DNA of 64,000 nt from Desulfoscipio sp. XC116 (GTDB lineage Bacteria; Bacillota; Desulfotomaculia; Desulfotomaculales; Desulfallaceae). The position numbers and the translations under genes are program-made. The notes below the pieces were generated by a model that worked only from the letters and a program-made list of their open reading frames with translations, made no database searches and had not been told where the DNA came from. Location: positions 2,857,035-2,921,034 of the forward strand of contig NZ_CP156660.1 of the NCBI RefSeq assembly GCF_039851975.1, written 5' to 3'. Of the stretch, positions 1-64,000 are shown piece after piece; position 1 is the first letter of the stretch; the number at the start of each line of letters is the position of its first letter.

Positions 1-355
1 AGTTCTGTAGTTCCGCTTCAGTAAACGCGTGTGGGATATAGTCTCTCGGCTCTTTTTGTGGTACTGTTGGCTCCGTAACGAAAGTCATCCCGCGTTTGCG
101 CAGATAACGTATGAAGCTGACAACAGGATATATTCTTGATCGGCATGAATTGTTTGCTTCCGTTTCGCGCTGGGCGCACCATGAATCCGCCATGTCCTGT
201 GACAACTCAGAAACATTGGGAAAATGCTTATCACAATACTTGTCGAACAGACTCAGATTAACTTCGTAAGAGGCTTCATTCCAACGTCCAGAAGCCTTCC
301 GAAAGGCAACAAACGCACGCATGAGCGGTGCAATGGAGGATATGAACTCACTCAT
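1..355 (-). CDS. Tyrosine recombinase, N-terminal part (second gene of RIT element 1)
   Basis: My translation from the ATG at 355 down to the window edge gives 118 residues beginning MSEFISSIAPLMRAF, with the helical SAM-like core-binding fold of phage-type integrases; the catalytic domain lies outside the window. The start overlaps the stop of the preceding recombinase (TGA at 350-348) by 8 bp in the form ATGAGTGA. The same 8-bp coupling joins the two recombinases at 2469/2462. Tandem overlapping tyrosine recombinases are the hallmark of RIT (recombinase in trio) elements, so this should be the second of three genes. The family call is moderately sure; the RIT assignment is inferred from organisation. 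Confidence 0.7.
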   Translation of the reverse strand, partial: MSEFISSIAPLMRAFVAFRKASGRWNEASYEVNLSLFDKYCDKHFPNVSELSQDMADSWCAQRETEANNSCRSRIYPVVSFIRYLRKRGMTFVTEPTVPQKEPRDYIPHAFTEAELQN

Positions 356-1589
356 GTGCAAACACCCCCTCCGGCACTGGAAACCGTTCTATACTGAGCG
401 CACACTCTTTGAGATGTTTAAAGTCGGCGCTGAGATATGCTTCCAGGGAATCGGGGGACGTATGACCAAGTGCTTTGCTGATAACAGGTTGCGGGACACC
501 GCCGCCAAGAAGCTCTGTTGCCACGCGGTGGCGAAACATGTGAAATCCCTTGCTGTCGCCAGCGTTTTGTCTGATGTTTGCGGCTTTCATTATCTTGTCG
601 GAAATATTGCCGATGCTTCCGCTCAACAAACGCCCATATGGCCGATTTTCAGAGATAAATATGAATTCACACTCGGTTTCCGGGCGTTTGGACACAAGAT
701 AGTCATAGACGGCATTGCCTACTATAACAGAAAGCGGCAACTCAAGGGGAGCGCCAGTCTTCTGCTGTTTGATACAGATTAGCTCTTTTTCCCAATCAAT
801 ATCATTGACTTTCAGACCTGCAATGTCACAGCAACGCAGCCCGGTATAAAGAACCAGTGAACCAACCGCCCTGTCTCTGAGCGAAAGCCTCGAATACTCA
901 TTTTCGAGAGCCTGTTTTATCTGATCCGTTTCATCCGGCTTCAAATACTGGATGTTCTTGCGGTGTTCGCGCAATTCAGGCAGGTAAGCCAGTATTCTCG
1001 TAAACTCAGAGTATTCAGGGTTCTCCCTTATGCAGGCTTTGAGAACTGCTGCGATGTCTTTTTTGTATGAGCAGCTCCGGCGCAGTGTGTCGTCCTCGCC
1101 AATGAAAACAGATAACACATCCGCCTCTGTAATCGCACCGAAAGTATTAATGCCTTTCTGCTGTAAAGCGTACAAAAAACTCGCGCCGTGACTCGCTTCG
1201 CATATGATCGTGGTTGCCTTCTTGTTCCGCCTGCTTTCTGATGCCCGATAACAGTCAACTACCGCTTTGAACTCCGGCAACAACAAGTGATACAGGCCGC
1301 GCTTGATGATCTGCTGCCGATGCCGTCCATCAGGGTACTGACCGCGATTGTCAAATCGCTCAATAATACCAAGGCAATTTAGTATGTTGCGCAGATAGCT
1401 CCGGGAAGTGGATTTATTCGCGTACTCTTGATAAATATCCTTGTACGACGTCCAACCATTTGAATCCGCCCTGGAGAGAATGTGGTTTATCTCGCGCCGC
1501 ACTTTTATTATATATGTGGCACTATAACCGGCCCTTTCCATGTAGCCGATTAGTTTGGGATAATTATCCCTTAGATTTTGTGTATTCAT
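348..1589 (-). CDS. Tyrosine recombinase, first gene of RIT element 1
   Basis: This 413-residue protein has an N-terminal core-binding region and a C-terminal catalytic domain. The catalytic residues are visible: Arg in YTGLRCCDI (about residue 253), His-x-x-Arg in HMFRHR (about 345), LGHTS, and the nucleophile candidate in EAYLS (about 386). It cuts and rejoins DNA through a 3'-phosphotyrosine and here presumably moves its own element. The ATG follows a strong GGAGGTG ribosome binding site. It overlaps the next recombinase by 8 bp. The 73-bp gap upstream (1590-1662) carries one arm of the inverted repeat described for this element's end. It looks intact. Confidence 0.85.
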   Translation of the reverse strand: MNTQNLRDNYPKLIGYMERAGYSATYIIKVRREINHILSRADSNGWTSYKDIYQEYANKSTSRSYLRNILNCLGIIERFDNRGQYPDGRHRQQIIKRGLYHLLLPEFKAVVDCYRASESRRNKKATTIICEASHGASFLYALQQKGINTFGAITEADVLSVFIGEDDTLRRSCSYKKDIAAVLKACIRENPEYSEFTRILAYLPELREHRKNIQYLKPDETDQIKQALENEYSRLSLRDRAVGSLVLYTGLRCCDIAGLKVNDIDWEKELICIKQQKTGAPLELPLSVIVGNAVYDYLVSKRPETECEFIFISENRPYGRLLSGSIGNISDKIMKAANIRQNAGDSKGFHMFRHRVATELLGGGVPQPVISKALGHTSPDSLEAYLSADFKHLKECALSIERFPVPEGVFAHE

Positions 1590-1622
1590 CTGTACACCTC
1601 CTGCTCGGAGTATACAGCATGA

Positions 1623-1707
1623 AAATAAAATCCATACCTTTCTATTGGGGAAAGGCTTATTATTACGCTGTTTTACTGAAGGTTCGGATTTTATTTATGT
1701 ACGGATA
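1623..1707. repeat. End of RIT element 1 with subterminal inverted repeat
   Basis: The arms AAATAAAATCC (1623-1633) and GGATTTTATTT (1686-1696) are perfect inverted copies. The reading frame of the disrupted recombinase loses its family sequence just outside them, after HDFR, at about 1707/1708. A smaller hairpin (CCTTTC/GAAAGG, 1637-1655) lies between the arms. I infer that this is the recombinase-binding end of the element that begins with the gene at 1589. The matching end of RIT element 2 is at 4105-4186. Confidence 0.55.
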
Positions 1708-2469
1708 ACGGAAGTCGTGCACTCTTGCGGGGTTTCCTGTAACCGCCCTAGCTTCTGGCAGTTTGTCCCAGAACTCATGGAACCAGCAATCAATAACTGA
1801 CTTATTGTAACAAGTTCCATCTTTATTCGAGAAAAATGCCTGCCTACCAGGCAATATGGATTCCATTATAGAATCATACTCCCTGCATACTTTCTGCAGA
1901 TCTTCGCTCATGAATACGATCCTGGCTTTCCAGCCTTTGGATTCCCGGACGGATATTTTTCCTGTTTCGAGGTTAACATCCTCTTTTTTCAGTAGGCGTG
2001 CTTCCGAGGAACGCAGCCCGCAGCAGAATAGCATGCGGAAAATGACCGGCATGACATATCTCCTGGTCGGAGAAAATGGTGAAGGAGGGCAATGATCAAT
2101 GGCCTTGAGAAAGGCTTTCAACTCTGCGGTCGTATAAATATGGGCCTCATACTTAACTTGCCTATCCGGGATATGACCGGGAATAACATAAACATTGTAT
2201 CCGAGCCCTTTCATGTATTTACCAAGCTGCCTTACCGGAGTAACCCTCCTTAAAAGGCCGTTTGGATGCTCTCCAGGCTTTGAATGGATCCACGTAGAGC
2301 CCATTTCTTGTGTGATTGTGCTCTCTCCCGGGAACTTCTCAGCCACAAGTAAATCAAAGTGATACAGTATTCGTGCTGAAGACTGGTAAGGATAACCTAA
2401 TGCCCGTTTCTGGCTGATAAAGTCTCTAATGCAAACACCAAGGAGGCTTTTAAATATATAATCAGTCAT
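1663..2469 (-). pseudogene. Tyrosine recombinase truncated by insertion (second gene of RIT element 2)
   Basis: The frame runs from the ATG at 2469, which overlaps the upstream recombinase stop by 8 bp (ATGACTGA). It encodes a core-binding domain and most of a catalytic domain: the first Arg is in CCGLRSSEARLL and the second motif in RVHDFR. After HDFR, where family members continue with HTFA-like sequence, the frame turns into unrelated YPYINKIRTFSKTA and stops. The C-terminal His and Tyr motifs are therefore missing. The break coincides with the end of RIT element 1, so I read this as an insertional truncation whose remaining 3' part should lie left of the window. Genuine family sequence covers about 1708-2469. 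Confidence 0.75.
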
Positions 2470-4045
2470 CAGAAGCACCACCCCTCCATGAAACCCTGCC
2501 TATGACGGATAGATTCAGAGCACACATCCGGAGCATGGATTCCTCCATGGACAGATAAGGCTTGTCGGATTCCTTTGAGGTATGTCCAAGCACATCAGTA
2601 ATGACTTGGTGAGGTACTTTAGCTGCAAGAAGTCTATGTACCATGGAATACCGAAAAAGGTGCACGCCCGTAGCAGTACCGTTTACCGGCTTAATCCCCA
2701 GGCAACCAAGCAGTCCGGAACAGATTGAGTAAACTGAAGTCAGTTTATTGTGAGGCGCCTGTTTCCGTAAGAATATATAGGGGTAATGGTCAGCTCGTTT
2801 CGGTCTCTCATTCAGAATGTAATCCATTAGTGCGTTGCCTACATCCGGGAGCAATGGTAGTACGAGAGGTTCACCTGTCTTTTTCTGGATCAGCCTGATT
2901 TTATCATTTCGCCAGTCAATCGCCTGAAAAGTGAGATTGCAGATATCACAATCACGCAATCCCAAATTCATGGCAAGAAGAATTACTGCTTTTGTGCGTT
3001 TAGACTCTCTAGCCAGATATGCAACCAGTTCTGTCTGATCCTTTTCAGAAATATATGCGGCAACCGAGCCCCGCTGTACAAAACCTCCCATTACAAGGCC
3101 GGACAAATCCTTTTTGATCAGGCCAACTGTAAAAAAAAACGCCAACAGTGAACGCAGGATTGGAAGTATAGTTGCCATGCTCCGCCTATTGCAGATGCAT
3201 GCAAATTTTGTAATGACAAGATGGATCTTTTCGGGTGTTAGAGATAGTAAATCCTTTAGAGTTTCTATCTCGGTGAACTCCACGGTTTTTCGGAATACAT
3301 AATCGTGCAGGTCGATTGTGGATTTGCTGAGATTACGCTGTTCCAACGATACAAGGTACTGTGAACGAATAGATTCTGTCTCTAAGCTGTTGCAGTTGGC
3401 ATCTCGGTTGATCATTCCCCACAGGAAGCACCCTGTATTTGCAACTTCCATCAGGACACGTGCCGCCTTACGGTTAATTTTCCACTTCCATTCCTTCATG
3501 GATCCACTATTACGTAAGTTGTTTATTTCTTGGATGAAGCATTTCATCAATGTTTCATCATATCCAAGAATACCAGCATCATAAAAATAGCGTCGTATGT
3601 CCATCCAGGAATGCTTGTATTGCCCGATAGTAGAATCCGTGAGATTGAGGTATTTCATTTCAATCTCAGCCTTGACAATGAGGTGATCAATACGCACGTC
3701 TGCTGCTATTGGGAACTCTCGGCCCTGAAAAAACTCATGAACTTTTGCATCATCCGGCATGGGTGGTTCGTTGAACGGTATGCCGTATTCATCTTGGGCT
3801 TGTGTACATGCTAATGCGTCAACCAGTCTTACGCAGCGAACATGCAGTGCGTGGCGTTCCGTCGAACCATTGTCATCTCTAATGAATGTATCATACAGCT
3901 CCGCGCACGGTTCCGTAATGCCAAGTGAATTAGCACACTTTAGCATTTGGTTGAAATAACGACGTCTAGACTCCCAAGTTTCATTGGCAAGTTCAAATTT
4001 CAACTGCTGCAAAAGGGTATTGATGACAGTTTCTAGTTTTGTCAT
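2462..4045 (-). CDS. Tyrosine recombinase, first gene of RIT element 2
   Basis: This 527-residue recombinase is longer than the 413-residue counterpart in RIT element 1. A substantial N-terminal region precedes the core-binding domain. Catalytic motifs are LGLRDCDIC (about residue 365), HLFRYS (about 465), LGHTS and KPYLS (about 497). The stop overlaps the next recombinase start by 8 bp. The start at 4045 has an AGGAGG-type site upstream. It is the first gene of the element whose end I place at about 4186, inside istA. No lesion is visible in this gene, although its partner is broken, so the element as a whole is probably dead unless complemented. Confidence 0.82.
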   Translation of the reverse strand: MTKLETVINTLLQQLKFELANETWESRRRYFNQMLKCANSLGITEPCAELYDTFIRDDNGSTERHALHVRCVRLVDALACTQAQDEYGIPFNEPPMPDDAKVHEFFQGREFPIAADVRIDHLIVKAEIEMKYLNLTDSTIGQYKHSWMDIRRYFYDAGILGYDETLMKCFIQEINNLRNSGSMKEWKWKINRKAARVLMEVANTGCFLWGMINRDANCNSLETESIRSQYLVSLEQRNLSKSTIDLHDYVFRKTVEFTEIETLKDLLSLTPEKIHLVITKFACICNRRSMATILPILRSLLAFFFTVGLIKKDLSGLVMGGFVQRGSVAAYISEKDQTELVAYLARESKRTKAVILLAMNLGLRDCDICNLTFQAIDWRNDKIRLIQKKTGEPLVLPLLPDVGNALMDYILNERPKRADHYPYIFLRKQAPHNKLTSVYSICSGLLGCLGIKPVNGTATGVHLFRYSMVHRLLAAKVPHQVITDVLGHTSKESDKPYLSMEESMLRMCALNLSVIGRVSWRGGASDD

Positions 4046-4104
4046 ATGTTATCCTCCTTCAGGCCTGTATCAGGCTGTCTAAAGGATAGCACTATATATG
4101 GATT

Positions 4105-4186
4105 ATTATCTTCAATTTTCAGCTATTGATTGGCTATATGCTTAAGCAGTTTTGCTGATTTTAAAGATAATACCATTTTGAGAATA
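4105..4186. repeat. End of RIT element 2 with subterminal inverted repeat
   Basis: The arms 4105-4123 (ATTATCTTCAATTTTCAGC) and 4154-4171 (GCTGATTTTAAAGATAAT) are near-perfect inverted copies just upstream of the first recombinase gene. On the minus strand the 41 nt inside the junction at 4186/4187 begin TAT and end CAGCAAAACTGC. The matching 41 nt of RIT element 1 begin TAT and end CAGTAAAACAGC. The agreement in length, position and end motif supports these being homologous element ends. Confidence 0.6.
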
Positions 4187-4942
4187 ATCTTTGGGGTGGC
4201 AAACCCTTGCAGGTATAATGGCTGTGCTGTAGTGTTCAGCCATCTCATGGTAGACGGCATTTAGCTGCTGATTATACCATCCGCCATTATGTACCACGGC
4301 CGTTTTTGCGTTGTCGGGTACTAGGATTTTTGCCACACCGTTGAAATACTGGTACATGTGGATATGGGCACTGATCCATGCCTGCTGCTTTTCATTGATG
4401 AATGCTTCCGCGTAGGTATACTGGCTGTAGGTCATAACACCGACAAAGATGTAGGCTTTGATGATTTCACTGGTATCCGGATCAATGATGTGTGCTGGAT
4501 CTCCCGCCCAGTCAACCTCAACTTGTTCCCCTGGTTTGCGGTTGATGTGCATGGTAGCACGGCGTTTCTGCTCGTCCTGCTGGATGTAATAGCAGAACTG
4601 CGAATACATGAGTGGTTCTTGGCCGTTCAGGCGGCAATCCTCCATGTATTCTGTCCACAGGAGCTTTTTGCTGACCCCATTACGGAATAGTTCTTTGCGG
4701 ATGTAGGTTAGATTTGGCATCCTTTTGGTTCTAATGTCTTTGCCTGCTTTAGGAAACATCAAATCTTTTAAAGCCTTATCCGTCATGAGTTCGTCCAATG
4801 GCCATGCAAGATTTAATTCTTTTGCACGATGCTGGACTTTGACAACAGTTTTCTGTGCAACATTGCAGCTTTGCATGATGTTGCGCTGGGTGAATCCAAG
4901 ACTGGTTAGCCTTAGGATTTCTCGATACTTGGTCATAATCAT
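4142..4942 (-). pseudogene. istA: IS21-family transposase IstA, truncated
   Basis: The first ~250 residues match IS21 IstA: an N-terminal helix-turn-helix (MTKYREILRLTSLGFTQRNI) and a DDE core with VEVDWAGD carrying the first Asp and VPDNAKTAVV carrying the second. Family members continue HPKDKASVE, but here the frame departs after HPKD into YSQNGIIFKISKTA and stops. The departure point (4186/4187) is the end of RIT element 2. The last catalytic Glu region, the rest of istA and any istB are missing from the window and would lie to the left if the insertions are simple. The gene is not functional as it stands. Confidence 0.85.
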
Positions 4943-5004
4943 GACATCCTTATAATGGATTTACATCTTGCGATGCATAATTCCATTATAAGATTTATAG
5001 AAAC

Positions 5005-5069
5005 TGATTTCCGTTTAACGGAATCATGATCTCCCAAAACCCGGAATGTTGATTTCCATGTACCGGACA
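5005..5069. mobile_element. IS21-type element terminus with two internal repeats
   Basis: Two related 20-bp copies lie upstream of istA: TGATTTCCGTTTAACGGAAT at 5005-5024 and TGATTTCCATGTACCGGACA at 5050-5069. Read outward on the minus strand, the outer copy starts TGTCCGG, matching the 5'-TG terminus usual for IS21 elements. Multiple transposase-binding repeats near each end are typical of the family. I place the element boundary at 5069. The other end is not in the window. Confidence 0.6.
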
Positions 5070-5094
5070 GGTGATGAATTTTGCTCCGGAATAC

Positions 5095-5214
5095 TCACGT
5101 CCTACCGGTGTACCATTCAATGAAAGTCCTGCTGTCTCGTATATAGCAGCCAATTGTGTTCCGACTAAATTCTTTGCTCTTCAGATACACCTCAAATCCG
5201 CTTAAATCAAGCAC
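5095..5214 (-). pseudogene. N-terminal fragment of a tyrosine recombinase
   Basis: A GTG at 5214 opens a 39-codon frame reading LDLSGFEVYLKSKEFSRNTI and ending FIEWYTGRT-stop. This is the first two helices of a SAM-like integrase core-binding domain. In the +1 frame the sequence continues VGREYSGAKFITC up to the IS21 terminus at 5069, so the gene appears to carry a frameshift and then the IS21 insertion. A GGAAGGG ribosome binding site lies upstream inside the loop of a strong hairpin. It may be the original integrase of the prophage or island, but that is inference. Confidence 0.5.
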
Positions 5215-5250
5215 ATGAACACACCCTTCCTTTATTTGGTGTGTTCATGT
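5213..5250. promoter_or_regulatory. Perfect 13-bp hairpin around the recombinase leader
   Basis: ACATGAACACACC (5213-5225) and GGTGTGTTCATGT (5238-5250) are exact inverted repeats with a 12-nt loop. On the minus strand the loop contains AAAGGAAG, the putative ribosome binding site, and the 3' arm contains the GTG start of the recombinase fragment. It could hide the start codon or be a recombinase or repressor site. No T-run marks it as a terminator. The 125 bp between it and the terminase pseudogene hold nothing I recognise. Confidence 0.55.
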
Positions 5251-5375
5251 TCCCTCTTTATTGCTCACAAGTCAACTGGATACATAAGACTAATTATGCA
5301 TTGTAATCGGCTTGATTTCAGGCATTTTTTGCCCCAATAAAGGCATTTATCCTGGCAAAAACTGACGACATAAGA

Positions 5376-5919
5376 TTATTCTTCTTCGTTTTCCGGCTGT
5401 ACTTCTTGATCATCTATTATTTCATACTCGGCTTCAATATCGCCATTTATCATCTGAAGGAAGAGCTTCTTCCTGGCTTGTTCATTTTGGCTGGTATCCA
5501 ATATAAGCTCTTTCTTTTCAGACCATTCCTCCGGCATCCTGTTACGCAGGAAAAAGGATATTGCCTGAGCAGAGGGTGGTTGATGGCGTTTTATCTTTTC
5601 AATCTTGGTACGTTTCTTGCCATTTTTATCATCTTCAACAGTTGTCTTGATTTCTTCATACTCATAGCCGTTGCAAAGTTTTAAAAGTGAATTTTCCACC
5701 TCGTTACATAACACGCTCCTGCCCAGATTTACTAATTCAGAGAGTGTTTCATGCTCCTTACAATATCTATACCAAGTGTCAGGAGATATAGATAATTTCG
5801 AACATACTTGCCTTTACTGTATCTCCCTGCATTATCCAATCCTTAATGTCCGAGAATCGGGGCAATATGTCCGTTTCATACTTCCTTATTTTATTTGGAA
5901 TTCCTTTTCTGCTTCCCAT
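5376..5919 (-). pseudogene. Phage terminase small subunit-like protein, frameshifted
   Basis: The ATG at 5919 follows GGTGAGGTG and starts MGSRKGIPNKIRKYETDIL...WIMQGDTVKAS, then meets a stop. In the neighbouring frame the protein continues CSKLSISPDTWYRYCKEHETL, then the VENSLLKLCNGYEYEE and RHQPPSAQAISFFLRNR segments typical of small-terminase or HTH phage proteins, ending with an acidic tail. The shift falls near 5808-5815 and is explained by one extra G in AAGGCAAG. The intact protein would be about 180 residues. Small terminases recognise phage DNA for packaging. No large terminase is present, so this is a prophage relic. Confidence 0.65.
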
Positions 5920-5954
5920 ATCACCTCACCTACTCCTTCTGCAATTATGGCAAC

Positions 5955-5981
5955 AAAAAGGAAGCCCTTTCTGAGGCTTCC
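5955..5981 (-). terminator. Rho-independent terminator downstream of the FRG gene
   Basis: GGAAGCC (5960-5966) pairs with GGCTTCC (5975-5981). On the minus strand the stem is followed by TTTTT. It sits 13 bp after the FRG gene stop. Confidence 0.75.
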
Positions 5982-5993
5982 TCATATTGTTTA

Positions 5994-7181
5994 TTATTTT
6001 GTCAAACCAAACTTTCTTTTTATCTCATGTGAAACAGACTGTAGTTCTGGATATAATCTAACTTTATTATATCCAATTTGAATAAGCTTTTGTTTAATTT
6101 TTGATTTTGTACCCTTACTAATAATTAGTTTTTTTATATATTCACAATTCTCACCCATAGTATTTTTGCTATATTCTACAAACTTAGATGTTCTATTAAC
6201 AATTGGAAATATAGAAAAATTACCATTTTGGCTTGTAATTCTTTTGTTATTTAATGGCCCAATCACAGCTAAGGGTAAAACACTATCATAACTACCTGTG
6301 TATTCTAACGGCTCATATCCATTTAACTCTTCTTTTTTTAACAGACATATATTAGGTATATATTTATAAGAAGAAATACATCTATGCATTTTATTACTTG
6401 AGTTTAGCTTTATTGGGTCTAATACCCATACAACTGGTTCCTTATCGTCTTCATCCATACTAAAATCATCTACTTTCAAGGCGAATGCTAATGCAATTAG
6501 TGGGTCTGTTGTCCAATCAAGTAACCTTGTTGGTAATCCATGATGCTGCATAATAAAAAGCCATTCCCACTCATTATCAGGAATATAATCTAAATATGGC
6601 CATGATAATGATTTAAATTCATTAATTAGCTTTATTTCTATATCATTTATCTCTTCTATTGAACAGCTATTCTTTAAAAACTGTACATAAATACTTGGAA
6701 TCAATTCCCACTCAGCGCTCTGACCCCTAAACCATAGCAAATTTGCTTTTTCGTTATCTGGTTCGTTTAACTCATCATTTAATACACCAATTTTTTCTAT
6801 GTATTTTTCAAGGCTGTCAATAATGCCACTTTTTTCAAAACATTCTTTGGACTTTTCAAAATCCTGCCCCGAGTAATTTACATATAATGGATTAATAAAT
6901 TCATTTTGTCCTTTAAACACAGTTCCCCAGGATGATTTTGATAATTGACCAATATTACCTTGTTTAAGTCCCTTTGCGTATTTGTTTTTGTAGTCACCAT
7001 TTATTCTTAAAAACCATTCTGAAGATTCATGAAAAAGTTCATTGATTCCTTCTGATTCCATTAACTTTATTAATGGTTCAATACTTTTCCCTTGTAATAA
7101 TTTCCTGTCTGTTAAAATAATATTTAATAAAGGTTCACCTTTTTTCCTATTAATAAATTGAACTATATTTTCTTTTTCCAC
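5994..7181 (-). CDS. FRG-domain protein
   Basis: This is a protein of about 395 residues with an FRG domain, named for its conserved Phe-Arg-Gly. It contains LLWFRGQSAEWELIPS (about residue 150), then EWLFIMQHHGLPTRLLDWT and DPLIALAFAL, the most conserved block. The biochemical role is not established; FRG proteins are frequent in phages and defence islands. The frame is open from 7190 (GTG), but the AAAGGAG site touches that codon, so the GTG at 7181 has better spacing. The gene is markedly AT-rich and flanked by terminators on both sides, so it looks like a self-contained cargo unit. Unlike its prophage neighbours it shows no frameshift. Confidence 0.8.
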   Translation of the reverse strand: MEKENIVQFINRKKGEPLLNIILTDRKLLQGKSIEPLIKLMESEGINELFHESSEWFLRINGDYKNKYAKGLKQGNIGQLSKSSWGTVFKGQNEFINPLYVNYSGQDFEKSKECFEKSGIIDSLEKYIEKIGVLNDELNEPDNEKANLLWFRGQSAEWELIPSIYVQFLKNSCSIEEINDIEIKLINEFKSLSWPYLDYIPDNEWEWLFIMQHHGLPTRLLDWTTDPLIALAFALKVDDFSMDEDDKEPVVWVLDPIKLNSSNKMHRCISSYKYIPNICLLKKEELNGYEPLEYTGSYDSVLPLAVIGPLNNKRITSQNGNFSIFPIVNRTSKFVEYSKNTMGENCEYIKKLIISKGTKSKIKQKLIQIGYNKVRLYPELQSVSHEIKRKFGLTK

Positions 7182-7259
7182 AATATTCACTCCTTTATGC
7201 AGTTAATATTCTGCAATTAAGGTATAAACCCTTCTATTAAACATTATTTTAATAATCAG

Positions 7260-7282
7260 AAAGCCCGCTTAAAGCGGGCTTT
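7260..7282. terminator. Terminator hairpin between phage genes
   Basis: AAAGCCCGCTT and AAGCGGGCTTT form an 11-bp stem with almost no loop. Minus-strand transcripts coming from the 7377-8125 gene would end here before the FRG gene. Confidence 0.6.
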
Positions 7283-7376
7283 GCATCTATATTTATCTAT
7301 CTTCATTTGATAATAAGCATGTATTTTTCATCGAACTCCCATTCAAATTAATTAATCAATATGCTCTGTACCCACT

Positions 7377-8125
7377 TCAGGTGTTTCTTATAATTCCCCT
7401 AATTTCAGAAGGAAATACATTTTCTTCCTTTACCTTTTCCGGCTTGCTTCCACTCCGAAAGGCCGAATTTCCTTCCAGGTTTTCAAGCAAAACCTTCCTG
7501 GCTATTTTATATTCACCGCCTACCATGCCTAGCCGGATAAGGAAAACCCGGAAGGTAAACTTGGGGTTATCACTTTCAGTTTTTTTTTGCTGGCCGTTTT
7601 TAAATTCAGAGCCAATTGATTCAGCAAAATGCAAAAATATTTATATATAATAATTCTGTTGGCATCCAACGTTGCCCTAAATAATTGGAACACAATCTTA
7701 TCATTTTCAATTTTAATATTACCATCCTTAACGCCAAATGCCTTGAAAATCAATTCCCTTTTGCTTCCAAAGAGATTTATCAAATTATCCTTTGTTCTAT
7801 CTGTATGGCCCGTGCTATCAATAGTCACTGTCAATTTGCAACTGTCATTGATGATAGCTTTTGCTCCATCCAGAGCCTTAAATACTCCGGCTAATTCTTC
7901 CTCCGTGCTTTCCGGAATACCAATGCCAACCTTGTAATCATCACCAGCATCTCCATCTGCTTTTTCCGGCGCAACCCCTCCGTCCATAAACACTGTCCAA
8001 TCACCAATATTATATTGGTATGTAAGCCCACCCTTATAGGCCGGTTTAGTGTTCAGGTAGTCAGCAATTATACCAGCAGCCTCTTTCCTAGAAATGCCAG
8101 TCAATCCCATTTCAATTCTTACCAT
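7377..8125 (-). pseudogene. Phage-associated protein of the virulence-related type, frameshifted
   Basis: The ATG at 8125 has a GGAGGG site 5 nt upstream. The first frame reads VRIEMGLTGISRKEAAGIIADYL, then YQYNIGDWTVFMDGGV and ELIFKAFGVKDG. It resembles small clostridial prophage proteins usually labelled virulence-related and sometimes fused to amidoligase domains. The C-terminal block KFTFRVFLIRLGMVGGEYK...NLEGNSAFRSG, conserved in that group, is in another frame. The switch occurs in a run of five Ts (minus strand) at about 7633-7637; one T fewer or more would join YKY to LHFAESIG. Reconstructed length is about 250 residues. Function unknown. Confidence 0.55.
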
Positions 8126-8216
8126 TAAAAACCCTCCATTTCTTGATTTGGTGTACACCATTAATCACTCTGAATGCACATTAAATCAAGTTAAATGAAG
8201 GGTTCTAGGCAAAAAT

Positions 8217-9029
8217 CTATACTGTTGGTTTATAAAACATTTTATCAATCACTCTTGAGATAGGTCTTTCCAAGGGCAGATATACTTTCCCATAATTAAT
8301 ATCTTCTCTTCTTAGTGCAATTTTATGACAATTAAAACCTATAGCTTTTGCAGGGTTATCTAACCTTTGAAAAGCAGTTAAATCAGATTCCTCAGCTTCT
8401 ATTATTGCTTTAATCTTAACTCTGAGCCTTTTTAGCATTTCATAATAAGTAGCGCTGGATGTAACACCAAGGAATGATTTTATTTTGTTTCTGGATGCAT
8501 TATCATAAGGTATGCAAATATCTGGAAGAAGTATTGAATATTGTTTTGCCCGATATACGCTATCTGATATTGGAAAGCTGAATTCATGCATCCAGAATTC
8601 ATCACACCAGTCATCACAGACCAATGATTTATTAATATTCAATGCTTTCTTATAAAGCAAATCCCATTTATTCTTCAAGTAAACAAGGCTTTCAACTGCC
8701 CCAACAATTCTTGGCGGCAATTTATTATAATCAATATTATCTTTATGTATAATGTCAATGATTGTATTATGCTTTCTGACATCAACAAACATCCGCAAAT
8801 AACCAATTAGGATATCATCAAATTTTAGTCCGTCTTTTGGCTTCCAGTGGTATGACCTTTTATACTTTTTACAACTGCAGCTATCATCACAACAACATGG
8901 CACATATTCCCAGATTTCAACAATGGACGCTTGCTCTTGAATGGGATATAGGTTTCTATTATTTATTGCAGCATTTTTATTAGACTCATCAATTCTGAAC
9001 CGAATTTCCTTAAAACTTAGTATGCTCAT
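8217..9029 (-). CDS. Hypothetical protein with an N-terminal cysteine cluster
   Basis: I do not recognise this 270-residue protein. Residues 45-54 contain CCCDDSCSCK, five cysteines in nine positions, possibly metal-binding. The rest is mixed alpha with many Ile, Lys and Asp, no signal peptide and no clear membrane segment. It contains GVTSSATYYEMLKRLRVK near residue 190. It is AT-rich like its neighbours and lies between a frameshifted phage gene and the methylase on the same strand, so it is probably part of the prophage remnant. The start follows a plausible GGGAG site (AATGGTAGGGAGAATG). No lesion is seen. Confidence 0.6.
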   Translation of the reverse strand: MSILSFKEIRFRIDESNKNAAINNRNLYPIQEQASIVEIWEYVPCCCDDSCSCKKYKRSYHWKPKDGLKFDDILIGYLRMFVDVRKHNTIIDIIHKDNIDYNKLPPRIVGAVESLVYLKNKWDLLYKKALNINKSLVCDDWCDEFWMHEFSFPISDSVYRAKQYSILLPDICIPYDNASRNKIKSFLGVTSSATYYEMLKRLRVKIKAIIEAEESDLTAFQRLDNPAKAIGFNCHKIALRREDINYGKVYLPLERPISRVIDKMFYKPTV

Positions 9030-9128
9030 ATTTTACATTCTCCCTACCATTTCCGATTATATCAAAATAAGCTATAAAGGAATAGAGGAGGAGAAGATTC
9101 CGCTTATATAGATACTTCATGGTATTCG

Positions 9129-10506
9129 TCACCAAGCAACCAGCCCATTTTTCAATTCCGAGTACTTATACTCCTGCCCATCTCTTTCGATAATCACATC
9201 ATCGCCATTTACGCCATCCTTATAATTTATCCAGCGTTTCAATAATAACCTGGCAGTATTTTGGATCAAGCTCAGAGCCGTAGCAGATCCTATCCGTATT
9301 ATCCGCAGCAATAAGAGCGGTACCACTGCCGAGAAAAGTATCCACGACAATATCACCATATTTACTGGAATTTTTAATAATGTACTCAATTAGTGGTACC
9401 GGCTTCATGGTCGGATGGACATCATTGGCTCTTGGTTTGTCAAAATTCCAAATAGTACTCTGCTTTCTGTCACCATTCCAATAATGTGATCCTGTAGGCT
9501 TCCAACCAAAGATAGCCGGTTCATGCTGCCACTGGTATGGTTGCCTTCCCATAACAAATGTATTTTTTACCCATATACAGCATTGAGAATGTTTAAATCC
9601 TGAATCAATAAAAGCTCTTCTAAATATTAACCCCTTGGCATCGGCGTGGAACACATAAAGGCTTGCTCCGTCATCGGATAACCCATATATTCTTTTAAAA
9701 GCATTAAGCAGAAAATTATAGAATTCTTCATCATCCAGGTTATCATTTTGAATTGTCAGTGCATCCTTTGTTTTACCTACATAAGAGATTCCGTATGGAG
9801 GATCTGTTACGGTAAGCCTGGCCTTCTTGCCATTCATTAGTTTTTCTAAATCCTCACCCTTGGTGGCATCGCCACAGATCAGCCTGTGTCTGCCAAGCAT
9901 AATTATATCCCCCGGCTGAATTACCGGTTTATCCGGCACATCGGGAATTTCATCTTCCTTTTCATTATCATCCTCCGGCATATATTCATTCCAAAGCCGC
10001 TCCGCTTCGGAGAAATCAAAACCGGTAAATTCTATATTGAAATCTTTTTCCTTTAATTCATCCAGCAATTTTGCCAAGGATTCAAAGTCCCATTCACCGG
10101 AAATTTTATTAAGAGCAATATTTAAGGCTTTTTCCTTTGTTTTATCAATATCAATGATTACACAATCCACATCGGTATATCCTAATTCTTTTAATACTTT
10201 GCATCGCTGATGGCCACCAATAATGGTCAAATCAATATTTACAATAATTGGCTCCACATAGCCGAACTCTGTAATGCTGTTGCGGATTTTCTCAAATTCA
10301 GTGTCACCAGGCTTTAAATCCTTCCTGGGATTATATTCAGCGTGTTTTAAGTCATCTATTGTTCCTGCCGCCCTGTAATGCCCGAAAGCTGATGGTGTTG
10401 CCTGTCCAGAAGTTGCCATATATAATGACCATATCATGAAGAAAGGAAAGACGCCCCTTTTTTTGGTGTACTGCTGCAGCAACAGCAATACCAGGGGCGC
10501 CACCAC
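9129..10506 (-). pseudogene. ParB-like plus N4/N6 DNA methylase, frameshifted near the C-terminus
   Basis: An N-terminal ParB/sulfiredoxin-type domain (AEYNPRKDL, then IIGGHQRCKVLKELGY) is followed by a DNA methyltransferase domain. DPPYGISYVG is the catalytic motif; FLGSGTALIAA and SELDPKYCQV form the SAM-binding part, with DPPY before FxGxG (beta class order). Such enzymes are common phage orphan methylases. The frame ends at IIETLDKL (9220), but the +1 frame continues RWINYKDGVNGDDV...YKYSEL to 9129 in the way the family does. Removing one A from GAAACGC near 9236-9241 restores it. The loss is only ~30 residues, so activity could remain. The start is uncertain: the transposon abuts the 5' end and the ATG at 10419 is an alternative. 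Confidence 0.75.
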
Positions 10507-10508
10507 GT

Positions 10509-11058
10509 ATGGTCATTTTAACAGAATATGAGCTAATTGAAAACCTTGAAAAAAGTGTTTTTTGTAAAGAGCGCGGAGCAGATTCCCTGTCCCTGTTGTA
10601 ACGGGCCACTGGATGTCATCGGCAGCCGGCAACGCAAGTACATAAATGGCCTTGGCGATCAGATCGTGCTCATCATTCGCCGGCTCCGTTGTGAACACTG
10701 CCGTCGGATCCATCACGAACTTCCGGATATACTCGTCCCGTACAAACGCCACAGCAGAAAAAGCATTGAGGCGGTCATAGCCGGAGACACCGCACTGACC
10801 GTCACCGCTGACGAATCCACATTAGGCCGTTGGCGCAGTTGGTTTAGTGAAATGTATTATCACTTCCTGGGTTGCCTGGCCTCCATCGCTACCTTACTCG
10901 GTAACCAATCTGTGAAAGAATCGTCCTGTCTTTCCCAGTCTGCGCTCACAAGGATTTGGGACTATGTTGGCAACGCCACCGGCTGGCTGGCCAGAGTTGT
11001 CCGATCAGTGGCAAACACAAATTGTTGGGTACATACCCGTTCTGCATTCCCGTCCTGA
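10509..11058 (+). pseudogene. Zinc-ribbon transposon protein (DUF6431-like) with an apparent frameshift
   Basis: The longer frame runs from about 10537 and carries CPCCNGPLDV and RLRCEHCRRIHHELPD, a four-Cys zinc ribbon followed by a helical region. Just upstream, the ATG at 10509 opens MVILTEYELIENLEKSV in another frame. The two join if one T is removed from the T6 run at 10558-10563, giving NLEKSVFVKSAEQIPCP. So the gene either has a single-base lesion or uses slippage at the T run. Such proteins accompany Firmicute transposases; their role is not established. No good ribosome binding site is visible for the downstream frame alone. Confidence 0.55.
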
Positions 11059-11107
11059 CGGTCAGGATATAAACTCATGCTAAGCCTAAAAATTAGGGGG
11101 TTTTAGC

Positions 11108-12460
11108 ATGAAAGACCAACAAAAGGCCGAAGAGATTGCCGCTCAGCGGATGCAACTACTATCCCCGCTGCTAGCGGACGGGCTTGATGCGGCCAAAATC
11201 AGGGAAATTAAGAAAGATATCTGCCAGCAGACCGGACTATCCGAGCGTACGCTGCGCAGATACCTGGCCCAGTACCGGGCAGTCGGCTTTAGGGGACTAA
11301 AACCTAAAGGCAAAGGCCGGCAAACCGAAGAAGCTATACCATCAAATATCCTAACTCAGGCCATCCTGTTGCGTCGTGAGGTGCCCGGTCGCAGCATCGC
11401 TCAGATCATTCAGATTATGGAATGGGAAGGGCTGATCCAGGAAGGGCGGATTAAACGCAGCACCCTGCAGGAGAAGTTGGCCGAGAAAGGCTACAGCACA
11501 AGACAGATGCGCATGTACTCCGACAGCGGCGTGGCGGCTCGGCGATTCCAAAAGAAGCACCGCAACCAGCTCGTACATTCCGACATCAAATACGGCCCCT
11601 ACCTGCCAATCGGCAAGGATGGCGCTAAAAAGCAGGTCTACCTGGTCACCTTCATCGACGATGCCACCCGCTTTGTGCTGCACGGCGAGTTCTACCCGAC
11701 GCTGGATCAGGTCATTGTAGAAGATTGCTTCCGTAAAGCGATTCACAAATACGGAGTTCCCGAAGCGGTATATTTCGACAACGGTAGCCAGTATCGCACT
11801 AAATGGATGCATCGCACCTGCAGCAAATTAGGCACCCGGCTAGTATTTGCAAAACCGTACTCTCCGGAGGCAACCGGTAAAGTAGAAAGGTTTAACCGGG
11901 TGGTGGACGCCTTCTTAGGCGAGGCCAAACTGGAAAAACCACAATCGCTGGACAAGTTAAATGAGCTGTTTTGGGTCTGGCTGGAGGAGTGCTACCACAA
12001 CAAGCCGCATTCCGGGCTAGATGGTAGCGCCAGCCCGCATGCTGCCTACCGCAGTGACAACAAGGCACTAAGGTATTTGGATCCACAAACCATCGCTAAC
12101 GCCTTTTTGCACTGTGAAAAACGGAAAGTGGACAAGGCTGGCTGCATCAGCTTTAACGGCAATAAGTACGAAGTCGGGCTGCCGTTTATCGGGTGTAAAG
12201 TGCAAGTCATCTACGACCCCGCTAACATCACTGAACTGACTATTGAATATGAAGGGCACGCACCCTGGACAGCTAGGCAGTTAGTAATCGGCCAGCGAGC
12301 CGGGAAACGCCCCCCGCTGCCGGAACACCTGCAGCCCAAGCCCGCCGAATCGTCGCGACTCCTGGCTGCAGCCGCCCTGAAAAACCAGCAGCGTAAAGAG
12401 CAGCAGGCTCCAGCCATTTCTTTTAGAGCCGTGAACAAGGAGGATAACAGTCATGTTTGA
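11108..12460 (+). CDS. DDE integrase-type transposase
   Basis: This 450-residue protein has N-terminal helix-turn-helix segments (GLSERTLRRYLAQYRAVGF) and an rve integrase core. The first Asp is in VHSDIKYGPYLP (about residue 155), the second in VYFDNGSQYRT (about 220) and the Glu in SPEATGKVERFNR (about 262). A Mu-type C-terminal beta domain follows. It catalyses strand transfer of the element. The ATG is preceded by AGGGGG. It overlaps the ATPase gene by 8 bp. It appears intact. The closest general description is an IS481/Mu-like transposase working with an ATPase partner. Confidence 0.85.
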   Translation: MKDQQKAEEIAAQRMQLLSPLLADGLDAAKIREIKKDICQQTGLSERTLRRYLAQYRAVGFRGLKPKGKGRQTEEAIPSNILTQAILLRREVPGRSIAQIIQIMEWEGLIQEGRIKRSTLQEKLAEKGYSTRQMRMYSDSGVAARRFQKKHRNQLVHSDIKYGPYLPIGKDGAKKQVYLVTFIDDATRFVLHGEFYPTLDQVIVEDCFRKAIHKYGVPEAVYFDNGSQYRTKWMHRTCSKLGTRLVFAKPYSPEATGKVERFNRVVDAFLGEAKLEKPQSLDKLNELFWVWLEECYHNKPHSGLDGSASPHAAYRSDNKALRYLDPQTIANAFLHCEKRKVDKAGCISFNGNKYEVGLPFIGCKVQVIYDPANITELTIEYEGHAPWTARQLVIGQRAGKRPPLPEHLQPKPAESSRLLAAAALKNQQRKEQQAPAISFRAVNKEDNSHV

Positions 12461-13253
12461 ATCCTTCTACGGCCTGTCTAAAACACCGTTCTCCCGGGAC
12501 ATCCCAACGGATCAGTTGTACCAATCGCTGATGCTAGATGAGACACTGGGCCGATTGGAATATGCCGCCCGTAGGCAACTTTTCGCCGTGGTTACCGGTG
12601 ACTGCGGTACCGGTAAAACAACCACCATCCGCCTGTTCAAGGCCTCTTTAAATCCGGCCATGTTCATGGTGATGTATCTGGCGGACTCCAAACTTACCCC
12701 CCGGCATTTCTACAAGGGCCTATTGGAACAGCTAGGCTGTGAAGCCAAGTTTTATCGCGGCGACGCCAAGCGCCAGTTGCACCGGGAAGTCGAACTCATG
12801 CGCGGTATTCAGCAACTGCAGCCGGTTGTTATCGTAGACGAAGCGCATCTTTTGGACAAAGAAATGCTGGAAGAGGTACGATTCTTGTTGAACTTTAAAA
12901 TGGATGCCCAAAGTCCTATGGCCCTGATCTTGGTGGGTCAGAGCGAACTGTGGGATAAGTTCCAGCTTCAAGCGTACGCCGCCATCCGCCAACGGATCGA
13001 CCTGCAGTGTAAACTGCCGCACCTGGACCGTTCCCAAGTCGGGGAATATATTAATCGGCACCTGGCTTATGCCGGTGCCGAACACGATATCTTTTCAGAT
13101 AATGCGGTTGATCAGGTGTTCCGGTATTCCAGCGGTGCAGTCAGGCTTGTTAACAAAGTCTGCACCCATTGCTTGCTCTATGGAGCTCAAAACGGTCGTC
13201 GGATTATTGATGATCACATGGTGAAGTTGGTTATCCAGGGAGAATTGTTATAA
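12453..13253 (+). CDS. ExeA/TniB-type AAA ATPase of the transposon
   Basis: The 266 residues begin MFESFYGLSKTPFSRDIP, the usual opening of ExeA-like ATPases. Walker A is GDCGTGKTTT (about residues 49-58), Walker B is VVIVDEAHLL (about 125) and the sensor region is ALILVGQSEL. In transposons such ATPases select target DNA and activate the transposase. The start overlaps the transposase end, and GGAGGATAACAGTC provides the ribosome binding site. It appears complete. Confidence 0.85.
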   Translation: MFESFYGLSKTPFSRDIPTDQLYQSLMLDETLGRLEYAARRQLFAVVTGDCGTGKTTTIRLFKASLNPAMFMVMYLADSKLTPRHFYKGLLEQLGCEAKFYRGDAKRQLHREVELMRGIQQLQPVVIVDEAHLLDKEMLEEVRFLLNFKMDAQSPMALILVGQSELWDKFQLQAYAAIRQRIDLQCKLPHLDRSQVGEYINRHLAYAGAEHDIFSDNAVDQVFRYSSGAVRLVNKVCTHCLLYGAQNGRRIIDDHMVKLVIQGELL

Positions 13254-13491
13254 TTCTCCCTTCCCCGGGCCGGTGGGCACTAAGTCCGTCAATTCACGGA
13301 CAACTAACACCGTCTATTGCTGGACGTTACAGATCGTCAGTAACAATCTATATTTAACCGCTTAAATTCCATATAATTCTCTCCTCCCTGAGAATAGAAA
13401 AACTCCGGCGGCTAACCAGAGTTTATTTTCCATTCTCTAAAATTTAAAATTTGCTATTTCCACACGGAAATTTATCAAGATAAATCCAAAA

Positions 13492-14409
13492 TCAAAAATC
13501 TAATTTTAAAATTTCCTGTCCTGTTATTTCTAGCGATATATCCCACACCGCATTCTTCCACAATTTTACACCATCAGCACATAAACATTGTTCTATTTCC
13601 TGTCGAATATTACCCATTTTGTTATTTATACTTTCCATCCGTTTTTTTAATGCATCTGCTGCTCTTTCTTCAAAATTGGCTTCCCTTAATATTTCATCCT
13701 GCAACCTTCTTCGCTGAACGCTATCTACATTCTTTAATAAATTCTCTTTTATTACCTCATTAGGCGGTATTATTTTACCGTTATCATATTGTAATATTTT
13801 TCCTTCCAGCCAGCCTAAGAACTGTGGAGTTGTCATAGCGTTTAACTCAACCCTATTGGTTTGTAGCCATGTTTTCCAAGCGGACGGAACATAATCTGCT
13901 ACTGCTTTGTTCCTATCCTTATTTTCTATGCTTTCAGGCTCTAACCCCATCTGTAATGCCTCTTCAGGCTCAAGTCCAAGATTAATTATTTTAACTTTTC
14001 TACCCGGCCTTGCCTTGGTTTCCTCTTGTAAACTTTCATATATCTTAGTCCCTGCGGCATCGGCATCATGAACACAAAAGAATAATATCTCCTCTTCTGT
14101 ATCCCCCAGCATATCTAATAGATCCCGTACTGCTCTGCTGGCATAGCCTTTAGATGTTAATAAAGCTATATCATGTCTTTCTGGAAATTTTGCATCTTTC
14201 AAACTTCGGAAAAACCCTTCTTTTTCAATATATAGTATCTTATTAAAAGTCCATGCAGGTCTTTGGTAGTTTTCCACCGAGATGGTGCCAATAGGAGTCA
14301 CTATTTGTCCCCCTTTCATTTTGGATAGTGTCAGGTCTGATGCTCCTATTTTTTCGTCAATAATTGATTGAATTATCCACACAACAAATTTTAACGAAAG
14401 GATAGTCAT
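13492..14409 (-). CDS. TOPRIM-domain protein resembling the C-terminal half of Spo11/TopoVI-A
   Basis: This 305-residue frame contains ILYIEKEGFFRSL (about residue 58), a TOPRIM-type glutamate motif, and FFCVHDADAAGTKIYE (about 110), the DxD motif. TSKGYASRAVRDLL lies between, followed by a helical tail. The order and spacing recall the TOPRIM part of Spo11/topoisomerase VI subunit A-like proteins. The N-terminal DNA-cleaving Tyr domain is absent and an in-frame stop lies just upstream of the ATG at 14409. It is therefore probably the 3' remnant of a longer plasmid or phage gene, although a free-standing protein is possible. It marks the right edge of the AT-rich island. Confidence 0.45.
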   Translation of the reverse strand: MTILSLKFVVWIIQSIIDEKIGASDLTLSKMKGGQIVTPIGTISVENYQRPAWTFNKILYIEKEGFFRSLKDAKFPERHDIALLTSKGYASRAVRDLLDMLGDTEEEILFFCVHDADAAGTKIYESLQEETKARPGRKVKIINLGLEPEEALQMGLEPESIENKDRNKAVADYVPSAWKTWLQTNRVELNAMTTPQFLGWLEGKILQYDNGKIIPPNEVIKENLLKNVDSVQRRRLQDEILREANFEERAADALKKRMESINNKMGNIRQEIEQCLCADGVKLWKNAVWDISLEITGQEILKLDF

Positions 14410-14718
14410 TGTTATGTCTGCAATTATTGACTATTCATTCTATTTACTTTTTCCTACCGCTTCTTAAGCTTCACGATTGCTTCAACGTGCCTTGAACGGT
14501 CAAAAAAGATGCCGTTAGAAGTTGGTTACCCCTTGGCGGCAGGTTCATTATGATATATTTTCATCACGCACTCCCCATGCCTTGTGACGATAATCCTGAT
14601 GTATTTTATATCGGTTAATTCTTTTTTGCTGGTAAATAACCAACTATTATTCAACTATCTTATAAATCAACTCAGCCTTCGTATATTTACCTCGAAGGCT
14701 GAGTTAACATTTGGAATA
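14410..14718. other. Gap with possible coding remnants and a terminator
   Basis: No intact gene. On the minus strand, short frames read KYIRIIVTRHGECVMKIYHN and then FFDRSRHVEAIVKLKKR, which look like eroded coding sequence I cannot assign. The terminator at 14669-14705 belongs to the gene at 14719. Confidence 0.3.
14669..14705. terminator. Strong hairpin after the DUF3795 gene
   Basis: AACTCAGCCTTCG (14669-14681) and CGAAGGCTGAGTT (14693-14705) are exact inverted repeats, 13 bp stem with an 11-nt loop. It lies 14 bp past the stop of the minus-strand gene; the T-run after it is weak. Confidence 0.65.
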
Positions 14719-15255
14719 TTATTCAGAAAGCTTTAACTTGCTCGAACTTTGTATAATTTCGTCCTTATGTAGATTCACAAAATTACAACTAGGCGTTGTA
14801 CCGCATTTCCTACATGCCATATCATAGGCAGAATTCAATGTGCCGCATTCTGGACACGAGTAATGCTCAATCATTTCTTCATACCATTTTTCATACCCAA
14901 CTTCCTTTATACGCTCTTGAGATTTCCACAGCTCTATTCTATGTGGCAATTGGACTTGAAATTCTTTTAATTCGGCACAAGGATACTCAGAGCATTCACC
15001 GCAAAAGTCTATCTTCTTTTCAGCCGCACAATTTCTCATTTTACAATTTTCTTTACAGAAAAAAAATAGTTTTTCGGACCGGCAGCCATAACATTCCAAT
15101 TCTTCAACTGGACGATTAAAAAGTTTTGCCCTCTCTTTGAGCTTTTCTGGAGCTTCCTTAGTTCCAATAAAATAAGTACACGAAGGACAAAACAAACCAC
15201 ATACGGCAGCATGCCGTTTATCTGGAGTACATAAACGCAATTTTTCACTTTTCAT
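14719..15255 (-). CDS. Cysteine-rich DUF3795-type protein with C-terminal zinc ribbon
   Basis: The 178 residues carry the DUF3795 pattern: CGLFCPSCTYFIGT (residues 19-32), ECYGCRSE, CKENCKMRNCAAEK, then DFCGECSEYPC. A second module at the C-terminus, YSCPECGTLNSAYDMACRKCG, is a typical zinc ribbon. DUF3795 proteins are common in anaerobes and presumed metal-binding; no reaction is known. The start at 15255 follows GAGGAAAATTT. It stands alone, with its own terminator downstream and a 300-bp gap upstream. Cysteine spacing is intact. Confidence 0.75.
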   Translation of the reverse strand: MKSEKLRLCTPDKRHAAVCGLFCPSCTYFIGTKEAPEKLKERAKLFNRPVEELECYGCRSEKLFFFCKENCKMRNCAAEKKIDFCGECSEYPCAELKEFQVQLPHRIELWKSQERIKEVGYEKWYEEMIEHYSCPECGTLNSAYDMACRKCGTTPSCNFVNLHKDEIIQSSSKLKLSE

Positions 15256-15558
15256 AAATTTTCCTCCTCATTACACACGATATTACAGTTCACCATTTAT
15301 AACTGATTAGGGTATTACCTCAACGTACATGAATAGGCATAATTGGTGTAGTAGAATACGACACAAGAGGACATACCAGCACAGTAGGGTTTTGGTAAAT
15401 GCTTTTACTGGACAAGTTGAAATGTACTTGCCACATCCCTTTGACGCAATGCCAACCGACTTGTTTCTAACTATGCAGTAATTTACCCATAAAAAATCCC
15501 TCCTCAATCATAGTCTATAAATTAGACAACCGGGGAAGGAAAAGGTTACAAAAAATTA
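15256..15558. other. Gap with a leader-like mini-ORF
   Basis: On the minus strand a strong GAGGAGGG precedes ATG GGT AAA TTA CTG and the frame closes after seven codons (MGKLLHS, about 15490). An overlapping 66-codon frame (15507-15307, TTG start) reads SKGCGKYISTCPVKAF, which vaguely recalls a ferredoxin cluster motif, but the TTG is part of the ribosome binding site. I call no gene here. Confidence 0.3.
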
Positions 15559-16386
15559 TTATGAAAGTATTTGCCATTCTTTTTTCTTAATTCCTTCTCG
15601 GATTCTCTCTTTTAATGCTTGGTCGGCAGAATCCGGATAAAGTGTCTGGTATAGCTCTTTAAGATTTTTAAGCTTCTTAGCTTCCTGTAGAGCATGAGTG
15701 TTTACTGCTTGTTTTTTAATCGAAGTTTCCTCTTTCGTAATCCAACCATGCTTCAAAGCAAAGCACACCCATTGTTCACATTTGCAGGGATTAGATTTTT
15801 TAATCAAACTGCACCTGTTATTCATATACCCAAACCACCTCTTCTTAGCTCTATGCAAGGTTGTCTTTACCTTATTAAGGGAACAGCCAAGAATTTCTGC
15901 TACTTGTTTGTGAGAAAGCCCAAGTGTAATTACCATGCAGAATATTTTTCTTTGTTCGCCGGTTAGACATTCGGTAAGACTGTGCAAGCATTTAAACCTA
16001 GTTTCCCTTGCCAAATATAGAGTTTCAGGGTCATTCTCCGCCGGATTTGAATCAATTATATTTTCTACCCTTAACCCTAATTTCTCCAGCTCATCCTCCA
16101 AATATTGTGTAGGTAAATTTTTTTTCCTTTTCAAATAATTATTGCTTACATTCAGCGTAATTCGATATATCCATGTGAAAAATGAGCTATCATGCCTAAA
16201 TGAACCATAAGATTTTAAAGCACGATAAAACGCTTCCTGGGTAATTTCTTCAGCTTCGTCAGGATTTCCAGTAAGCCCAAGCGCAAGGTTGTAAACTTTA
16301 TGATAATTTTCGCTATATAAATGCTCAAACTCTTCTTTGTATGTATTAACCAAGAAAACCATTCCTTTACGAAGCATTTTACACAA
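15559..16386 (-). CDS. ECF-type RNA polymerase sigma factor with cysteine-containing C-terminal extension
   Basis: Sigma region 2 is at about residues 25-95 (HKVYNLALGLTGNPDEAEEI, then FTWIYRITLNVSNNYLKRKK). Region 4 is at about 130-185, with LSHKQVAEILGCSLNKVKTT as the helix-turn-helix. A further ~85 residues follow, beginning SNPCKCEQWVCFALKHGW, whose three close cysteines could bind metal or sense redox. No anti-sigma gene is adjacent, so the extension may do the regulating. The first ATG is at 16386; the ATG or TTG ten to fourteen codons downstream, behind AAAGGA, is an alternative. A good sigma-A promoter precedes it (16428-16456). Confidence 0.85.
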   Translation of the reverse strand: MCKMLRKGMVFLVNTYKEEFEHLYSENYHKVYNLALGLTGNPDEAEEITQEAFYRALKSYGSFRHDSSFFTWIYRITLNVSNNYLKRKKNLPTQYLEDELEKLGLRVENIIDSNPAENDPETLYLARETRFKCLHSLTECLTGEQRKIFCMVITLGLSHKQVAEILGCSLNKVKTTLHRAKKRWFGYMNNRCSLIKKSNPCKCEQWVCFALKHGWITKEETSIKKQAVNTHALQEAKKLKNLKELYQTLYPDSADQALKERIREGIKKKEWQILS

Positions 16387-16427
16387 TTGTTAAATAACCT
16401 AAATTTATCCCCTTTAAGTATCTATAT

Positions 16428-16456
16428 ATAATACTTCTATAAAACTTGTTTATCAA
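16428..16456 (-). promoter_or_regulatory. Sigma-A-like promoter for the ECF sigma gene
   Basis: On the minus strand: TTGATA (16456-16451), 17-bp spacer, TATTAT (16433-16428). It sits about 40 bp upstream of the first ATG. Both hexamers match five of six consensus bases. Confidence 0.6.
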
Positions 16457-16672
16457 GCAAATTTTATTATAACTACACAAAGAAATAAGCTGTATTGGTT
16501 ATATACAACCAATTTTTTTGTTTCAAATTGTGGTTTTAAGAGTAACATCTTCAAAAATCTCCAATGTCATCTATAAAATGCCCCAAAAAAAAGGACCGAA
16601 AAATACACTTTTTAAGCCCAATTTTTGCTCATTTTTCGCTTCAAAGCCACTATATATTGTGGTCAAACCGTC

Positions 16673-18052
16673 TTATTTGCCCTTTAAACCACAATACGTC
16701 ATCAGAACCACGCACTCAACGTGCCCCGTCTGCGGGAACATGTCCACCGGCTGCACTTCTTGCAGCCGGTAACCCAACCGGTGCAGATACCCCACGTCCC
16801 TGGCCAGGGTGGCCGGGTCACAGGAAACATAGACCACCCGTCCGGCACCGCTTTGGGCCAATGCATCCAATACCTCGGGACGACAGCCGCTGCGGGGCGG
16901 GTCCAGCACCACTACCTCTGGACGATATCCCTTGTTCACGTGCTCAGTCAGCACCCGCTCCACCGCACCGGCAAAGAAACGGGTGTTTTTTATACCGTTA
17001 AGCACAGCGTTGTCTTCGGCGTCCCGCACCGCCCCCGGCACTACCTCGTAACCCTGCACCGCTTTGGCGTACCTGGCCACGTAAAGGGCAATGGCACCTA
17101 CCCCACAGTAAGCATCGGCCACTTCCTCATGCCCCCGAAGGTCGCAGTAATTCAGTACCTGCTTATAAAGTACGGCGGTTTGCGATGGGTTTACCTGGTA
17201 AAAGGAGGCGGCGGAAATACGAAAATGCAATCCGTCCAGCTCATCTTCGATATAACCCCGGCCGGCTAGAGTTTGATAGCGGCCGCCTGTCTTTTTACCG
17301 CCGGTTCGGGTATACCCCACCACCGTCACCACCCCGGGAATAGCGGATATTTCACCGCTTAGCCCGGCCAGGACATCCGTGTTTTGCACACCTGTGCCTG
17401 CAGCACTTCCAAGCTTGCCCATCAATACCACCATTATTTCACCGGTACTGCCCCGGCGCAGCATAACCTCCTCCGGTAATGCCGCGCCCGCCGGGCTCTC
17501 TTCCAGCAACGCTTGTACCGCCTCGGCCACCCGGCTCAACTCCCGGTGGGCCAACAGACACGGAGTTGCAAGACCGCCATCAATGCCCGCAACCAACCGG
17601 TGGGATTCCGCAGCGAAAAACCCCAGGGTTACTTTCCCAGCCTGCCGCTGAACCTTAAACCGCACATTGTTGCGATAGTGCCAGGGGTCCGGCATACCAA
17701 TGATATCGCGCACCACACCTTCGTCGACACCGCCTATGCGAGCCATGTTTTGTCTGACCAGAGCAGTCTTCCAGCGTAGTTGCTCGCCATAGGCAATATG
17801 CTGCAAATTACAGCCGCCGCAGCGTTCAGCCAGACCACAGACAGTTGCTACCCTATGTTCCGATGGAATAACGATTTCCAACAGCGTCCCCCGGGCATAT
17901 CTTTTACGCAGTTCCCCAATGCGCGCGGTAACCCGCTCCCCGGTTACCGCACCGGGGACAAAAACCACCATACCATCCTCCGCCCGGCCAATACCGTCGC
18001 CGTAACGATTAATATCCGTTATTTGCAGTTTTATTTCCTGTCCTGGCCGCAA
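16673..18052 (-). CDS. rlmD: 23S rRNA (uracil-5-)-methyltransferase, RlmD/RumA type
   Basis: An N-terminal TRAM domain (PGQEIKLQITDINRYGDGIG) is followed by an iron-sulfur cysteine set (CGLAERCGGCNLQH) and a SAM-dependent methyltransferase domain: ADAYCGVGAIALYVA as motif I, VVVLDPPRSGC, and the catalytic Cys in VYVSCDPATLARD. The C-terminus DMFPQTGHVECVVLM is typical of RumA/TrmA enzymes. It uses SAM to methylate C5 of a uridine in 23S rRNA, or tRNA in some homologues. The frame is open to 18112. I prefer the TTG at 18052 behind GGAGTG; the GTG at 18061 is also possible. It is a single gene with no partner. Confidence 0.85.
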   Translation of the reverse strand: MRPGQEIKLQITDINRYGDGIGRAEDGMVVFVPGAVTGERVTARIGELRKRYARGTLLEIVIPSEHRVATVCGLAERCGGCNLQHIAYGEQLRWKTALVRQNMARIGGVDEGVVRDIIGMPDPWHYRNNVRFKVQRQAGKVTLGFFAAESHRLVAGIDGGLATPCLLAHRELSRVAEAVQALLEESPAGAALPEEVMLRRGSTGEIMVVLMGKLGSAAGTGVQNTDVLAGLSGEISAIPGVVTVVGYTRTGGKKTGGRYQTLAGRGYIEDELDGLHFRISAASFYQVNPSQTAVLYKQVLNYCDLRGHEEVADAYCGVGAIALYVARYAKAVQGYEVVPGAVRDAEDNAVLNGIKNTRFFAGAVERVLTEHVNKGYRPEVVVLDPPRSGCRPEVLDALAQSGAGRVVYVSCDPATLARDVGYLHRLGYRLQEVQPVDMFPQTGHVECVVLMTYCGLKGK

Positions 18053-18374
18053 GTGTTTCACTCCGTTCTCTAAATACACTAAACAAAAAATTTTGCTACA
18101 GCCCCAAAGCACATACTTACTTTTAAATTGTTTTCATTAGCAAACGAAATAGTAATTTCTGCATACTTACACTTATTGTTCCCGTCCTTGGCAACAACAT
18201 TAAGAATACTGCAATTATATTATCATAACTTTTACCTTCATACCGGCAACATTATATCTATAACATATGGATTTCTCCAAACAAAATGTAAAAGACCGCC
18301 CAAGCGATCTTCAAAATTAACAATATGTTGTTATGTACAACTTCTATTGCATACATTTAATATCTCAGACAGCT

Positions 18375-19304
18375 CTACCGCAAAGCATCATCCAAAAACC
18401 CGATCACCCGGTGGGAGTAATCAGAACCCGCCACGGCATACGCTTTCAAATGGCCTGCCTCCGGCACGGTCCAAAGGCTGGCGGCAGGTCCGGCCGCACG
18501 CCATATTTGTTCGCTGCTCACCTTTGATATAACCTTATCGGCCTCCCCGTGAACCAATAAAAGAGGCCGCGACGCCAGCTTGCTTACTTCCTTGGCCGGC
18601 GCCACCCGCTCCGGCTGCAGCCCGGTCAATAACTTTAATTCCGGCACCAGCACGCTCCCTAAAGGATGACATTTGTCTTTCAGGTGTTTCTCCAGGTCGG
18701 CAAAAGGGCTGTCGGCAATTACCGCATCCACCGCCGGTTCCCCGGCCGCCGCCAGTATAGCCGTACCGGCCCCCATGGAAAAACCGAGCAAGGCCACCCG
18801 CCTGGAAATACCCGGCGTGTGACGTACAAAGTCCACGGCCCCCAGCAAATCCCTTACTTCATATTGCCCGATGGAGGTAATAGCACCGGCTGATTCCCCG
18901 CAATTACGGAAATCAAACATTAACACATTATACCCGGCCTTCACCAGTTCCCGGGCCAGCGACAGCGCGGGCACGTCATCCTGCAGCCGGTTATTGCGAT
19001 AACCGTGGGCCATGATAACTACCCTGTCGCTATTAGCGGCGGGCAGCAGCCACCCTTTTATTTCAAGCCTGTCCTCGCGGCTGCAAAAGGTCACATCCCG
19101 ATAGGCAAGGCCCACAGAGGCAGGTGTCCGGTCAGGAAGATGGCGGGGCGGATGGGTTACGGTCCAACAAACCAGCGCCGAAGCCGCCGAAGTCAGCATA
19201 AGTAAAATTATCCCCCCGCTGATTGTCCGACACAAGGGGCTTTTTATTATTTCTCGGTACCATGACGCCGGCCTTTGAAACTCAGGCAATACTCCAACTC
19301 CCAT
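18375..19304 (-). CDS. Membrane-anchored alpha/beta hydrolase
   Basis: The 309-residue protein has a membrane segment at about residues 29-50 (GGIILLMLTSAASALVCW) and then an alpha/beta hydrolase domain probably on the outer face. It shows VIMAHGYRNNR for the oxyanion region, the nucleophile elbow GFSMGAG (Ser about 173), the acid in LLVHGEADKVI and the His in EAGHLKAY. It resembles the BAAT/DUF1749-like or YqkD-type serine hydrolases; the substrate is unknown. The start is uncertain, because a TTG six codons later sits better behind GGAG. It stands alone between RlmD and the divergent deacetylase. Confidence 0.8.
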   Translation of the reverse strand: MGVGVLPEFQRPASWYREIIKSPLCRTISGGIILLMLTSAASALVCWTVTHPPRHLPDRTPASVGLAYRDVTFCSREDRLEIKGWLLPAANSDRVVIMAHGYRNNRLQDDVPALSLARELVKAGYNVLMFDFRNCGESAGAITSIGQYEVRDLLGAVDFVRHTPGISRRVALLGFSMGAGTAILAAAGEPAVDAVIADSPFADLEKHLKDKCHPLGSVLVPELKLLTGLQPERVAPAKEVSKLASRPLLLVHGEADKVISKVSSEQIWRAAGPAASLWTVPEAGHLKAYAVAGSDYSHRVIGFLDDALR

Positions 19305-19773
19305 CGCAATTTTTTAAAATACAGCGGACGGAACCAGTCTTGTCACATCCGCCTCGCCCATTGTCCTTGCTTAAAGTATTTTATACGACGGGCCGCTATG
19401 ATAACCTTTTTTTACGCCAGTGACCTGACGATATGCTTATTTCACAGGTAGATTTCTCACAAGTGCCGGCACAACATATGCGGTTGCGATTATTGAAATA
19501 TAAATAAGAATTTTTTTGTATTCAGCGAGAATTTTTTTAAAGCTCCCGTTGCTTTGACGGATGCCGGATAAACGGACCGGCTATTTGAGAGCGTACTCAA
19601 TTGCGCTTAGGCAGCAACGAATTCATCTTAGCAATCTTAATAGGACGATGAATTATACTTTTTCGCCATATTCTATGGTTAAAATTACCAAAAAATTTAA
19701 TGCAACAAATTATACAAAAAATCGTCTAATATTTATATAGAGTGGACAGATTTTCCGGGAAGGAAGTAAGATT
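19305..19773. other. Intergenic region between divergent genes
   Basis: 469 bp separate the hydrolase and the deacetylase. The right half is AT-rich (19620-19750) and must hold the deacetylase promoter, but I see no hexamer pair good enough to name. No ORF or RNA is recognised. Confidence 0.4.
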
Positions 19774-20808
19774 ATGTCATCCTCATCCTTACGTGTTGCG
19801 ACAGGTATAATGTTTTTACTTGGTGTTTGTTTTTGTTGGTTCTTTTACCCCACCCACGCCAAAGCCCCATCCAACTTGCCCGAAGACCAAGCCGGGGCGG
19901 ATATAAGCCAACAGCCTAATACACCTGATAAAACCACCTTACCTGTAAACCGGGAGCCCCAAGACCCTGTTAAACCGCAACAGCAGTCCGATGATAAGAA
20001 CATTGGAAAACAAACCCCATCCTCCGGTGCCGGGCAAAACGCATCTGTAACCCAAAATGAACCGCTAGATGCCGCCCATGAAAATCCGGAAAGCACAACT
20101 AAGCCCAATGAAGGGCTGACACCGCAGCCGCCCGCAGCATCACCTGCAAAGCCGGTATCCGGTTCAACTGATCAGCTGATTAAACGAGTGGACGGTATCG
20201 ACAATATGGTGGCTATTACTTTTGACGACGGTCCCTTTCCCAAAATGACCGAACAATATCTGGCAGTGCTGGACAAGCTTAATGCCAAGGCTACGTTTTT
20301 CATGGTTGGCCAGCGTATTAAATACTATCCCGAACTGGCGCGTCAGGTAGTGGAGCAAGGCAGTGAAATCGGCAGCCATTCCTGGCAGCATGCCCATCTG
20401 GACCAGTTAACGAAGGACGCCATTATCAAAGATCTTAACGATGTGGCAGACCAGGTGCAAGACACAGTTGGCCGGAAAATCAGCCTTTTGCGTCCCCCTT
20501 ACGGCGGACGCAGTGATAATTTACTGGCGGCAGCACGGCAACTGGGCTACAAAGTGATCATATGGGATGTCGACCCTCGGGACTGGGAAGATCCTCCCCC
20601 GGAGAAAATTGTTGCCGGCGTACTTGAACAGGTTAAACCGGGCTCCATCATCGTAATGCACGAAGGTCATCCGAACACGCTGCAGGCTCTGCCTGATTTG
20701 ATCCAAAAACTTCGGGAGCGCGGTCTTGAGCCGATGCTTGTCTCTGAAATGCTGAATCAGGTTCAAAGTCAACCGGAGAATAGCTTGGCTACCGACAGCA
20801 CCCAATAA
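19774..20808 (+). CDS. Secreted or anchored polysaccharide deacetylase (NodB family)
   Basis: The N-terminal signal/anchor (GIMFLLGVCFCWFFYPTHA) is followed by ~110 residues of Pro/Gln/Ser-rich linker and a NodB domain from about residue 148. ITFDDGPFPKMT supplies the catalytic and metal Asp pair, GSHSWQHAHL the metal His motif, LRPPYGGRSD the substrate loop, and VIIWDVDPRDWEDP with IIVMHEG the C-terminal motifs. It removes N-acetyl groups from peptidoglycan or a related polysaccharide outside the membrane; spore cortex or cell-wall modification is likely. The ATG lies behind GGAAGGAAG. It is one of few plus-strand genes and ends in a strong terminator. Confidence 0.9.
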   Translation: MSSSSLRVATGIMFLLGVCFCWFFYPTHAKAPSNLPEDQAGADISQQPNTPDKTTLPVNREPQDPVKPQQQSDDKNIGKQTPSSGAGQNASVTQNEPLDAAHENPESTTKPNEGLTPQPPAASPAKPVSGSTDQLIKRVDGIDNMVAITFDDGPFPKMTEQYLAVLDKLNAKATFFMVGQRIKYYPELARQVVEQGSEIGSHSWQHAHLDQLTKDAIIKDLNDVADQVQDTVGRKISLLRPPYGGRSDNLLAAARQLGYKVIIWDVDPRDWEDPPPEKIVAGVLEQVKPGSIIVMHEGHPNTLQALPDLIQKLRERGLEPMLVSEMLNQVQSQPENSLATDSTQ

Positions 20809-20820
20809 TAGTTAACAACA

Positions 20821-20862
20821 AAGGCGATAAGGAAAAACTTTGTTTTTTTCCTTATCGCCTTT
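20821..20862 (+). terminator. Rho-independent terminator of the deacetylase gene
   Basis: AAGGCGATAAGGAAAAA (20821-20837) pairs with TTTTTCCTTATCGCCTT (ending 20862), a very long stem starting 12 bp after the stop, followed by TT. Confidence 0.85.
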
Positions 20863-20880
20863 TATAGCAACCTGCCTCTG

Positions 20881-21120
20881 AAAACCCACGGGCTCATCCC
20901 GTGGGATGAAAGAAGCATCGCCCGTAGGGCAATAAATATACACAAACACATGTTTTAGTGGTACTCGGACCGTAACGTCAAGACCGTCTACATTGGCAAC
21001 CCGGATGGAGTGCAAAAGCAAGACTGCAGCGTAAGACCTTGCTTTGTCAGGGCAGTTCCCGATGAAATGAGAAACTTCCGTGGAGAAGCCTCAGGGCTTA
21101 TCCCGGAGGAGGTTCACTGC
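20881..21120 (+). mobile_element. IS200/IS605-type remnant (tnpB 3' fragment with terminal hairpins)
   Basis: A hairpin CCCACGGG/CCCGTGGG (20885-20905) is followed by plus-strand sequence reading VKTVYIGNPDGVQKQDC from 20977, like the RuvC-region segment of TnpB. It then runs through PDEMRNFRGEASGL to a second hairpin-like end (GAAGCCTCAGGGCTTATCCCGGAGG, 21090-21113). The middle and zinc finger are missing and a stop interrupts the frame before 20977. Such internally deleted copies with palindromic ends are typical leftovers of IS605 elements. The 3' end region corresponds to where these elements encode their guide RNA scaffold, but activity here is unlikely. Confidence 0.45.
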
Positions 21121-21285
21121 ATCCTGTCGCTTGTTACTTTCCGCAAGCAGCCCTTCCAACTTGTCCATTCCACGTTTTAATTCACGCACTTGGATGGCAA
21201 TATAGATTAGTAAAGCCAAAAACCCCAGTGGGAAAATTATCATCATGACCAAATTAAAAATCTGGGCAAAAAGTGTATTATTCAA
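21091..21285 (-). CDS. Small single-span membrane protein
   Basis: This 64-residue protein has one membrane helix at about residues 11-31 (LVMMIIFPLGFLALLIYIAI), then a charged, coiled-coil-like tail (RELKRGMDKLEGLLAESNKR). It starts with TTG at 21285 behind GGGGGGA. The size and layout recall the small accessory membrane proteins found beside many transporters and envelope systems, but there is no partner and I do not recognise the family. Its 3' end overlaps the IS605-like remnant. It could be the last gene of the VWA cluster upstream on the same strand. Confidence 0.55.
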   Translation of the reverse strand: MNNTLFAQIFNLVMMIIFPLGFLALLIYIAIQVRELKRGMDKLEGLLAESNKRQDAVNLLRDKP

Positions 21286-21382
21286 ATAGATCCCCCCAAT
21301 ACCGTATTAGCTTACACAGCAAATAATAGCCAATGCCACTTATGGTTTAGATTATGTTGGCAGATTCACAGTATGACCTCCT

Positions 21383-21401
21383 CCCCTCATAAAGTGAGGG
21401 G
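21383..21401. repeat. Short hairpin before the VWA cluster's last gene end
   Basis: CCCCTCA (21383-21389) and TGAGGGG (21395-21401) pair around a short loop, in a context (GACCTCCTCCCC...GGGGCATCC) reminiscent of IS605-type palindromes. It could instead act as terminator for the 21460-24510 gene. Confidence 0.4.
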
Positions 21402-21459
21402 CATCCAAATTAACCCGATATCGACAACCAGGAACTCGGAATGTTTTAAAATATCCCCC

Positions 21460-24400
21460 TTACTTGAACCTGCGGCGCTTGGCGTCCAACAAGCGGGAGG
21501 CTGTTTGCTCCGGTGACGCACCGGTTTGCTGCCCGGATTGCCCGGTCTGTTCGGGTTGTTTGGGTTGTCCGGTCCGCCCGTTCCGACCTGCCTGCCTGGC
21601 TGGCCCCGGTTGAGCATCTTTGCCGGAGTCATTTTCCCCAACCGCATCAACTGACCGGGTCACGCCACTGCCCGCGTCAGTGCCGGGAGGCACACTGCGA
21701 TAGCGGCCGCGCAATTCTTGCATCCGCGACAAAGTGCCGCCGGGCCAGACCGGCGAGTCCGGCTGACCGGCACCGCGGTCCCGCCCCCGCAGCACACCCG
21801 GCAGTACATTTTGCCGCAGCCGCTCCCTAAACCGCCGCAATGCGGCGCGTTCCTCGGAACCCAGCACCAGCCGCCGCCCCGCCACATCAGCCAGCCACAG
21901 CAGCACAGCCAGGGTCAGCAGCCCGGTGCTTAAATCCCGGCGGGCCCGCACCGGGGGCAGGTTATTGGCAAAGGCCTGCTCCGGTTTTTCCAGCACAGCA
22001 CCGCCCCCGGCCCGGGCAATAGCCCGCAGGGCTTCCATATCCACCCCGGTTTCCGCATATTCGGCGGGATACGCTACCACCACGCCGCTGCGGGCCAGTA
22101 CCATAAACTGATCACCGCTTTCCCCGGCTCCATCCCCATTTCCGTCTCCCCGGCTTTCGCCGACCCGCCTGTTAGCGCCCTCTTCCTCACCCGCTCCGAA
22201 AACTGTGATCATATAAGCACCGGGCTGTTCTACCGGCTGCCTCGCCTTATAACGGCCGGGTCCGGCGGGTTCAAGCGGCACAGCGACTGTGCTGCCGTCG
22301 GGTGCAGTAACCCGCGTGCTCAGGCTGCGCACTTGCCGCCAATCCCCGGGATCCTCCACATCAATTTGCAGGGTTTGTCCCGCCGCTCCCCCGCCGGTCA
22401 ACACTTCCGCCCGTATGTGCACAGACCCGTTATTCCCCGCCGGCAATATCCAGGACAGCACATTGCCCCAAAGACGCGGGAAAACATCCCCGGCGGCCCA
22501 GGACGCACTCCAGCGCCCGCCCGCATCGGGAGTCCAGGCTACGGTGCGGCCCAGCCCGTACTGCCAGGCCGCCAGCACCGGGTCACCCCGATGCGATACA
22601 AGTAAGGTATCCGCCAATTTTTTTGGTGTCGCGGTAATATACCCATCCAGCCCGGGCAGCTCTCCCAATCCCCGCAACAATACTCCGGAGGACGCCGCCA
22701 GGGGGTAGAATCTCTCGTTAACGGCAAAACTGCGGGTAGCCATAACCGTCTCCTTGGTAAAAATAGCCGGTATGCTATCCGCGTCCCCTGTTTGGTAAAA
22801 ACGTCCCCGGCCCAATTCCGACAGCGCCTGGAGCATGCCCGCGTCGGCTTCGGCACCCACGGCCACCGTACTGAGCGTGATCCCCGCCGAGCACATGTCG
22901 GCAAGCAGCGCCTGGTAGTCACCTCCGCCGGCCGAAATACCGTCGGTAAGCAGTATAATATGCTTGACCTTGGTGGGCATATCCCGTAAAGCCTGGTAAG
23001 CCGCCATGAGCGGCGGGTATATTTCCGTGCCGCCATTAGCCTGAATGCCGCTGATTTGCCGGCGTAATTTATCTTTGTTATCCACCGGCCCCGGGGGCAC
23101 CGCCCACCAGGGCAAGCTATCAAAAGCCAGTACGCCCGCCCGGTCGCGCTCGGTAAGCACTGACACGCTGCGGGCGGCAGCCTCCCGGGCCAGGCCGATC
23201 TTATCCGCTCCACCGGCAACCCCGGACATGCTGCCTGATTTATCAATCACCAGTATCAGGCCCAAGGACGGCTGTTCCCCCCGTCCCTGAATGTCCATGT
23301 CTACCGGCAGGGCTCGCTCCACCGGAGTGCCCGCGTAACCGCCCGGCCCAAAGCAATTGGGACCGCCAACCATAACCAGGCCGCCGCCCCCGTCCCGCAC
23401 ATAAGTTTCCAGTTCCCGCAGCGCTTTTTCACCCAATAGATAGGCGGGCACATTAACCAGGAAAACCGCCTGGTAACGAGCCCAAGCCGCAGCCCCACGG
23501 GGCGCTTCGCCCGGACCTGCCACGGTAACCTCCAACTCACCCGCAGCTTGCAGCGATTCCGTCAAACTGCGGGCCTCACCGGCAGAGGGTGCCAGAACCA
23601 GTACCCCGGGCGGGCCTGTCACTTCCTGAATGCCGCCGCCCTCATTGTTGGCGGTGAAAGCATCCGCTGCCCGATCCGCGGCCATTACCCGTACCCGATA
23701 GCGGTGCAGCCCGGCACCGCCCGCGGGAATAGACATGGCCAGCCGGTTTTCCCCCGCCCGCAATGATACTGTGCGGTCAGACAGTAATTCACCGTCCCGC
23801 TCAAGAAATAGTTGGGCAGCGGCGGATATATCCGAGTTAACAGTTAATTCAACCGTTGTACTTTGTCCCACCCGGGCCCGGGGCGCCACATACAAACGGT
23901 CAAGACGCACATCGGCGCCGGCTTCGGTACCTACGGGCGCCACATCCACCCGCACCCCGTCGGCGTGTAATTGCCGGGCCGCGGCTATCGCCCCGTTACC
24001 CGTATCCCGTCCGTCAGTCAATAGAACCACCCGCTGCCGCGCGTCGCGGGGCAGTATGGCCCGTGAAAAACGCAGCGCCTCACCAATGCGGCTGGCCTCC
24101 CCGCCCGGGTCGGTGCCCACATTGTGAAAGTCGGGCTGTTCTCCCGGCGGTTCCTCTACCAGGGCCCGCCGGCCAAACGTTACCACCCCCGCAGCAGTGC
24201 CGGGCGGCCGGGCCTCCAAAGATTCCCTAACCCAGCGTTCACCAGTGTTTATGGCGAACCCCACACTGTCCGACACATCCAAAGCCAGTACCACAGCCTG
24301 GCTGTCAATCACACTAACCAGGCCCGGACCGCTCAGCGCGGCCACCAACAGCACAATCAGTACCAGGCGAATATACAGGCGCCGACGCTCCCGGCGTACC

Positions 24401-24510
24401 CGCGCCGACGGACCGGACCCGCTCAGCCAGGGGAGCCGCAGGTACCAGGCCAACGCAACCAACCCGGGGAGCAGCAGCCACCACAGCGGATCTGTGAAAC
24501 TAACGGCCAC
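21460..24510 (-). CDS. Large membrane protein with two VWA domains and a glutamine amidotransferase-like domain
   Basis: This 1016-residue protein starts with two membrane segments (to about residue 65). A VWA-like domain follows (VLALDVSDSVGF, about 73), then a Rossmann/GATase1-like stretch (ELETYVRDGGGGLVMVGG, about 370) and a canonical VWA with intact MIDAS: DKSGSMS (about 427), then TDGISAGG. A third membrane helix lies near residue 865. The tail is Pro/Gln/Gly-rich and disordered (about 900-1016). VWA domains bind partners through a metal ion. It is the last gene of the MoxR cluster and overlaps the preceding VWA gene by 11 bp. The exact role is unknown. Confidence 0.82.
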   Translation of the reverse strand: MAVSFTDPLWWLLLPGLVALAWYLRLPWLSGSGPSARVRRERRRLYIRLVLIVLLVAALSGPGLVSVIDSQAVVLALDVSDSVGFAINTGERWVRESLEARPPGTAAGVVTFGRRALVEEPPGEQPDFHNVGTDPGGEASRIGEALRFSRAILPRDARQRVVLLTDGRDTGNGAIAAARQLHADGVRVDVAPVGTEAGADVRLDRLYVAPRARVGQSTTVELTVNSDISAAAQLFLERDGELLSDRTVSLRAGENRLAMSIPAGGAGLHRYRVRVMAADRAADAFTANNEGGGIQEVTGPPGVLVLAPSAGEARSLTESLQAAGELEVTVAGPGEAPRGAAAWARYQAVFLVNVPAYLLGEKALRELETYVRDGGGGLVMVGGPNCFGPGGYAGTPVERALPVDMDIQGRGEQPSLGLILVIDKSGSMSGVAGGADKIGLAREAAARSVSVLTERDRAGVLAFDSLPWWAVPPGPVDNKDKLRRQISGIQANGGTEIYPPLMAAYQALRDMPTKVKHIILLTDGISAGGGDYQALLADMCSAGITLSTVAVGAEADAGMLQALSELGRGRFYQTGDADSIPAIFTKETVMATRSFAVNERFYPLAASSGVLLRGLGELPGLDGYITATPKKLADTLLVSHRGDPVLAAWQYGLGRTVAWTPDAGGRWSASWAAGDVFPRLWGNVLSWILPAGNNGSVHIRAEVLTGGGAAGQTLQIDVEDPGDWRQVRSLSTRVTAPDGSTVAVPLEPAGPGRYKARQPVEQPGAYMITVFGAGEEEGANRRVGESRGDGNGDGAGESGDQFMVLARSGVVVAYPAEYAETGVDMEALRAIARAGGGAVLEKPEQAFANNLPPVRARRDLSTGLLTLAVLLWLADVAGRRLVLGSEERAALRRFRERLRQNVLPGVLRGRDRGAGQPDSPVWPGGTLSRMQELRGRYRSVPPGTDAGSGVTRSVDAVGENDSGKDAQPGPARQAGRNGRTGQPKQPEQTGQSGQQTGASPEQTASRLLDAKRRRFK

Positions 24511-26362
24511 GACTGGCCACCCCCCATTCCACCATAATTATCAGCAATACCGATAGGGCCAGCCACCGGGCCAGCGGCAGCGCCCGCCCGGACGGACTGC
24601 CGGTCTGTTCGTCCCGGCCCGCCGCACCCGCTGTATCGCGCGGGTCAAGCACCCGCAAATCGGCCTCCAGCGCGCTGTAGGCGTTTACGGCTACTTCCCG
24701 CACCGTGCTGCCGCCCGCCCGATAACTGATCAACCGGTATAATCCAAGCCCGGTGGGCATCCAGGAGGCGGGCGGAAAAGGCGGCGCCAATTCTTGCGCC
24801 TCCCCCCCGGCATCTTCCAGCACAAGCCGGTGAGACAGCGGCGAAGGCATAATCTTTACCTCTTGTCCGGGGCGCACCAGCTTCGGCACCCCCAGACCGG
24901 GAGTCAGCAGCCAATCCATGGTATTTTGCAACAGCACGGGAAAAGCGGGGCGCAGAGGCAGATCAGAACGGTGCAGGTTCACCGACCATACCGCCAGGCG
25001 GCGCCCGTCCAACTCGGCATGTGCAAACAGCACCTGCCCACCCGATTTAATATCCGGCCGCCACCCCTCCCCGACACGCAAAACCCGGGCTTCCCGCACA
25101 TTAATATCCGCCAAATCCACGTGAGCCAGCAGGGGACTGCCGGTAACCGGAGCCAGACTTATCAAATTATCGGCGGCGCCAACGCTAAGTCCCGGTACAG
25201 GTGAACCGGCCGGCGGATCCAGCAGCAATACCGCGCCCGGCGGCAGAGGACCGGCTACCCCGTCCAGCACAGTAATATCGTAAGGATAATCGCCGCGCAG
25301 CATTATCTCATAGCGGGCCGTATCGGCCAGATAGACCTCGGACCCGGGCAGCAAGGTTAACGCCCGCTCCATAAAAACGTTGCCATTGGTAACCAGCAAA
25401 ATCTTCCGTTTCATTCTTTCCTCGGGCACCGCCCAGGCCTGATTGTCCAACTCCAGCAGATCCATACCGGGCGAGTCGGTTTTTAAGAGAGCCTGCACTG
25501 TGACATCCCGGGGCAAGTCGGCCCACAGCAAATAGCAGGTTTTTCCCGGATCCAAATGCCATTTTTGACTGCCCGCCGGGTAATTGCCTTTCATTAAAGA
25601 AACCAACCCGGATGCCGGGCGGGAACCGTGGTTCACCACCGCAACCTGGGCCGCCTGCCCGGAACCGGCGGAGCGCAGATTTATAGCCGCGATAGCCACA
25701 CTGGCATCACCATCGCCTACCGGAATGAATTCATCGACCGGTATGGCATCATCTTCATCTGCCCGGTCATCCGGCAGGGCCAAGCCGCCATCGCTCACCA
25801 GCACCACCCGGGGATTGTCATATTGCCCGGCCAGCGCCCCGGCCAGCGAAAGAGCCGGGCCCGGATCACCCTCACAGGCCCCGGGTTTAACTTTATCCAC
25901 CGCCCGGCGCACTTCTTCGACATCGTCACTGTCCCGCACCACTACCCCGGGCTGGCTGTCAAAGGCTATCACTGTAATGGTATCGTCTTTCCGCAACCCC
26001 GCAGCCAGTGCCAGCACTTCCTCCCGGGCCCGGTCGAACCGGGTCCCGCCGCCCAAGGCCGCCCCCATACTGGCGGAAGTGTCCAACAGTACAATGGTAC
26101 TGCCGGAAGCGGTGGCTCCATGCCATACCGGCCCGGCTGCGGCCAGCACCAGCAAAGACGCAGCCAGCAGCTGCAACCATAAAAGCAGGCTGGATTGCAG
26201 GCGCTGCCAGGGGCGGCTGGCCTCCATCCCGAACGCCGCCGGTCGCCAGAGCAGCGTACTGGGCACCACGGTTTGCCTGCGCCGCGGTCGCAATATGTAT
26301 AAAGCCAGTATAGCCGGCAAAGTAAGCGCCAGCCAGAATAACCAAGGATGATAGAAAGTCAC
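24500..26362 (-). CDS. BatA-like VWA-domain membrane protein
   Basis: The N-terminal BatA motif (PWLFWLALTLPAILALYILR) forms the first membrane helix and a second helix lies at about 60-80. A VWA domain with DTSASMG (MIDAS, about residue 94) follows, then a long extracytoplasmic region and a last membrane helix at the extreme C-terminus (LARWLALSVLLIIMVEWGV). With MoxR and DUF58 it makes the classic Bat-type set. In other bacteria such genes are tied to chaperone-like activation of envelope or metal-containing complexes, but evidence is thin. GTG at 26362 is the start given by the frame. A 31-bp repeat lies 18 bp upstream. Confidence 0.82.
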   Translation of the reverse strand: MTFYHPWLFWLALTLPAILALYILRPRRRQTVVPSTLLWRPAAFGMEASRPWQRLQSSLLLWLQLLAASLLVLAAAGPVWHGATASGSTIVLLDTSASMGAALGGGTRFDRAREEVLALAAGLRKDDTITVIAFDSQPGVVVRDSDDVEEVRRAVDKVKPGACEGDPGPALSLAGALAGQYDNPRVVLVSDGGLALPDDRADEDDAIPVDEFIPVGDGDASVAIAAINLRSAGSGQAAQVAVVNHGSRPASGLVSLMKGNYPAGSQKWHLDPGKTCYLLWADLPRDVTVQALLKTDSPGMDLLELDNQAWAVPEERMKRKILLVTNGNVFMERALTLLPGSEVYLADTARYEIMLRGDYPYDITVLDGVAGPLPPGAVLLLDPPAGSPVPGLSVGAADNLISLAPVTGSPLLAHVDLADINVREARVLRVGEGWRPDIKSGGQVLFAHAELDGRRLAVWSVNLHRSDLPLRPAFPVLLQNTMDWLLTPGLGVPKLVRPGQEVKIMPSPLSHRLVLEDAGGEAQELAPPFPPASWMPTGLGLYRLISYRAGGSTVREVAVNAYSALEADLRVLDPRDTAGAAGRDEQTGSPSGRALPLARWLALSVLLIIMVEWGVASRGR

Positions 26363-26379
26363 CCGCTTACCACCCCCAA

Positions 26380-26410
26380 GGGGTCAGACTTAAACTTTCT
26401 TAAACTAACT
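26380..26410 (+). repeat. 31-bp dispersed repeat, copy A
   Basis: GGGGTCAGACTTAAACTTTC followed by TTAAACTAACT. The reverse complement recurs at 27899-27929 and 31137-31166 with two or three changes. Copies A and B face each other and bracket the DUF58 gene. Confidence 0.75.
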
Positions 26411-26566
26411 ATCATTTCTAATATATTGGTAATTGAATTTTTCTTGATTTCATTCGTTGGTGTCAGCTGCTACAGTTTTGTTATATTAATAAATCATTTG
26501 CCCAATACCTGTGCCATATAATTTGCGTTATGTATATCAGCTTAATACAGAAGCGTGCCGACTGTT

Positions 26567-26632
26567 CAGGCTCAGGCTCAAAATCAGGCTTAGGCTTCAT
26601 GCTCATCATGCTCAAGCTCAAGCTCGAAGGCT
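26567..26632. repeat. Low-complexity GGCTCA/GCTCAA tract
   Basis: Degenerate 6-7 bp units (AGGCTC, AGGCTT, ATGCTC, AAGCTC) repeat about ten times just downstream of the DUF58 gene. There is no coding frame. Confidence 0.6.
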
Positions 26633-26644
26633 TCCTTTACCAGG

Positions 26645-27538
26645 CTACTTTTTCAAAACACCCAACCCGGGTAGAGTATACAGCAAAATCTCCGCCGGAG
26701 GCCGGCCTGTGTTAATCAAGAGACGGCGGGCGCCCCAGCGGCGGCAGCTTTGGTCCAGGGTACCGCATAACTGTTCCAGGCGGTCGGCATAATCCCGCAG
26801 CACCCCGGGAGTAAGGGACACATCCACCCGGGCGCCTGTCTCCGCGTCAACCAGCGTCAATTCCCCATCCCCCTGCGGTTCCAGTTCATCCGGCGCCAAA
26901 GTGTGCAGCAGCGTCACTGCCATACCGTGCCCGGCAGCCAGGCGCAGCATTTCTTCCACACCAGCGGTATCCAATAAATCCGACAACACATACAGGCCGG
27001 TCGCGCCCGGCATGGCATTTATCCCGATCCGCAGGCAACCGGACAGGTCGGTAACACCGCCAAAGGATATTTCCCCCAGCCAATTCCACAAGCGGGGCAG
27101 TGATCGGCGTGCTGTCATAGGTGAACATACCCGGACATCCGCATCTGCACCGGCCGCCACGGACAGGCGATCATGGCCCGCCAGCGCGCAAGTACCCAGT
27201 CCGGCCGCCAAACATAGTGCGTGATGCCCTTTATGACTTTCACCCTCGCCCCAATCCATGGATGCACTGGTGTCGATTAAAAAAAGCAGCTGTTCCTGCC
27301 GTTCGTCCCGGAACTCCTTAACGTAAAGGCGCCCTAAGCGGGCATAAGCCTTCCAATCCACCCGCCGAGGCTCGTCACCTGCTGTGTATTCACGGTAATC
27401 GGCAAACTCCACCGATCCGCCTTTAGCAGTGGAGCGGCGCGCACCCACATATCCATCCGTTACCGGACGCTGCCGCACTAACCGATAGCCTTCTAAACGG
27501 CTGAGCAGCTGGGATTCCAATAAAAATTGTTTATTCAC
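26645..27538 (-). CDS. DUF58 domain protein (MoxR partner)
   Basis: The 297 residues carry the DUF58 signature GSVEFADYREYTAGDEPRRVD (about residues 40-60) continuing WKAYARLGRLYVKEF, followed by a VWA-like fold with DTSASMDWG (about 88). DUF58 proteins are encoded next to MoxR ATPases and presumably act as the adaptor between MoxR and the membrane VWA proteins. GTG at 27538 lies behind AGGGTGATATAA. Unusually, it is separated from its neighbours by about 280 and 370 bp, and 31-bp inverted repeats lie in both gaps. Confidence 0.85.
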   Translation of the reverse strand: MNKQFLLESQLLSRLEGYRLVRQRPVTDGYVGARRSTAKGGSVEFADYREYTAGDEPRRVDWKAYARLGRLYVKEFRDERQEQLLFLIDTSASMDWGEGESHKGHHALCLAAGLGTCALAGHDRLSVAAGADADVRVCSPMTARRSLPRLWNWLGEISFGGVTDLSGCLRIGINAMPGATGLYVLSDLLDTAGVEEMLRLAAGHGMAVTLLHTLAPDELEPQGDGELTLVDAETGARVDVSLTPGVLRDYADRLEQLCGTLDQSCRRWGARRLLINTGRPPAEILLYTLPGLGVLKK

Positions 27539-27905
27539 TTATATCACCCTGACTAAGTATGGCATAACTTGCCAACAAAAAATTCCACGTATGTCTACAG
27601 TCGTTAAATTGTGTTCAACTATAGGCGATAACGATACGATATCGCTTTGCCCCAAAAACTACTGACGGAGCCTTTTACTCTATCCTGAAAAAAATACTAA
27701 CCGGAACATATTGTAAAAAACACTCAACAATATGCCTGTATATAAACCGGTAGGCTCTAAATAAGCCAATTTTTATCCTTCTGATGATGTCGCCACAGCG
27801 GCATGGAGGCCTGTTTTATTTTTAATAAAGATGACCGGCTCCTACCAACCGAATACCGTGCCCCGGCTCTAGATGGTATCCAGGTATATAAATACTAAAG
27901 TTAGT
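27539..27905. other. Gap between DUF58 and MoxR genes
   Basis: 367 bp without a gene. It holds an inverted repeat CATATTGT/ACAATATG (about 27706-27733), other short palindromes including ACCGG/CCGGT, and at its right end 31-bp repeat copy B. A promoter for DUF58 could lie here; I could not identify one with confidence. Confidence 0.4.
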
Positions 27906-27929
27906 TTAAGATAGTTTAAGCCTGACCCC
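27899..27929 (-). repeat. 31-bp dispersed repeat, copy B
   Basis: AGTTAGTTTAAGATAGTTTA followed by AGCCTGACCCC. On the minus strand it supplies the last codons of MoxR (VRLKLS-stop at 27906). Confidence 0.8.
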
Positions 27930-28931
27930 ATCTATAAGCTGGTCGGGGGTTACTCCCTCAGCAACGGCCTCAAAGTTTAAGAATAAGCGGTGTCGTAAAG
28001 CGGCCGCAGCCACCTGCCGCACATCTTCATATCCCGCGCTGGGGCGTCCGGACCAGAGCGCGTGAGCCCGCGCGCCCAGCAGCAGAGCCTGCAGGCCCCG
28101 GGGCCCCGAACCGCACCGTACAAACCGGCGCACCTCGGCTGTGGCTTCAGGACTATCGGGGCGGGTAGCCATAACAAAACGCACGGCATATTCCATAATA
28201 TCGCGCACCACTACCACCCGGCGCACTGTCTGCTGCCAGGCCGGCATTTCACCGGGCTCCAATACAACACCGATCCGGGGTTCCTCGACCCCGGTAGTCA
28301 GCTCACCGATAGCCAACAAATCCTCCGCCGATGGAAACTCCACCTGCACTTTAAACAAAAAGCGGTCCAGCTGAGCTTCAGGCAATGGATAAGTACCCTC
28401 CATTTCCAGCGGATTCTGAGTGGCCAGCACAAAGAAGGGCTCCGGCAACGGATAACCTGTGCCGCCTGCCGTTACGGTGCGTTCCTGCATAGCCTCCAGC
28501 AGCGCGCTCTGCGTTTTGGGTGTAGCCCGGTTAATCTCATCGGCCAGCAGAATATTGGCAAAAACAGGTCCGGGCGCGAAGCGGAAAGGCTCACCGGCGC
28601 TTTGCCCGTCATAAACCTGGGTGCCCGTAATATCAGCAGGCATCAGGTCCGGGGTAAACTGAATGCGCCGGAAGGTAAGCCCGGCTGCCTGGGCCACCGC
28701 CCGTACCAACGCGGTTTTGCCCAGTCCGGGCACTCCTTCCAGCAGCACATGTCCCCCGGCCAACATAGCCATAAGTACCTGCCGCACCACTCCGACCTGC
28801 CCCACAATAACCTTTCCAATGGCCTGCTCCAACTTTCGCAAGCGCACGGTTAACCCTTCCAGTGTCTGCTGTACATCAGCCGCCTGCTCTCCCGCAGGTG
28901 TTTCATTTACAGATACATGATCATTATGCAT
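27906..28931 (-). CDS. MoxR-family AAA+ ATPase
   Basis: A 341-residue MoxR protein: Walker A GVPGLGKTAL (about residue 67), Walker B NILLADEINRATPKTQSALL (about 127), sensor FFVLATQNPLEMEGTYPLPE and the C-terminal AAA lid. MoxR ATPases are chaperone-like activators of protein complexes, working with VWA-domain partners. The ATG follows GAGGAGAAG. The last six residues and stop are encoded by a repeat shared with the ABC permease gene 3' end (copy C), so the natural C-terminus may have been altered by that repeat. Confidence 0.9.
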   Translation of the reverse strand: MHNDHVSVNETPAGEQAADVQQTLEGLTVRLRKLEQAIGKVIVGQVGVVRQVLMAMLAGGHVLLEGVPGLGKTALVRAVAQAAGLTFRRIQFTPDLMPADITGTQVYDGQSAGEPFRFAPGPVFANILLADEINRATPKTQSALLEAMQERTVTAGGTGYPLPEPFFVLATQNPLEMEGTYPLPEAQLDRFLFKVQVEFPSAEDLLAIGELTTGVEEPRIGVVLEPGEMPAWQQTVRRVVVVRDIMEYAVRFVMATRPDSPEATAEVRRFVRCGSGPRGLQALLLGARAHALWSGRPSAGYEDVRQVAAAALRHRLFLNFEAVAEGVTPDQLIDGVRLKLS

Positions 28932-29022
28932 AAGCGACTTCTCCTCAACAGCAGCTAGCTTGCTGCCATCACTTTATTTAGAACTCATAATTTAAGCCAT
29001 TTAATATATCTATTATTGTTTA

Positions 29023-31074
29023 TCATTCCTCGCCCGCTTCACCCAGTACACTGAAATACTGCCAAACCAATTGTTCCATATCCGGAGGCAATGGCGCCCG
29101 GCTCAGGGAATCGTTGGCTTCGGCCATATACTGCCCGTATACCTCGTTATAGGGGCGCAGCGCCCCCAGAGTGGCAGGCGAGCTGTCAAGAGTAACTTCA
29201 CTGCCTTGCTCACCCTGTTGAAGCCGACCGGATACCCGGCTCTGCTCGCCACCGCTGTCCGGCGGAAACGGTGTATAGACCATTTCCAGCCCACCGCCGC
29301 CAAGCCCGGCACCCGTACCGCCGCTGCCCCGGCCACCCGCGCCGGTACCGCTGCCGCCACTCGTACCTCTGCCGCCGGCGCCCCCATCAGCGTCGGAACC
29401 GCTGCCGTCGCCATCGTTCGGATTGCTGCCGGATCCGGTATTATCGCCAGTACCGGAATAATTGGCAGAACCGCCCGAACCCAAGACAGCGCCACCTCCG
29501 GCGGCGGAACCGCCGCCGACCGCACCGTCTCCGCCGGAGCCAGTACCTCCGGCACCACCGTACTGGCTGCCGATACTACTTCCGCTTCCATTTCCGCCGG
29601 CAGCCATTCCGTAAGCACCGTTTGGACCGCTCCCCGCAAGACCGTGGGCCAGCCCAGCCAGGCTGGTGGAGGCGCTGCCCAGGGCATTACCGGCAGCCGC
29701 CGTTTCGGCCAGGCTTGTCAACACTCCGGCCAGTGTGTCTATCTCCGCTGAGAACGGACCGTTTAAACCTGACTGTCCCATACCGCTTGCTTTGTCAGCA
29801 CTGCCCGATGGCGTACCGGCCGCCCGGCTATCCCCGTCCGGCATAGCCCCGGCTGTGTCCCACAGCGCCCGGCGCAGCGAAGGATCTTGCACTGCACCCG
29901 CTGACTCGTACAGAGCGGCGGTCATTTTCTCCCTATCTTTCTCCCCGGCACTTGGTAAAGTTTCATTAAAAGCCTGCACCGCGCGATTAATTCCTTCCGC
30001 ATCGCCCCTTTTTATGGCCGCGGCAAGATCCCGCCAGTGTTTTTCTTGCTGCTTACCCCAAATTTCCGTCAAACGCTCAATATCCCGTGCCGCCGCCGTA
30101 CTTATAACACTGCGTGCCTCTTGCAAATCCCAACCGGCCCTTTCCAATTCATCGGCGGCCTGCCGCCGGTCGCTGGATTTCTTAATCTCCCGAGGCAATT
30201 CCGCAAGATTTTCCATTACTGTATCGGGCAATACATATTCCTCCCGGATTTTAAGGTCCTTAACCCTTTCCACCACCCGTCCGGCCTCTGCGGCAACCAC
30301 AGCCAGCGCCTCCCGCTCGGTCTGTCTTTGCGCCCAATAAGATGCCAGCGGATTGGGAACCAGCTGCATAGCCAGTACAACCCCCGCCAGCAAAGCCACT
30401 CCCCGCCAGTTGGACCACCAGGGCTCCGCCGGGTAAAAGGAAGGCCAATCGCCGGCCATGGCAATACAGGCGGCTGTACCCTTTTCCGCCGCAACCAGGG
30501 ACCAATTGTCCGCCGCGCCGGACTCCGATATCCTAAAAACGGTCACGGCGGCACCATCCAAAGCCAGCGAATCCGCCGTACGCACCACCGCCAGCGCGTC
30601 CGGGCGACAATGCAGCCGCATGGCCGCAATGACCAGTGCAGCCACACACCCGGCCAAAACGGCTGCTCCGAAGGGCAGAGCCGGGTATAACCACGATAGC
30701 GCCAGCACCACTCCGGCGGCCGCCAATCCCCAGAGCAGTATCAGACGTAAGCTTTCCAACCGGTAACGCATCACCACCAGACGTTCCAGCGGCAGCAAAG
30801 CCCCGGCCAGCGCAGGGTCGGGCCAGCGGGTTCGCTGTACGCCGGCCGGCTTGCCATTGTTTAGACCATGACGCGTAAGCGGCACCATCCCAGCCGGTTT
30901 TCCACTCCGCAAACCAGGCCTAACCCGTGAAAACACCGCAAACAAAGAGCGGATATCCACCCGCCGGGCCTTCCCTAAAGCTGATTTAACCCGAGAGAAC
31001 GCCCGGAAAAGACCATAATAACGTTTAGTAGTTGCCCGGTCCTTCTTTTGGCTGCCCGAAAGCATTATCATCAC
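29023..31074 (-). CDS. Membrane protein with long glycine-rich region, MoxR cluster
   Basis: 683 residues: a basic, Arg-rich N-terminus (~100 residues), two membrane helices at about 110-150 (LRLILLWGLAAAGVVLALSW, then FGAAVLAGCVAALVIAA) and another near 228-245. A charged helical, coiled-coil-like section (about 265-385) follows, then a ~190-residue Gly/Ser/Ala/Asn-rich disordered stretch (about 440-625) and a short ordered tail. MoxR clusters elsewhere often include a large membrane protein of this build (DUF4175-like), but I do not recognise a defined family. It lies between the ABC permease and moxR with ~70-90 bp gaps. The real start could be the internal ATG at VVMRYRLESL (about residue 101). 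Confidence 0.65.
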   Translation of the reverse strand: MMIMLSGSQKKDRATTKRYYGLFRAFSRVKSALGKARRVDIRSLFAVFSRVRPGLRSGKPAGMVPLTRHGLNNGKPAGVQRTRWPDPALAGALLPLERLVVMRYRLESLRLILLWGLAAAGVVLALSWLYPALPFGAAVLAGCVAALVIAAMRLHCRPDALAVVRTADSLALDGAAVTVFRISESGAADNWSLVAAEKGTAACIAMAGDWPSFYPAEPWWSNWRGVALLAGVVLAMQLVPNPLASYWAQRQTEREALAVVAAEAGRVVERVKDLKIREEYVLPDTVMENLAELPREIKKSSDRRQAADELERAGWDLQEARSVISTAAARDIERLTEIWGKQQEKHWRDLAAAIKRGDAEGINRAVQAFNETLPSAGEKDREKMTAALYESAGAVQDPSLRRALWDTAGAMPDGDSRAAGTPSGSADKASGMGQSGLNGPFSAEIDTLAGVLTSLAETAAAGNALGSASTSLAGLAHGLAGSGPNGAYGMAAGGNGSGSSIGSQYGGAGGTGSGGDGAVGGGSAAGGGAVLGSGGSANYSGTGDNTGSGSNPNDGDGSGSDADGGAGGRGTSGGSGTGAGGRGSGGTGAGLGGGGLEMVYTPFPPDSGGEQSRVSGRLQQGEQGSEVTLDSSPATLGALRPYNEVYGQYMAEANDSLSRAPLPPDMEQLVWQYFSVLGEAGEE

Positions 31075-31136
31075 CTCCTGGGAGTAAGATGCTACTGATA
31101 AGCACGCACAGATATATTAGCATATCTAAATAATAC

Positions 31137-31166
31137 AGTTAGTTTAAGATAGTTTAAGCCTGACCC
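31137..31166 (-). repeat. 31-bp dispersed repeat, copy C
   Basis: AGTTAGTTTAAGATAGTTTA followed by AGCCTGACCC, identical to copy B over 30 nt. On the minus strand it forms the last codons of the ABC permease, again VRLKLS-stop. Confidence 0.8.
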
Positions 31167-32157
31167 TGGCTATAAGCAGGCAGAGCAGTGCCAGGATCAC
31201 CTGGTTTAAAGCGAAACGGGCCCAAAAGGGCCAGACAGTCACCCCCCGGGGTTTTGACTTTTCCCGGACGGTTGTACCGCTGCCGGAGGAGGTGTAATTT
31301 GTGGCATAACCCATTTTCATAGCGTATTCGCGTGCCGCCTGGGGCTGGAACTGGCGCATTAATTCATCCATAAGCGAACTAACCAGGGGAATACCCCGGC
31401 CGGGACTGATTTCTCCCGCGCCCGGCATAGCATCTGCCAGTGCCGCCAGAGGACTCATATAAACATACCAGGGCACCTGGGGCAACTGGTAATCCGCCGG
31501 CCCGTCAGCGTAATACGGGCCGTCATAATTGTTGCCGGCAGCTACGATACCGGCTACCAGAGGTGTGCCGAAAATAAGCGTAAATACCAGCACCAGTGAT
31601 ACTATGGTGGCGGCCTGGCTGCGCCGCAGCAGAGAAGACAGACACAAGCCCAGCGCACCGTAGCCAAGTCCGGTCAAAAAACAAATTAACACAGCCACCA
31701 GCAATATACCCGGCGGCACCCCGCCGAACAGATACACCACGGCCAGCAGGGGCAGGGCCGCCAGCACCAGAAAAAGTAAATAAGCCAGCGAGGCCAGCCA
31801 CTTGCCCAGCACAATCCCGGTCAGGGATGCCTTGGTTACCAGCAGCAGATCATAAGTGCGCCGCTCCCGTTCGCCGCTGATAGCGCCGGCAGCCACGGCC
31901 GGAGCAATAAACGCCAGCAGCATCACCAGTCCAAACACCAGTATACTGTATAGGGAAAGGCCCACCTGGGGGGAAATATTACTGCTCCGATCCAAACTGA
32001 GCCAGAGAAAGGCCGCCGTGCCCATACTGAGCAAGCCCAAATATATGGAAAGCAAAACCGGGGACAGCCACCCCCTGGTGCGGGAACGCATTTCCTTGCC
32101 CAGCATGGGGGTTAATCCATTGCGCAGCCCGTCCCAATGTTTTTTCCAGCCATCCAT
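31144..32157 (-). CDS. ABC-2 type transporter permease
   Basis: The 337-residue protein has about six membrane helices, starting near residue 33 (LSPVLLSIYLGLLSMGTAAF), with the ABC-2 signature region AAGAISGERERRTYDLLLVT (about 90-109). It pairs with the ATPase immediately upstream, whose stop coincides with this start. The layout resembles GldF/NosY-type export permeases. The C-terminus VRLKLS is encoded by repeat copy C. The substrate is unknown; the context suggests export or envelope work together with the MoxR-VWA proteins. Confidence 0.85.
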   Translation of the reverse strand: MDGWKKHWDGLRNGLTPMLGKEMRSRTRGWLSPVLLSIYLGLLSMGTAAFLWLSLDRSSNISPQVGLSLYSILVFGLVMLLAFIAPAVAAGAISGERERRTYDLLLVTKASLTGIVLGKWLASLAYLLFLVLAALPLLAVVYLFGGVPPGILLVAVLICFLTGLGYGALGLCLSSLLRRSQAATIVSLVLVFTLIFGTPLVAGIVAAGNNYDGPYYADGPADYQLPQVPWYVYMSPLAALADAMPGAGEISPGRGIPLVSSLMDELMRQFQPQAAREYAMKMGYATNYTSSGSGTTVREKSKPRGVTVWPFWARFALNQVILALLCLLIARVRLKLS

Positions 32158-33080
32158 CAGCCATTCACCTCCCGGGCCAATTGAATAAATGTATCTTCCA
32201 GGCTTTGCTCCGTTTGCGCGTAATGCACCACCGGCAATCCCGCACCGATAATCTCCTTGAGCAGCAACGCTACATCATCGGCAGCGCCGCTAAGCTGAAA
32301 TTCCACCTGTTCCGGTAGGTTATTAATTATAGCCGCACCGGGCCAGCCTTTGATTATCTCCGCGGCCGCGTCTGCCGGGCCGTTGCTGCGCAGTATAAAC
32401 CGGCGCAGCCGGTCGCCTGCCAGTAAATCATTCAGCGGCCCCTGCCGCAGCAAACGCCCCTCGCTGATCATTCCCACATAAGTGCATAAATCAGCCAGCT
32501 CGGTTAATATATGGCTGCTAATAATAATGGTCTTGCCCAGCCGGCACAGCTCCCGCAAAATTTCCCTCATTTCCACCCGGGCCACGGGGTCCAGCCCACT
32601 GGCCGGCTCATCCAAGAGCAACACCTGGGGATCATGGATCAGTGACCGGGCCAGACACAAGCGCTGCTGCATACCCCGGGACAGCGTATCGACAAAAACA
32701 TCCCGTTTGTGCCCCAACTCCACCAGTTCCAACAAATCATCCCGCAGCTTTTGGGCAGTAACCCCGCGAATGCCATAGGCGGCGGCGTAAAACAGCAAAT
32801 ACTCTCCCACCCGCAAATCATCATAAACACCAAAGAAGTCGGGCATATAGCCTACCACTTCCCGAATGCCCCGGGGATCACGCAGCACATCCCGCCCGGC
32901 CACAGCGGCTTCCCCCGCATCGGGCCGCAAAAGACCGGCCAGTATGCGCAGGGTAGTGGTTTTACCCGCGCCGTTTTGGCCGATAAAGCCATATACAGCC
33001 CCCAGGGGCACTTCTAAATCCAATCCTTGCAAAGCTAAAGTCCGCCCGTATTTTTTAATCAATCCATTGGTTGAAATCAT
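32157..33080 (-). CDS. ABC transporter ATP-binding protein
   Basis: 307 residues with Walker A GQNGAGKTTT (about 34), signature LSRGMQQRLCLARSL (about 134), Walker B VLLLDEPASGLDPVAR and the H-loop ISSHILTEL. The C-terminal ~80 residues resemble the extension of DrrA/CcmA-type exporters. It overlaps the upstream gene stop by 4 bp (ATGA) and abuts the permease, so the three are translationally coupled. It powers the ABC-2 permease. Confidence 0.9.
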   Translation of the reverse strand: MISTNGLIKKYGRTLALQGLDLEVPLGAVYGFIGQNGAGKTTTLRILAGLLRPDAGEAAVAGRDVLRDPRGIREVVGYMPDFFGVYDDLRVGEYLLFYAAAYGIRGVTAQKLRDDLLELVELGHKRDVFVDTLSRGMQQRLCLARSLIHDPQVLLLDEPASGLDPVARVEMREILRELCRLGKTIIISSHILTELADLCTYVGMISEGRLLRQGPLNDLLAGDRLRRFILRSNGPADAAAEIIKGWPGAAIINNLPEQVEFQLSGAADDVALLLKEIIGAGLPVVHYAQTEQSLEDTFIQLAREVNG

Positions 33081-35836
33081 CTATTTCCACCCCCGTTAAC
33101 CCCCTCATAAGCCACCGTGGGGGTCAGAAAATAAAAACCCGTACCCTTCTTGGGGTCGCCCCCCGTTATACGCAGCAACACTTCACCGCTCGAAGCGGCA
33201 TAGTCACCGGTCAGGTTAAAAATACCGGAGCCCGACAAAGGCTGCCAAATATTTTTACCGGGGTGATATACCTCCAGCACTCCTTCCGGCACCGCACCCG
33301 GCCGAGCCGCCGGGGAACTCAACCCTTTGCCGTTACCCCCGGCGGCAAAATAGTCGAATTGAACCCCAATTTTATTTAAACTTGCGTCTGCGGGCAAGCG
33401 AGGCTTAAACCCCAGGGTAATGGAACCGCCCTCCATAATCCTCAAATTATCATGGCCAGACATGCCCCGTATTTGGGATTCCACCACCTCCGGCACCACC
33501 ATCCCGGCCGGGATGGCAAACGATCCCGCCGGCAGTTTGATTTCCGGCTCCAGTACAAGCACGGTTAAATAATGCGGCGGGCGGAAAAGTTCTTTAACCC
33601 CCAGATCGCCCCCCGGGCTGTCGCTCCAGGCCAGCACGGTCAGCGGCCAACCGGTTTCCACCGGGCCGCGGTGCAGAATGCCATCCCTACAATTATCCAG
33701 TAAGTTAGCCCACCGCTGTTCCGACACATCCAGCCGGCGATTAACCGAAGGCTCCGCGGACATGCCCTGTTTGGAGGCAACCGGCGGCCCGTCCGGATAC
33801 ATAAATACCTGCCAGGAAGACGGGCATTCAAAATCCGGGCAGGACTGACCGCCGGCATTATACCGGGGCACGCCGACTTCTATTTCCATTGTCGCCGAAC
33901 CACCCGGAGGCAGATCTCCCGCTACTTTATATCGAGAACCCAAAAACATCACCACGTGGTCCAACTGCATATTAGTTTTATTGTACACCCGGCCGGTTAT
34001 CTTATTCCCCTGCACATTTACAACCGCAGTCACATCGCGCATTATCTCAGCCAAATCATTATTTTGAAAGGCAAAAGCGCGCGTATGCCACTGAGAAGTA
34101 TCATTAAAATGCACCGACAGATCAGATCCTCTAATTACCGAATAAACAGGATTATCCTTTTCGCCCATGTATTCGGGGGAACGTCCGCCCTGAGGCAACA
34201 CCTGCACTGCCCGATCCGGTTCTTCCAGCGTAGCGGTAAAATTCGCAAGGGTGGGCGCAAAACATCCCACAGCTGTATAGCCCGTTAGCTGACCGTTTTG
34301 CCGATTGTCCACCACTTGCACAACATTAACCAGCACATTACCGCCGGTTCTGAGCATATAAAGATAAACCGCGCCGGTAAACAAAACGGCCAACAGCGGC
34401 ACTGCAAGCCAGGTATATTCCGGGCGTCCGTAACGGCGCAGCAGCCAGTAAACACCCGGCCCGGCTGCCGCTATAAAGACCAGCAGGAAAAGACCCACCG
34501 AGTGCCAGCCCGGGTAAACTGAAGCAGGTAAATTATCGGTCAAATGCATTAAATTACCCAACCGGTTTTCGCTGTAGTTGGCATCATAATTCCGCTGCTC
34601 CATGCTCGACATCGTTAAGAACTTCTTCCACAGGCCTTCCCCCAAAACCCCGGACTGCCAGGGAATCTGAGAAGGGCTAAAACCCAGCACAACTATTTGC
34701 CCGTACCCTACGCTAAAACTTTCCCCCAGAGCAAGTCCCGCCGGACCCCAGGACTTCCCGTCACCGGACAGGCGGGCCAGCGGCGCGGCAGCGGATGGGC
34801 CGGCAGTTACATTCAGCCAATCGGCCGCCGGGCCCCATGCTTTTTGCTGTCCTATTTGCTCCACATGCACTGCAACAGCACCGGCTGGCAGCGCAGATAG
34901 GGCGTCTTCAATTTCCAGCCCCCCGCTCACCGCCAGTATACCGCCACCTTTAACCCATTCATTGAGTACCTGGCGCTGTTCACTGTTTAATTCGACTGCT
35001 CCCCCGCCCGTTACCAGTATGGTGCTAAACGCGTTAAGTTCTCCCACCCGGCGGGGAAACAATTCACCGGTAAGCTGCAACACCAGCGGTATCCGGGGCG
35101 CCCCGTCGGGCATAATAAGACGCGCTCTTTCCAGGGCCGGAGGAATATCACCCAGTACTCCGATGGCACCGGGCAGTGGCCCGCTAACATTAGTCTTGGG
35201 CACTTTGGCAGTAATCCTGGCCAGTTCCTTATCGCCCGTTTGCCATACAAAATCGACCCGTTCACCGGACTCGTTCATGGGAAACCAGAGCGTCACTTTT
35301 TTTGTCCCGCCGGCAGGCAGCGAAATTTTTTCACCAAACGCAGCAGCGGGGAAATAACTGGTCACCGGCTGGGTACCGGACGGCGATCCGGGCGGGGGCG
35401 CATGCATAGACTTGTTATAATTGATAACCTGCAGCACTCCGGCCAGATCATGATCTCCGGTGTTTTCCACCTTCACCACGGCGGGTATGTACCGCCCCGG
35501 CACTCCTTTCCCCTGCCAGCCAATTTCAGCTTTCAGCTGCACGGGTTTGTCCGGCGCAGCGCCGGCGGCACCCGGCGGAATCAGTAATAAACATGTTAAA
35601 GCAACCACCAGCGCCATGGCCGGCCGTCTACCGACGATCTTTTTAAATACAGTTGCATGTGAAGGAAAGAAACTATCCCTTGACCTGCCTATTCCACCGT
35701 TATTGTTTAAAAGTACCGCGGGTTGTTTCGACCACCGTTTCGACCACCAGCCCCGGCGCCGGGCCCGCTCCGGCGCTCCGATGCTGCCAAACAGGCCGGC
35801 AAGCCGGTTTAGCAACCAATCAGCATATCCAGGCAA
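33077..35836 (-). CDS. Large secreted/membrane protein heading the ABC-MoxR cluster
   Basis: 919 residues from a TTG behind a good GGAGGTG. An Arg-rich leader of about 70 residues precedes a signal-peptide-like helix (MALVVALTCLLLIPPGAAGA). The extracytoplasmic part has beta-rich segments and a GATase-like stretch (ILVTGGGAVELNSEQRQVL, then GGGILAVSGG). Two membrane helices follow at about 440-490 (VGLFLLVFIAAAGPGVYWLL, LLAVLFTGAVYLYML), then a long C-terminal extracytoplasmic domain. The GATase-like plus transmembrane design recalls GldG-like partners of ABC-2 exporters. It is coupled to the ATPase by a 4-bp overlap. The long N-terminus before the signal is unusual, so an internal start is possible. 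Confidence 0.7.
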   Translation of the reverse strand: MPGYADWLLNRLAGLFGSIGAPERARRRGWWSKRWSKQPAVLLNNNGGIGRSRDSFFPSHATVFKKIVGRRPAMALVVALTCLLLIPPGAAGAAPDKPVQLKAEIGWQGKGVPGRYIPAVVKVENTGDHDLAGVLQVINYNKSMHAPPPGSPSGTQPVTSYFPAAAFGEKISLPAGGTKKVTLWFPMNESGERVDFVWQTGDKELARITAKVPKTNVSGPLPGAIGVLGDIPPALERARLIMPDGAPRIPLVLQLTGELFPRRVGELNAFSTILVTGGGAVELNSEQRQVLNEWVKGGGILAVSGGLEIEDALSALPAGAVAVHVEQIGQQKAWGPAADWLNVTAGPSAAAPLARLSGDGKSWGPAGLALGESFSVGYGQIVVLGFSPSQIPWQSGVLGEGLWKKFLTMSSMEQRNYDANYSENRLGNLMHLTDNLPASVYPGWHSVGLFLLVFIAAAGPGVYWLLRRYGRPEYTWLAVPLLAVLFTGAVYLYMLRTGGNVLVNVVQVVDNRQNGQLTGYTAVGCFAPTLANFTATLEEPDRAVQVLPQGGRSPEYMGEKDNPVYSVIRGSDLSVHFNDTSQWHTRAFAFQNNDLAEIMRDVTAVVNVQGNKITGRVYNKTNMQLDHVVMFLGSRYKVAGDLPPGGSATMEIEVGVPRYNAGGQSCPDFECPSSWQVFMYPDGPPVASKQGMSAEPSVNRRLDVSEQRWANLLDNCRDGILHRGPVETGWPLTVLAWSDSPGGDLGVKELFRPPHYLTVLVLEPEIKLPAGSFAIPAGMVVPEVVESQIRGMSGHDNLRIMEGGSITLGFKPRLPADASLNKIGVQFDYFAAGGNGKGLSSPAARPGAVPEGVLEVYHPGKNIWQPLSGSGIFNLTGDYAASSGEVLLRITGGDPKKGTGFYFLTPTVAYEGVNGGGNR

Positions 35837-35989
35837 TCACGAACACCTCCAAGCTAAAATGTCCTATATAAATATACTTGACGTATTCATTTTGGTTTAT
35901 GTTCCCAATTATCGTGCGACGAAAACAATATTTTGCATATTTTACTATTAACGAAACAACTTGCAATATTAAATTTAACATTAAATATG

Positions 35990-36018
35990 TTGGTATATTT
36001 ATAGATAAAGCATATAAT
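35990..36018 (+). promoter_or_regulatory. Promoter of the toxin-antitoxin operon
   Basis: TTGGTA (35990-35995), 17-bp spacer, TATAAT (36013-36018), 55 bp before the antitoxin start, in a very AT-rich stretch with short inverted repeats that could be operator sites. Confidence 0.65.
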
Positions 36019-36073
36019 ATTATTAAACGAATCCTTGGATAGATAATTGTAAAAAAGAAAAGGGCTTGATAAT

Positions 36074-36403
36074 ATGCGGGAAAAAATATCTCTAAGTAAA
36101 TTCATGAATTCTCTGGTGCCGATATCCCGATTTAATAAAGGTGAAGCTAATAAAATCTTCGACGAGGTCAAGGAAACCGGGTTTAAAATAGTATTGAAAA
36201 ACAACATACCAACAGGTGTCCTTTTAACGCCTGAGGTTTACGAACAAATGATTGAGATCATAGAGGAATACTCCTTGTTTCTGGAAGCCGAAAAACGTAT
36301 GGAAAACGCCAAATCTGAAGATTTTATTCCCCAAGATAAAGTATTGTCCGAGCTTGGTATAAATAAAGCAGACTTGGATAATACCAATGTTGAGCTTGAG
36401 TAG
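36074..36403 (+). CDS. Phd/YefM-type antitoxin
   Basis: 109 residues. The N-terminal part VPISRFNKGEANKIFDEV, then GFKIVLKNNIPTGVLLTPEVYEQMIE is the Phd/YefM DNA-binding fold. The C-terminal acidic segment would wrap the toxin. It should neutralise the RelE-like toxin encoded 3 bp downstream and repress the shared promoter. The operon runs on the plus strand, opposite to its neighbours, with its own promoter and terminator, as an independent module. Confidence 0.85.
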   Translation: MREKISLSKFMNSLVPISRFNKGEANKIFDEVKETGFKIVLKNNIPTGVLLTPEVYEQMIEIIEEYSLFLEAEKRMENAKSEDFIPQDKVLSELGINKADLDNTNVELE

Positions 36404-36406
36404 CAA

Positions 36407-36730
36407 ATGTGGCAAGTAGAGTATATTAAAGAAGCAGTAGAGGATTTAAAACGACTTGATTACAGTCAACGCTTACTTGTACTCAAAGCGATTGATAAAG
36501 TATCAAACAATCCTTTGCCACAGACAGAAGGCGGATATGGCAAACCCCTTGGCAATAGGAACAACACAAGACTAGCCAGGCACCTTAAAATAAAGCTGAA
36601 AAAGCCCGGCTTGCGAGTGGTGTACAAACTGGTAAGGGAAAATGAAGTAATGAGGATAGTTGTAATATCTGTAAGAGCGGATAATGAGGCTTACTTGATA
36701 GCGCGCAGAAGAACAAGAACGGATAAATGA
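36407..36730 (+). CDS. RelE/ParE-type toxin
   Basis: 107 residues, starting 3 bp after the antitoxin stop. The fold signature is visible: VEYIKEAVEDLKRLD, LGNRNNTRLARHLKIKLKKP, GLRVVYKLVRENEVMRIVVI and a basic C-terminus. RelE members cleave mRNA on the ribosome; ParE members block gyrase. Basic residues and the VVYKLVREN strand favour the RelE side, but the target cannot be fixed from sequence alone. Confidence 0.85.
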   Translation: MWQVEYIKEAVEDLKRLDYSQRLLVLKAIDKVSNNPLPQTEGGYGKPLGNRNNTRLARHLKIKLKKPGLRVVYKLVRENEVMRIVVISVRADNEAYLIARRRTRTDK

Positions 36731-36767
36731 TAATGATTACCCTACTACAGAAGAATATCTATACAAA

Positions 36768-36800
36768 GAGACGGTCTGCAGGGTTGCAGACCGCCTCTTT
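36768..36800. terminator. Bidirectional terminator between relE and ileS
   Basis: AGAGACGGTCTGCA pairs with TGCAGACCGCCTCT around GGGT, with AAA and TTTATT flanks, giving a terminator in the plus direction 38 bp after the toxin stop. It also closes the ileS side on the opposite strand. Confidence 0.75.
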
Positions 36801-36877
36801 ATTAACGGCACAGCGCCTAAGAGCAATATCTAAAGCCCCGGGCATTTAATACCCAGCCAAACCAGCCGGCACGCTTA

Positions 36878-39679
36878 TCAGCACCCGGCCCCGCCGGTTT
36901 GTTCCAGCACCGCGGCACAGCGGGGGCAGGTTTCGGGATGAGCGGCGTTTTGCCCCACATCCTCGTGGTACATCCAGCAGCGGGAGCATTTGACACCGGC
37001 GGCCCGGGATACGCCTACAGCCAGGCCGGGCATATCGTCAACCTCCATGGCGGCGGCGGTTTTTTCAGGCAACGCATGCATGGTGACCCCGGACACGATG
37101 AACAGTACGGCCAGATCCCGGTAGTACGGTTTAATCAACTCAGTAATTTTTTCATCAGCGTACAGATGCACCCTGGCCTCCAGAGAATTGCCGATGACCT
37201 TTTCCTGGCGGGCCTTTTCCAGCGCCCGGGTTACCAGGCCGCGGATTTTCATCAGCTGCCCCCATTTTTCTTCCAGAGCCGCATCCACATACCGGTCATC
37301 CGGCTCGGGCATATCGGTAAGCTGGACACTTGCCGGCGCGTCCGCCGCTTTAGGCACGTAACGCCACATTTCCTCGGTAGTGAAAGCCAATATGGGAGCC
37401 AGTAAGCGCACCAGCGCGTGCAATGACTGGTACATCACCGTTTGAGCCGAGCGGCGCGGCTCCGAATCCGCTTTCTCACAATATAGCCGGTCCTTAATAA
37501 TATCCAAGTATTGGTTGCTCATATCCACCGTGCAAAAATGGTGGATGGCGTGGTAAACCACGTGGAATTCGTAATCGCGATACGCCTCTAGCACCCGCTC
37601 GATCAAACGGTGCAGTTTCAACATGGCGTAGCGATCCAGCTCGGTCATTTTTTCATACGGCACGCAGTCTTGTTCGGGCTTAAAGTCATAAAGGTTACCC
37701 AGCATAAACCGGCAGGTGTTCCTTATTTTACGGTAAGCCTCGGTTAATTGTTTGAGGATATTTTGCGACACCGCCAGATCGCCCCGGTAATCCGCCGAAG
37801 ACACCCACAGGCGCAAAATATCGGCGCCCATTTGTTTGATTACCTTTAACGGGTCTACCACGTTGCCCAGTGATTTGCTCATTTTGCGCCCGTTTTCATC
37901 CACTAAAAAGCCGTGGGTAAGCACCGCCCGGTAGGGGGCCCGCCCCGTTACCGCCACCGATGTGCTTAATGAAGAGTTAAACCAGCCGCGGTGCTGATCG
38001 CTGCCCTCCAGGTATAAATCCGCCGGCCAGGTGAGATCGGGCCAAATGTTTGGTTCATCCAGCACCGCCAGGTGACTGGAGCCGCTATCGAACCACACAT
38101 CCATAATATCGGTTTCCTTGGTAAACTCCTTGGCCCCGCAAACAGGGCAGGTCAGTCCCGGCGGCACCAGTTCGGCCGCCTCCCGGGCAAACCAGACGTC
38201 CGAGCCGTGTTCCCGGAACAGCTTTTGTAAATTACTGATGGTTTCGTCATTTACAATTTCCTTGTTGCAGGACTTGCAATAAAATATGGGAATGGGCACT
38301 CCCCAGGTCCTCTGGCGGGAAATACACCAGTCGCCCCGGTTGGCCACCATGTTATGGATTCTGTCCCGGCCCCAGGCGGGTATCCAGCGCACTTTGTCTA
38401 TCTCATCCAGAGCCGTCCGGCGAAAGCCGTCAATGGAAGCAAACCACTGCTCGGTGGCCCGGAAAAATACCGGTTTTTTACAGCGCCAGCAGTGCGGATA
38501 CTGGTGGCTGATTTTATCGGACTTGATTAATGCGCCTGTCTCTCGCAGAGTATCCAGTACGCCGGCGTTGGCTTCATGGTATAACTGCCCGGCAAATTGA
38601 CCGGCCTCATCGGTGAACCGGCCCCGGCCGTCCACAGGTGAAAAGATGGGCAGATTATACTTTAGACCTACCAGATAGTCTTCGTGACCATGCCCCGGCG
38701 CAGTGTGTACGCAGCCCGTACCGGCCTCCAGGGTAACATGGTCACCCAGAATAAGCACCGAGTCACGGTCTAAAAAAGGATGGCCGCACACAATGCCTTC
38801 CAATTGATTACCCTTGTACCGGCCAATAATACCGCCTTCGGACAGGCCGGTTTCCCGCAAAAACGCCGCCTTAAGCTCTTGGGCTACGAGCAATTTTTGA
38901 CCGTCTGCTTCCATAAGCAGGTAATCAAATTCCGGGTGCAAAGTAATAGCCATATTGGCAATCAATGTCCAGGGGGTAGTGGTCCAGATGACCACGTAGG
39001 TATTTTCCTCCGGTAAAATCCCCTTGCCGTCCCGCACCGGAAATTTAACATAAATGGAGGGAGATTTTTTATCGGCATATTCCACCTCAGCCTCGGCCAG
39101 AGCGGTTTCACAAGCGGCGCACCAGTACACCGGCTTTAATCCTTTATAAATATAGCCCCGCTTGGCCATTTCGCCAAACACGCCGATTTGCCGCGCCTCG
39201 AAGTGGGGCATCAAGGTCACGTACGGATGCTCCCAATCCCCCCGCACACCCAGACGCTTGAATTCCTCCCGCTGGATATCCACGAATTTTAAAGCATATT
39301 CCCTGCACTTTTGGCGGAACTCCACTGTATCCACAGCATGGCGGTTAAGGCCCAGGTTTTTGATAGCCTGCTGCTCAATAGGCAGACCGTGGGTATCCCA
39401 GCCCGGCACATAGGGGGCATCGTAGCCCGCCATGGAGTGAAACTTAACCACAATATCCTTGAGCACTTTGTTCAGCGTGTGCCCCAGGTGAATGTGACCG
39501 TTGGCGTAGGGAGGACCGTCATGCAGTATAAACTTGGGTTTGCCGCTGTTATGCCGCCGTACCTGGCGGTAAATATCGTCTTGTTCCCAGAACTGCATAA
39601 TTTCCGGCTCCCGCTGGGGCAGGTTCCCCCGCATGGGAAAGTCGGTTTTAGGTAAATTAAGTGTTTTTCCGTAATCCAT
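36878..39679 (-). CDS. ileS: Isoleucyl-tRNA synthetase
   Basis: 933 residues, full length for bacterial IleRS. The class I HIGH motif is GHIHLGH (residues 61-67), the WDTHGLPIE segment follows, KMSKSLGN is near residue 600, and a C-terminal zinc finger has CSRCWMYHEDVG and CPRCAAV. It charges tRNA-Ile using ATP and edits misacylated valine through its CP1 domain. The ATG at 39679 follows GAGGTGTC. Expression should be controlled by the T-box leader just upstream. It sits downstream of divIVA and yggU, as in many Firmicutes. Confidence 0.97.
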   Translation of the reverse strand: MDYGKTLNLPKTDFPMRGNLPQREPEIMQFWEQDDIYRQVRRHNSGKPKFILHDGPPYANGHIHLGHTLNKVLKDIVVKFHSMAGYDAPYVPGWDTHGLPIEQQAIKNLGLNRHAVDTVEFRQKCREYALKFVDIQREEFKRLGVRGDWEHPYVTLMPHFEARQIGVFGEMAKRGYIYKGLKPVYWCAACETALAEAEVEYADKKSPSIYVKFPVRDGKGILPEENTYVVIWTTTPWTLIANMAITLHPEFDYLLMEADGQKLLVAQELKAAFLRETGLSEGGIIGRYKGNQLEGIVCGHPFLDRDSVLILGDHVTLEAGTGCVHTAPGHGHEDYLVGLKYNLPIFSPVDGRGRFTDEAGQFAGQLYHEANAGVLDTLRETGALIKSDKISHQYPHCWRCKKPVFFRATEQWFASIDGFRRTALDEIDKVRWIPAWGRDRIHNMVANRGDWCISRQRTWGVPIPIFYCKSCNKEIVNDETISNLQKLFREHGSDVWFAREAAELVPPGLTCPVCGAKEFTKETDIMDVWFDSGSSHLAVLDEPNIWPDLTWPADLYLEGSDQHRGWFNSSLSTSVAVTGRAPYRAVLTHGFLVDENGRKMSKSLGNVVDPLKVIKQMGADILRLWVSSADYRGDLAVSQNILKQLTEAYRKIRNTCRFMLGNLYDFKPEQDCVPYEKMTELDRYAMLKLHRLIERVLEAYRDYEFHVVYHAIHHFCTVDMSNQYLDIIKDRLYCEKADSEPRRSAQTVMYQSLHALVRLLAPILAFTTEEMWRYVPKAADAPASVQLTDMPEPDDRYVDAALEEKWGQLMKIRGLVTRALEKARQEKVIGNSLEARVHLYADEKITELIKPYYRDLAVLFIVSGVTMHALPEKTAAAMEVDDMPGLAVGVSRAAGVKCSRCWMYHEDVGQNAAHPETCPRCAAVLEQTGGAGC

Positions 39680-39699
39680 AATGACACCTCAATCATATG

Positions 39700-39995
39700 A
39701 TTTGGCCAATAAAAAACCGCCCCGCTAAAGGGACGGATATTTTCCGTGGTACCACCCTGATTGGACCGGCATACAGGCTCAGATAGCCGTGCTCGCATAG
39801 AAAACCGGTCCCACTTGCATAGCCGTAACGGTGGCCGCCGGACTGGCTTAATCTCCCGGGGGAATTTCAGCCGTCGCCTCCCGGGTGATTTTCAAGCGGT
39901 TTAAACTGCGCCCGGCTCACACCTAACCCGGACTCTCTGGGCAGTCACGCCGTTTACTCTTCCCGATCACAGGCACTTTGTATCGACAATTTACA
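39700..39995 (-). promoter_or_regulatory. T-box leader of ileS
   Basis: The minus strand carries the T-box core AGGGTGGTACCACGG (39758-39744). A terminator follows: CCGTCCCTTTAGCGGGGCGG with a T6 run, about 39738-39707. A long structured 5' part includes the GAGTA-like and AGAGAGTCCGGGTTAGGTG segments of stem I. A GAAAATCACC stretch in stem I could present ATC as the Ile specifier codon. Uncharged tRNA-Ile would favour the antiterminator and switch ileS on. Confidence 0.9.
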
Positions 39996-40028
39996 ACTAC
40001 ATTATTATATAAAATAACGCCCGCTCAG

Positions 40029-40316
40029 TCAATAATTGAGCTTATCACACACCTGCCGGACAGTTAGCCCTTCAACCCGCACCGTTTTATTGCGCCCGGT
40101 ATGCCCCCGGCAAACAGCCACCCGGCCTTTGCCCACCCCCAGCAGTTCGGCGATAAATGCACAGCAGGCCTTATTGGCCGCGCCATCCACCGGCGGGGCG
40201 GTAAGCCGAACCTTCAGAGCACCGTCCAGGACACCGGCCACTTGGTTTTTAGCGGCCCGGGGCTGCACCCGTACTTTAATGGATACACCACCCGCATCCT
40301 CTTTAATATCCAGCAT
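40029..40316 (-). CDS. DUF167/YggU family protein
   Basis: 95 residues from the ATG at 40316 behind GGGAGGCGGCGG. It carries the YggU pattern VRVQPRAAKNQVAG, LKVRLTAPPVDGAANKAC, ending VAVCRGHTGRNKTVRVEGL. The family is small, widely conserved and functionally unassigned. It lies between divIVA and ileS in the ylm cluster. The frame is open nine codons further upstream without a better site. Confidence 0.88.
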   Translation of the reverse strand: MLDIKEDAGGVSIKVRVQPRAAKNQVAGVLDGALKVRLTAPPVDGAANKACCAFIAELLGVGKGRVAVCRGHTGRNKTVRVEGLTVRQVCDKLNY

Positions 40317-40477
40317 GGCTCCGCCGCCTCCCACCGGTTGCACCGCAAATTCCTTGCTGTAATTATTTTAAATAACCGCTGTCTGCTATATATAAAAACA
40401 GTTCGCTGTTAGTTTACTATTTCATGATCTATAAACCAGTTATTCTATCTATACAAACCAACCCGACCAATACGTCA

Positions 40478-41158
40478 TTAATCCTCACCGTCTTCCCGCG
40501 CCCCGGCCCCATCACCGTCAGCACCAGGCTCAGCTTGCGGCACGGCACCTTGTCCATCCTCGCCGGCATCGCCACCGGCAACAACGTCGGCCCGGCCCGC
40601 GGCCGCTTCCAGCCAACCCGGCCCCCCACTATTCATCAATTCCCGGGCCTCTTCTTCCTGACCGTCCAGCAAGCTTATTTGGGCATCCAGGAAAGAACGA
40701 AATTTAACCCGAAACATCTGGGCCTGCTTATTAAAAAAGCGATATTCTTCCATAACATCTCTAACCCGGCTTTCAGCCTCTTCAATGCGGTACCTTGCCC
40801 GCTCCCGCGCTTCCTGAACCAGCCGCCCCGCTTTTTCCTCGGTATCACCGATAATTTTCTCGGCCTGCAAACGGGCATTTTCAAGCTGCAGCTCAGCCTC
40901 CTGCCGGGCATTACGCTGCAGATCATCGGCATTTTTCTGCGCCATAATAACAGCGTCTTTAATTATTTTCTCCATTTCCAGATATCGCGCTATAGCCACT
41001 TCGCCATTTTCCAGTTTTTCCCTTAAAGAATGGTTTTCCAGATACAACGTCTCATAATTTTGTATCAGCTGATCAAGGAACTTGTCTACTTCTTCCTCAT
41101 TATAACCACGAAAGGAGCGTCTGAACTCTTTTTTCTGGATATCCAGTGGGGTGAGCAT
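40478..41158 (-). CDS. divIVA: DivIVA-domain protein
   Basis: The ATG at 41158 follows GGAGGTGTCGCAT. The first 50 residues are the DivIVA membrane-targeting domain (LTPLDIQKKEFRRSFRGYNE, then EVDKFLDQL), followed by ~130 residues of coiled coil. The last ~45 residues are Gly/Ala/Asp/Glu-rich and look disordered. DivIVA marks curved membranes at septa and poles and recruits division or chromosome-anchoring proteins. The position next to ylmH matches Bacillus. The long acidic-glycine tail is longer than usual for the family. Confidence 0.92.
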   Translation of the reverse strand: MLTPLDIQKKEFRRSFRGYNEEEVDKFLDQLIQNYETLYLENHSLREKLENGEVAIARYLEMEKIIKDAVIMAQKNADDLQRNARQEAELQLENARLQAEKIIGDTEEKAGRLVQEARERARYRIEEAESRVRDVMEEYRFFNKQAQMFRVKFRSFLDAQISLLDGQEEEARELMNSGGPGWLEAAAGRADVVAGGDAGEDGQGAVPQAEPGADGDGAGAREDGED

Positions 41159-41200
41159 ATGCGACACCTCCGCAACAGATTTTTTGATCAAATTCCCAAG

Positions 41201-41222
41201 CTCCCACTTCTACAAGTGGGAG
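41201..41222. repeat. Dispersed hairpin CTCCCACTT/AAGTGGGAG
   Basis: A 9-bp stem with a 4-nt loop between ylmH and divIVA. Nearly the same hairpin recurs at 57075-57098. The flank to 41280 (GGTGGGGCAGAATCCCCATC) has another small palindrome, so this may be an IS605-derived miniature. On the minus strand it could also attenuate readthrough from ylmH. Confidence 0.5.
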
Positions 41223-41297
41223 TGCCTATTTTAAATTCAGGTGGGGCAGAATCCCCATCTGCAACCCTGCTGTTCGGCTTAGCTGAACGAGTTCATT

Positions 41298-42092
41298 TTA
41301 ACGGGCTAAGCCGTAGCGATGCAGCAACAGGTTGGTGCGGCCTTTTTTTGTCTGCCCGCCGGTTTGTTCCACAGCCACACGGCCGCGGCCGCGAGCGGAA
41401 ATCATATCACCGGAGCGTATCGGCGCAGAAGGATTAAGGCAAGGGCGCCAGTTAAGGTATATTTTACCGGCCGCAATTTCGCGGGCCATTTTAGTTCGGG
41501 ACAGTCCGAACCCGCAGGACGCCACCGCATCCAGGCGCAGCGACTGTACTGTAACCTTAATTTCACGATAATCCCGGACGGGCGGTTTAAGGGCTGCCCG
41601 GCTAATTTCCTGAACGGTGACCCTAACACGCCCCACACCGGTAAGCCCCACTTTGATAAAACCGGCTACCTCCGCGGCCACAATAAGCTGGGCGCCATTC
41701 TCACCTACAAGTATATCCCCGAGCTTCTCCCGGCGCAGGCCAAGACCCAGCAGCGCCCCCAGATAATCCCGATGGGTAACGGTCTTAAAACGAAAGTTAC
41801 CTCGCACATCAAGAAAGTCCAGCCCGGCATCAGCGTTCCCGGGGTCTACATAATCGGGAGAAATTAAAACCCGCGATCTTTCCGCCGCGGGATAGCCACC
41901 GTCCACCGCCACCGCCAGGTCGGGAATATATCCCACTGCCCGAGCAATCATTGCACAGCGACAGGGATCGTAAAAGTCAGTAACCTGTGGCCGGTGGCTT
42001 TGTTTAGCCACTTCCGCCAGGTCCAGAACCCGGGCCAATGTTTCCTTGTCCTCCCGATTAACTGCCAGGCTCAGAAATTTGTCCGGGAACAT
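41298..42092 (-). CDS. ylmH: YlmH-type S4-domain RNA-binding protein
   Basis: 264 residues. The N-terminal region resembles YlmH (VTDFYDPCRCAMIARAVGYI, DYLGALLGLGLRREKLGDIL). The C-terminal S4 domain has LRLDAVASCGFGLSRTKMAREIAAG and VEQTGGQTKKGRTNLLL. YlmH binds ribosomes or RNA and has been linked to rescue of stalled ribosomes and to division. I take the ATG at 42092 behind GGGGTGAGC; a GTG three codons earlier is possible. It lies in the order yggT-ylmH-divIVA usual for Firmicutes. Confidence 0.88.
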   Translation of the reverse strand: MFPDKFLSLAVNREDKETLARVLDLAEVAKQSHRPQVTDFYDPCRCAMIARAVGYIPDLAVAVDGGYPAAERSRVLISPDYVDPGNADAGLDFLDVRGNFRFKTVTHRDYLGALLGLGLRREKLGDILVGENGAQLIVAAEVAGFIKVGLTGVGRVRVTVQEISRAALKPPVRDYREIKVTVQSLRLDAVASCGFGLSRTKMAREIAAGKIYLNWRPCLNPSAPIRSGDMISARGRGRVAVEQTGGQTKKGRTNLLLHRYGLAR

Positions 42093-42107
42093 AATGCTCA
42101 CCCCGTT

Positions 42108-42380
42108 TTAATAAATACCTATAGAATGCAACAGTCTTATAATTAAAGTACCCAATAGCTTAAGCGCAAAAAAGGCGGCTATCGGTGAAAAATCGATCAT
42201 ACCTACCGGAGGAATCAGCCTCCTAAAAAAGCCCAACACCGGTTCAGTGGTTTCAAATATAAACCTGACCACCGGCTGATAAGGGTTCACCCTGACCCAG
42301 GATAGAATAATACGGATAAAAATCAACCAGGTATATACCTCGATGGCATAGTAAACTACTGTTGCAACACCAATGTTCAT
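42108..42380 (-). CDS. YggT family membrane protein
   Basis: 90 residues with two membrane helices (YAIEVYTWLIFIRIILSWV and the C-terminal PIAAFFALKLLGTLIIRLL), separated by the conserved NPYQPVVRFIFETTEPVL and RRLIPPVG segments typical of YggT/YlmG. These proteins are linked to membrane or division organisation, and their genes sit in this cluster across Firmicutes. GTG or ATG starts near 42380 follow GGGGTGAA. Confidence 0.92.
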   Translation of the reverse strand: MNIGVATVVYYAIEVYTWLIFIRIILSWVRVNPYQPVVRFIFETTEPVLGFFRRLIPPVGMIDFSPIAAFFALKLLGTLIIRLLHSIGIY

Positions 42381-42396
42381 AATTCACCCCATTTGG

Positions 42397-43221
42397 TTAT
42401 TTGTTGTTCCCGGATTGCCGGCCGGAACGCCGGCAGGCGACTTCCACAGCCCGGTACAGCGCGGCTCTTATACCGCCCTCTTCAAGGGCATACAATCCCT
42501 CAATGGTAGTACCCCCGGGTGTGGTTACCATGTCCTTGAGCACCCCCGGATGGCAGCCGGTTTCCAATATCATGCGGGCACTGCCCAGCATAGTCTGCGA
42601 AGCCAAAGTCAGGGCCACGTCTCGCGGCAGCCCCATGCGCACCCCGGCATCAGCCAGCGCCTCGGCTATGATATACATATATGCCGGGCCACTGCCGCTA
42701 AGTCCGGTTACCGCATCCATTAATTTTTCGGGCACCGATACCGCCCGGCCCACCGCGCCGAATATAGTTAAAGCCAATTCCCGGTGTAAGTCTGTGGCCC
42801 ATTGTCCACAGCACACTGCCGCAGCTCCGGCACCCAGCAGCGCAGGCGTATTCGGCATCACCCGTACTACCGGCACTTGACCGGTTAGAAATTTTTCTAT
42901 GTATGTAGTGGTAATACCCGCGGCAATAGAAATTACAGTGTGCTCCGGGGTGAAATAAGCACCCGCTTGTTCTAACACATCACCCATAACAAACGGCTTT
43001 AGGGCTAAAATAATTATATCAGCATCGGCAACCACCGCGTTATTTGCGGTTGTTACCCCAACCGCAAATTTTTCCGCCAGATAATTCCTGCGCTGCTCAT
43101 TCAAGTCACTGACCGTTATCTGCCGCGCCAAAATCAGCTCAGCGCGGGTTAAACCCGTGATCAGCGCCTCCGCCATCGCTCCTCCGCCGATAAGGCCCAG
43201 CCTTTTTTCTCCCAGTTCCAT
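42397..43221 (-). CDS. proC: Pyrroline-5-carboxylate reductase
   Basis: 274 residues. The Rossmann motif is LGLIGGGAMAEALI (residues 8-21). The P5CR core has VVRVMPNTPALLGAGAAAVC, the family signature DAVTGLSGSGPAYMYIIAEAL and TLASQTMLGSARMI, then the C-terminal TPGGTTIEGL. It reduces 1-pyrroline-5-carboxylate to proline with NAD(P)H in the cytosol. It lies between sepF and yggT, a position seen in several clostridial and cyanobacterial ylm clusters. Confidence 0.95.
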   Translation of the reverse strand: MELGEKRLGLIGGGAMAEALITGLTRAELILARQITVSDLNEQRRNYLAEKFAVGVTTANNAVVADADIIILALKPFVMGDVLEQAGAYFTPEHTVISIAAGITTTYIEKFLTGQVPVVRVMPNTPALLGAGAAAVCCGQWATDLHRELALTIFGAVGRAVSVPEKLMDAVTGLSGSGPAYMYIIAEALADAGVRMGLPRDVALTLASQTMLGSARMILETGCHPGVLKDMVTTPGGTTIEGLYALEEGGIRAALYRAVEVACRRSGRQSGNNK

Positions 43222-43241
43222 GATTTAGCATCCTCCCGTGC

Positions 43242-43688
43242 TTACTTCACCCAGTTCAAAATACCCTTTTCTTTAATTTGTTCCTTTAGATCAACTTCTA
43301 TATCCACATTACTGGGCACAAAAAGGAAAATACCTTTGCCTACTTTTTGCATGCTGCCGTCCAGCGCGTATGTGGCACCACTGACAAAATCAACCACTCG
43401 TTTAGCCAGCTCGGGCTCGGCCTGTTCCAAGTTAACAATTACCGGTCGGTGATTCTTTAAATTATCGGCAATAACCTGTACTTCGTCAAAGCTTTTGGGC
43501 TCAACTACTGAAACCCGCATCTGCCGCTGGCTGTGCAAGCTAACCACCTGGCCTTTATTTTTCCTGGGTTTCTGGATAACCGTTTTTTCCTCTTCAATGG
43601 CACGCAGATCCTGTTCCCGACCCTCTTCCTGTTCCTCCTCAAAACCCATGAAATTAAGCATTCTGTCCATTAATCTTGCCACATTCAC
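43242..43688 (-). CDS. sepF: Cell division protein SepF
   Basis: 148 residues: an N-terminal amphipathic helix (MNVARLMDRMLNFMGF) for membrane binding, a charged linker, and the SepF core FDEVQVIADNLKNHRPVIVN, VVDFVSGATYALDGSMQKVG, FLFVPSNVDI. SepF tethers FtsZ to the membrane and organises the septum. It lies directly after yggS in the ylmE-ylmF order. Confidence 0.95.
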   Translation of the reverse strand: MNVARLMDRMLNFMGFEEEQEEGREQDLRAIEEEKTVIQKPRKNKGQVVSLHSQRQMRVSVVEPKSFDEVQVIADNLKNHRPVIVNLEQAEPELAKRVVDFVSGATYALDGSMQKVGKGIFLFVPSNVDIEVDLKEQIKEKGILNWVK

Positions 43689-43719
43689 CCACCGTCCCTT
43701 TCACTCATAATTAAGTTAT

Positions 43720-44385
43720 TTAATATACACGGGAGCCAAAGATCGCCGTACCCAAACGAAGCATATCGGCGCCTTCCTCCACTGCCACTTCAAAATCATT
43801 GGTCATACCCATGGAAAGGTGTTCTAAACCATGTCTATCAGCCAGCAACCGCAGTTCCCTGAAGTAAGGACGAACTTCTTCAGGATTCGGAGCATAGGGA
43901 GCAATAGTCATTAACCCTTGTACCGATATTTGGGGCAAATCCCGTAACGCCGTGAGAAAATCGGGTAATTCCACAGAAGACAGTCCGTATTTGGTTTTTT
44001 CTCCGGAGGTATTCACCTGAACCAGCACCCGGGCCGCCACCCCAAGCTTAACAGCACGCCGGTTAATCTCCTCGGCCAGGCTGAAACGATCCAGGGAATG
44101 AATCAAATCCACCCGGCCCACCACATATTTTATCTTATTGGTCTGCAGGTGGCCAATCATATGCCAGTGTATATCAGCCGGCAAAGCGGTGATTTTATCA
44201 TTCAATTCCTGAACCCGGTTTTCTCCCAGGTCAATAACTCCCCCTTGAACAACTTCCCGTATACGGGGCACTTCCACCTTTTTGGTTACGGCTATTATTT
44301 TAATCTGTTTTAAATCACGACCGGCCCGGGCAGCAGCTAAGCGTACTTTTTCCCTGACTTGCTGCAGATTGTCCCACACTTCCAT
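43720..44385 (-). CDS. yggS: YggS family pyridoxal phosphate homeostasis protein
   Basis: 221 residues from the ATG at 44385 (GGCGGTGATGC upstream). It shows the PLP-lysine region IIAVTKKVEVPRIREVV, the GENRVQEL motif, WHMIGHLQTNKIKYVVG and the C-terminal LSMGMTNDFEVAVEEGADMLR. It binds PLP without known catalysis and balances B6 and amino acid pools. It is the ylmE equivalent. Confidence 0.95.
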   Translation of the reverse strand: MEVWDNLQQVREKVRLAAARAGRDLKQIKIIAVTKKVEVPRIREVVQGGVIDLGENRVQELNDKITALPADIHWHMIGHLQTNKIKYVVGRVDLIHSLDRFSLAEEINRRAVKLGVAARVLVQVNTSGEKTKYGLSSVELPDFLTALRDLPQISVQGLMTIAPYAPNPEEVRPYFRELRLLADRHGLEHLSMGMTNDFEVAVEEGADMLRLGTAIFGSRVY

Positions 44386-44396
44386 TGCATCACCGC

Positions 44397-45335
44397 CTAA
44401 TTCAGCCGGACACCTTCCCGCGCCCAACCGGGGTTTTTTATAAAATGTACCGAGTTGCTTAACGCATCGCCGCTAACAGCCGCCATACCTTGCAAACGGT
44501 CATGCACCGCAACCGGCATCCAGCGAATAGCTTGCTTGGATATTACATAAAGGCCCGGTTTACCTTCTTTAAAAACTATCGACTCTTCAGGCACCAGCCA
44601 GCCGGTCATCTGCCGGGTAACCAAATCAAGCCGCACTCTCCGTTCATGGATGTAATTTTCCGGATATCGGGATAATTCTACGAACATACTTAGAGTATTT
44701 TCCCCAAGACCGGCCTGAATTATCTTTCCCGCCAGCTTCCTGTCTTCCCCAAGCAAGGTCACCGCCGTATTCTTTTTAAATGAACGAGCCGCGGATTCAT
44801 CCAAATTATCCAGCTGGATGAAAACCAGCAGTGGCTGCAAATTGTCTACCACTTTGCCGATAAGCTGCCCGCCGGCCACTTCATCCGCTATCGGCGGCAC
44901 GCTGCCGCTTATTTTTTCAACCGCACTCATATCCAATACATCAATCATACCGGGTACAAGCACACTTTCCAAATTATCCAAATGGGTACAGAAGACACCC
45001 GCTCCGGGGCTCCAAACCTTTTGGTCCACAGTACCACTTATCTCAGCCAGCAGCGCTCCCGTACGCAGCCGATCGCCGTCCTGTACCAGCAGCCGCAACC
45101 GACCGGCTGCCGGCGCTTTAACCGGCTCCTCATGCTTTATCAGCAAACCTTCAACAGCCAGGGTTTCCCTAATTTCATCATGTTCCAGGGACTGCACATC
45201 GAGCAAATGCAGCAGCACATTATTTTTGGCCCAGGCCAGTGTATTCCAGGCACCCCAAAGAGTTAATCCCGTCCCGCACACTAACGCAATCAGCACAAGG
45301 ATAAACCGACCGGGACGCACTCTGTATTTGCCCAC
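44397..45335 (-). CDS. HlyD-like membrane-anchored periplasmic adaptor protein
   Basis: 312 residues with an N-terminal helix (FILVLIALVCGTGLTLWGAW), then a biotinyl/lipoyl-like barrel region (VKAPAAGRLRLLVQDGDRLR, about residues 72-95) and C-terminal beta domains typical of HlyD-type adaptors. No ABC or RND transporter gene is adjacent. In clostridia, a similar protein (HlyD family, YtxG region) commonly sits just before yggS in the division cluster. Its role is unknown; an envelope function near the divisome is plausible. Confidence 0.75.
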   Translation of the reverse strand: MGKYRVRPGRFILVLIALVCGTGLTLWGAWNTLAWAKNNVLLHLLDVQSLEHDEIRETLAVEGLLIKHEEPVKAPAAGRLRLLVQDGDRLRTGALLAEISGTVDQKVWSPGAGVFCTHLDNLESVLVPGMIDVLDMSAVEKISGSVPPIADEVAGGQLIGKVVDNLQPLLVFIQLDNLDESAARSFKKNTAVTLLGEDRKLAGKIIQAGLGENTLSMFVELSRYPENYIHERRVRLDLVTRQMTGWLVPEESIVFKEGKPGLYVISKQAIRWMPVAVHDRLQGMAAVSGDALSNSVHFIKNPGWAREGVRLN

Positions 45336-45680
45336 ACTGTCCCCCCTTTAGCTATTTAGTTAGTACCAAGTACAATTCAGGCACTGTTGCATAGAAATTT
45401 GTATTAATTTATATGATTGCACAGCGCAACATATATGGGAATAGGTAAAACGATCTATTTTCTTAAAGTTTTGTCAAATCATATCCATCATAGCCTTGCT
45501 AAACCAATATATATTATTATCTACCTCGCAAAACTAAAATTTCCTGCCTGAGAAATAAAAAAACGACCCTAAAGGGTCAAAATAGCTAAATTTATTTTTA
45601 GAGTATACAATACACAATATATACGCGCATCACGAGAGTCCAGCTTAACAACCGGCGCCGCTCATTTCGGCATCAAGCAC
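45336..45680. other. Gap between phoU and the HlyD-like gene
   Basis: 345 bp. It contains the terminator of the pstB-phoU operon (45557-45578) and an AT-rich stretch (45370-45540) that presumably holds the promoter of the HlyD-yggS-sepF-proC run. I see no ORF. Confidence 0.5.
45557..45578 (-). terminator. Terminator of the pstB-phoU operon
   Basis: GACCCT/AGGGTC with a 2-nt loop, extended to a longer AT stem. On the minus strand it is followed by TTTTTTTATT. Confidence 0.7.
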
Positions 45681-46355
45681 CTAATTCAGCTCGTGCCGCT
45701 CACCGGTTACCAAATAGATAACAGCCTCGCCTATATTGGTAGCATGGTCGGCAATCCGCTCAATATATCTGCTGACGTATAGTAAATAAGCAGACTGGTA
45801 TACATTGACCGGTTTTTCTTTCATACAGCCAATTAATTCGCGAAATATGCGATTAAAAATAAAGTCCACTTCATCGTCCATGGCACACATATCCGTGGCT
45901 TTATGAACATCCCTTTTAACATAGGCGTCCAGCCCGTCTTTTACCATCTGCTGCACAATATCCGCCATTTCGGGTATGTATTGCACCGGCCGAACCGTGA
46001 AGGGGTGGCCGGACAAGCACATAGTGGCCCGGGCAATATCCACGCAGTGGTCGCCCATACGCTCCAGACTGAGCAATATTTTAATACCGGTTACGGCTAC
46101 CCGCAAGTCTTTGGCCATAGGCTGCTGGGTGGCCATTACCCTGACGCACTTTTCTTCAATTCCCAGATACAGTTCATCGATCATTTCATCGCCCATGATT
46201 ACCTGAGCGGCCAGGGCCACGTCCTGCTTCACCAGCGCCTGCACCGAATCGTATACCGCCTGCTCCACCAGACTGCCCAGACGAAGAATATCCTGCTGTA
46301 TTTCTTTTAAGGTTCTCTCAAAGTTAGACCTGGCTGTCATGCATACTCCCCCCAT
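45681..46355 (-). CDS. phoU: Phosphate signalling protein PhoU
   Basis: 224 residues in two three-helix PhoU repeats. Each carries the metal-cluster helix motif: MIDELYLGIEEKCVRVMATQ and LERMGDHCVDIARATMCL in the first; DDEVDFIFNRIFRELIGCM and YIERIADHATNIGEAVIYL in the second. PhoU links the Pst transporter to the PhoR kinase and damps phosphate uptake. It follows pstB by 3 bp. pstS, pstC and pstA are not next to it. Confidence 0.95.
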   Translation of the reverse strand: MGGVCMTARSNFERTLKEIQQDILRLGSLVEQAVYDSVQALVKQDVALAAQVIMGDEMIDELYLGIEEKCVRVMATQQPMAKDLRVAVTGIKILLSLERMGDHCVDIARATMCLSGHPFTVRPVQYIPEMADIVQQMVKDGLDAYVKRDVHKATDMCAMDDEVDFIFNRIFRELIGCMKEKPVNVYQSAYLLYVSRYIERIADHATNIGEAVIYLVTGERHELN

Positions 46356-46358
46356 ATT

Positions 46359-47114
46359 TTAGCCAAAACGCCCCGTTATATAATCTTCGGTACGCTGATC
46401 TTTAGGTGTGGTAAAGATATCGCCGGTGGCACCGTACTCCACCAAATCACCGGTCAGGAAAAACGCGGTATAATCGGAAACCCGGGCCGCCTGCTGCATG
46501 TTGTGGGTAACAATGATAATGGTATAGTCCTGTTTTAACACTTGGATAAGTTCTTCCACCTTAAGCGTTGAAATAGGGTCCAAAGCCGAGGTAGGCTCAT
46601 CCATCAGAAGCACCTCGGGCTCCACCGCCAGTAACCGGGCAATGCACAACCGCTGCTGCTGTCCGCCGGAAAGTCCAAGAGCCCCCTGACGCAAGCGGTC
46701 GCTCACTTCATCCCACAAAGCCGCCGCCCGCAAACTCATTTCTACAATTTCATCCAATTGCTTGCGATTTTTAATTCCATGAATGCGAGGTCCAAAAGCA
46801 ACGTTATCATATATGGACATGGGAAAAGGGTTGGGCTTCTGAAATACCATTCCCACCTTTTTGCGCAAGCTTACTACATCGCACTTTTCACGGTAAATAT
46901 CCTCACCGTCAAACAAAACCCGGCCCTGCACCCGCACGCCTTCATACAAGTCATTCATACGGTTTAAGACGCGTAAAAATGTGGATTTACCACAGCCCGA
47001 CGGGCCAATCAGAGCGGTAACCAGGTTGGCGGTCACTTCCAGATCAATATCCCGCAGGGCTTGAAATTCTTTATAGAACAAGTTTAATTTATGCACCGAT
47101 ATTTTACTGTTCAT
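46359..47114 (-). CDS. pstB: Phosphate ABC transporter ATP-binding protein PstB
   Basis: 251 residues: Walker [10 protein letters not shown] (37-45), Q-loop [13 protein letters not shown], signature [15 protein letters not shown] and Walker [14 protein letters not shown]. The Asn-Pro-Phe-Pro-Met Q-loop is characteristic of PstB. It energises phosphate import with PstA/PstC, which are absent from this window. The gene is preceded by four Pho-box half-sites (47180-47218), so PhoP control is likely. Confidence 0.95.
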
Positions 47115-47164
47115 TTTTCAACCCCATCATATCAGCTTAATACATAATCAGTTGCACCTTTATA

Positions 47165-47218
47165 ATTGTACCAGTCGTAAATTAGATGGGTGTTAGGCCA
47201 TTGTTAACTTTTGATTAA
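47165..47218 (-). promoter_or_regulatory. PhoP-controlled promoter of pstB-phoU
   Basis: On the minus strand four hexamers lie at exact 11-bp intervals: TTAATC (47218-47213), TTAACA (47207-47202), CTAACA (47196-47191) and CTAATT (47185-47180). TTAACA-type hexamers with 5-bp spacers are the Bacillus Pho box. A -10-like TACAAT (47170-47165) follows 9 bp after the last hexamer. Confidence 0.7.
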
Positions 47219-47294
47219 GACGCATACCAAATAAGCCATAACATTTCCGCCGAACAATTTTCCGGTAGGGACCAATAACCGGTCCGCCCCCCGG

Positions 47295-48677
47295 CTACTT
47301 ATCCGAAGGGCTGTCCATGGGCAGGAATACCGAAAATATGGTACCTTTACCTACAACGCTTTTCACTTCTATCCGCCCCCCGTGCCCTTTGATAATATGC
47401 TTAACAATAGCCAACCCCAGCCCGGTACCGCCCATTTCCCGTGAACGCGCCTTTTCCACCCGGTAGAAGCGCTCGAATATGCGGGGCAGGCTATCCGCCG
47501 GTATGCCCGCGCCGGTATCGGCCACGTCCAACCTGAGCTCATCACCGTACAATGAAGTGCTAATTGTCACGCTGCCCCCCGGCGGCGTATATTTTATGGC
47601 ATTGTCCATCAGATTAATCAGCACCTGGGACAGCATATCAGGATCACCGAAAAAAGAAGGCAGCCGGGAGGACAGGTTAGCTTTTATAGCCACTTGTTTT
47701 TCTTCGGCAGATGTACCGCACACCGCCAGCGCCCGGTCTACCAGCTCACCTATTTTAACCCGCTGCCAGCGGTACGCTGCCCGACGTTCCTCAATTCTGG
47801 AAAGGTCCAGAAGATCTTCCACCAGCATAGCCAGCCGCCTGGTCTCATCAGCAATAATTTCCAGAAAATGCTTGGTCATCTTCGGATCATCGGTACCACT
47901 TTCCAGCAATGTTTCCACAAAGCCGCGGATAGAGGTGAGCGGCGTTCTCAGCTCATGGGACACATTGGCTACGAACTCGCTGCGCAGCTGTTCCATGTTT
48001 TTTCGCTCTGTGATATCCCGCAGCAGCACCACGGCCCCACCCTGCCCGCTGCCGTACAGCGGCGTTATATGCAGGTGAAAAATACGCGGCTCGGGAGAAA
48101 GGAATTTAATTTCCCGGGTCAGTGGCTTTTGACAGCTTTGCACTCTTTTCAATAAATGGTCCAAATCGTAATTGCGAATTACCTCCAAAATATTCTTACC
48201 CATGCACTCCGTCCGGGTTACCTCGAACAATGTCTCCACAATCGGATTGACCATCATAATACAGCCTTCCCGGTCCACCGCTATCACACAATCATCCATA
48301 CTGTTTAATATAGTCTGAGCTCGGTTTTTCTGCTCCGTAATTTCATCAATGGTAGCTCGCAGACGAGCAGCCATATCATTGATGCTCCTGGCCAAATCTC
48401 CTATTTCGTCTTCGGTGGAGATATTGATTTGCCGGTTTAAGTTGCCCCGGGCAATTTCCTGTGCGGTCTGAGTAATTTCATTGAGCGGCTGGATAACCCG
48501 GCGGTAAAGCACCCAGGCCAACACTATGGTAATAACCCAAAACACAGCTATAGCGGCACCGATATTGATTTTTTCTACGGTATAAAGTTTTAAAAAAGCA
48601 AGAAAAAGCAGCAGCATAAAAAAATAACTGGCCACCGGACGCCAGCTAACACCTTGAAAAAAACGATTTAAATTCAC
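47295..48677 (-). CDS. phoR: PhoR-type sensor histidine kinase
   Basis: 460 residues. Two membrane helices (about 17-32 and 39-58) are separated by only a few residues, so there is no extracytoplasmic sensor domain. A HAMP domain (RRVIQPLNEITQTAQEIARG), a PAS domain (about 120-225), HisKA with the phospho-His in FVANVSHELRTPLTS (His241) and an HATPase domain (NLMDNAIKYTPPGGS, DTGAGIP, GGTGLGLAIV) follow. It overlaps phoP by 4 bp. It phosphorylates PhoP under phosphate limitation; input probably comes through PhoU/Pst and the PAS domain. Confidence 0.92.
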   Translation of the reverse strand: MNLNRFFQGVSWRPVASYFFMLLLFLAFLKLYTVEKINIGAAIAVFWVITIVLAWVLYRRVIQPLNEITQTAQEIARGNLNRQINISTEDEIGDLARSINDMAARLRATIDEITEQKNRAQTILNSMDDCVIAVDREGCIMMVNPIVETLFEVTRTECMGKNILEVIRNYDLDHLLKRVQSCQKPLTREIKFLSPEPRIFHLHITPLYGSGQGGAVVLLRDITERKNMEQLRSEFVANVSHELRTPLTSIRGFVETLLESGTDDPKMTKHFLEIIADETRRLAMLVEDLLDLSRIEERRAAYRWQRVKIGELVDRALAVCGTSAEEKQVAIKANLSSRLPSFFGDPDMLSQVLINLMDNAIKYTPPGGSVTISTSLYGDELRLDVADTGAGIPADSLPRIFERFYRVEKARSREMGGTGLGLAIVKHIIKGHGGRIEVKSVVGKGTIFSVFLPMDSPSDK

Positions 48678-49390
48678 TCCGCGGGCACCTCCCTGAACCG
48701 GTAACCCACTCCGCGCACTGTTTCAATATACTGCTGCATGCCATCATACTTCTCCAGCTTTTGTCTGAGATGCCGGATATGCACATCCACGGTGCGGGAA
48801 TCACCGGCAAAATCATAGCCCCAAATTTTTTCCAGCAGATGGTCCCGGGAAAAGACCTTGCCCGGTTCGCCGGCTATAAAGCGCAGCAGTTCAAATTCTT
48901 TGGGAGTCAGATCCTGGCGTTCGCCGTCCACCAACACTTCAAAGCGTTCTTGATCAATAACCAATCGCCCCAGCACCATCCTCGCACCTCTGGTGTCATG
49001 GACTTTTTTATCCTGTCCGGTCTGCAGCCGGCGCAGCCTGGCCTTGACCCGGGCCACCAGCTCACGGGGAGAAAAGGGCTTGGTGACATAATCATCGGCG
49101 CCGATTTCCAAGCCCAGTATTTTATCCAATTCATCTCCCTTGGCACTAAGCATGATAATAGGTATATTTCTGGTATTTGAATTATGATTCAGCCGGCGGC
49201 AAACCTCCAGACCGTCCATGCGGGGCAGCATCACATCCAGGATAATTAAATCGGGCACTTTGGCCTGCGCCTCATTGACCGCCTCCTGGCCGTCATAGGC
49301 CGCCATAACTTGAAAACCCTCCCGCTCCAGGTTGAACTTAATTAATTCCACAATATTTTTTTCATCATCCACAACCAGTATTCTGGGCAC
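48674..49390 (-). CDS. phoP: PhoP/PhoB-type response regulator
   Basis: 238 residues: a receiver with the acidic pair VVDDE, phospho-acceptor Asp52 (IILDVMLP), Thr/Ser in IIMLSAKG and Lys in DYVTKPFSP. An OmpR-type winged helix follows (LTPKEFELLRFIAGEPGKVF, then SRTVDVHIRHLRQKLE, VRGVGYRF). It should bind the TTAACA-type boxes ahead of pstB. Start ATG (residues MPRILVVDD) behind GGGGGATGATTTA. It is cotranscribed with phoR. Confidence 0.93.
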   Translation of the reverse strand: MPRILVVDDEKNIVELIKFNLEREGFQVMAAYDGQEAVNEAQAKVPDLIILDVMLPRMDGLEVCRRLNHNSNTRNIPIIMLSAKGDELDKILGLEIGADDYVTKPFSPRELVARVKARLRRLQTGQDKKVHDTRGARMVLGRLVIDQERFEVLVDGERQDLTPKEFELLRFIAGEPGKVFSRDHLLEKIWGYDFAGDSRTVDVHIRHLRQKLEKYDGMQQYIETVRGVGYRFREVPAE

Positions 49391-49413
49391 TTAAATCATC
49401 CCCCGGTCAGCAT

Positions 49414-50235
49414 TTATTTAAGCATTATCAACGAGGCCATCCTTCCGGTACGACTATTTTGTTTGCGATACGAATAAAATAAATCGTCCCGGCAAGAAGT
49501 ACAGCAGTCGGCCATAGTGATATTTTCAGGCCGTACCCCCGCATCCAGCAGCAAGCGGCGGTTTACCGAGGGCAAGTCCAGCCACCAATGTCCCGCCCGC
49601 CCGGGGCGGGCCGGTGCCGGCCCGCCGGGCAAACAACTTTCCACTGCTTCCATAACAGGGGCGTCGACTTCGTAACAACAAGGTCCGATGGCCGGTCCCA
49701 CCGCGGCTAAAATATTTTCCACCCTACTGGCATGGTTCTCCGCCATATGACGTACTGTTTTAGCACCTATATTCAATACCGTCCCCTTCCAACCGGCATG
49801 GGCCAAAGCAATAACCCGGCGCACCGGATCAAGGAACAGCAAAGGCACGCAGTCGGCGTAATAACTGGAAATCAACAGGGACGATTCGGCTGTCACCAAA
49901 GCATCTACATCGGGCAAGGCATCCTCCCATGCAGTGGCGCCCCGGCCGGCATGCACCGCATGTACAGTGCTTACCCGGTCGCCGTGCACCTGCCGACCCG
50001 CTACCAAACAGCCGATGTCTGCATCCAAAGCCCTGCATATCCGCTGACGGTTGACCACCACGCCGCCGGGGTCATCACCTACATGCAATCCCAGATTCAA
50101 GGATTGGTAAGGCGGCGGACTGACTCCGCCCAAGCGGGTGGTAAACGCATGAGCCACCAGCCCGGTGGCGGTAAAGGAGGGCACGGTTAAATAAGCCAGA
50201 TCACCGCAGCGGTGGAGATTAAAACCACCATGCAT
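49414..50235 (-). CDS. pgeF: PgeF/YlmD multicopper-laccase-domain protein
   Basis: 273 residues from the ATG at 50235 behind AAGGAAATTGTGC. Family motifs: HAFTTRLGGVSPPPYQSLNL, GRQVHGDRV, ADCVPLLFLDP, LAHAGWKGTV and the C-terminal DLFYSYRKQNSRTGRMASLI. YlmD/YfiH proteins act as purine nucleoside phosphorylase/adenosine deaminase-like enzymes or in peptidoglycan editing. Metal His and Cys residues are present. It occupies the ylmD slot, separated here from ylmE by the pho genes. Confidence 0.92.
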   Translation of the reverse strand: MHGGFNLHRCGDLAYLTVPSFTATGLVAHAFTTRLGGVSPPPYQSLNLGLHVGDDPGGVVVNRQRICRALDADIGCLVAGRQVHGDRVSTVHAVHAGRGATAWEDALPDVDALVTAESSLLISSYYADCVPLLFLDPVRRVIALAHAGWKGTVLNIGAKTVRHMAENHASRVENILAAVGPAIGPCCYEVDAPVMEAVESCLPGGPAPARPGRAGHWWLDLPSVNRRLLLDAGVRPENITMADCCTSCRDDLFYSYRKQNSRTGRMASLIMLK

Positions 50236-50271
50236 GCACAATTTCCTTTCTTTTTGATTTATCGGCCATGC

Positions 50272-51822
50272 TTAGGAAACCTTATCAAGCAAAGATGCCA
50301 ATTGTTTTAACTGTTCCATTACCCGCTCGAAATCGCTTGAACTGGGTGAGGACTGCAAAAAACCGTCCATTCTTGATGCCATGGCATGGTAGGCCCTTTG
50401 CAATTCCTCGGCGCTGAAAACAACTCCGGGGGTTAGATCTATGGTTTCCTGCCAGGACGGTGCATACGCGCTGATCCCGGTTTTTTCCGGTACCACCTTT
50501 TCCATCACCGCCAGCGCCTCCGGGGCGCCGTGTACCAACATAACCCGGCCGGGCTTTTGTGCAAAGGCATTCACCCAATCCAACAATCCCTGCTGGTCGG
50601 CATGCGATGAATAACCGTCTATATATCTGATATCCGCCCGCACCTTAACTTCTTCACCATGAACGCGAATAGAGGGCACCCCGCTAAGCAGCCGCTGCCC
50701 CTTGGTACCGGGAGCCTGGTAACCTACAAACAGCACAGTGCTCTCAGGCCGCCACAGGTTATGCTTTAAATGGTGCTTGATGCGCCCGGCATCGCACATG
50801 CCGCTGGCTGAAATTATAATAGCCCCGCCTTTTAGCTCGTTAAGTGCCCGCGATTCTTCCACAGTGCGGGACAAGTGCAGCACCGACATAGTAAGCGGGT
50901 TATCTCCTTTTGATATGAGCCGGCTGGTCTCCTGATCAAAATGTTCGTAATTCCGTTTAAAAACTTCGGTAGCGGCTACAGCCATGGGACTGTCAATATA
51001 CACCTGCATCGGAGGCAGCCGGTCCTCCACCAGCAATAAATTAATATCATAAAGCAAATCTTGAGTACGCTCCACGGCAAAGGCAGGAATAATCAGGTTG
51101 CCGCCCTTATCATAGGTTTCCTGAATCACCGCGCGCAATTTTTCCAACCGGTTGCCCTTGTCGCGGTGCAGTCTGGCACCGTAAGTAGACTCCATGACCA
51201 GGTAATCCGCTTCGTCTATAAGCGTGGGGTTTTGGACGAAGGGCTTGCCGATGGCCCCCAAATCCCCGCTAAATACCAGCTTGGTTTGTTTAGTTCCCTC
51301 ACGCACCCATAATTCCAGTATAGCCGAACCAAGTATATGACCGGCGTCCATGAAACGCACAGAAATGTTCTCATCCAGGCTTATAACCTGGTTATATTTT
51401 GCCCGCTCAAATTTTTTTACACAATCAAAAGCATCTTCGGCAGTATAAATAGGGTCAATAAGTTTTTTACCCGCCCGCATGGCCTTGCGGTTTAATCGTT
51501 CTACTTCCATTTCTTGAATATGGCCGCTGTCGGGCAGCAACACTTCCAGCAAATCCACGGTAGCCCCGGTGGCCAGTGCCCGGCCCCGGAACCCGTGCTT
51601 ATACAGCTTGGGAACCAAACCGCTGTGATCGATATGCGCGTGAGTGATGAGCAAATAATCCACTGTTTGGGGTATCATGGAAAAAGGCAGGTAGTTGCGC
51701 TCACGGGACAAGCGGTGACCTTGAAACATACCGCAATCAATCATTATTTTTTTGTTGGCTGCTTCCACAACATGGCACGAACCGGTGACTGTCTGAGCCG
51801 CGCCGTAAAAAGTTATCCGCAT
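50272..51822 (-). CDS. Beta-CASP metallo-beta-lactamase ribonuclease-like protein
   Basis: 517 residues from the ATG at 51822 behind GGGAGGC. Metal motifs are LLITHAHIDHSGLVP, DAGHILGSAILEL and FSGDLGAIG. The beta-CASP region has YIDSPMAVAATEVFKRN and ASGMCDAGRIKHHLKHNL, and the RMMBL motif is YIDGYSSHADQQGLLDWV. It resembles YsiA/TTHA0252-type RNA-processing exonucleases. The C-terminal ~70 residues carry helices outside the core. It probably cleaves RNA in the cytosol. It follows no obvious operon partner apart from pgeF 37 bp downstream. Confidence 0.88.
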   Translation of the reverse strand: MRITFYGAAQTVTGSCHVVEAANKKIMIDCGMFQGHRLSRERNYLPFSMIPQTVDYLLITHAHIDHSGLVPKLYKHGFRGRALATGATVDLLEVLLPDSGHIQEMEVERLNRKAMRAGKKLIDPIYTAEDAFDCVKKFERAKYNQVISLDENISVRFMDAGHILGSAILELWVREGTKQTKLVFSGDLGAIGKPFVQNPTLIDEADYLVMESTYGARLHRDKGNRLEKLRAVIQETYDKGGNLIIPAFAVERTQDLLYDINLLLVEDRLPPMQVYIDSPMAVAATEVFKRNYEHFDQETSRLISKGDNPLTMSVLHLSRTVEESRALNELKGGAIIISASGMCDAGRIKHHLKHNLWRPESTVLFVGYQAPGTKGQRLLSGVPSIRVHGEEVKVRADIRYIDGYSSHADQQGLLDWVNAFAQKPGRVMLVHGAPEALAVMEKVVPEKTGISAYAPSWQETIDLTPGVVFSAEELQRAYHAMASRMDGFLQSSPSSSDFERVMEQLKQLASLLDKVS

Positions 51823-52073
51823 TTTAGCCTCCCGCTGTTTAGTAAGCCACGGGGATATTTCCACTGTCTCTCATTCGGTCCCTCAATACACCAGAGATCG
51901 TCCAAAGCATCCACATGACTCTATTAATCTTTTAAAATTAGGGCATAGTATTATGTAGTACTATGCAGAATTGATAATGTAATTAATTATTCACTTTTTG
52001 AACTGTAATCCCTGCAAAATAAGAAGGAAAAAGTAATTTACCGAACGCACCGAAAAAAATAGCTGATGCCCCC

Positions 52074-52102
52074 TTGACAGTGAAGGCCGCTCGCCATACA
52101 TT
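52074..52102 (+). promoter_or_regulatory. Promoter of the FmdB-like gene
   Basis: TTGACA (52074-52079), 17-bp spacer, TACATT (52097-52102), 24 bp before the start codon. The -35 is perfect. Confidence 0.6.
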
Positions 52103-52125
52103 ATAAAAAGAAGGGAGTGTATAAA

Positions 52126-52350
52126 ATGCCGATTTACGAATTCCGTTGTCATAAATGCGGACACCGTTTTGAAAAATTATGCTCCGTAGGCGAAAGCGGT
52201 GCAAATATGCAATGTCCCGCTTGCTCAGCCCCGGCACCCCGAAGAGTTATGTCGGGATTTTGCAAAAAAGGGTCTGACGATCCGGTTACCGGCGGAGGCG
52301 GCGGATGCAGTACTTGCAGTTCCTCCAACTGCAGCTCATGCGGCCGTTAA
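52126..52350 (+). CDS. FmdB-type zinc-ribbon protein
   Basis: 74 residues from the ATG at 52126 behind AAGGGAG. PIYEFRCHKCGHRFEKLC and MQCPACSAPAPRRVMSGF form the FmdB CxxC-CxxC zinc ribbon. The tail GGGGCSTCSSSNCSSCGR adds a Gly/Ser/Cys-rich segment common in clostridial members. It is presumed a small regulator or metal-binding protein; no function is established. It is the only plus-strand gene in the 36.8-64 kb core, with its own promoter and terminator. Confidence 0.85.
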   Translation: MPIYEFRCHKCGHRFEKLCSVGESGANMQCPACSAPAPRRVMSGFCKKGSDDPVTGGGGGCSTCSSSNCSSCGR

Positions 52351-52380
52351 AGAGGCCATAACAAACGATTTGATTTAATA

Positions 52381-52409
52381 AAGGCAGCCGTATTGTTACA
52401 GGCTGCCTT
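52381..52409. terminator. Terminator shared by convergent genes
   Basis: AAGGCAGCC/GGCTGCCTT stem with an 11-nt loop between the FmdB-like gene and the LysM gene; TTTAAG follows on the plus side. Confidence 0.7.
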
Positions 52410-52429
52410 TAAGTTTCCGACACATACAT

Positions 52430-53539
52430 TTAACGAACACAGGTCATTACTACATCATCAATGCGTACCGTGTTGTCGTTGCCGGTGCGGGGCCGGAATA
52501 CAAAGCGCAGCTCCGCACGATCGGTACGTGCCGGCAGCACCCCGGAAGTAAAGGTATACTGCTGGTAAGTATTATTAGGCAGAACACCCGGAGTATAAGC
52601 CGGATCAACCCGTCCGATCAGCCGGCCCGCGCTGTCGTATATAAATATTTCCGCTTCCAGTACAAAATTGGCCGTCCGCCCGGACCGTACATGCTCCATA
52701 CCCCAAAAAGTTATTTGATAAATGCGATTGGGTTCGGCATCTACCGTCTGGGACAGCACAGCCTGGCGTCCGGAATCCCTGCCCAGCTCCGCGGCATAAT
52801 TACCCGCATGAGCCGCCGTAGTGCGAAAGACATTATTACCCGACCAGACAGCGGGTGTATTTCCATCCAGCCACCTTTCGATACCCGGATCGGATAACAT
52901 GTTGGTTTTCGGGCAGGGCTGCGGGGTCGGGGGCGGGGTCGGTGTCTGCCCGGATCGCACCACTTGGATAGTAACCTGCACCGACTGACCGCTTAAGGTT
53001 CGAGCCACATTAAAGGCCCGAATGGTAAAGTTGTCCGGGGTTACAAAATTACCCTGCTTGTTGCGCAGGTCCCAGGTGGCATTATAAGTACGACATTCAC
53101 CGGGCCGCAGCACCTCCGTACCGGCAGCCTGAGTAAAAAACTGGTCGTCCGACCAGCGCCAGACTTCCCGGCCATTACGCAGCGCCACAAAATCATAGCG
53201 CTGGCCTGTATTATAGCGCAGCCTAATGGTATTGCCCGATATATTACATTTTCTAAAGGTTATGCGCACCCGTTCTCCGCGCTGATAACGAGCCCGGTCG
53301 GTGCTAATGGTATAGCGCAGGCCGTCCACTATTCTGTTGGCGGTCGGGTCCCCCCCCGTGCCGCCCATACCGCCCGGCCGTCCAACCGGGCTGTCGTTAT
53401 CCGGAATATCTATTCTTTGTCCTACCCATAAATAATTGGGATTAGCTATATTATTCAACTCAACCAACTGCTGCACGGTAGTACCGTGCCGGTAGGCAAT
53501 GGATGCCAATGTATCGCCGGGTTGTACTGTATACGTCAC
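52430..53539 (-). CDS. LysM-BsuPI protein with C-terminal carbohydrate-binding-like domain
   Basis: 369 residues. A LysM repeat is at residues 2-47 (YTVQPGDTLASIAYRHGTTV, WVGQRIDIP), a Gly-rich linker follows, and a BsuPI-like domain lies at about 75-195 (YNTGQRYDFVALRNGREVWR, LRPGECRTYNATWDL). A Pro/Thr linker leads to a jelly-roll C-terminal domain (about 215-369; RAELRFVFRPRTGNDNTVRI). No signal peptide precedes the LysM, as in spore-coat or forespore-associated LysM proteins (compare SafA). BsuPI domains inhibit intracellular proteases in Bacillus. Cell-wall or spore-cortex binding is likely. Confidence 0.8.
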   Translation of the reverse strand: MTYTVQPGDTLASIAYRHGTTVQQLVELNNIANPNYLWVGQRIDIPDNDSPVGRPGGMGGTGGDPTANRIVDGLRYTISTDRARYQRGERVRITFRKCNISGNTIRLRYNTGQRYDFVALRNGREVWRWSDDQFFTQAAGTEVLRPGECRTYNATWDLRNKQGNFVTPDNFTIRAFNVARTLSGQSVQVTIQVVRSGQTPTPPPTPQPCPKTNMLSDPGIERWLDGNTPAVWSGNNVFRTTAAHAGNYAAELGRDSGRQAVLSQTVDAEPNRIYQITFWGMEHVRSGRTANFVLEAEIFIYDSAGRLIGRVDPAYTPGVLPNNTYQQYTFTSGVLPARTDRAELRFVFRPRTGNDNTVRIDDVVMTCVR

Positions 53540-53663
53540 TCATTATCCCTCCTTTCGCTCATAAACCTCTACACATTTTTATGTACCAAAGGAAGGAAAA
53601 GTGCTATTTAGTTTGCTGGAGAATGGTGGTAAAGCCGAAAAAAAATTATTTAAATATTTGACA

Positions 53664-54155
53664 CTAAGGAAGCGTCAGACAGCGTATTTCACCGGTCAGG
53701 GAAGCCGGTACATCTATAAGCCGCTGATTCAGTGACCCCCTGAAAGCCAGAGAAATATCGCGCTGGTCCTCTTCGTAAGGACCATCCACCAATACATCAA
53801 TATATTGCAGCACCGGCCATGTTTTGACTTCTTCAAAGGTATACCCGGTATATACCCAGATACTGTATTGCGGGTACTCTTCGCGCACCAACCGCAATAT
53901 TTCAAGCAACGCATCCGCCTGCATCAGCGGATCGCCGCCGCTGAAGGTAATTCCTCCGGTCAGCGGTGAAATATTTTGCTTGATTAATTGCAATACCTCA
54001 CCCGCAGTCATTTCACGCCCACCACCAGCCGGAATCAAATCAGGATTATGGCACCCCCGGCAGTGCCTGGGACAACCTTGGGTGAATATCACCAGCCTGA
54101 AGCCGGGACCATCCACCACGCTTTCTTTGATAATGCCGGATATTTTAATTATACG
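53664..54155 (-). CDS. nrdG: Anaerobic ribonucleotide reductase activating protein
   Basis: 163 residues from the ATG at 54155 behind GGAAGGTG. It is a radical SAM enzyme with CPRHCRGC (Cys29, Cys33, Cys36) and the GGDP-type motif ITFSGGDPLMQ. It uses SAM and a 4Fe-4S cluster to put the glycyl radical on NrdD, whose gene is immediately upstream. The frame remains open to 54230 but without a better start. Confidence 0.93.
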   Translation of the reverse strand, partial: RIIKISGIIKESVVDGPGFRLVIFTQGCPRHCRGCHNPDLIPAGGGREMTAGEVLQLIKQNISPLTGGITFSGGDPLMQADALLEILRLVREEYPQYSIWVYTGYTFEEVKTWPVLQYIDVLVDGPYEEDQRDISLAFRGSLNQRLIDVPASLTGEIRCLTLP

Positions 54156-54290
54156 CATCGCAACACCTTCCATAACTGCCGGCCAAGCGGCTTTTACCGC
54201 GGCAAACGTTCCCCCGCCTGGTGTCCACAAAGCTTATTCGGCCATAAGCCGGCGCTTTTGCCGCAAGTCCCAAGGTCACTCCAAAGCCTG

Positions 54291-56306
54291 TTAAAACTCG
54301 TGTACTATACGATCGCGCAGCTCGGCCACCTTGCTATCGTTAAACCGGTCCACCGTACTGAGGTAACCCGTAATGCGGCGCACCCGCCGGATAGCCTTGG
54401 ACCCGCAACGGGGACAAACATCTTCATTAATAACGCCCAGAGTATTGCAACCCATGCAGAAATCTACCGGAAAATTCACTGCGGCATAGCCCATGTCGCA
54501 TTCCCTCATATGCCTGATGATAGCTTCCATCGCCTCGGGATTATGCACCGGCGGCGAGGCCATTTCCACATAACTGATGTGCCCGGCATTGCAGTATTTG
54601 TGGTAAACCCCTTCCAGGCTGATTTTATCAAAGCTGGAAATGGGAAAATCAACCGGTACATGAAAAGAGTTGGTGTAATACTCCTTATTGGTCACGCCCG
54701 GAATAATACCGTAATCCTTGCGATCCAGGGCGATAAACCGGCCGCTCAAGCCTTCCGCCGGAGTGGCCAAAAGCGTGTAGTTAAGGTCATATTCCTCGCA
54801 AGCCTCGTCAATGCGACGCCGCAAGTGGGCCACAATTTGTTGACCCAATGCATGGGACTCGCTGTCTTCCCCGTGATGCCGGCCGGTCAAGGCCGTCAGC
54901 GTCTCAGCCAGCCCGATAAAACCAACCGACAAAGTGCCGTTTACGATAACCTCCCGAATGGGATCACAATCCCTGAGCTTGCCGGAATTCAGATACAACC
55001 CCTGCCCCATCACGAAAGGCATATCCTTTACTTTTAACTTGGCCTGCACTTCAAACCGGTGGTACAGCTGGCGAATAGCCAGGGTCATCAGTTTATCCAG
55101 CGAATGGAAGAATTTATCCATATCCCGCTCCGCCTGAATAGCCACCCTGGGCAAGTTGATAGTGGTAAATGAAAGGTTGCCCCGCCCGTCGGTCACCGCC
55201 GGCCCCCGGCGGTTGGCCATCACCCTGGTGCGGCAGCCCATGTAGCTTACCTGGTCGCCCCACTCCTTGTTGAAGCTGGCGTCCATAAAGCTGAAGGTTG
55301 GGTTGAGCCGCTTGGCCGCCACCCGTAAAGCCAGCTTAAACAGATCATAGTTGGGATCGCCAGGATTAAAGTTAACCCCTTCCTGCACACGAAATATAAT
55401 ATTCGGGAAAATAGGGTTTTCACCCCGGCCCAACCCGGACTCGTAAGCTAAAATCAGGTTTCTCGTTACCCTGCGGGCCGCCTCGGAAGTTTCAGTGCCT
55501 ACGTTAAGGGAGCTAAAAGGGACTTGAGCTCCGGCGCGGCTGTGCATGCTGTTGAGGTTATATACCAGGGCCTCCATGGCCTGGTAAGTTTCATCATCGC
55601 TGGCGTTTTCCACATAGGAGGCAATATCACGGTCAAAAAAAGCAAAGGATTGCCCGCCATGCATGTCGTTCTGAGAACTTTGCAATATGATGGCCGCCAA
55701 GGCAGTAGCTGAGTTAGGCCGTTTGGGCGGGCGAATATAACCGTGCCCATTATCAAACCCCTCGGCCAAAAGCCGCCCCAGTGGGATTTGCACACAAGTT
55801 AATGTTTTTCCGTAAAAATCCAAATCGTGAATATGAAAATCCCCCCGCTGGTGGGCCTGGGAAAATTCCTCGGGTATCAGCCTGGTGAGATAATATTTCT
55901 TGCTGGCCGCGCTGGCTATTTGAAGCATTTTAGCCGAAGGGGAATTGCTGATATTAGCATTTTCCCGGCTGGTTTCTTCCAGTATTTCCTCCACCACATC
56001 CATCAGGTCACTTTTAGCATCCCTGATGCGCGTACGCCTGTCCCGATGAAGAATATATGCCTTGGCAGTCCTGGCGTGACCCGCTTCAATGAGCACCTTT
56101 TCCACCATGTCCTGCACTTCCTCCACGCCGAAGATAGTACCGTTATATTTTTTCCTTAGCACCTTCAGCACTTCGATAGTGAGTTCCATGGCCGTTTGCC
56201 TATCTTCACCGCCCACTGCCCGGGCCGCTTTAAAAATAGCATCGGTAATTTTGGTGTCGTCAAAGAGCACTTCACGCCCGTCCCGCTTCCTGATAACCTT
56301 TAACAA
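54291..56306 (-). CDS. nrdD: Anaerobic (class III) ribonucleoside-triphosphate reductase
   Basis: 671 residues. The N-terminal ATP-cone (VIRKRDGREVLFDDTKITDA) is followed by a catalytic barrel with HIHDLDFYGKTLTCVQIPLG. The C-terminal zinc site has CMGCNTLGVI and CPRCGSK, and the glycyl radical loop is RITGYLST (Gly about 647). It makes dNTPs from NTPs under anaerobic conditions and is inactivated by oxygen. It is followed by nrdG. An NrdR-box-like sequence lies 35 bp upstream. GGAGGC precedes the start. Confidence 0.95.
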   Translation of the reverse strand: MLKVIRKRDGREVLFDDTKITDAIFKAARAVGGEDRQTAMELTIEVLKVLRKKYNGTIFGVEEVQDMVEKVLIEAGHARTAKAYILHRDRRTRIRDAKSDLMDVVEEILEETSRENANISNSPSAKMLQIASAASKKYYLTRLIPEEFSQAHQRGDFHIHDLDFYGKTLTCVQIPLGRLLAEGFDNGHGYIRPPKRPNSATALAAIILQSSQNDMHGGQSFAFFDRDIASYVENASDDETYQAMEALVYNLNSMHSRAGAQVPFSSLNVGTETSEAARRVTRNLILAYESGLGRGENPIFPNIIFRVQEGVNFNPGDPNYDLFKLALRVAAKRLNPTFSFMDASFNKEWGDQVSYMGCRTRVMANRRGPAVTDGRGNLSFTTINLPRVAIQAERDMDKFFHSLDKLMTLAIRQLYHRFEVQAKLKVKDMPFVMGQGLYLNSGKLRDCDPIREVIVNGTLSVGFIGLAETLTALTGRHHGEDSESHALGQQIVAHLRRRIDEACEEYDLNYTLLATPAEGLSGRFIALDRKDYGIIPGVTNKEYYTNSFHVPVDFPISSFDKISLEGVYHKYCNAGHISYVEMASPPVHNPEAMEAIIRHMRECDMGYAAVNFPVDFCMGCNTLGVINEDVCPRCGSKAIRRVRRITGYLSTVDRFNDSKVAELRDRIVHEF

Positions 56307-56341
56307 CTAGTTAGCCTCCTCAAGTCGCATTTATATTTTGC

Positions 56342-56357
56342 ACATACTATATATAAC
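56342..56357. promoter_or_regulatory. Putative NrdR box upstream of nrdD
   Basis: ACATACTATATATAAC resembles the NrdR box core (ACACTATATATTGT-like) and shares ATACTATATRTA with the site ahead of nrdR. It is a single copy, whereas boxes usually come in pairs. Confidence 0.5.
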
Positions 56358-56415
56358 AACGCATTGCATAGATCAATGTGCGGCGAACCACGGTTATATA
56401 CTTAACCGCCGGTTA

Positions 56416-56871
56416 TTAATTATCTTTAATCAGCTGCTCTATTTCCCGCATAAAGCCCTGGACATCCCTAAACTCACGGTATACCGAGGCAAAGCGGACA
56501 TAAGCCACCTCGTCTAAATCCCGCAGCCGCACCATAACTTGCTCACCTATATCTTTGCTTTGTACTTCCCTATCCGTAATGCTTTTTAAATCTCTTTCGA
56601 TTTCACCAACCATCTCCTCCAATAAAATAATAGGTACGGAACGCTTCTGGCAGGCCGTAATCAGACCGGCCAGCAGCTTTTGCCGGTCAAAATATTCCCG
56701 CCGGCCATCTTTTTTTACCACCATCAACGGCAGCTCGTCCACCCGCTCGTAAGTGGTAAACCGCTTACCGCACTCGCCGCATTCCCTGCGCCTGCGCACT
56801 GAATTACCTTCTTCCGCGGGTCGGGAATCCAATACCCGGCTGTCAAAAGTACCGCAATAGGGGCATCGCAC
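56416..56871 (-). CDS. nrdR: Transcriptional repressor NrdR
   Basis: 151 residues: an N-terminal zinc ribbon (Cys3, Cys6, Cys31, Cys34; MRCPYCGTFDSRVLDSRPAE) then an ATP-cone (LPLMVVKKDGRREYFDRQKL, VRLRDLDEVAYVRFASVYRE). It senses dATP/ATP and represses ribonucleotide reductase genes. Its location directly before nrdD supports local regulation. It starts behind GGCGGTGAGTTG. Confidence 0.96.
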   Translation of the reverse strand: MRCPYCGTFDSRVLDSRPAEEGNSVRRRRECGECGKRFTTYERVDELPLMVVKKDGRREYFDRQKLLAGLITACQKRSVPIILLEEMVGEIERDLKSITDREVQSKDIGEQVMVRLRDLDEVAYVRFASVYREFRDVQGFMREIEQLIKDN

Positions 56872-57198
56872 ATCAACTCACCGCCCATGCTTTAAATTAG
56901 AACAAAACAATACATATAGTATTTCTTGACACTTAATTATACTAAACTTTGTTGTTAAAGCCAAAAAGGGAAACTGCCGTCAAAAACTATATTTTAATCA
57001 TTTTGCTATACCTTGCTAAAAGAGAAACTTAAAAACACAAGAATACATAGTTTTTGATTAAGGTAAAAACAGGACTCCCACTTATAGAAAGCGGGAGTCC
57101 TGGAATTTGATTAAAAACCCCGGTAACGCCGTACGCGCCGGGGATTGGTGAGGAAAACACAAATACCGGACAAATGCCTTTACCGGTTGATATAATTA
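56872..57198. other. Gap upstream of nrdR with putative NrdR box and promoter
   Basis: 327 bp. On the minus strand TTGGCT, 17 bp, TATAAT (near 56945) is a candidate promoter, and ACAATACATATAGTATT (56907-56923) is an NrdR-box-like site just downstream, suggesting autoregulation. Further upstream is the ylmC terminator hairpin (57071-57101). No ORF is seen. Confidence 0.5.
57071..57101 (-). terminator. Terminator hairpin downstream of ylmC
   Basis: AGGACTCCCA/GCGGGAGTCCT stem; on the minus strand it is followed by GTTTTTACC. It shares CTCCCACTT...GGGAGT with the hairpin at 41201-41222. Confidence 0.65.
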
Positions 57199-57495
57199 TT
57201 ACCATTTTTCTTTAATACCGCCGTGCAGTTCAGCACCCGACAGATTAAAAGACAGATCCACCAAAATAACATCGACGCCAATTTTTTTGATCTTTTGCCA
57301 GGGCACTACCAGTTCTTCTTCACGCCCGATAAAACTCATAAGCTTTCCACCGCCGCCCCCGCCGTGTCCGGGCAATATAATAGCGTTGATGCGCCCCTCA
57401 TCCAAATTGATATCTATATCCTTTATGGGACCGAGACGGCGCCCGTCCGCCACATTAACAACTTCCCGCATACGCAAATCGGAGATTTTAACCAT
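57199..57495 (-). CDS. YlmC/YmxH family PRC-barrel sporulation protein
   Basis: 98 residues: VKISDLRMREVVNVADGRRLGPIKDIDINLDEGRINAIILP is typical of the PRC-barrel YlmC/YmxH family (only part quoted per segment: KISDLRMREVVNVADG, RINAIILPG). A Gly-rich loop (HGGGGGGKL) and the conserved IKKIGVDVILVDL follow. It lies after sigG, as in many spore formers; the function is unassigned. The start is at 57495 behind GGGGGTG. Confidence 0.9.
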   Translation of the reverse strand: MVKISDLRMREVVNVADGRRLGPIKDIDINLDEGRINAIILPGHGGGGGGKLMSFIGREEELVVPWQKIKKIGVDVILVDLSFNLSGAELHGGIKEKW

Positions 57496-57534
57496 CTAAA
57501 ACACCCCCATACATATGTATATGAGGGTATCAGT

Positions 57535-57684
57535 TTAATCTGAACGAAAAAAGTCCTCTTCATAAAATAAATTGTTTTGGTTATAAGCATATACCGCATC
57601 ATCGTCCGGCGGCGCGGCCCCGTGCACCGGCACCGCCAAAAGGACTGATAAGGCAATCGCTAACCAGACCGGTTTTTTAAGCAA
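57535..57684 (-). CDS. Small secreted peptide between sigG and ylmC
   Basis: I translate a 49-residue frame from the TTG at 57684 behind GGGAGGTG (7 nt spacing). The N-terminal signal peptide is LKKPVWLAIALSVLLAVPVH, with likely cleavage near HGA-AP. The mature part is acidic and aromatic (PPDDDAVYAY, NLFYEEDFF). I do not recognise it. It sits 42 bp after the sigG stop and 39 bp before ylmC on the same strand, so it may be expressed with sigG in the forespore. The strong ribosome site, signal peptide and tight spacing make it a credible gene. Confidence 0.65.
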   Translation of the reverse strand: MLKKPVWLAIALSVLLAVPVHGAAPPDDDAVYAYNQNNLFYEEDFFRSD

Positions 57685-57725
57685 GCACAGCACCTCCCGG
57701 AAGGTTTAACCGCCTGCCTGTATAA

Positions 57726-58499
57726 TCACACATGTTTACGCATATGGTGCAGAGCCGCTTTTTCCAATCGGGAAACCTGAGCCTGGGAGATGCCAATTTC
57801 CTCGGCCACCTCCATTTGCGTTTTACCTTCATAAAACCGCAAAGTAAGGATTAATTTTTCGCGATCGCTGAGCTTGCGCAGAGCGTCCCGAATGGCGATA
57901 CCCTCCAGCCAGGTTAAATCCAAATGTTTTTCATCGCTGATCTGATCCATAACAAAGATGGGGTCACCGCCGTCATGAAAGATAGGCTCAAATAGAGAAA
58001 TGGGTTCTTGAATAGCGTCCAGAGCAAAAACAATTTCCTCCCGGGGCATTTTTAGCTCACTGGCAATTTCATTAATGGATGGCTCCCGGGAGTGTTTGTT
58101 AACCAGTGAATCGCGTACCTGCAAAGCTTTATAAGCTACATCACGCAATGAGCGGCTCACCCGTATGGGATTGTTATCCCTTAAATAACGCCTGATTTCG
58201 CCGATTATCATAGGCACCGCATAGGTGGAGAACTTTACGTTCTGAGATAGGTCGAAATTATCAATAGCCTTCATCAGACCGATACAACCCACCTGAAATA
58301 AATCATCCACATATTCACCCCGGTTGGTGAATCGCTGAATAACACTGAGCACCAGCCGCAGGTTGCCGTTGATCAGCCGGTCGCGGGCTGGGTAATCACC
58401 GTTTTGCAGTGCAATAAAAAGTTCTTTCATCTTAACACTGGATAGAACCGGGAGTTTGGATGTGTTTACGCCGCAAATCTCAACCTTGTTGACCAGCAT
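57726..58499 (-). CDS. sigG: Forespore sigma factor SigG
   Basis: 257 residues from the ATG at 58499, giving NKVEICGVNTSKLPVL, the conserved SigG N-terminus; GGAAAGGATGG is upstream. Region 2 has NLRLVLSVIQRFTNRGEYVD, LFQVGCIGLMKAIDNFDLS and FSTYAVPMIIGEIRRYLRD. Region 4 has REKLILTLRFYEGKTQMEVA and EIGISQAQVSRLEKAAL. It directs late forespore transcription. The frame extends 15 codons upstream without need. Confidence 0.96.
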   Translation of the reverse strand: MLVNKVEICGVNTSKLPVLSSVKMKELFIALQNGDYPARDRLINGNLRLVLSVIQRFTNRGEYVDDLFQVGCIGLMKAIDNFDLSQNVKFSTYAVPMIIGEIRRYLRDNNPIRVSRSLRDVAYKALQVRDSLVNKHSREPSINEIASELKMPREEIVFALDAIQEPISLFEPIFHDGGDPIFVMDQISDEKHLDLTWLEGIAIRDALRKLSDREKLILTLRFYEGKTQMEVAEEIGISQAQVSRLEKAALHHMRKHV

Positions 58500-58587
58500 G
58501 GACAGACCATCCTTTCCCATGACATATGCTGAGCTCAATTTCATTATTACCTCGGGATTGGTGATTTATACATGCCGCCGGACCGGC

Positions 58588-59310
58588 TTACTCCATGCGA
58601 TTGATTTCCTTCTTCAAACGTTTAATGATTCTCTTTTCCAGTCTGGAAATATAAGATTGGGATATACCCATCATGTCCGCCACTTCTTTTTGGGTTTTTT
58701 CTTTGCCGCTTTTAAGACCGAACCGCAATTCCATTATCCCTCGCTCCCGGCCGTTTAATTTCTGTAAAGCCAGGTGGAGCAACTTGCGATCAACCTCTTC
58801 TTCTATATACTTATGGATAATATCATTTTCCGTACCCAATACATCCGAAAGCAGCAGCTCATTGCCGTCCCAGTCGATGTTCAGCGGCTCGTCAAAAGAA
58901 ACCTCGGTCCTGGTTTTATTATTTCGCCGCAAGTACATCAATATTTCATTTTCAATACACCGGGAAGCGTAAGTGGCCAGTTTAATTTTCTTAGCGGGGT
59001 CAAATGTGTTTACGGCCTTTATTAATCCAATGGTACCGATAGAAACCAGGTCTTCGATACCAACCCCGGTATTTTCAAATTTACGGGCTATATATACCAC
59101 CAAGCGCAGGTTTCTTTCAATCAGTACGCTGCGCACAGCACCGTCCCCCGACTCCAGCTTATTAATCAAGTAAGATTCCTCATCTGTGGTTAGCGGAGGC
59201 GGCAGAGCTTCGCTGCTGCCCACATAGTAAACATCCGATTTCAACCCCAGCCGCAGCAGTATCTTTAACGCTGTAATACGCAGGAATAATCTCATTCTCC
59301 CAAGCAGCAT
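58588..59310 (-). CDS. sigE: Mother-cell sigma factor pro-SigE
   Basis: 240 residues. The first ~27 ([20 protein letters not shown]) are the amphipathic pro-sequence removed by SpoIIGA, whose gene lies 33 bp upstream. Regions 2 and 4 are clear: [60 protein letters not shown] and [18 protein letters not shown]. It controls early mother-cell genes after asymmetric division. Confidence 0.97.
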
Positions 59311-59343
59311 TAAACACTCTCCCCCCGAATAAAATTAAAAAGC

Positions 59344-60252
59344 TTACAATAAACCGGCGGGCAGCAAAGCCCGGCATGAAGTGTCACCCTGCAGGCAGTC
59401 CCGGTAAAGGGCGACCACTACATTGCCAACTTTAATATGGTTACTTCCGCGCTTAAGCTCCACCTCATCAGGGCGAAAACCAAGCAGCCAACCGTTTTCC
59501 CGCCCTACCGACCGATAGGGTATAATACGAAAGTTACCCGCCCGAATGTTTTCACCCAGCGCAACAAGCACGGACGCACCATCGTCTCGCCCGTGAGACT
59601 CTACCGCGGCACACACTTGATCGGGCAATATTTCCTTTATCGCTGCATACTCGGCAATAATCACCGGGTGACCGGTGAGTGGATCGCTGAGGCTGTTACC
59701 TGTATCAAGCAGCGCTTGCAGGCAAACTTTCCGTTCGCCCAGGCGTATTGTTAGATCAGCTCTGAGCAAAGGCAGCATTAGACGCTTACGCAACACCGCG
59801 GGAACTACCCGGCCCAAAAACCAATACATTAACAAAGCCAGCAATATGCCATACCACAAAAAAGCATCCACCGCCTGCATAACACCGACGAGCCGAACGT
59901 CAAAGGCGGTTTTTTGCAGGAAGCTGATAATCCCCAGCACGGTGCCGCCCAACGCAAAGGTACTGATATAAAAGTAAGCCAACAGCACCAGTACCTTTTT
60001 AGGCGGCCCGGGCACAAAGACCACCGCCACCATTAAAAAGGATACCAACAGCTTATAACCGGGTCCCAAATACCCTTCCATAGCCGGGATAAACAAGAAT
60101 AGCGAGTACAGGGCGCCCACCGCGGCCCCGGCCAGCAGCCGCCACCGGCTGTAAGCGGTATTTCCCAGTCTGGCCGTGACCCATAGAATCATCATATTCA
60201 TTACCAGACTGCCAATAAAAACCTGGTCTATATATACTACATAAGATGGCAT
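59344..60252 (-). CDS. spoIIGA: Sporulation sigma-E processing peptidase SpoIIGA
   Basis: 302 residues: five membrane helices in the first ~150 residues (starting VFIGSLVMNMMILWVTARLG), then an aspartic-protease-like domain with the catalytic LLDTGNSLSDPLTG (Asp183), and LLGFRPDEVEL near the end. It cleaves the SigE pro-sequence at the septum in response to the SpoIIR signal. The ATG follows GGGGGAAACCA. It is cotranscribed with sigE. Confidence 0.95.
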   Translation of the reverse strand: MPSYVVYIDQVFIGSLVMNMMILWVTARLGNTAYSRWRLLAGAAVGALYSLFLFIPAMEGYLGPGYKLLVSFLMVAVVFVPGPPKKVLVLLAYFYISTFALGGTVLGIISFLQKTAFDVRLVGVMQAVDAFLWYGILLALLMYWFLGRVVPAVLRKRLMLPLLRADLTIRLGERKVCLQALLDTGNSLSDPLTGHPVIIAEYAAIKEILPDQVCAAVESHGRDDGASVLVALGENIRAGNFRIIPYRSVGRENGWLLGFRPDEVELKRGSNHIKVGNVVVALYRDCLQGDTSCRALLPAGLL

Positions 60253-60340
60253 TGGTTTCCCCCAACACAGCGAGGCAAAAACCTCTGTTACATAAATATG
60301 GCCTGTACTTTATAGTTATGATAATCACGGCAAATAAAAA

Positions 60341-60370
60341 AGCCCCGACTCTATTATACACGTCAGGGCT
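60341..60370 (-). terminator. Terminator between ftsZ and spoIIGA
   Basis: AGCCCCGAC/GTCAGGGCT stem (one wobble or mismatch) followed on the minus strand by a T6 run (TTTTTTATTTG). It separates the division operon from the sporulation operon. Confidence 0.8.
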
Positions 60371-60411
60371 GGTAAAATTTGTTATTAAGTGTCGCACACC
60401 GTGCATTTCTC

Positions 60412-60418
60412 TTCGACA
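60412..60418 (-). promoter_or_regulatory. Candidate 0A box at the ftsZ stop
   Basis: TGTCGAA on the minus strand matches the Spo0A box core. It lies 160 bp before spoIIGA and before the terminator, so the distance is long; single 7-mers also occur by chance. Confidence 0.3.
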
Positions 60419-61480
60419 TTATCTCCTACGCAAAAAAGCCGGAATATCCAAATCGTCATGGGTAGTGAAAGGTTTAGATTCGGGCCTTTCATCGGCAGCC
60501 TTTTGCTTTTGCGTATTGGTGTACTGTTTATAATCAAAACCCGTGGCAATTACGGTAACCCGCACTTCGTCTTCCATGCGTTCATCCACTACCGCGCCAA
60601 ATATAATATTGGCCTCCGGGTCCGCCGCCTGGGCGATAATCTCCGCGGCCTCATTTACTTCAAACAAACCCAGTGACGTACCGCCGGTAATATTAAGCAA
60701 AACTCCCCGCGCTCCCTCAATGGAGGTTTCTAAAAGCGGGCTGGAAATAGCCGCCCGGGCCGATTCCACAGCCCGGTTATCGCCACTGGAATGCCCGATT
60801 CCCATCAGCGCGGAACCGGTATCCTTCATAATAGTCTTTACATCCGCAAAGTCAAGGTTGATTAGTCCCGGCACGGCAATTAGGTCGGAAATACCTTGCA
60901 CGCCCTGCCGAAGCACATCATCGGCAATGCGAAATGCCTCGACAATAGAGGTATTCTTCTCCACTACCTGCAGCAGTCTATCGTTGGGTATAGTAATTAA
61001 AGTATCCACCTTTTCCTTAAGGTTTTGGATACCTTGCTCGGCCTGCAGCATACGCTTTCTGCCTTCAAAGGTAAACGGTTTGGTAACCACACCCACAGTC
61101 AGGGCGCCCATTTCCTTGGCTATTTCAGCCACCACCGGCGCAGCTCCGGTACCCGTACCGCCACCCATACCGGCGGTTACAAAAACCATATCGGCGCCAC
61201 GCAGCACCTGTTCAATATCGTCTTTGCTTTCCTCTGCAGCCTTCTGGCCGATGTCCGGATTTGCCCCGGCCCCCAGCCCTTTAGTCAGCTTGGCGCCAAT
61301 TTGTATCTTAACGTTGGCCAGAGCCATTTGCAGCGCCTGGGCATCGGTATTCACCGATATAAATTCCACACCCTTTAAACCGGCGCTGATCATCCGGTTA
61401 ACAGCATTGTTGCCGCCGCCGCCCACCCCAATCACCTTGATATGCGCGTATTGATCCAGGTCAAGTTCGAAATCCAGCAT
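60419..61480 (-). CDS. ftsZ: Cell division protein FtsZ
   Basis: 353 residues from the ATG at 61480 behind GGAGG. The tubulin signature is GGGTGTG (about 107-113), with nucleotide contacts at [13 protein letters not shown], a T7 loop with [11 protein letters not shown] and the C-terminal peptide [11 protein letters not shown] for binding FtsA and SepF. It forms the Z-ring by GTP-dependent polymerisation. ftsA is immediately upstream. Confidence 0.97.
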
Positions 61481-61531
61481 CAAAAAATCCTCCTTCTCGG
61501 AGATTGATAATTTTCGTAGTTATTAGAAGTA

Positions 61532-62734
61532 TTAGCGAAGCCAACTCTTAAAACGACCGACAAACCCCCCCTCAGCCATTCGCATTGCCTCACAGTTCGC
61601 CTGTCCATGCTCAGTTCCCCAGAGAGCCAGCCCAACGGCAGTGGTATATCGATAAGCATCCTCGGACGCTTTTCCCTCCAGCAGCACGTTATACCCTCTG
61701 CGCACAGGTATCTTCAAGTAATCCCGCGCCAATTCCGGTAATTCACACAGCAGGGCTCCTCCCCCGGTTAGAACAATCCCCCCGGGCAGTGACGCCTCCA
61801 ATTTCAAATTTTTAATAAATTGTTTTACAAACTCAAGTATTTCCTCACTTCTCGACCTGATAATTCTATGTACCAGTTCACCGGAAATAACATTACAGTC
61901 TGTTCCCGACAAATTTGGAACATTTACATGACCGGCGATCGAACCTAATCCATAATCAATTTTTACTCTTTCAGCGGCCTTTAGAGAAGTATGCAGCCCC
62001 ACTGCCAGGTCAGCGGTGATATGACCGCCCCCCACGGGAAATACGTTTAAACGATACAGTATACCGTGGTTGATAAAAGTCGCTTTGGTTATACCGGCAC
62101 CAATATCCACGCACACTACACCCAATTGTCGCTCTACCCCCGCCAGCACCGTTTGAGCGATAGCCAACGGACCGGCCACGGTTTGAGCAATTTTCAGGTC
62201 TGCGTTACGCAAACACAGCAAAGTTTGTTCCATCTGCCTCTCAGGAACGGCCAGGACCACGGCCTCCATACCAAGCTCTCGACCCCGACAACCCAAAGGC
62301 CTGTCAACATGCTTGCCATCTATATAAAAGCTGTTATTAACCAGTTGTACAACTAGCCATTCCGCCGGTAAAACAGTTTCACACAAATGCCGGTACAATT
62401 CTTGCAAGTGTCTCCGGGCAATTACCTGCCGCCTGGCAATTGCTCGCTTTACATTGCCGGGCCCGGCAGCCAGCTCCGGCCCGTCAATGTTTACATAAAC
62501 AGAGGTAAAGGCTACCCCGGCGGCGGCCCTGGCATCAGCCACGGCTTTTTTTACAGCCGTCGCGGCTTCTTCGGGATTAACTATACGGCCCTTTTCCACG
62601 CCCACCGAGGGGGAATAACCAAGGCCCAAAAGTTCCTGTTTGGCCCCGTAACCGTTTTTTAGTACAGCCACGTATATCCCGGATGTGCCAATATCAAGAC
62701 CAACCGCCACATCTTTTTGAACTGTCCCGGCCAA
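61532..62734 (-). CDS. ftsA: Cell division protein FtsA
   Basis: 400 residues of actin fold: AVGLDIGTSGIYVAVLKNG, the 1C subdomain VYVNIDGPEL, phosphate 2 VVCVDIGAGITKATFINHGI, the adenosine motif IVLTGGGALLCEL, and the C-terminal membrane-targeting helix GGFVGRFKSWLR. It anchors FtsZ polymers at the membrane. It lies next to ftsZ (51 bp) and after the small basic protein gene. Confidence 0.93.
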   Translation of the reverse strand: MAGTVQKDVAVGLDIGTSGIYVAVLKNGYGAKQELLGLGYSPSVGVEKGRIVNPEEAATAVKKAVADARAAAGVAFTSVYVNIDGPELAAGPGNVKRAIARRQVIARRHLQELYRHLCETVLPAEWLVVQLVNNSFYIDGKHVDRPLGCRGRELGMEAVVLAVPERQMEQTLLCLRNADLKIAQTVAGPLAIAQTVLAGVERQLGVVCVDIGAGITKATFINHGILYRLNVFPVGGGHITADLAVGLHTSLKAAERVKIDYGLGSIAGHVNVPNLSGTDCNVISGELVHRIIRSRSEEILEFVKQFIKNLKLEASLPGGIVLTGGGALLCELPELARDYLKIPVRRGYNVLLEGKASEDAYRYTTAVGLALWGTEHGQANCEAMRMAEGGFVGRFKSWLR

Positions 62735-62796
62735 GCAGGCCTACCTCCCCACCTTTACTTATATTGTAAATTCAACATCCAGTAATAATTCCCTTT

Positions 62797-63150
62797 TTAT
62801 TTATTAATTTTATTTTTTAAAATGTGACGGCGAATAATGGCCAAATTCTGAAACAGCCGCACACCAAAAGCTACAACTGCAGCAAGATAAAGATCAATAC
62901 CCAACCGGTCACCGATAAAAGTAAGTCCGGCCGCCAAGAGTGCGTTACTAAAGAATCCAGTGACAAATATGCTCTGGTCAAATTTATCCTCAATAGCAGC
63001 CCTGATACCGCCGAAAACCGAATCCAGTGCCGCCAGTGCTGCAACAGACATATATTTGGCGTAGTCCTGCGGTAAAACCACCGGTATGTTAAATCCAATC
63101 ATTACGCCGACCCCCAGGCCCACCAAAGCTAAAATGATACCCATCCACAT
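62797..63150 (-). CDS. sbp: Small basic family membrane protein (DUF1290)
   Basis: 117 residues with three or four membrane helices: MWMGIILALVGLGVGVMIGF, YMSVAALAALDSVFGGIRAA (the conserved family segment), FVTGFFSNALLAAGLTFIGD and LAAVVAFGVRLFQNLAIIRR. Sbp lies between DUF881 and ftsA genes in most Firmicutes and is of unknown function, presumably at the divisome. Confidence 0.9.
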   Translation of the reverse strand: MWMGIILALVGLGVGVMIGFNIPVVLPQDYAKYMSVAALAALDSVFGGIRAAIEDKFDQSIFVTGFFSNALLAAGLTFIGDRLGIDLYLAAVVAFGVRLFQNLAIIRRHILKNKINK

Positions 63151-63229
63151 AAGACATTGTCACCCGCCGTTCCCTTAGATCTATTCTGAAAAAAGCTCAG
63201 GTTACTTTCTTCCGGTATGCTTGCAATTG

Positions 63230-63314
63230 TCATTGCGAACGCAAGCAAAGCAATCTTCAAACCGCGTAAACAGCCCAACATGAGATTGCCGCGCCGCTTC
63301 GCTCCCCGCAATGA
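63230..63314. repeat. Dispersed palindromic repeat (GTCATTGCGA type)
   Basis: GTCATTGCGAACGCAAGCAA begins an 85-bp fold-back sequence closing CGCTCCCCGCAATGAC. The ends CATTGCG/CGCAATG pair, with GCAATC/GATTGC inside. Sequences of this form occur as dispersed repeats in many bacterial genomes. It occupies the sbp-DUF881 gap. Confidence 0.75.
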
Positions 63315-63364
63315 CGGACTTTAAGCGTTACAGATTTTATTCAAAAAGTTTCATCGCCTCGCAA

Positions 63365-64000
63365 TTATCTCTTCCCATAGGCAGGTAAAGTTAAATCATC
63401 GTATTTTTCCAAAGACACCTTAATACCAATATCCCGCCAGTGTTCCTTCAGCCCCTCGGGCATCTCCAGGGTACCCATGAGCTCCTGTGGATTGCCAATG
63501 GCCAGTATTTGGTAAGGAGGAAACACCCGATTTAAATTTATGTTGATAAAAGACCCCGCAAGTCTGATTTCAGTAGTAGCAACAATACGCTCCCCATTGA
63601 TGGATATTGCCTCCGCCCCGGCACCCCACAGTTCATTAACCGCGTTTAACAAATCCTCGTCCCCAATGATCATCATTAACTCAGGTGGCGCCTGGTCATC
63701 GTCCATGTCGGGTTTATCCAGCACCAATTCAACTCCGGGGCCGCTTACCCTAACCAACCCCGCGCTCATGCGCGTTTTGTTCAACTCGCTTTCCAGTGCA
63801 CTGACAGCCTCGGCCTGACCCTGATCTATCTGGTTTATTTTAAAAGTCAGGTCGCTGATTTCTTTGGATAGGTTTTCCTCTTCCTCTTTTATTTGCTTTA
63901 ATTCTGCGGTTAGCTCCCGGGCACGGTCAATGGATATGCCGTTTGAAGCTCGGTTAACCGTACGAAACTGCAGGGCCAGCATCAACCCCAATACTGCGGC
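63365..64000 (-). CDS. DUF881 family protein, 5' end outside the window
   Basis: At least 208 residues. A membrane anchor is partly visible (GLMLALQFRTV), then a coiled coil (about 25-70: RARELTAELKQIKEEEENLS). The DUF881 domain follows: GVELVLDKPDMD, LLNAVNELWGAGAEAISING and FININLNRVFPPYQILAIGN. Members sit upstream of sbp and ftsA in Firmicutes; function unknown, perhaps envelope or division. The frame is open to the window edge, so the start is missing. Confidence 0.88.
   Translation of the reverse strand, partial: AAVLGLMLALQFRTVNRASNGISIDRARELTAELKQIKEEEENLSKEISDLTFKINQIDQGQAEAVSALESELNKTRMSAGLVRVSGPGVELVLDKPDMDDDQAPPELMMIIGDEDLLNAVNELWGAGAEAISINGERIVATTEIRLAGSFININLNRVFPPYQILAIGNPQELMGTLEMPEGLKEHWRDIGIKVSLEKYDDLTLPAYGKR

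What the first reader, a model, noticed from the sequence alone, without database searches (positions are those of the whole stretch)
1..5214. Four-layer nest of mobile elements, three layers built from tyrosine recombinases
Reading frames break at three points and each break coincides with the end of another element. A recombinase N-terminus (5095-5214) stops near the IS21 terminus at 5069. istA departs from its family after HPKD at 4186/4187, where RIT element 2 ends. The second recombinase of RIT element 2 departs after HDFR at 1707/1708, where RIT element 1 ends. The halves to the left of the nest lie outside the window.
Basis: partly seen in the sequence, partly recalled or inferred. Interest (0 to 1): 0.7.

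Follow-up and report, generated by a model that had tools for sequence, protein, structure and literature searches.

The report
Jumping genes nested in active-site codons
A bacterial chromosome carries three mobile elements packed one inside another, and the order is no accident: the two inner ones belong to families that insert at one fixed spot, the codons for catalytic residues of the enzyme that moves another mobile element, so they disable that enzyme as they land.

Summary
The left flank, recovered from the same genome, holds the missing halves in the predicted order: recB 3' half and recC of RIT element 2, then istA 3' half, istB and the IS21 left end. So IS21 contains RIT2, which contains RIT1. 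The fourth, outermost layer fails: IS21 ends at 5097, not 5069, and the recombinase fragment 5098-5214 merely abuts it (no duplication, no 3' partner in the genome).

The nest follows from target specificity. All 8 RIT1-family insertions examined abut, with at least one end, the HxLRH box-II codons of a tyrosine-recombinase gene (five RIT recB genes, an integrase, two others). RIT2-family elements (3 of 3) sit in IS21 istA at the PKD(KPxxE) codons. Other RITs also sit at active-site codons: IS110 DEDD, IS3 second Asp, DDE first Asp or Glu, recombinase Tyr, ArdC HELTH. DruA, terminase and lysozyme targets are exceptions or unclear.

Joined flanks restore open frames; uninterrupted alleles exist. 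Inferred circle joints are near-perfect palindromes, and insertions occur in both orientations. RITs are known, but their target specificity was listed as untested; ISEc21 is a precedent with another mechanism.

The parts
2..361 (-). RIT1 recB, 5' part (323-aa tyrosine recombinase; continues left of the window to L003:13390)
   Evidence: recC follows at L003:12357-13403
348..1589 (-). RIT1 recA, 413-aa tyrosine recombinase, intact
   Evidence: PF00589 1.6e-27
1679..1708 (-). RIT1 right terminal inverted repeat TTATCCGTACATAAATAAAATCCGAACCTT; the left one is L003:12273-12302, identical
1709..1714 (-). RIT1 target hexamer CTTCCG, in the HDFR codons of RIT2 recB; repeated at L003:12241-12246 beyond a 20-bp near-palindrome
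1709..2481 (-). RIT2 recB, 5' half, cut at the box-II codons VHDFR; 3' half at about L003:12040-12240
   Evidence: join gives 335 open codons; Phage_integrase
2462..4045 (-). RIT2 recA, 527-aa tyrosine recombinase; recC is at L003:10997-12064
   Evidence: PF00589 4.8e-17
4153..4186 (-). RIT2 right terminal repeat; left repeat at L003:10913-10946 next to a perfect 34-bp palindrome (10879-10912)
4187..4192 (-). RIT2 target hexamer AAAGAT, the K-D codons of istA HPKD|KPNAE
4187..4942 (-). istA 5' part (IS21 transposase); 3' part and istB at L003:9308 to about 10880
   Evidence: NF033546 4e-43
4943..5097 (.). IS21 right end region; terminal bases TGAGTATTC (minus strand) at 5089-5097; whole IS21 with its nest is 9,872 bp
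5098..5214 (-). N-terminal fragment of an unrelated tyrosine recombinase that abuts IS21; not a nest layer

Best explanation
RIT1 and RIT2 are site-specific transposable elements of the recombinase-in-trio (RIT) kind, about 3.5-3.9 kb, with three tyrosine recombinases each. Each RIT family recognises one short DNA sequence: codons for conserved, mostly catalytic residues of an enzyme of another mobile element. RIT1 recognises the box-II HxLRH codons of tyrosine-recombinase genes; RIT2 recognises the PKD codons of IS21 istA. Inferred reaction: the element forms a circle whose joint is a near-perfect palindrome with two equivalent 6-bp cores, and one core recombines with the target hexamer. The element can therefore land either way round, and the palindromic spacer with the unused core stays on the 3' side of the target gene. 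Insertion disables the target enzyme. Because RIT2 recB contains the RIT1 target and istA contains the RIT2 target, the order IS21 > RIT2 > RIT1 follows from the chain of specificities. Shown: anatomy, junctions, restored frames, repeated independent targets, both orientations. Inferred: the circle, strand exchange at the hexamer, and the role of each recombinase.
For: Left halves in predicted order; restored ORFs and uninterrupted alleles. RIT1 family at box II in 8 of 8 insertions, in unrelated host genes including a phage/ICE-type integrase. RIT2 family in istA 3 of 3, one inverted. Other RIT families at their own motif repeatedly: IS110 DEDD in 12 loci with at least 8 distinct IS110 targets, IS3 second Asp 2, DDE first Asp 2 and Glu 1, recombinase Tyr 2, ArdC HELTH 1. 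Circle joints palindromic at 86/92 and 100/102 positions, far beyond shuffles. Spacer on the 3' side in 6 of 6 RIT1-family junctions in either orientation. Leftover hexamer fits the D-x-R codon pattern in 5 of 6 (p about 2e-7).
Against: No transposition or circle has been observed here. Some RITs sit in genes where the motif is not known to be catalytic (DruA, terminase C-terminus, lysozyme). One end of the RIT1 relative in L029 is not at a recombinase box. In several loci only one junction is readable (contig ends, rearranged copies). The target consensus was read from the same insertions that support it.
Confidence: 0.85

Rival explanations
1. Independent insertions piled up by chance in a mobile-element graveyard; the break points carry no specificity.
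For: The region is rich in mobile-element remnants, and insertions into such genes are tolerated because they are dispensable.
Against: Relatives in other genomes hit the same codons of different host genes 8 of 8 and 3 of 3 times, and other RIT families show the same pattern. Tolerance cannot fix the codon.
Confidence: 0.03
2. The first reader's four-layer nest, with IS21 inserted into an outer tyrosine recombinase gene whose 3' half lies to the left.
For: A genuine recombinase N-terminus stops exactly at the IS21 end.
Against: No 3' part on the left or elsewhere in the genome above 38% identity; no target duplication.
Confidence: 0.07
3. The target is recognised through a guide RNA (as in IS110-family elements) or a separate targeting protein, not by the recombinases reading the palindromic core.
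For: IS110-family ISEc21 targets active-site codons of IS3 by an RNA guide (PMC11187229), so the same kind of target has an RNA-guided precedent.
Against: The RIT terminal regions are short and carry palindromes whose cores match the target hexamer; each element holds only the three recombinase genes. No RNA was looked for.
Confidence: 0.08
4. For the second copy at C1:508 kb (RIT1 between 5' halves of RIT2 recB and RIT3 recB): homologous recombination between two RIT1 copies inserted in opposite orientation, rather than a second site-specific reaction of the leftover core.
For: 5'-RIT-5' (L081, L048) and 3'-RIT-3' (L083) arrangements both occur, as reciprocal exchange predicts; the shared 6,831 bp are identical.
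Against: Copy A is complete and no reciprocal product was found, so an extra nest copy and a loss are needed; copy B ends exactly at the IS21 terminus, which suggests IS21 transposition as one step. An assembly swap at the repeat is possible.
Confidence: 0.5

Closest known systems
RIT (recombinase in trio) elements, Van Houdt 2012 (PMC3414803), C. metallidurans CH34 (PMC2864759)
   Same: Three overlapping tyrosine-recombinase genes, about 3.5 kb, terminal inverted repeats with a palindrome; reported insertions in a Tn6049-like transposase gene, in radC (twice) and in IS66 tnpA.
   Different: Those reports noted single insertions without a target rule; target specificity is listed as not tested (PMC10214605). 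Here the targets are resolved to codons and repeat across independent insertions.
Tn554-related elements, SE and GInt elements (PMC10214605)
   Same: Site-specific transposition by several tyrosine recombinases, with 6 bp carried from the donor site.
   Different: Other gene sets (TnpABC; IntA-Tfp-IntB-Srap; GinABCD); the trio here has no TnpC/Srap counterpart. A 6-bp carry in RIT1 is only inferred from the leftover hexamer.
ISEc21 (IS110 family, PMC11187229)
   Same: Targets the codons around the second Asp of the DDE motif of IS3 transposases; two actinobacterial RITs found here use the same codons.
   Different: DEDD transposase guided by a seekRNA, inserted in one orientation; no tyrosine recombinases.
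IS4321/IS5075 and res-site hunters such as Tn502 (cited in PMC11187229)
   Same: Mobile elements specialised on fixed sites of other mobile elements.
   Different: They target terminal repeats or res sites, not the codons of catalytic residues; different enzymes.

Membership tests
RIT element (RIT1) | Three adjacent, overlapping tyrosine-recombinase genes in one direction | tested here: met
   413, 323 and 348 aa with short overlaps; integrase-domain match for recA
RIT element (RIT1) | Terminal inverted repeats of about 30 bp with an overlapping palindrome | tested here: met
   Identical 30-bp repeats and a 20-bp near-palindrome
RIT element (RIT1) | Mobility | not testable with these tools
   Different insertion sites in relatives and precise restored frames imply past movement; no assay
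RIT element (RIT2) | Three recombinase genes between terminal repeats | tested here: met
   527 aa, interrupted recB (335 open codons when joined) and 355 aa; repeats
IS21 family | istA and istB in tandem | tested here: met
   istA NF033546 4e-43; a 258-aa istB-like ATPase gene follows the istA 3' half
IS21 family | Short target-site duplication | tested here: not met
   Flanks TGCTATTCGC and CGTCCTACCG share none; a later rearrangement at one side is likely
Tn554-related element | TnpA, TnpB and small TnpC gene set | tested here: not met
   Three recombinases of 413, 323 and 348 aa and no TnpC-sized gene between the RIT1 ends

The most novel reading that the evidence does not exclude
RIT elements as a class are hyperparasites of mobile elements: each lineage has made codons of an active-site motif (tyrosine-recombinase box II or Tyr, DDE Asp or Glu, DEDD, HExxH) its attachment site, a target that is conserved, dispensable to the cell and present in many elements. 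A palindromic two-core attachment site lets them land in either orientation, so that copies can later recombine into chimeric host elements, and nests form in an order set by who targets whom.
Probability: 0.65. Interest if true: 0.78.

Novelty: new variant of a known kind. Interest (0 to 1): 0.68.

Why it matters
RIT elements are described, but where they go and how they move has been open. A rule that each family targets conserved, mostly active-site codons of other mobile elements gives defined attachment sites, so circle formation and integration become directly testable. It explains why recombinase and transposase genes are broken at the catalytic motif and why such nests have a fixed order, and it names short protein-coding targets of a three-enzyme recombination system.

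Tried and rejected
Chance nesting: rejected by the repeated target codons. Fourth layer: rejected (no 3' half, no duplication). IS21 end at 5069: replaced by 5097. RIT3 of copy B as a RIT inserted at an ATPase Walker-B motif: rejected, its recA is simply truncated there. The one genome-contig scan gave a single close relative; genome searches gave the rest. Degenerate or unresolved trios without readable ends: L073, L074, L045, L046. Paper searches found no report of this targeting rule, but the main RIT survey (Ricker 2013, Plasmid) and the Sphingobium study PMC5737581 are not held, so an earlier report cannot be excluded.

Full report
What is there. The window is C1:2857035-2921034 of a two-contig 4.26-Mb genome. 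I took 14 kb to its left as locus L003, where L003 position = window position + 14000 (identity of the overlap checked). Reading leftwards, the flank holds RIT1 recB and recC, the RIT1 left end, the 3' half of RIT2 recB (FRHGYAVHRLNQW), RIT2 recC, the RIT2 left end, the 3' half of istA (KDKPNAEGSVNGISTW), istB and the IS21 left end at L003:9226. Removing RIT1 leaves RIT2 recB as one open frame of 335 codons with a nearly complete integrase domain. RIT2-like elements in other genomes carry the uninterrupted recB (L042, L043).

What is not there. IS21 ends at 5097, not 5069: a second copy of this region elsewhere in the chromosome and a 63-bp relic both break at 5097. The recombinase fragment beyond it (5098-5214) is genuine, with a full-length 297-aa relative in L058 beside the same neighbour gene. 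But its C-terminal part is not left of IS21, nothing closer than 38% is in the genome, and the IS21 flanks show no duplication. The nest has three layers, not four.

Site specificity of RIT1. Relatives with recA identity of 49-87% were found in four further genomes of the class and more in the phylum. All eight insertions examined abut, with at least one end, the box-II HxLRH codons of a tyrosine-recombinase gene: RIT2 recB (VHDFR|HGYAV), RIT3 recB of copy B (AYDF|), a Desulfotomaculum RIT recB (VHDLR|HTFAV), a 427-codon phage/ICE-type integrase in L028 (FHDLR|HTHATLLL), RIT recB in L029 (VYDFR|), RIT recB in L032 with its 3' half on another contig (YELR|HNYAVENIN), and recombinases in L031 (IR|HSF) and L054 (VHDVR|HTFATRLL). 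The hosts are different recombinases; what they share is the motif. The other end of the L029 copy lies at an unrelated sequence.

Site specificity of RIT2 and other RITs. Three of three RIT2-family elements lie in istA of different IS21 elements at the P-K/N-D codons, one of them the other way round. At least three elements of another subgroup lie in DruA/DUF4338 genes at NNR|FLILPW. Two of a further family follow the first catalytic Asp of a DDE transposase (HSD|IKYGPYLP, QGD|MMTGPY) and one lies at the Glu motif (ASK|GKIERN). Outside the phylum, an Arthrobacter and a Rhodococcus plasmid RIT sit at the second Asp of IS3 (FHSD|RGTQYTS); two Cupriavidus RITs at the catalytic Tyr of recombinases (STTxRY|); a Priestia RIT in ArdC at HELT|H; and twelve loci of a rhizobial and sphingomonad RIT family in IS110 transposases at YVKPYVK|RxKNDAADA, with at least eight distinct IS110 targets. 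Exceptions or unclear cases are a terminase-like frame end and a lysozyme-like gene. That these codons are catalytic rests on established knowledge of the families.

Likely reaction. The two RIT1 ends carry an identical 30-bp repeat. One end has in addition a hexamer, a 20-bp near-palindrome and a second copy of the target hexamer. Joined as a circle, the ends form a palindrome at 86 of 92 positions for RIT1 and 100 of 102 for RIT2, far beyond base shuffles. Such a joint has two equivalent cores: using one or the other gives the two orientations seen, and the spacer stays on the 3' side of the target gene, as in 6 of 6 readable RIT1-family junctions. The unused hexamer fits the D-x-R codon pattern in 5 of 6 cases (p about 2e-7), as if it were a memory of an earlier target, like the 6-bp footprint of Tn554 and SE elements (PMC10214605). 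The circle and the chemistry are inferred.

Copy B. A 6,831-bp stretch from the RIT1 left end to the IS21 right end recurs at C1:508 kb, 100% identical and inverted. There RIT1 lies between 5' halves of RIT2 recB and RIT3 recB. Similar 5'-RIT-5' and 3'-RIT-3' arrangements occur in other families. Homologous recombination between opposite-orientation copies, or a second reaction of the leftover core, would explain them; an assembly swap at the repeat cannot be excluded.

Known or new. RITs are a described kind of element, and insertions into a Tn6049-like transposase gene, radC and IS66 tnpA were reported (PMC3414803, PMC2864759). Their target specificity was listed as not tested (PMC10214605). 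ISEc21 targets active-site codons of IS3 by an RNA-guided route (PMC11187229). I did not find the general rule for RITs, or the nest as its consequence, in the library held; the main RIT survey of 2013 is not in it. I file this as a new variant of a known kind.

Noticed in passing
L004:4867-11697 (C1:507866-514696): A second, inverted, 100% identical 6,831-bp copy of RIT1 plus the right halves of RIT2 and IS21, with RIT1's left end in the recB of a third, truncated RIT.
   Followed up: partly
G012 contigs C119 and C106 (L032, L088, L102): A second three-layer nest in a Desulfotomaculum MAG: a DruA gene holds a RIT, whose recB holds a RIT1 relative.
   Followed up: yes
L029:6740-10175: A RIT1 relative with one end at a recB box II and the other at an unrelated sequence (gctattca), flanked by inverted copies of an IS91-like element.
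   Followed up: partly
L081, L083, L048: RITs flanked by two 5' halves (L081, L048) or two 3' halves (L083) of their target gene, as if copies had recombined.
   Followed up: partly
L011:1501-1563 (C1:1534697-1534759): A 63-bp relic of the IS21 right end alone, 97% identical, elsewhere in the chromosome.
   Followed up: no
window 5376-5936: A small terminase-subunit-like gene, apparently frameshifted, stays next to the recombinase fragment in relatives too (L058, L059).
   Followed up: no
L003:7427-8802 and L055:5309-6741: AbiE-like gene pairs lie beside the IS21 left end here and beside an unrelated RIT in L055; coincidence or shared landing zone.
   Followed up: no
L055:6880-10323: A RIT with a perfect 32-bp palindrome inserted near the end of a phage-terminase-like frame, not at a catalytic motif.
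   Followed up: partly
window 5994-7190: A 398-aa FRG-domain protein (PF08867, 2.1e-24) just right of the nest.
   Followed up: no

Follow-up and report, generated by a model that had tools for sequence, protein, structure and literature searches.

A small protein gene between sigG and ylmC in Desulfotomaculales, probably derived from the N-terminal end of SpoIIR

SpoIIR (model TIGR02837), a protein made in the forespore as a signal to the mother cell, switches on the protease SpoIIGA in the activation of sigma-E. A 2026 study argues that the intermembrane space may not be where SpoIIR itself acts, and reports that other membrane segments can replace the N-terminal domain of the Bacillus subtilis protein and that its cleavage was not seen (PMC13174948). 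The N-terminal swaps argue against an essential receptor-binding role of that end in B. subtilis and leave the compartment open. SpoIIT (YwmB), described in PMC4703394, is a second helper of SpoIIGA in sigma-E activation in B. subtilis, forespore-made and predicted to be secreted, which resembles what is proposed here, but it is a larger protein encoded by another gene at another locus (ywzB-spoIIT-murAA). microProteins are also similar, being short single-module relatives of larger proteins that are encoded separately and regulate the full-length form, although the term is used mainly for plants (PMC7534434), and a regulatory role in the present case is hypothetical. The sigG promoter of B. 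subtilis, PsigG, is transcribed by sigma-F and sigma-G, as stated in PMC5942855.

The DNA analysed here (the window) is a stretch of 64,000 nucleotides from Desulfoscipio sp. XC116, and its relevant features are listed in Table 1. A preliminary description, which gave no strand, had placed a 49-residue ORF with a TTG start and a strong ribosome-binding site between sigG and ylmC. This ORF is present on the minus strand behind a GGGAGG sequence, its neighbours are SigG and YlmC/YmxH by NCBIfam models, and the plus-strand reading of the same positions is interrupted by stops. It starts 41 nt past the sigG stop, ends 39 nt ahead of ylmC and has DDDAVYAYNQNNLFYEEDFFRSD as its C-terminal end. An in-frame GTG at 57693 overlaps the Shine-Dalgarno sequence. 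By a loose pattern, a purine-rich stretch like a Shine-Dalgarno sequence precedes 19/19 starts of such short ORFs, that of genome G007 being poor. SpoIIGA and sigE share the cluster with sigG and the short ORF, and SpoIIGA scores 208.9 bits, about 0.6 bit below the TIGR02854 cut-off of 209.55.

The signal peptide that had been called clear stands as an N-terminal hydrophobic segment, while its cleavage site is placed by eye only: PVHG|A after the segment is a plausible site for signal peptidase I, and PV[HY]G or PAYG occurs at the corresponding point in 8/14 sequences from the family of the window's genome (f1). All 30 sequences examined have the hydrophobic segment (mean Kyte-Doolittle 1.83-3.14), with cleavage sites likewise judged by eye.

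Table 1. Coordinates of the short ORF, its parts and its neighbourhood in the window
Feature	Position	Strand	Basis or remark
spoIIGA (protease switched on by SpoIIR)	59344..60252	minus	TIGR02854 E 1e-61
sigE	58588..59310	minus	NCBIfam; upstream of sigG
Putative sigma-F/G-type promoter GTATA-N15-GGTAATAAT, between sigE and sigG	58543..58571	minus	pattern match
sigG	57726..58499	minus	start at residue 16 of a 272-aa ORF, where model NF006071 begins; TIGR02850 E 5e-150
Shine-Dalgarno GGGAGG	57693..57698	minus	8 nt upstream of TTG
49-aa ORF (short SpoIIR-like peptide)	57684-57535	minus	TTG start at 57684, TAA stop 57537-57535; slot conservation; codon selection
Hydrophobic export/anchor segment, residues 6-20	57625..57669	minus	best mean Kyte-Doolittle 2.57; helix 4-17 in low-confidence AF2 model
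Inferred mature peptide, residues 23-49, after PVHG|A	57538..57618	minus	by eye
Conserved V.AYN..NLF motif, residues 31-40	57565..57594	minus	numbering identical in the in-slot SpoIIR of G016
Conserved GTTCAG-N16-CATATACAT element ahead of ylmC	57515..57545	minus	by eye; overlaps last codons of the ORF
ylmC/ymxH (PRC-barrel sporulation protein)	57199..57495	minus	TIGR02888 E 2e-26

Codon comparisons give good support for the ORF as a real small protein gene under protein-level selection. Nine independent pairs from five families have pS 0.516 and pN 0.222 (combined p 1.3e-21), and eight of them are individually at p<0.01, the exception being G017-G059 with p 0.055; the +1 and +2 frames of the same nine pairs give no purifying selection (p 0.66 and 1.0). 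Within the genus, the pooled values are pS 0.51 and pN 0.25. Constraint is strongest in the motif region (pN 0.078 vs pS 0.592) and weaker in the tail (pN 0.242 vs pS 0.654). In the genus, the conserved element before ylmC extends over the final codons, so selection on the RSD/CSD end may be at the DNA level. A chance ORF is rejected by codon selection together with slot conservation. The 49-aa ORF has no match in Pfam or NCBIfam at E<=1, and membership of a known small-protein family was discarded, as these collections matched no more than single members, and by chance (best E 0.029). A structured RNA was rejected after an Rfam search of 56900-58700 gave no match at E<=1.

A putative promoter of the sigma-F/G type lies ahead of sigG, and transcription from it would presumably reach the short ORF. 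The form GTATA-N15-GG[TC]AATAAT, whose letters we take to be the sigma-F/G consensus, or a close form of it, precedes sigG at 46/48 loci, where mononucleotide shuffles predict 2.7; G025 just fails the pattern and G040 yielded no region. Co-transcription with sigG is less clear in G007 and G010, since their ORFs start 377 and 141 nt after sigG, respectively. The element at 57515-57545 resembles a sporulation promoter for ylmC, and GTTCAG-N15..17-CATATACAT followed by a Shine-Dalgarno sequence ahead of ylmC is, by eye, conserved in f1 and partly in families f3, f12 and f18. CCCTCATA/TATGGGGG could pair across the ylmC Shine-Dalgarno sequence. A terminator-like stem with a T run is seen by eye directly ahead of ylmC in several f12 genomes (L074-L155 slots) and within the short-ORF end in G002 and G005. 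It is hardly credible that the ORF is a leader peptide or an untranslated regulatory stretch for ylmC: it does precede ylmC, and its 3' end overlaps the promoter-like element conserved in the genus, but the spacing between ORF and ylmC ranges from 39 to 327 nt, ylmC seems to have its own upstream element, selection acts on codons and Rfam gives no match.

A search of 60 relatives with a check of synteny showed that the homologues occupy the same place between sigG and ylmC (the sigG-ylmC slot). In a census of the order, 113 genomes were searched, 102 have sigG and 100 slots were read, G019 and G062 being left out as their contigs end near sigG. A full-length SpoIIR is encoded on the sense strand in 46 slots, the short ORF in 19, neither in 35 and both in 0; ylmC follows on the stretch in 40 of the 46 SpoIIR slots and was not found on it in 6. 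Conservation in relatives, whose absence the preliminary description had named as grounds to give up the gene, is observed in 14/14 readable genomes of f1 and 5/5 of f3 (the f1 genomes G008 and G014 gave no sigG match and are not counted). The slots with neither belong to f8 (23), f12 (9), f18 (2) and f15 (1), and no motif occurs in the three sense frames of the 33 gaps among them that could be delimited. G009 (L174; L010) has ATA, preceded by a good Shine-Dalgarno sequence, at the position aligned with the start codon of the short ORF, and the sister genome G012 has ATG there.

Outside the order, 398 genomes of the phylum were searched, and three families have short ORFs, all inspected ones lying between sigG and ylmC. 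These are f39, with the ORF in 7/8 genomes of its order, f69, with 3/5 genomes (G167 weak, E 0.005), and f70, with G363 and G168. Further matches with short frames in the phylum include G142, G206 and G355. The tails vary between lineages and are conserved inside each, such as LEPKV in f39 and GHLRIF in f70. The peptide is dispensable over evolution, as it is absent from the sister families f18 and f12 and, in two groups outside the order, from 1/8 and 2/5 genomes, while G015 has a degenerate form.

The short ORF is homologous to the N-terminus of SpoIIR, with the export segment and V.AYN..NL kept and the domain gone, an origin that the preliminary description did not see and that profile and positional evidence support well. 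The slot of G016 encodes a SpoIIR, MKKRW...QQTVEAYNPNNLIRLHVVANSDS... (TIGR02837 E 3e-56), and V31, A33, Y34, N35, N38 and L39 have identical residue numbers in this protein and in the window ORF. Short ORF and SpoIIR share the slot beside sigG, the hydrophobic N-terminus and the numbering of V.AYN..NL from V31 to L39, and the short ORFs of f39 and f3 keep gradual remnants of the next strand; the f39 tail NLLRFEAVAS is still like NLIRFHVIAS of SpoIIR, as expected for a truncated SpoIIR. They differ in that the short ORF is without the conserved domain (from the strand at residue 40 to the WWC region) and that its genomes carry a separate full-length SpoIIR elsewhere.

A profile from 18 short ORFs alone, searched in the 113 whole genomes at E<=0.1, matched 49 genomes, of which 19 gave short ORFs, 20 had a SpoIIR N-terminus as best match (E 5e-7 to 0.055; one of them is the relocated SpoIIR of G042) and 10 gave weak unrelated matches (E 0.006 to 0.1); all matches below 0.005 are short ORFs or SpoIIR. 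A 14-residue profile of the motif without the hydrophobic part was made to exclude an effect of hydrophobicity, and in 20,558 ORFs from loci enriched for this slot it found only short ORFs and SpoIIR up to E 2.4, the first unrelated match being at 2.6. The TIGR02837 model itself matched neither the 49-aa ORF in NCBIfam at E<=1 nor 22 members at E<=10. A profile of the SpoIIR core domain found nothing below E 2.3 in the three sense frames of 19 gaps, while 4/4 control slots were detected at 1e-64 or better. A frameshifted full SpoIIR is ruled out by the absence of the domain from these frames. Among in-slot SpoIIR proteins, 15/45 have the strict motif and 19/45 the relaxed one, and 26/45 fail even the relaxed form. 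The in-slot SpoIIR of G224 (L253) is readable only across two overlapping frames, from a sequencing error or a broken gene.

In the AF2 model of the in-slot SpoIIR of G016 (mean pLDDT 83.4), residues 2-33 form a helix, the motif at 31-39 is a link and the first strand is at 40-45, so the short ORF is predicted to end just where the SpoIIR domain would begin. The model of the 49-aa protein itself has low confidence (pLDDT 60.5), its helix alone being modelled at fair confidence. A fold search with the SpoIIR model against the PDB gave no match at E<=0.001 and the best PDB sequence match has E 0.26, and SpoIIR is thus without a usable solved relative.

The short ORF is known from 31 genomes, of which 28 were searched for SpoIIR (G176, G276 and G348 were left out). 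A full-length SpoIIR is found in 27/28, always outside the slot, and the exception, G300, is an incomplete assembly. In the window's genome it lies at G000:C1:146372-146830 (L156, L212) between YabQ-like and DivIC/FtsB-like genes, named by eye, and scores 145.8 bits, below the SpoIIR cut-off of 151.9. The motif is present in 0/27 N-termini of these relocated proteins (18 by pattern, 9 by eye), with partial likeness in G167 (GYNIKN, GYNIKNDEVIRLH) and G010 (NYQKDNLIR). Where the motif occurs, either SpoIIR or the short ORF carries it, never both, an exclusivity that represents about five lineages and not 27 independent cases. In f18, the sister of f1, the relocated SpoIIR has AYNKDNLIR or SYDKNDLIR, with nothing in the slot. 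The SpoIIR proteins of f12 and f8 examined are without the motif and their slots without the short ORF; SpoIIR in general thus does not depend on the module. A tentative explanation is that the motif module helps the relocated, motif-less SpoIIR in trans, as a co-activator or membrane guide; it agrees with the exclusivity and with the retention of the motif in cis in f18, but f12 and f8, which have the motif in neither place, and the small number of lineages weaken it.

The species tree, built from FtsZ, SpoIIGA, SigE, SigG and YlmC of 40 genomes (33, 39, 40, 40 and 38 sequences), pairs f1 with f18 (100) and f3 with f12 (96), with weak backbone nodes (33-89) and a suspiciously long branch for G040. 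By this pairing f1 and f3 are not sisters, and each has a sister family without the short ORF. A tree of 77 SpoIIR sequences puts the f1 copies in one group (87) and those of f3 and f12 in another (100), and the neighbourhoods of relocated spoIIR differ between these groups by eye. One relocation shared by f1 and f18 is unsupported, since f18 does not join f1 in this tree. Most simply, spoIIR would have moved out of the slot on several occasions, with its front end kept at least two times in the order and again outside; one ancient short gene, lost many times, is also possible. G252 (L259, L274, L276) and G218 (L260, L275) have two or three full-length SpoIIR over the family cut-off, one with an AYN motif beside sigG and others elsewhere, and may be relocation intermediates.

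That the ORF is a non-functional remnant of the moved spoIIR is very improbable. Its absence or decay in G015, f12 and f18 would suit a remnant, but purifying selection acts in the nine pairs (8/9 at p<0.01, combined 1e-21) with the other frames null, and the same form is retained in two families of the order not placed as sisters. The chance ORF, relic and leader readings are, in sum, contradicted or weak.

The reading that we favour, at roughly even chances, is that the ORF is the front end of SpoIIR kept in the slot and encodes a forespore-made, exported or anchored peptide that tunes SpoIIR-SpoIIGA signalling. The full-length spoIIR would have moved elsewhere and lost the V.AYN..NL linker, and the N-terminal piece would have stayed in the ancestral sigG-ylmC slot. 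The short ORF would be co-transcribed with sigG from the sigma-F/sigma-G promoter and made in the forespore, and the peptide would enter or cross the forespore membrane, so that its AYN..NL tail may there contact the machinery of SpoIIR (SpoIIGA or a partner) and tune sigma-E activation. We infer all of co-transcription, forespore expression, export, contact with SpoIIR-SpoIIGA and direction of the effect. The forespore export proposed in the preliminary description fits these findings, and the intermembrane location appears less certain than was assumed there because PMC13174948 questions it for SpoIIR.

The peptide could instead be a microprotein-type antagonist or timer, holding back or restricting sigma-E activation by competition with full-length SpoIIR for SpoIIGA or for the membrane. 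An anchor and linker kept with the domain lost is the usual make-up of a dominant-negative fragment, and transcription with sigG would put the peptide in the same cell, but the swappable N-terminal domain of B. subtilis SpoIIR (PMC13174948) speaks against receptor binding by this end there, and we regard an antagonist as unlikely. Co-option for another forespore-membrane job, unrelated to SpoIIGA, is rather doubtful: tails that differ across lineages yet are conserved within them (LEPKV, GHLRIF) would agree with it, but the part common to all lineages is the SpoIIR-derived motif, the most constrained region.

The new elements here are the SpoIIR origin, the retention of the front end only and the distribution of the motif between the two proteins; none of the open-access papers that the search listed describes a short gene of SpoIIR type next to sigG, subscription papers being outside its scope. 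The gene is of a kind that model-based annotation would miss, and it shows clearly how a signal protein of bacterial development can be cut down to a small protein with a gene of its own. The 2026 study reopens even the compartment in which SpoIIR acts on SpoIIGA (PMC13174948). An anchor and linker selected without the domain indicate that this end of SpoIIR has its own job, which is assayable alone. We propose, with considerable reserve, that SpoIIR has been split repeatedly, the domain moving to a new locus with a new anchor and the linker staying beside sigG as an independent forespore peptide that delivers a distinct half of the signal. If this were true, sigma-E activation in these bacteria would use a peptide module that can stand apart and that in other bacteria lies concealed within SpoIIR.
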